Assembly (NCBI GenBank): GCA_023301405.1
Contig: JALZUX010000108.1
Coordinates: 1 to 11,315, forward strand
Reading direction: 5' to 3'
Origin: Granulosicoccaceae bacterium
GTDB taxonomy: Bacteria; Pseudomonadota; Gammaproteobacteria; Granulosicoccales; Granulosicoccaceae
Length of the DNA: 11,315 nucleotides
This document shows positions 1 through 11,315 of the stretch, one piece after another (the first letter of the stretch is position 1; each line of letters starts with the position of its first letter). A program made the translations under genes and the position numbers. The notes beneath the pieces are model-generated. The model ran no database searches. It had not been told where the DNA came from and saw only the letters and a list, made by a program, of their open reading frames with translations.

Positions 1-177
1 AAGCTGCTAAGTGATAGAGTGCCGTGGTATGTGCGCTTGCCGTAGTGCGACCCCTGACAGCGGGCCAAGGTGTATTTTTTGGTCGCTGGTATGTGGGTGC
101 TTCATGCTTCAGATAGCTGTTTCCCGATATATTTTTTGGTATGGCTTAGATGGGTTGAAGGCGAAAGTTTGGCGTTG
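1..177. other. Window edge, no gene recognised
   Basis: No convincing gene is visible. On the plus strand, frame 1 is open from the window edge to a TAG at 43-45 and could be the last 14 codons of a gene that lies mostly outside, but nothing identifies it. A 68-codon frame at 11-217 overlaps the end of the transporter gene and has Cys- and Trp-rich composition unlike a real protein. Short imperfect direct repeats are present: GGTATGTG occurs at about 26-33 and 88-95, and TATTTTTTGGT at about 72-82 and 129-139. No clear terminator for the minus-strand transporter was found here. Confidence 0.4.
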
Positions 178-816
178 TTACTTGAGTAGATGGCTTATAG
201 ATTTTCCTAGAAGATAAGCACCCAAGGCGAATAGCATTGTCGACGACAAATAATTTAGGAAGTTTGCGTTTTTTGAGTGCAATGCCTTTTTTGTATATCC
301 AGAGAATATTGCAAACGAAATTTTTGTTATAAACCCAATGAGCATGTAAGAAAATGCCAGTAACAAGAAAGCTGCGTTATAAGGCTTCCCCTCAATATCT
401 TGCGGAATGAATGTTGGAATAAAGGCTGTGTAAAACAAAATGTCTTTTGGATTTAAAATACTGGTGATGACGGCATGTTTAAATAAATTTTTGTGACTTT
501 CTTTTTTTAATTTTTGATCATCTAAATTTATACTAGCTCCTCGAGGCCATATTTTACTTGATAAATAAATAACGTATAAAGCACCGATTGTCTGGATGAC
601 TTTAATCGCATTAGGGTACACCTCTAGTAGGGAAGAGAGGCCGAAGGCGGCGATTAATATTGCTATGATAGATCCTGTATTGATCCCCAGTGTAGATATA
701 ATGCCCGCTTTGGCGCCGTATCTTAAGCTGTAGGAAACAACATAGATAACACTGGGCCCGGGTGTGATTGCAATCACTAGTGAAAGAACAAAAAAGCTAA
801 GGAGTTCAATGTTCAT
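178..816 (-). CDS. LysE/RhtB family amino acid exporter
   Basis: A 212-residue inner-membrane protein, the usual length for the LysE/RhtB exporters that move amino acids or derivatives such as homoserine, threonine or lysine out of the cell. The N-terminus carries the family hallmark Thr-Pro-Gly-Pro at residues 18-21, directly after the first hydrophobic helix. About six hydrophobic segments follow, at roughly 1-28, 38-60, 70-86, 112-135, 145-172 and 190-208, with a charged loop at about 90-110 between the two halves. The substrate cannot be read from sequence. The ATG at 816 gives the full family N-terminus, although no good ribosome binding site precedes it. The gene is clearly AT-richer than its neighbours: sampled 60-base lines are about one third G+C or less, against nearly half in the next gene. 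This suggests acquisition by transfer. The family is clear; the subfamily is not. Confidence 0.88.
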   Translation of the reverse strand: MNIELLSFFVLSLVIAITPGPSVIYVVSYSLRYGAKAGIISTLGINTGSIIAILIAAFGLSSLLEVYPNAIKVIQTIGALYVIYLSSKIWPRGASINLDDQKLKKESHKNLFKHAVITSILNPKDILFYTAFIPTFIPQDIEGKPYNAAFLLLAFSYMLIGFITKISFAIFSGYTKKALHSKNANFLNYLSSTMLFALGAYLLGKSISHLLK

Positions 817-892
817 AAACGGTTGTATTTATTAGGTCGCAACCCAGCTTTAACAGTGAGTTCACGTAAAACTTGCCAGAGTATTGTTGTGA

Positions 893-1258
893 TTATAATT
901 CCGTATATTTTGCAGATGTGCCTCGGGATTTAGATACCGGGTATTTTAAATCGTTGGCGATAATTTTGTTGGCTGCGGCGCGCTGAAGGTCAATGCCAGC
1001 GCGCTCTGCAATCAGTAGTAAATACAGTAGTACATCGGCGCACTCTTCCTGTAGTCGTTGATTCATCGCTTCGGTGGTTGCTTCGTCCTCAAAGTTATTT
1101 TCCGGCTTCCATTGCGACAGTTCCAGTAGTTCGCTGGCTTCAAGGTTCAGAGAGAGAATCAGGTCTTTTAATGAGTGGAACTGACGCCAGTCCCGGGCGT
1201 CGCGAAATTCAATGAGTTGCGTGGTAAGTTCATCAAGGGTAGGACGGTCTTGGTTCAT
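893..1258 (-). CDS. MazG-like nucleotide pyrophosphohydrolase
   Basis: A 121-residue single-domain member of the all-alpha NTP pyrophosphatase superfamily (MazG / dCTP pyrophosphatase 1 type). Enzymes of this kind hydrolyse non-canonical or excess (d)NTPs to NMP and pyrophosphate and so clean the nucleotide pool. The metal-binding pattern is visible: E40xxE43 in the helix reading EASELLE, then E72 and D75 in EECADVLLYL. The C-terminal part has the usual NK at 97-98 and KYPV at 105-108. Length and motif order fit the short housecleaning enzymes rather than two-domain E. coli MazG. It lies 77 bp downstream of the transporter start on the same strand and diverges from the CpdA-like gene across 144 bp. 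The exact nucleotide substrate is not determined. Confidence 0.88.
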   Translation of the reverse strand: MNQDRPTLDELTTQLIEFRDARDWRQFHSLKDLILSLNLEASELLELSQWKPENNFEDEATTEAMNQRLQEECADVLLYLLLIAERAGIDLQRAAANKIIANDLKYPVSKSRGTSAKYTEL

Positions 1259-1402
1259 AGTGATTTACTGGTCCACAATCTGCGTGATAGGCTTGCTGAT
1301 TTCTTAAAGTGTGACGCAACAATTGCTAGCAAATAGGTTGCGGCCGGTGTGTCATGGCGTAGTTGTCAGGCTAACACTAGCGTTCTGAAGGGTCACCAGT
1401 AA

Positions 1403-2107
1403 ATGCGTATTATACAGATTACCGATAGTCATATTTCGATTCACAATCCGCAACGCACTGTTGATCTGGAAAATTGCATTCGAGCCGTAAATGCAGTGAC
1501 GCCGAAGCCGGATCTGGTGGTGCACACTGGTGATATTGCTCATGATGGACTGACTGTTGAGTATGAGACTGCCAAGAGCTTGCTAAGTCAGTTGTCTTCC
1601 CCCTATGTTGTGTTGGCTGGCAATCGCGATAATCGTGAACACCTGATGCAGGTATTTGCGGACTGCATCAATGTGGATTCCGACAGTAAGTTTTTGCAGT
1701 ACGTCGTCGATTCCTATTCAGCTAGGTTGATTGTTATCGATACGGTTGGACAAGCCAGTAAAGGTACGCTGTGCGAGGTGCGCCTGAAACATATTGACGC
1801 CATGCTTGCTGCTGATGCCGAAAAGCCAGTGATCGTCTTTATGCACCACACACCGTTTGAAGCGACAGAGATTCCTGATCCGTTTCAGTTCGAGGATTGG
1901 ACTGACGTAGACAAGCTGCTACAGATATTTAAGAATTATTCTCAAATTCAAGCTGTTTATTGTGGGCATATTCACCGAAACGTTGAGGCAGAAGTGGCGG
2001 GGCTGTCAGTCAGCGCGTTATCGTGCTTGGCCTGTGACTTGCGCAAGGGTGAGTTGAGTAAAGAGGATGCTGAGAGGCCGATGTTTAAGGTAATTGACTT
2101 GCCCTGA
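1403..2107 (+). CDS. CpdA/Icc-like class III phosphodiesterase, metallophosphoesterase fold
   Basis: A soluble 234-residue calcineurin-like phosphoesterase that resembles the CpdA (Icc) group, some of whose members hydrolyse 3',5'-cAMP. The two-metal motifs appear in order: D8-x-H10, G43-D44, G73-N74, H148-H149 before Thr-Pro, and G188-H189-x-H191. These are the expected ligands for a dinuclear Fe/Mn site. The third motif reads Gly-Asn-Arg-Asp (R75), whereas most family members have Gly-Asn-His-Asp/Glu with the His aiding catalysis. The enzyme may therefore act on another phosphodiester, or belong to a known variant branch. GAAGGG about ten bases before the ATG supports the start. No signal peptide is present, so it is cytoplasmic. 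It converges on the second metallophosphoesterase with a 62-bp gap. The gene name is withheld because the substrate is uncertain. Confidence 0.85.
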   Translation: MRIIQITDSHISIHNPQRTVDLENCIRAVNAVTPKPDLVVHTGDIAHDGLTVEYETAKSLLSQLSSPYVVLAGNRDNREHLMQVFADCINVDSDSKFLQYVVDSYSARLIVIDTVGQASKGTLCEVRLKHIDAMLAADAEKPVIVFMHHTPFEATEIPDPFQFEDWTDVDKLLQIFKNYSQIQAVYCGHIHRNVEAEVAGLSVSALSCLACDLRKGELSKEDAERPMFKVIDLP

Positions 2108-2169
2108 CTGGGTTAGCCACGCCACTATTTGCATTGGTTGGTCTTGTCAGTTTGTACCTTTAAAAAATG

Positions 2170-3183
2170 CTACTCATTGGTGGCGGGTTTCAGATCAATG
2201 ACAGTCATTTCGCAGCGTGTGCCGAACCTGAGTATTGGTCCCCAGGTGCCAGCGCCCGGAGACACATAGAGGTGTTGGTTATCTTTAACAAAGTGACCTA
2301 CCATCTGTGGAAATTGCTTCTTGACCAAGAGGCCAAAAGGCCAGATTTGGCCAGCGTGGGTGTGGCCACAAAGCATTAGGTCAATACCGTTATCGCATGC
2401 GGCTTGCCATCCGTCTGGTTTATGGTAAAGCAGTACGGTAAATTCCTGTGTGTTAACACCTATGTCGGGTAGTACTTTGGCTACTTGCTGAGGTTCGTCG
2501 GCGTCGTCGATACCGATGAGGTTAATTTCTTTATATTTTTCGGTGGTATTGCGTAATACAGTAGTTTTATTATTCTCAATGGCTTTGATCGCCTGATCAA
2601 GATTCACATAGCGTTCGTGGTTGCCAAGGCACATCCATAGCGGGCAATTTGGTGCTGATAACGGAGTAAGGAACTTTTCATTTACAGCGCTTGAGTCGAG
2701 TAAATCCCCGGTAATTAGTATGGCATCCGGCTTATGTGACATGGCCTGGGCGACGCACTTTTGCACGAAGGCGCTACTGCGGCTACCGGCGTGAACATCG
2801 CTAATATGAACAAACCGATAGGATGATTTAATTTTTATACTTTGAATGGTGAGTGATTTATTGTGGATTCTATGAGCAGCAACTATTCCGTAAGCGCAGG
2901 CGATTATCCAAAGTAGTAGAGCAACGAGGCCACTTGTTGGGCCGTCGGTCATTAATCGTAGGGGCGCACAAATAGCTAAAACTGTTATCAGTACCGTAGT
3001 CCAGCCGACCAATTGTAGTGTTGGCCATTTCATGGCCAAGTTTGATGACTGAACTGAGTGCCACATCCATGCAGATAGCGGAATGGCAAATAATGTGCTG
3101 AACAGCAGTGCCATTGATACAGGGGTGTTGGTCAGCCATGCTGTTAATACTGCCAGTGGCATACAGACGATCACCCAAAGCAC
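2170..3183 (-). CDS. YaeI-like membrane-anchored metallophosphoesterase
   Basis: At least 337 residues. The first ~105 are hydrophobic and predict about four membrane helices (roughly 2-18, 22-41, 55-74, 85-103). A calcineurin-like phosphoesterase domain follows, with the complete motif set: D129-x-H131, G159-D160, G187-N188-H189-E190, H254 (YHKPD), and G273-H274-T275-H276 followed by Ala-Gly-Gln. The ending Gly-His-Thr-His-Ala-Gly-Gln is typical of the YaeI / UDP-2,3-diacylglucosamine hydrolase-like membrane phosphoesterases. The reaction is metal-dependent phosphodiester hydrolysis; the substrate is unknown and could be lipid-linked. Coordinates here use a GTG at 3183, which has no ribosome binding site. 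The same frame is open 12 codons further upstream to an ATC at 3219 that sits well spaced behind AAAGGA and gives a far better membrane-protein N-terminus, so the true protein may be 349 residues. Confidence 0.85.
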   Translation of the reverse strand: MLWVIVCMPLAVLTAWLTNTPVSMALLFSTLFAIPLSAWMWHSVQSSNLAMKWPTLQLVGWTTVLITVLAICAPLRLMTDGPTSGLVALLLWIIACAYGIVAAHRIHNKSLTIQSIKIKSSYRFVHISDVHAGSRSSAFVQKCVAQAMSHKPDAILITGDLLDSSAVNEKFLTPLSAPNCPLWMCLGNHERYVNLDQAIKAIENNKTTVLRNTTEKYKEINLIGIDDADEPQQVAKVLPDIGVNTQEFTVLLYHKPDGWQAACDNGIDLMLCGHTHAGQIWPFGLLVKKQFPQMVGHFVKDNQHLYVSPGAGTWGPILRFGTRCEMTVIDLKPATNE

Positions 3184-3216
3184 GATGGTGGAAATCGAAA
3201 GAAAGCGTAGAGATCT

Positions 3217-3233
3217 GATTGAGGCAGTCCTTT
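3217..3233 (-). promoter_or_regulatory. AAAGGA ribosome binding site in front of an ATC codon, possible real start of the YaeI-like gene
   Basis: On the minus strand AAAGGA (3233-3228) is followed by an 8-base spacer and then ATC AGA TCT at 3219, in frame with the YaeI-like protein. The frame is closed by TAA just before this site (3234-3232), and there is no ATG, GTG or TTG between the ribosome binding site and the GTG at 3183. The added residues begin with Arg-Ser-Leu-Arg and run into a hydrophobic stretch, as expected for an inner-membrane protein. Either a rare ATC start is used, or an ATG was lost by mutation or sequencing error. Confidence 0.5.
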
Positions 3234-3346
3234 AGATGCGCTTGTACTGGCTTAGCGTAATTTATAGGTTGACTTAAATGGTGTGCGGGTGTGCGAGGTT
3301 GCCGCATTATAGCAATGACTCGGTTGAGCTGGCGAATGTTATTTTG

Positions 3347-4063
3347 TCAGGCTTTTGTTTTGGTGCATTGTCGGTGGCTCCATGCAGACACCAGTAGCAG
3401 TAACAGCGGTAAGTCACATGTACCTGTACCGGAGAGGCTTAACGTTAAATCGTTAGATAGCAGAGAGCGGTTGTCGTGATGGCTGCTTTCTATGGATAAG
3501 CCTTGTAGGCAATAAGAGTCTGTGGGGCCGTAGCCAATCAATAATTTATGTGAGTTGGCATCGTATAATTCAATATATTGATCGTAGTAAACACGTGGGT
3601 AGCCTGAATCAAGATTGGTTTCGATCGTATAGGCATCATGGGTGCCTGAGCCTTGGACTATAAAGTTGCTGCTAACTGCATACTTTGTCCAGTTGTTATC
3701 TTGTAGGCTTAAATACAGTACTGCATAGAGCTGGAGCAATCAAAAGAGTGTCCACGTCAATAGTCATTGTGAAGCTAGAGTGGTGTCCGTCAAGGTCGTA
3801 GTCATTATTTAACTGAATACTTGTTTGCTTAATCCAGAAATTATCATTGTATGAATTAATCTGACGGTGCGCAGTGGATTGTCGAATTTGGTTTCTGGTG
3901 ATTGAGTCGGTGGCGATAGGAGCTGTGTGGTGATGAGTGGAGGTGCTAACGGACTCTGCAATTGTCACTTCTGCTCTTCGGCCTGTACCCCGGCAGTGTG
4001 AAGAAGAATGAGAGTGCCAATTACTATGGTATTCAGTTGGAAAGTGCTAACGGGTTTTCTGAT
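3347..4063 (-). pseudogene. Broken choice-of-anchor H family exported protein
   Basis: Three reading frames on the minus strand join into one recognisable protein. From about 4063 a signal peptide can be read (Arg-Lys, then a hydrophobic stretch, ending Val-Gln-Ala with Glu-Glu following). It hits TGA at 3967-3965, and the protein continues in another frame to about 3728, then in a third to TGA at 3347. The middle part carries Asp-Tyr-Asp-Leu-Asp-Gly and DVDT. The last part has LYAVLYLSLQ, SGYPRVYYD and IELYDA, signatures I recall for the choice-of-anchor H family of gammaproteobacterial secreted proteins. It ends with a short Leu-rich stretch and His-Arg, like a decayed membrane or sorting anchor. 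The expected start position reads ATC, not ATG. Two frame breaks plus a missing start mean it is a pseudogene, or that this stretch contains sequencing errors. The function of the family is not established. Confidence 0.72.
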
Positions 4064-4188
4064 AGCTTGGCTTTATAGGTTGGTTGGCACGAGGATTCTT
4101 TGGAATTTGTTTTCAACGTCGATACATCGGGTCTGCGCATAGGGTCACAGGGCCGCTGAATGAGCTCTGAATCGTGCATTCTGAGGGG

Positions 4189-4660
4189 CGTTTGGTTGGC
4201 TGGCTATGTGGTAGTTAGTGACCGTCTAGAAAGAGCACGCAGCGAGGGCGGGTCAGGTACGTGAGATTTTTTCGACTACATGTGGGCGCTTAGTTATTCA
4301 TAATTAACTTCATGTGGTCGGTTAAGGCTTGCGTGCACGGCTGGGCCGCAGTGTCGTTTGTTTCTGGACGGGCATAATTAGTGCGCGTTCAAAAAGAGCG
4401 TAGCGATATTGTTTTAAGAGCGTGAAATTTTGCCTACAACATGTTGGTGTTTATTTATTTATAAATAACCTTATATAATTCGCAAATGGCTGAGTGCTTG
4501 AGACGTCCACAATAGCGCTTGTTTCCAGGGGGGGGCGAAAACTAAAGTGCTGCGTTATCTCGAAGGTCTTCCAGGTCGCTGGTTTTCGAGTACCATAGCG
4601 AAGTGGTATTAATAATTAACCTAATTTACCTGCAATTAATTGAGTTGGATTGTTGCGGGC
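4189..4660. repeat. Degenerate ~160-bp tandem repeat, about three copies
   Basis: Copies start near 4189, 4355 and 4516. Landmarks recur in the same order. CGTTTG-, CGTTTGTTTCTGG- and CGCTTGTTTCCAGG-type starts lie at 4189, 4355 and 4516. TTAGTG-N-CGT follows in copies 1 and 2, with AAAGTGC-N-CGT in copy 3. AAGAGC lies at 4231 and 4394, followed by AGCGA. CGTGA-A/G-ATTTT and ACATGT follow. An AT-rich near-palindrome containing ATAATTAAC or ATAAATAAC lies at 4300, 4461 and 4612. Spacings are 166 and 161 for the first landmark, and 161 and 151 for the last. By eye, copies 1 and 2 agree at about 60 percent with small gaps; copy 3 has lost much of its middle. In copy 2 the AT-rich core contains the perfect palindrome TTATTTATAAATAA. 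No long reading frame is conserved, so these look like non-coding elements. Identity unknown. Confidence 0.6.
4559..4608 (+). promoter_or_regulatory. Two consecutive small hairpins upstream of nrtS
   Basis: The first is CTCGAA (4559-4564) pairing with TTCGAG (4585-4590), with an inner CCAG/CTGG stem at 4571-4582. The second follows at once: TACCA (4591-4595) pairs with TGGTA (4604-4608). If T4596 and G4603 form a wobble pair, the loop is the hexanucleotide AGCGAA. They end 76 bases before the nrtS ATG. No terminator-like stem with a T run follows, so a specific attenuation mechanism is not supported. Confidence 0.3.
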
Positions 4661-4684
4661 ATAGCTAACAGCGTAAATACCGGT

Positions 4685-4966
4685 ATGAAAATCAACGATT
4701 TTGGCGCTAATCCGACTTTCTGGTCTATTGCTAGAACCTCTGCTGTCAGACTTATGGCGCTGAAGATTGCTGCGATTGTGGGTACGATACTGTGCGTTAT
4801 AAATCACTTACCAGATTTTATGCACGACACGTTCGGCGTTGTAAATTTGCTGCAAATTGTACTAACTTACGCGGTGCCGTTTTGTGTATCCACCTATTCA
4901 TCGGTGAAAATGATTCGGCAATTTGGGCTTTCGCCCAATATAGAGCGCCGAGCACGGCGACAATGA
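4685..4966 (+). CDS. NrtS-like small nitrate/nitrite transporter
   Basis: A 93-residue protein with two membrane helices, roughly residues 26-43 and 52-74. It matches what I recall of the NrtS family of small nitrate/nitrite transport proteins: the pattern VGTILxxIN at 32-40 in the first helix, then LLQIVLTYAVPFCVSTYSSV in the second, where family members show Leu-Thr-Tyr-x-Val-Pro-Tyr. A basic C-terminal tail (Glu-Arg-Arg-Ala-Arg-Arg) faces the cytoplasm by the positive-inside rule. An in-frame TTG at 4640 would add 15 residues, but the ATG at 4685 gives the normal family length and is preferred; the ribosome binding site is weak for either. No nitrate reductase or Nas regulator lies in the window, so the gene stands alone here. 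The family call rests on motif memory, not on a search. Confidence 0.7.
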   Translation: MKINDFGANPTFWSIARTSAVRLMALKIAAIVGTILCVINHLPDFMHDTFGVVNLLQIVLTYAVPFCVSTYSSVKMIRQFGLSPNIERRARRQ

Positions 4967-4979
4967 AAGCAATCTACCC

Positions 4980-5099
4980 ATGGACGTAGATTTTCGGCAG
5001 GTATTCAGTGAAGTCATCGCCAATTACCTTGTTAAAGATGCGGGGCCGGTGTTTCCTGATCCTGATCAGCTATCCGAGTCTGTGCCTGGGCGTGTTTGA
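4980..5099 (+). CDS. Possible small hypothetical protein, 39 codons
   Basis: A short frame begins with ATG 13 bases after the nrtS stop and encodes 39 residues, starting MDVDFRQVF and ending at TGA. It is acidic in the middle (Pro-Asp-Pro-Asp-Gln) with no membrane helix and no family I recognise. The upstream sequence GAAAGC is only a weak ribosome binding site. It could be a real small gene cotranscribed with nrtS, a remnant of a longer gene, or chance. Confidence 0.2.
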   Translation: MDVDFRQVFSEVIANYLVKDAGPVFPDPDQLSESVPGRV

Positions 5100-5161
5100 A
5101 GTCTGCCATTTGTAAGGTCTTTGCGGAAAATGAAGTTCAGCATTTAGGTTAATATGTTCCT

Positions 5162-5893
5162 ATGAGATTAATTTCATGGAACATCAGGGCAGGGGGCGGT
5201 GTTCGCGCTGCCCGTATTGCGCAGGCAATAGTCGACCTTCGGCCCGATGTCGTGGCGCTTTCAGAGTTTCGCGGTACAGAGCCCAGTTTGCTAATTGCAG
5301 GGTTACTGTCTGATGCAGGCCTTACTTTTCAGCGAGCAACCATTGATCCATTGTTGCCGGCGGTAAATTCTCTATTGGTCGCGTCTCGCTGGCCATTGCG
5401 GGTATGCAGACTGCAGCGGGCTCCTGATAATAAACATCGCTGGCTGCACGTTAATGTTGCAGCGCCCGATCCGTTGGCCGTAATGGCGTTGCATATTCCA
5501 AATCGGGTGACGGGGGTTAAGTATCCTTTTATGAATTCTGTTGTGGATGTGGTGCGTGATTGGCGCGGGCCGCCGGCGGTTTTAATGGGAGATACTAATT
5601 CCGGTCGGGTCGGTATTGATGAAGAGTCTCCTGCATTTAATAGTATTGAAGATCGTTGGATAGCGACGCTTGGCGAGTTGAAGTGGCCGGATGCATTCCG
5701 GTTGATGCATCGTGATAAAAGGGAGTTTACCTGGTATTCGCCAAATGGTCGTAATGGCTTTCGACTGGATCAGATGTTTTTGCACCCTTCAATTGGTGCG
5801 AAGGTGGTGAAATTCGACCATCACTGGTTTGGTGCTACCCATGAGAGAAGGGAGGTGCTAAGCGATCACGCGGCCATGGTGATTGATTTTTGA
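5162..5893 (+). CDS. Endonuclease/exonuclease/phosphatase (EEP) family hydrolase
   Basis: A 243-residue protein with the complete EEP (DNase I-like) active-site order: Trp-Asn-Ile at 6-8 (N7), Ser-Glu-Phe at 34-36 (E35), H111 after Ala-Leu, Gly-Asp-Thr-Asn at 143-146, Arg-Leu-Asp-Gln at 201-204, and Ser-Asp-His at 234-236 near the C-terminus. These residues bind Mg and cleave phosphodiester bonds in DNA, RNA, phospholipid or inositol phosphate head groups, depending on the member. No signal peptide or extra domain is visible, so it is probably cytoplasmic. The size is near the minimum for the fold. The start ATG follows a weak AGG-containing stretch. It is followed by a strong stem-loop before the convergent sulfate genes. 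Substrate unknown. Confidence 0.85.
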   Translation: MRLISWNIRAGGGVRAARIAQAIVDLRPDVVALSEFRGTEPSLLIAGLLSDAGLTFQRATIDPLLPAVNSLLVASRWPLRVCRLQRAPDNKHRWLHVNVAAPDPLAVMALHIPNRVTGVKYPFMNSVVDVVRDWRGPPAVLMGDTNSGRVGIDEESPAFNSIEDRWIATLGELKWPDAFRLMHRDKREFTWYSPNGRNGFRLDQMFLHPSIGAKVVKFDHHWFGATHERREVLSDHAAMVIDF

Positions 5894-5904
5894 TGCTATG
5901 TGGT

Positions 5905-5929
5905 AAGAGGGCTGCTTAGCAGCCCTCTT
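5905..5929. terminator. Perfect 11-bp stem-loop between convergent genes
   Basis: AAGAGGGCTGC (5905-5915) and GCAGCCCTCTT (5919-5929) are exact reverse complements around a TTA loop. The element lies 12 bases after the EEP hydrolase stop and 13 bases before the end of cysNC, where a shared bidirectional terminator is expected. The T tract is short on both strands: the stem ends in TT on the plus strand and the flank is not T-rich. Termination may therefore be partial or Rho-assisted. Confidence 0.65.
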
Positions 5930-5941
5930 GGGTTGTGATGA

Positions 5942-7855
5942 TTAAGCGGTATCTTTAATGATGCCGTGTTCTTTCATAATGTTGATTACTTTTTCAGCGC
6001 ATTGCTCTGCCGACAGTGAGGAGGTATCAACCAATATTTCTGGTGATTCAGGGTGCTCATACGGTGAGTCAATGCCAGTGAAGTTTTTAAGGTCGCCGCT
6101 ACGTGCTTTTTTATACAGACCTTTGGGGTCTCTTTCTTCGGCGATAGCCAGCGGGGTTTCTACATACACTTCAAGAAATTCGCCGTCATCAAGTAAGCCT
6201 CTGGCCATTTGCCGTTCGGCGATAAACGGTGATATGAACGCCGTAAGTACTATAAGTCCGCTGTCTACCATGAGTCGGGCAACTTCACCAATGCGACGTA
6301 TGTTTTCAACGCGGTCTTCATCGGTAAAGCCCAAGTCTTTGTTCAGGCCGTGGCGTACATTGTCACCGTCAAGAAGGTAAGTATGGCGGCCTTGGGCTGC
6401 TAACTTTTTCTCGACAAGGTTGGCAATGGTTGATTTTCCTGATCCTGAAAGACCGGTAAACCACAGTACACACGACTTTTGATCCTTGAGACCAGAGCGA
6501 AGTTGCTTATCTACATCAACCGCTTGCATGTGAATGTTTTGCGAGCGACGCAGGGCAAAGTTTAATGTGCCCGCTGCAACTGTATTGTTTGTCAGTCGAT
6601 CGATAAGAATGAAGCTGCCTGTGGTGTGGTTGTCTTCGTAATTATCAAAAGCGATTTGACGGTCCAGGTTTAAGTTGCAAACCCCGATACTGTTGAGTTC
6701 AAGCTTTTTTGAGGCGGCGTGTTCAAGTGTGTTGACGTTGACCTCGTGTTTGATATCGGTGACGGTAGCTGTCGCGTTGGTTGTGCCGCACTTCAGTGTG
6801 TAGGCGCGGCCGGGTAGCAATGGCTCCTCGTCCATCCACACAATGCTGCTTTCAAATTGATTTGCGGTGCTGGCGGGAGTTTCAGTGGTGGAGATGATGT
6901 CTCCGCGTGAGATATCGATTTGATCTTTGAGGGTGATCGTGACGGCTTGACCTGCAATTGCGGAATCAAGATCACCATCATGGGTAACAATTCGATCTAC
7001 TGTGCTGGTCTTGCCGGATGGTTGTACGCGGATGGCATCACCAGGCTTAACTGTGCCGCTTGCTATGGTGCCAGCAAAGCCACGAAAGTCGAGGTTAGGG
7101 CGGTTAACCCACTGTACAGGAAGTCGGAACGGGGTGTTGACTGCTAAATCCGAGTCTACTTTGACTGTTTCAAGAAAAGACAGCAGGGTTGTACCGTGGT
7201 ACCAGCCCATGTTCTGGCTGGGCTCTATGATATTGTCGCCGCGTAGTGCTGACAGCGGTATAGCCGTGATGTTGTCGAGTTCAAGCTTGTCTGATAATTC
7301 AGAAAAATCATCGACAATTTTATTAAATGAGGCTTCATCGTAATTGATGAGATCCATCTTATTAATTGCGAGAACAATATTTTTTATGCCGACTAATGAA
7401 GCCAGGTAGGCGTGTCTTCTGGTTTGTGTGAGAATGCCTTGGCGAGCATCAACAAGTAACAAGGCCACATCGGCAGTAGATGCGCCAGTGATCATGTTGC
7501 GGGTGTATTGTTCATGACCCGGGGTGTCTGCAACAATGAATTTTCGCTTGTCTGTATTGAAGTAACGATATGCGACATCAATAGTAATGCCTTGCTCGCG
7601 TTCGGCGGCTAGACCGTCTACCAATAGTGCGAAATCAAGGTCATTTCCCTGGGTGCCATGTTTTTTTGAATCGGCCTTTATCGATTCAAGTTGATCTTCG
7701 TGCAGGGTCTTTGATTCAAAAAGTAGCCTGCCAATGAGTGTGCTTTTGCCATCATCAACGCTACCGCAAGTGATAAAGCGCAGCATGCCCTTGTTTTCGT
7801 GTAGATTAAGGTATTGTTGGATGTCTGTTTTGAGTATATTGTTTGCGACGGCCAT
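5942..7855 (-). CDS. cysNC: Bifunctional sulfate adenylyltransferase subunit 1 / adenylylsulfate kinase
   Basis: A 637-residue fusion for sulfate activation. The N-terminal CysN part is an EF-Tu-like GTPase with P-loop GSVDDGKST at 31-39, then DTPGHEQYT, the Asn-Lys-Met-Asp base-recognition motif, and beta-barrel domains to about residue 440. It drives APS formation with CysD by GTP hydrolysis. The C-terminal CysC part (about 455-637) is APS kinase: second P-loop GLSGSGKST at 468-476, [21 protein letters not shown], and [11 protein letters not shown]. It phosphorylates APS to PAPS. Length and order match intact bifunctional CysNC proteins, and no motif is missing. Its ATG shares one base with the stop of cysD (TAATG), and AGGAGG stands ten bases before it, so the two are translationally coupled. 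Confidence 0.96.
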
Positions 7856-8757
7856 TAGAAGTAGCCCTCCTGTTTTTTCTTTTCCATTGAGGCGGCGCTG
7901 TCATGATCAATCATGCGGCCTTGTCGTTCAGAGGTTTTTGCCAGTAGCATTTCCTGAATGATGTCTGGCAGGGTGGTGGCATTTGATTCAACAGCACCGG
8001 TCAGCGGGTAGCAGCCAAGCGTTCTGAAGCGAACGTTTTTTATCATCGGTACTTCACCGGTGTTCATTGGCATGCGATCGTCGTCAACCATAATCATGCT
8101 TCCGTCACGCATCACTACAGGGCGTTGTGCTGCATAGTACAAAGGCACTATTGGAATGCCTTCCTTGTGTATGTATTGCCAGACATCAAGTTCTGTCCAG
8201 TTCGAGATGGGAAATACGCGAATGGATTCGCCCTTCATTTTTTTAGTGTTATAAAGGTTCCATAGTTCTGGTCTTTGGTTTTTCGGGTCCCAGCGATGTT
8301 GTTCTGTGCGAAAAGAAAAAATGCGTTCTTTTGCGCGTGATTGTTCTTCGTCTCTTCGTGCGCCGCCAAATGCTGCGTCAAAGCCGTATTTATCTAGTGC
8401 TTGTCGCAGTCCTTGTGTCTTCATGATGTCGGTATGAAGTGAAGATCCGTGGGTGAACGGGTTCACTCCTTTTTCAAGGCCTTCTGGATTAGTGTGCGTG
8501 ATTAACTCGAGCTTCAGGTCTCTGACCATTTTGTCGCGGAACTCGTACATGGCTTGGAACTTCCAGCCGGTATCAACATGAAGTAAGGCAAATGGTAGCT
8601 TCGCAGGATAAAAAGCTTTCATGGCTAGGTGCAGCATAACAGCGCTGTCTTTGCCGATTGAGTACAGCATCACGGGTTTGTCTGAGTTGGCGACAACCTC
8701 GCGCATGATGTGAATGCTTTCGGCTTCCAGGCGCTGAAGGTGTGTTAACGACGACAT
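7855..8757 (-). CDS. cysD: Sulfate adenylyltransferase subunit 2, internal start within a longer frame
   Basis: From the ATG at 8757 the frame encodes 300 residues, which matches ordinary CysD (about 300). CysD is the catalytic subunit of ATP sulfurylase and pairs with CysN to make APS from sulfate and ATP. The opening residues, Leu-Thr-His-Leu-x-x-Leu-Glu-Ala-Glu-Ser-Ile-His-Ile, are the normal CysD N-terminus. The PP-loop [11 protein letters not shown], then [25 protein letters not shown] with [14 protein letters not shown], and the C-terminal Gln-Glu-Gly-Tyr-Phe are all present. AAGGA ends 11 bases before the ATG, a long but usable spacing. The oddity is that the same frame continues upstream with no stop for 296 codons, so this CysD may be made alone, as the C-terminal half of a fusion, or both. 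Confidence 0.93.
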
Positions 8758-9645
8758 GGTTGGAGTTTTCCTTTTCGTATCCGTTGGATGGCGATTGGTT
8801 AAAGTGTTGTATATCGAATTAATTTCGGGGTCGGTAGGGTTATCTGATTGCTGTGGTTGGCTATCGGTAGCCCTGATTGCCGGGTGTGCAAAAACCTTTA
8901 TGGTATTGTTAGTACTGAGCCATTGCTGCACGTCAGCATTTGCACTGATGTCTATTCCGTGCAAAATTACGCATAAGCTACCGTCAGCGTGTGTTGATAG
9001 CCGTTGCAGAAAGTTGATCAAATGTTCGGCCAGACTGTTTTGGCTTTGATTTAACAGCCAGAAGTATTGGCCTCGTGTGCTGTGTGCATACAGCAAAGAC
9101 GTTTGTTTATTGTTTGAATCTACCAGCTTGTGGCCTACCCAGAAAATAGTACTGTCTGACTTGCGTGTCTCGCGGACGATGTTTTTATAGGTTGTGTTCA
9201 GCCAGTCTGTTTGTTGGCCTGAGTCTTTGCAGGCGGTGTGGAGATTTTCAGCGCCTAGGCCCCATTGCACCACATACTTGCCCAATGATCGTGCGCTTAT
9301 TGCGGTCTGGTGATTCTGCCTGCAGTGCTCTTCCAGAAGTTTCAGGGTCCATGGCAATCCATTGGCTGGTCCATCGTGGGCGGGGTGTTGCTGTGCGGCT
9401 GATTTAAGTGAGGTCAGCACGTCATCAGGCAGGGCTTGTTGTTTGCCCTTGCTTCTGCCTCTGGGGCTTACGTCCACTGCTGGCCAACCGCCTTGTAAAA
9501 AGAGTTTATGAGCAGCGATGATTGTTGGCGCTGAGAGCTCCACAATTTTCTCGATATCGGCAATCTTTTGACCCTGTAGCCGTAACTTTACGGAGAGGCG
9601 TCTTCGCTCGTTTAATATGTCTTGGTTGTTGGGTGGCTTATCCAT
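7855..9645 (-). CDS. Transposase-like DNA-binding domain fused in frame to CysD
   Basis: The complete frame from the ATG at 9645 encodes 596 residues. Residues 1-296 resemble an IS630-type transposase. A first helix-turn-helix spans about 12-52 (rich in Arg, ending in Gly-Gly-Trp), then a Pro-Arg-Gly-Arg-x-x-Gly linker at 61-67, a second helical DNA-binding segment about 75-130 (IS630-like W-T-L-K-L-L, S-x-x-S-L-G-K-Y, W-G-L), and an RNase H-like region about 148-255. The acidic residues expected in that region are not seen. The segment IFWVGHKL (167-174) stands where Asp-Glu is usual, and ILHGID (227-232) where Asp-Gly or Asp-Asn is usual. The Pro-x-Leu-Asn-Pro-x-Glu motif is absent. Residues 260-296 form a polar linker, then CysD begins at 297. 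An earlier TTG at 9675 would almost coincide with the predicted transcript start, so ATG is preferred. The transposase origin is inferred by motif comparison only. Confidence 0.72.
7866..7871 (-). promoter_or_regulatory. Strong ribosome binding site of cysNC inside the end of cysD
   Basis: AGGAGG on the minus strand lies ten bases before the cysNC ATG at 7855 and within the last codons of cysD. With the TAATG overlap this indicates coupled translation, which keeps the two subunits in balance. Confidence 0.75.
8769..8773 (-). promoter_or_regulatory. Internal ribosome binding site of cysD
   Basis: AAGGA on the minus strand, within GAAAAGGAAAAC, stands 11 bases before the cysD ATG at 8757. Because it lies in the codons for Lys-Arg-Lys of the linker, its presence suggests that cysD is, or recently was, translated from its own start even though the upstream frame runs through it. 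Confidence 0.5.
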
Positions 9646-9684
9646 TGGGTTTCTAGCGGTCAATACATTAAACAATTGAAGTAT

Positions 9685-9712
9685 TTTATACGAATTAAAT
9701 ATTTAATTGCAA
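9685..9712 (-). promoter_or_regulatory. Predicted sigma-70 promoter of the sulfate operon
   Basis: On the minus strand TTGCAA (9712-9707) and TATAAA (9690-9685) are separated by 16 bases. The predicted transcript start near 9678 leaves about 33 bases before the ATG at 9645. The hexamers match the consensus at 4 and 5 of 6 positions. The spacer is almost entirely a palindrome, listed separately. No CysB site can be recognised with confidence. Confidence 0.55.
9693..9708. repeat. Perfect 16-bp palindrome in the promoter spacer, candidate operator
   Basis: AATTAAATATTTAATT is its own reverse complement over all 16 bases. It lies between the predicted -35 and -10 elements of the sulfate operon and overlaps the last two bases of the -35. 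A dimeric repressor bound here would block RNA polymerase. The helix-turn-helix region encoded at the start of this operon is an obvious candidate binder, but AT-rich palindromes also arise by chance. Confidence 0.5.
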
Positions 9713-10029
9713 GATGTATGCGTAGTGTTATGTAAATACCTCACAAATACCAAGCCAATGAGTTTTCTAGCGCCCGAAACGCTCGCGAAGGCGTATGGGG
9801 TCGGGCTCAGTGGGTTTCCGGAGCGGGCAGGAATCAGCAGCCACGTGCGTTGCTGAGGGTGGAAGGTGCTCCAAATATATTCAGAGGCAAATCAGTCCGG
9901 CGATAGGGTAGAATGTGGCAGTCTCTAGTTTTGGAGGTGGGGTTGTGAAAATGCTATCTGGCTTTGCACAGGTAAAAATTGGCAGTTTTTCGGCCTGATT
10001 GTTGGCCAATGTGGTTAACGAGGAACAAT
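9713..10029. other. Intergenic region between divergent operon and repeat protein
   Basis: About 320 bases without a clear full-size gene. A G+C-rich stretch at about 9770-9870 contains an inverted repeat TCAGCA (9834-9839) / TGCTGA (9851-9856) around CACGTG (9842-9847). TAGAAT at 9909-9914 could be a -10 for the plus-strand gene, but no good -35 is seen. An inverted repeat ATTGGC (9978-9983) / GCCAAT (10005-10010) precedes the repeat-protein start. A short leader frame is listed separately. Confidence 0.45.
9945..9998 (+). CDS. Possible 17-residue leader peptide
   Basis: GGAGG at 9933-9937 is spaced 7 bases from a GTG at 9945 that opens a 17-codon frame ending in TGA at 9996-9998, 31 bases before the repeat-protein ATG. 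This ribosome binding site is good in strength and spacing. The peptide has no run of a single amino acid that would suggest classical attenuation. It could be a translated leader that affects the downstream gene, or chance. Confidence 0.25.
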   Translation: MKMLSGFAQVKIGSFSA

Positions 10030-11315
10030 ATGGTTAAAATTTTCTGGAAGGCCCTTGGGGTACTTCTGCTTGTTGCGTCGGGTGCCGGGACGGTTGTCTA
10101 CGGTGAGCAATTGCCTGCATCTGAGCCCGATTTTGACGGTGATGGTTTGTCTGACCTCCAGGAGTTGGTTTACGGCACTCTAGTAGACGATCCGGATTCA
10201 GATTCCGACGGCATCGCAGATGGTGATGAGGTCAATGAGCATAATACTGACCCTCTGGATGCAGACACTGATGGCGATGGATTAAGCGATACCAAAGAAA
10301 TCTTCGATATTGGCACAAACCCACTGCTCGCCGATACTGATGGTGATGGCTTAGATGACGGTCATGAGGTGGAGCAACGCGGCACCAATCCTCTTGCGAA
10401 TGATACTGACGGCAACGGCATTTCTGATTCAGATGAATCTGCTCCATTAATCGCCATTGATTCAGACGGCGATGGCATTAACGATTCCACTGAAGTGCAA
10501 ATCGGTACAGACCCTTTTAACCCTGATACAGACAGTGATGGCGCGACTGACCGGCAGGAGCTCGGAGTCGGTGGTAATCCGGTTAATCCGGATACTGACG
10601 GTGACGGTATTTTTGACGGTGCGGAAATAGTCTCTGTGGGAGGGGTTCAGATCACAGATACCGATGGCGATGGCCTGGGTAATGCGGTAGATCTGGATAG
10701 CGATCACGATGGTTTACCAGACAGTACAGAGGGCTTTCTTGATTCTGATAATGATGGGCTGGCAGATGCTTTTGATCTGGACAGCGACAACGATGGCATT
10801 CCGGACATCGTAGAGGCTGGTGTGCAGGTAGCTGAAGAAGACGGCCGTATCGATAACGCAGTCGACAATAACAATGATGGCCTGGCTGATGTTCTGAGCA
10901 ACAGGCCACTGGTGAATAATGATTCTGATGGAGATGGCGTTGCCAATGCCATTGATCTTGATTCAGATAATGATGGCATATCAGATCTAGTCGAGTCTGG
11001 TGGTGTCGATGCTGACAGCGATGGTCGTATCGACAACCTGATTGATGCCAATGGTGATGGGATGGCGGATCAGGCAGAGGGTAACGTGGACGTTGACACT
11101 GACGCAGACGGGCAGGCAGATAGGCTGGACCTTGATTCAGACAACGATGGCGTCGCCGATCTTCTTGAGGGTGGCAATTCAGACGTCGACGGTGACCGAC
11201 GCGTAGATAACTTTGTAGATGCAAATTCGGATGGGTTTGATGATGCACTGGCATCGTCTTCTCCGGCGTTGTCTGATGGCGACAATGATGGAACTGCTGA
11301 TGTCATAGATGCTGA
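10030..11315 (+). CDS. Secreted calcium-repeat protein (thrombospondin type 3-like), 3' end outside window
   Basis: An open frame from ATG 10030 to the window edge, at least 428 residues and without a stop. AGGA ends five bases before the ATG. Residues 1-25 are a signal peptide (Lys residues, a Leu/Val core, cleavage likely after Val-Tyr-Gly), so the protein is exported. Residues 34 to about 215 contain D-x-D-G-D-G-x-x-D units spaced about 23-26 residues apart with Gly-Thr-Asn-Pro or Gly-Thr-Asp-Pro between them, as in thrombospondin type 3-like calcium repeats. From about 220 the pattern changes to longer ~60-residue units centred on DLDSDNDG. Such proteins are often long surface or secreted adhesins stiffened by calcium, but no adhesion or anchor domain is visible because the C-terminus is missing. 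Divergent from the sulfate operon. Function inferred only from composition. Confidence 0.85.
   Translation, partial: MVKIFWKALGVLLLVASGAGTVVYGEQLPASEPDFDGDGLSDLQELVYGTLVDDPDSDSDGIADGDEVNEHNTDPLDADTDGDGLSDTKEIFDIGTNPLLADTDGDGLDDGHEVEQRGTNPLANDTDGNGISDSDESAPLIAIDSDGDGINDSTEVQIGTDPFNPDTDSDGATDRQELGVGGNPVNPDTDGDGIFDGAEIVSVGGVQITDTDGDGLGNAVDLDSDHDGLPDSTEGFLDSDNDGLADAFDLDSDNDGIPDIVEAGVQVAEEDGRIDNAVDNNNDGLADVLSNRPLVNNDSDGDGVANAIDLDSDNDGISDLVESGGVDADSDGRIDNLIDANGDGMADQAEGNVDVDTDADGQADRLDLDSDNDGVADLLEGGNSDVDGDRRVDNFVDANSDGFDDALASSSPALSDGDNDGTADVIDA
10774..11307 (+). repeat. ~180-bp in-frame tandem repeats in the calcium-repeat protein
   Basis: The Asp-Leu-Asp-Ser-Asp motif starts at residues 249, 309 and 367, and an Asp-Ala-Asp continuation at 427, giving units of 180, 174 and 180 bp (10774-10953, 10954-11127, 11128-11307). 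Each unit holds four to five calcium-loop-like elements in fixed order: DLDSDNDG-x-x-D, Glu-x-Gly, D-x-D-G-R-x-D-N, D-x-N-x-D-G and a closing D-x-D-G-x-A. A shorter 28-residue partial unit precedes them at residue 221. The array probably continues beyond the window. Confidence 0.8.

Follow-up and report, generated by a model that had tools for sequence, protein, structure and literature searches.

In this work, we have analysed a window of 11,315 nt, meaning the whole stretch of DNA studied (Granulosicoccaceae bacterium GCA_023301405.1, contig JALZUX010000108.1, positions 1-11,315), in which CysD, the small subunit of ATP sulfurylase, carries an N-terminal module derived from an IS630-type transposase. 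The fusion is kept across families, the module has lost its catalytic site, and in most lineages it is accompanied by a conserved motif at the promoter of its own gene. We propose that the domesticated transposase probably makes CysD an autoregulator of its own operon, a role that includes a DNA binding predicted from sequence.

The fused gene and its transposase-derived module

The fused gene (7855..9645, minus strand), recognized by its frame, profile matches and conservation, codes for 596 aa between an ATG at 9643-9645 and a stop at 7855-7857. The program-made ORF (606 aa) starts upstream of this ATG at a TTG (9675) that sits within the promoter motif, and for this reason the ATG at 9645 is the preferred start. 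The CysD part (7855..8757, minus strand) has the full 300 residues of an ordinary CysD, with invariant columns and the PP-loop SIGKDS, and matches TIGR02039 over residues 313-606 of the 606-aa ORF at 512.1 bits, above the cut-off of 396.6. As the earlier note had stated, the frame is free of stops throughout the 296 codons (8758-9645) preceding the internal CysD-type ATG at 8755-8757. The chance of such a run is ~1e-6 at a GC content of 0.49; the other two minus-strand frames over the extension contain 16 and 15 stops, and those of the opposite strand 11, 18 and 5. By ORF layout, the start codon of a cysN-cysC fusion (5942..7855, minus strand) overlaps the stop of the fused cysD, and both genes probably form one operon. 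A CysN-type frame also adjoins cysD in the six loci where the module is a separate gene and, by Pfam, in L087 and L082.

The structure model of the module is confident (pLDDT 91) and consists of a paired-like double helix-turn-helix (HTH) followed by an RNase H-like fold, in agreement with the IS630-like arrangement that had been read from the sequence before. The first HTH (HTH1; residues 7-57, 9475..9627, minus strand; model helices 7-23, 28-35, 39-52 and 54-57) is the most conserved part of the extension, both by invariant alignment columns and by low dN/dS. It is followed by the segment PRGRSKGK (residues 61-68, 9442..9465, minus strand), defined by alignment columns, which we take to be AT-hook-like or GRPR-like; P61, G63 and R64 are invariant in an alignment of 19 sequences, and G63 and R64 in 27 sequences. 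The second helical (HTH) subdomain (residues 74-142, 9220..9426, minus strand) has model helices 74-84, 101-112, 118-127 and 135-142, and in structure comparison the Pax-6 paired domain matches model residues 2-179 with a moderate Z. The RNase H-like domain (residues 146-258, 8872..9210, minus strand), assigned from the model and structure matches, has the strand order E-E-E-H-E-H-E and in the model stops short of the final helix, where the transposases carry the third catalytic acid. The remaining residues, 259-296 (8758..8871, minus strand), are a linker predicted to be disordered (pLDDT <50 for 258-298). Profile comparison also gave a weak match with sigma-54 structures at E 0.0077, which we read as generic HTH likeness.

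The extension matches the NCBIfam IS630 model NF033545 at E 1.5e-11 with 44.3 bits, far under the cut-off of 100, and each of its Pfam matches is likewise below its own cut-off. HTH_29 matches all 27 members at E <=0.01, and DDE_3 four of them. The catalytic site is where the module departs from the transposases. The window reads VGH and HGI where the intact IS630 relative L098 (355-aa frame) has WGDE and LDNL, and the NPEE segment of L098 has no counterpart in the module, exactly as had been noticed earlier for the two acidic positions and the terminal Glu motif. An NPxE-like segment bearing the third catalytic acid was found in none of 43 frames; five of 48 aligned modules have a Glu in that alignment column, which belongs to the linker, lacks the NPxE context and was not counted as catalytic. 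Among the same 48, the first catalytic Asp is kept in L019, L078 and L082, and the second in L078 only; both Asp residues are present in L073. All three acids are present in the five IS630 transposases sampled.

The module exists as a single copy in its own genome. By tblastn against plasmids, the best rows cover 92-93% of it at 25-28% identity; 34 plasmid records match, and among the 20 listed, 12 are annotated as IS630 transposase, one as an HTH-domain protein and seven as nothing. When a fused protein of Achromobacter was compared with plasmids, none of 366 records covered 80% of it. Like the IS630 and Tc1-mariner transposases (for instance L098, or IS1471 on plasmids), the module has a paired-like double HTH, an RNase H-like fold and, presumably, a GRPR-like segment; unlike them, it lacks the DDE triad, stops short of the NPxE helix, is single in its genome and is fixed before cysD.

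Conservation, selection and phylogeny

Genome surveys gave the counts of relatives. Within the Granulosicoccaceae the fusion is present in 30 of 30 (29 with CysD above the family cut-off, one cut by the contig end), and among loci labelled Betaproteobacteria or otherwise in 11 of 12, the twelfth being cut by the contig end. In L029 and L107 the module is reduced to HTH1 plus the AT-hook-like PRGRP segment, and in six genomes of another family the domain is encoded on its own, by the gene immediately before cysD. The search for the same domain before cysD in related genomes, suggested with the original observation, thereby found it in both forms, fused and separate. In open-access literature, as far as titles and the beginnings of abstracts go, a transposase-CysD fusion was not found; annotation may, we assume, label such proteins merely CysD and mask the extension.

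The comparison of dN/dS between the two halves shows purifying selection in both. The values (NG86, nine pairs) are to be trusted only as a ranking because synonymous sites are saturated in several pairs: the first 62 residues of the core gave 0.05-0.09 in six of nine pairs, the other three being saturated, and the linker 0.18-0.91 in eight of nine. The retained function that the earlier note had argued for is thus upheld by the keeping of the fusion across families, by purifying selection and by the HTH1/PRGRP-only and adjacent-gene forms. Its term 'decayed' fits the catalytic site and does not fit the gene, which is domesticated.

In the module tree, which includes five transposases, omits L073, L029, L030 and L107 and has several weak deep forks, the split genes nest within the fused ones, suggesting fission. 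The five IS630 transposases form a long separate branch (support 100/100), and L078 is linked to them with support 94/70. The CysD tree places four unfused proteins among the fused and split ones (83/90), which speaks against a single capture or does not resolve it.

These data bear on two readings to which we give almost no credence. An active or recently active IS630 element, inserted in frame by chance, would agree with the family-level likeness to IS630 transposases, but not with the single copy in the window's own genome, the absence of the third catalytic segment in 43 of 43 and of the Asp residues in most, the one conserved place across families or the separate branch of the transposases. 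Equally improbable is a silent or neutral leader, with the upstream frame open by chance or through an assembly error and CysD made alone from the ATG that it has in the window; the chance value given above, 29 homologous loci without an in-frame stop, protein-level selection, and genes lacking a nearby ATG ahead of CysD (see below) all stand against it. Conservation, selection and phylogeny lead us to reject a chance frame, an assembly artefact and a recent insertion.

The sequence would also allow a shorter CysD to be translated from an internal codon. In the window the candidate start codon (8755..8757, minus strand) follows AAAAGGAA, with a predicted 16S-tail pairing of -5.6 kcal/mol. Among 43 genes, the distance from an ATG to the CysD core is at most three codons in 11, exactly four in seven more, the window among them, and no more than 45 in 36. 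The comparison, made without L080, predicted somewhat better 16S-tail pairing than for in-frame ATGs inside CysD, both for the 11 (p 0.014) and for the other 25 (p 0.022, the best of several ATGs having been taken, which favours this result). A dual product, in which a minor, full-length form would be regulatory and an ordinary CysD from the internal start metabolic, is rather unlikely, and could be combined with the autoregulator; the split gene of the six genomes would be easy to reach from such a state. However, the ribosome-site statistics are weak, and seven of the 43 genes (L024, L029, L078, L089, L100, L101 and L107) lack an ATG in the 45 codons ahead of the core, although in six of them a GTG or TTG occurs within 12.

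The promoter motif and candidate operators

Motif runs gave two candidate operators upstream of the fused gene: the perfect palindrome ATTAAATATTTAAT (9694..9707) and a downstream copy near the start codon, AATTGTTTAAT (9667..9677, minus strand). The AT-rich motif, about TTAAATGTTTAA, when learned from the Granulosicoccaceae alone, was found in 10 of 11 other-lineage promoters and in none of 181 neighbouring upstream regions, and the reverse test also works. Scanning with the Granulosicoccaceae-trained motif found no site in L078, L100 and L101, and a weak one or none in the separate-gene family. It also counts against the motif that it is AT-rich and sits in promoters; shuffles of their own sequence reach the motif score in 46 of 500 cases for L082 and 35 of 500 for L085. 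At 6 bits, one of 28 intergenic controls scored, and five of 59 in the reverse test; the GC-matched ones were few, eight per test, and one of the beta ones reached at least 8 bits.

As regards the samples, the first motif run used more restarts for the real sets than for the shuffles and omitted L026, L074, L091, L128 and L130, which the anchor pattern had missed; L074, L128 and L130 were restored in the second run. The run was repeated at equal effort, with 11 other upstreams instead of 10. The motif tests are without L026 and L091, with L013 and L014 too short, and count L073, whose CysD lies past the contig end; the intergenic-control test used 17 Granulosicoccaceae loci and left out L063, L071, L080 and L088.

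In the window's own genome (4.03 Mb) the palindrome has one exact copy and one further with one mismatch; near matches are equally numerous for a reversed control pattern (2 per strand), so rarity alone is no sign of function. Elsewhere in this genome the extended palindrome has no match closer than 3 mismatches, at which there are two sites against one for the control, and the Achromobacter form, at up to 2 mismatches, occurs once in each of two genomes (control none). A wide regulon gave no sign in these scans against controls, which more degenerate sites would escape. An origin of the operator as a relic of transposon ends was also considered and set aside: as inverted repeats, the flanks of the intact L098 IS630 gene yielded no more than two 12-mer pairs, which overlap and contain one mismatch.

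Beside the palindrome lies a promoter-like block, GCATACATCTTGCAA (9707..9721, minus strand), of the pattern GCAY-N5-WTGY, which resembles a sigma-54-like -24/-12 element or a sigma-70 -35. The pattern is present in 18 of 28 Granulosicoccaceae upstreams (in L012 at a place unlike its relatives; 300 sets of mononucleotide shuffles gave a mean of 0.36 and a maximum of 3) and in none of 17 outside the family. Of 36 family genomes, 33 yielded the DNA-binding domain (DBD) of sigma-54; neither the AID nor the DBD of sigma-54 was found in the genome of the window, which is 86% complete.

The role best supported is the one that had been suggested for this locus, a DNA-binding regulator attached to CysD, because module and promoter motif go together in distant lineages; some lineages lack the motif. 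Purifying selection shows function, not which, and the module could instead bind DNA for nucleoid anchoring of the sulfate-activating complex or for another enzyme-related role, the motif belonging to a separate regulator. The weak or missing motif in L078, L100, L101 and the separate-gene family would suit this account, which we nevertheless regard as improbable: the motif goes with the module at this promoter and is rare at neighbours, and the upstreams of four unfused cysD genes score at most 3.0 bits. L029, with HTH1 and PRGRP only, retains a site of 14.8 bits, but L107, of the same form, reaches 7.3; the training set included both.

A proposed mechanism and its relation to known systems

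We propose that an IS630/Tc1-type transposase, or its portion up to the last RNase H strand, was captured before cysD, probably once, and that after losing its catalytic residues it was retained as a sequence-specific DNA-binding module. The paired-like double HTH and the PRGR(P/S) segment would bind one or two AT-rich palindromes (about ATTAAATGTTTAAT) in the promoter of the operon to which the fusion belongs, fused cysD followed by cysNC. The RNase H-like part would probably serve in dimerisation or spacing, and the CysD part would remain an active subunit of ATP sulfurylase. The fused protein most likely represses or tunes its own operon, and operator occupancy may depend on how much CysD is free of CysN, or on CysD ligands, resembling in this the control of other enzyme-repressors. 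More tentatively, and with slightly less than even confidence, we suggest a general form: a transposase-derived enzyme-repressor, whose IS630 module would sense the state of the joined enzyme and, by way of a rare operator dedicated to it, control the operon of that enzyme. This module would have been kept in both Beta- and Gammaproteobacteria, cut in places to the first HTH and once re-released as a neighbouring gene.

PutA, NadR and BirA are enzymes that also bind DNA and so regulate the pathway in which they act. As in these proteins, in the fused CysD a DNA-binding-type domain sits on a metabolic enzyme whose own promoter contains a candidate site; in contrast to them, the DNA-binding part here comes from a transposase, which gives this CysD ~296 N-terminal residues beyond those of the ordinary protein, which it otherwise resembles, also in lying beside cysNC. 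SETMAR (Metnase), which in primates combines a histone methyltransferase with a mariner transposase, is among the structure matches of the module. It too joins a host enzyme to a Tc1/mariner-type transposase part, but it is eukaryotic, its transposase domain is C-terminal, and its enzyme and role are other ones. In eukaryotes, domesticated transposases acting as regulators are well known. If our proposal is true, the fused CysD would be a clear bacterial case of a mobile element turned enzyme-regulator, placed on a core metabolic enzyme and accompanied by a corresponding motif in the promoter, and it may exert direct control over sulfate activation and hence over the supply of PAPS.

The IS630-type module and its loss of the catalytic site

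In the window, the fused gene runs in a single frame on the minus strand from an ATG at 9643-9645 to a stop at 7855-7857, and encodes 596 residues of which the last 300 are CysD; the fused protein is a CysD. The 296 additional open codons claimed for this frame in the earlier note are confirmed as free of stop codons, the chance of such an open stretch being about 1e-6. Since the start of cysNC overlaps the fused cysD stop, both genes probably form one operon. Divergent from the fused gene lies an open-ended gene of DxDxDG repeats (9979-11313, plus strand), thrombospondin type-3-like and calcium-binding-like by eye, and a protein with a similar start occupies the same place in another locus (L061, 4383-5777). 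The window also carries two adjoining ORFs, metallophosphoesterase-like by eye, at 1403-2107 (plus) and 2170-3183 (minus).

The structure model of the module (mean pLDDT 91.2) shows the helices of two helix-turn-helix (HTH) units followed by the RNase H strand-helix order, in agreement with the segments that had been read from the sequence. Foldseek and VIA-align matched it to Pax paired domains, retroviral integrase cores, TnsB and Metnase, at scores that are moderate and, taken alone, would not be decisive. Because these structure matches combine with an IS630 profile match and with HTH families, we take as firm that the module is of the IS630 type, with a double HTH and an RNase H-like part. 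In the full-length model (mean pLDDT 73) the module is kept and residues 258-298 are disordered. Among named records, the module is most similar to one titled uncultured Granulosicoccaceae bacterium (58% identity).

When 48 fused or split modules were aligned with five transposases having all three acids (locus L073 left out), the first Asp was kept in three modules (L019, L078, L082) and the second in one (L078), with Glu at this position in L018 and L079, while an NPxE-like segment before CysD was found in none of 43 frames. The loss of the catalytic acids and of the terminal Glu motif, noticed before in the window, is thus borne out by the alignment, and a functional IS630 transposase is ruled out because the catalytic triad is lacking. 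L073, outside that alignment, keeps both Asp residues. The fused protein closest to the transposases in the tree is L078, with weak support (94/70).

Distribution and gene neighbourhood

Searching 57 genomes, the window's own included, with the extension gave matches in 32 and returned 30 loci, in 29 of which module and CysD share one open frame (CysD of L004 is cut by the contig end); in the remaining one, L030, the module frame ends at the contig end. A CysD survey of the same genomes placed 29 Granulosicoccaceae genomes above the cut-off; with G008, whose CysD is truncated at a contig end, this makes 30, every one of them fused. Two more members of the family gave weak matches only, which stayed far under the cut-off. 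Among named genomes a scan yielded 33 loci, some being the same genes as in the family survey, and 32 were fused, counting L063 and L090, whose CysD is cut by the contig end; the other, L073, is cut before CysD. Going by title, 12 of the 33 do not belong to the family: two each from Achromobacter and Ramlibacter, one each from Advenella, Pusillimonas, Azohydromonas and Sterolibacterium, and four titled as a Burkholderiales, as Betaproteobacteria (two) or as a Proteobacteria bacterium. L066 bears the title Chromatiales, but its frame is as long as that of family member G003. A search for CysD covered eight of the 12 genomes from outside the family: all had the fused copy, and five had a second match, above the cut-off in three.

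The module profile matched 37 of 369 genomes in an even draw of the class, many frames being transposase-sized; among those opened, G192, G395 and G016 were fused, G397 had a stand-alone module gene, and G056 had an intact transposase (L098). In the family of G397 (9/61 genomes matched), six genomes encode the module in a frame of its own (257-285 aa) immediately upstream of cysD, which is followed by a cysN-type frame; at the loci of the other three, sequence patterns recognised no cysD and no module of this kind. In the genus of one of the Achromobacter, 2 of 6 genomes matched, both already known. The same domain is present upstream of cysD in relatives, where the earlier note had proposed to look, either fused (many genomes) or separate (six genomes).

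At the four loci from Achromobacter, Advenella and Pusillimonas, an inositol-phosphatase-type gene, probably cysQ, is oriented divergently from the fused gene, which is followed by cysNC and surrounded by polysaccharide genes. The Sterolibacterium locus (L078, 5947-12706) additionally has cysC and a second type of ATP sulfurylase, grouped with fused CysD, CysNC and a gene that by eye is permease-like. Pfam supplied the names of ten proteins, from L087, L082 and L078; the remaining names were assigned by eye. Given the cysQ-type, cysNC and polysaccharide neighbours, the operon may supply sulfation with PAPS in these lineages.

Selection and a candidate operator

In the comparison of both halves that the earlier note had suggested, run on nine species pairs, dN/dS wherever dS was computable was 0.05-0.09 in the first 62 residues, 0.10-0.20 in the remainder of the module, 0.18-0.91 in the linker and 0.01-0.04 in CysD. 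In G029 (L029) and G016 (L107) the second HTH and the RNase H-like part are gone, and the first HTH and the AT-hook-like PRGRP segment remain joined to CysD. As both are sisters in the CysD tree (support 100/99), this was probably one event, and what they retain points to the first HTH and the basic segment as the part mattering most.

Upstream of the fused gene, the window carries a candidate operator, TTGCAATTAAATATTTAAT, with a second copy, AATTGTTTAAT, 27 bases downstream, a layout shared by close relatives. With equal discovery effort on real and shuffled sets (12 shuffles), the motif reached a log-likelihood ratio of 140.0 in 28 Granulosicoccaceae upstreams (consensus TTAAATaTTTAA) versus 45.6 +/- 3.0 (maximum 49.6) for shuffled sets, and of 47.8 in 11 upstreams from other lineages (TAATGTTTAAAT) versus 32.6 +/- 2.5 (maximum 37.3). 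The Granulosicoccaceae-only matrix, at 6 bits or more, found 10 of these 11 versus 0/181 upstreams of other ORFs from the same loci. Since those control ORFs were mechanical, the test was rerun against intergenic stretches, giving 10/11 versus 1/28 at 6 bits and 8/11 versus 0/28 at 10 bits; the reverse test, with the matrix from the others on 17 Granulosicoccaceae loci, gave 17/17 versus 5/59 and 13/17 versus 0/59. The GC content of the controls was above that of the targets (0.56 versus 0.45 forward, 0.51 versus 0.39 reverse), and GC-matched controls, only 8 per test, gave p = 0.003 and 4e-5, respectively. Against shuffles of their own sequence, 8 of the 11 other upstreams were matched in at most 7/500, and the score was not significant for L082 (46/500), L085 (35/500) and L078 (435/500). 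The motif is absent upstream of L100 and L101, weak or absent in the separate-gene family, and scores 3.0 bits or less upstream of four unfused cysD genes.

Upstream of the separate module gene (L126-L130, L099) we noticed by eye a strongly conserved different block, ~TTGTGGGA.TTTACG..GCCTTTTATGATG; it looks like a sigma-70 promoter whose spacer is conserved, and may serve the split form as its operator. A GCAY-N5-WTGY element, like a sigma-54 -24/-12 promoter, occurs in 18/28 Granulosicoccaceae upstreams, including the window (9707-9721, minus strand), and in 0/17 from other lineages; a sigma-54 DBD is present in 33/36 family genomes and was not found in the window's own genome.

Proposed autoregulation by a fused CysD

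The simplest account, which we moderately favour, is autoregulation by the fused CysD: the DNA-binding-type module within the enzyme would act on the motif at its own promoter. The main additions or alternatives are that the module binds DNA for another purpose, and that a second, short product is made from an internal start, which in the window is preceded by a fair ribosome site. If autoregulation holds, the fused CysD would work as enzyme-repressors do. Domesticated transposases are a known kind of protein, and so are enzyme-repressors. A title- and abstract-level search of the open-access literature found no report of a transposase-CysD fusion, in line with the earlier note, and as far as could be found the combination of both kinds on a core sulfur enzyme is new.
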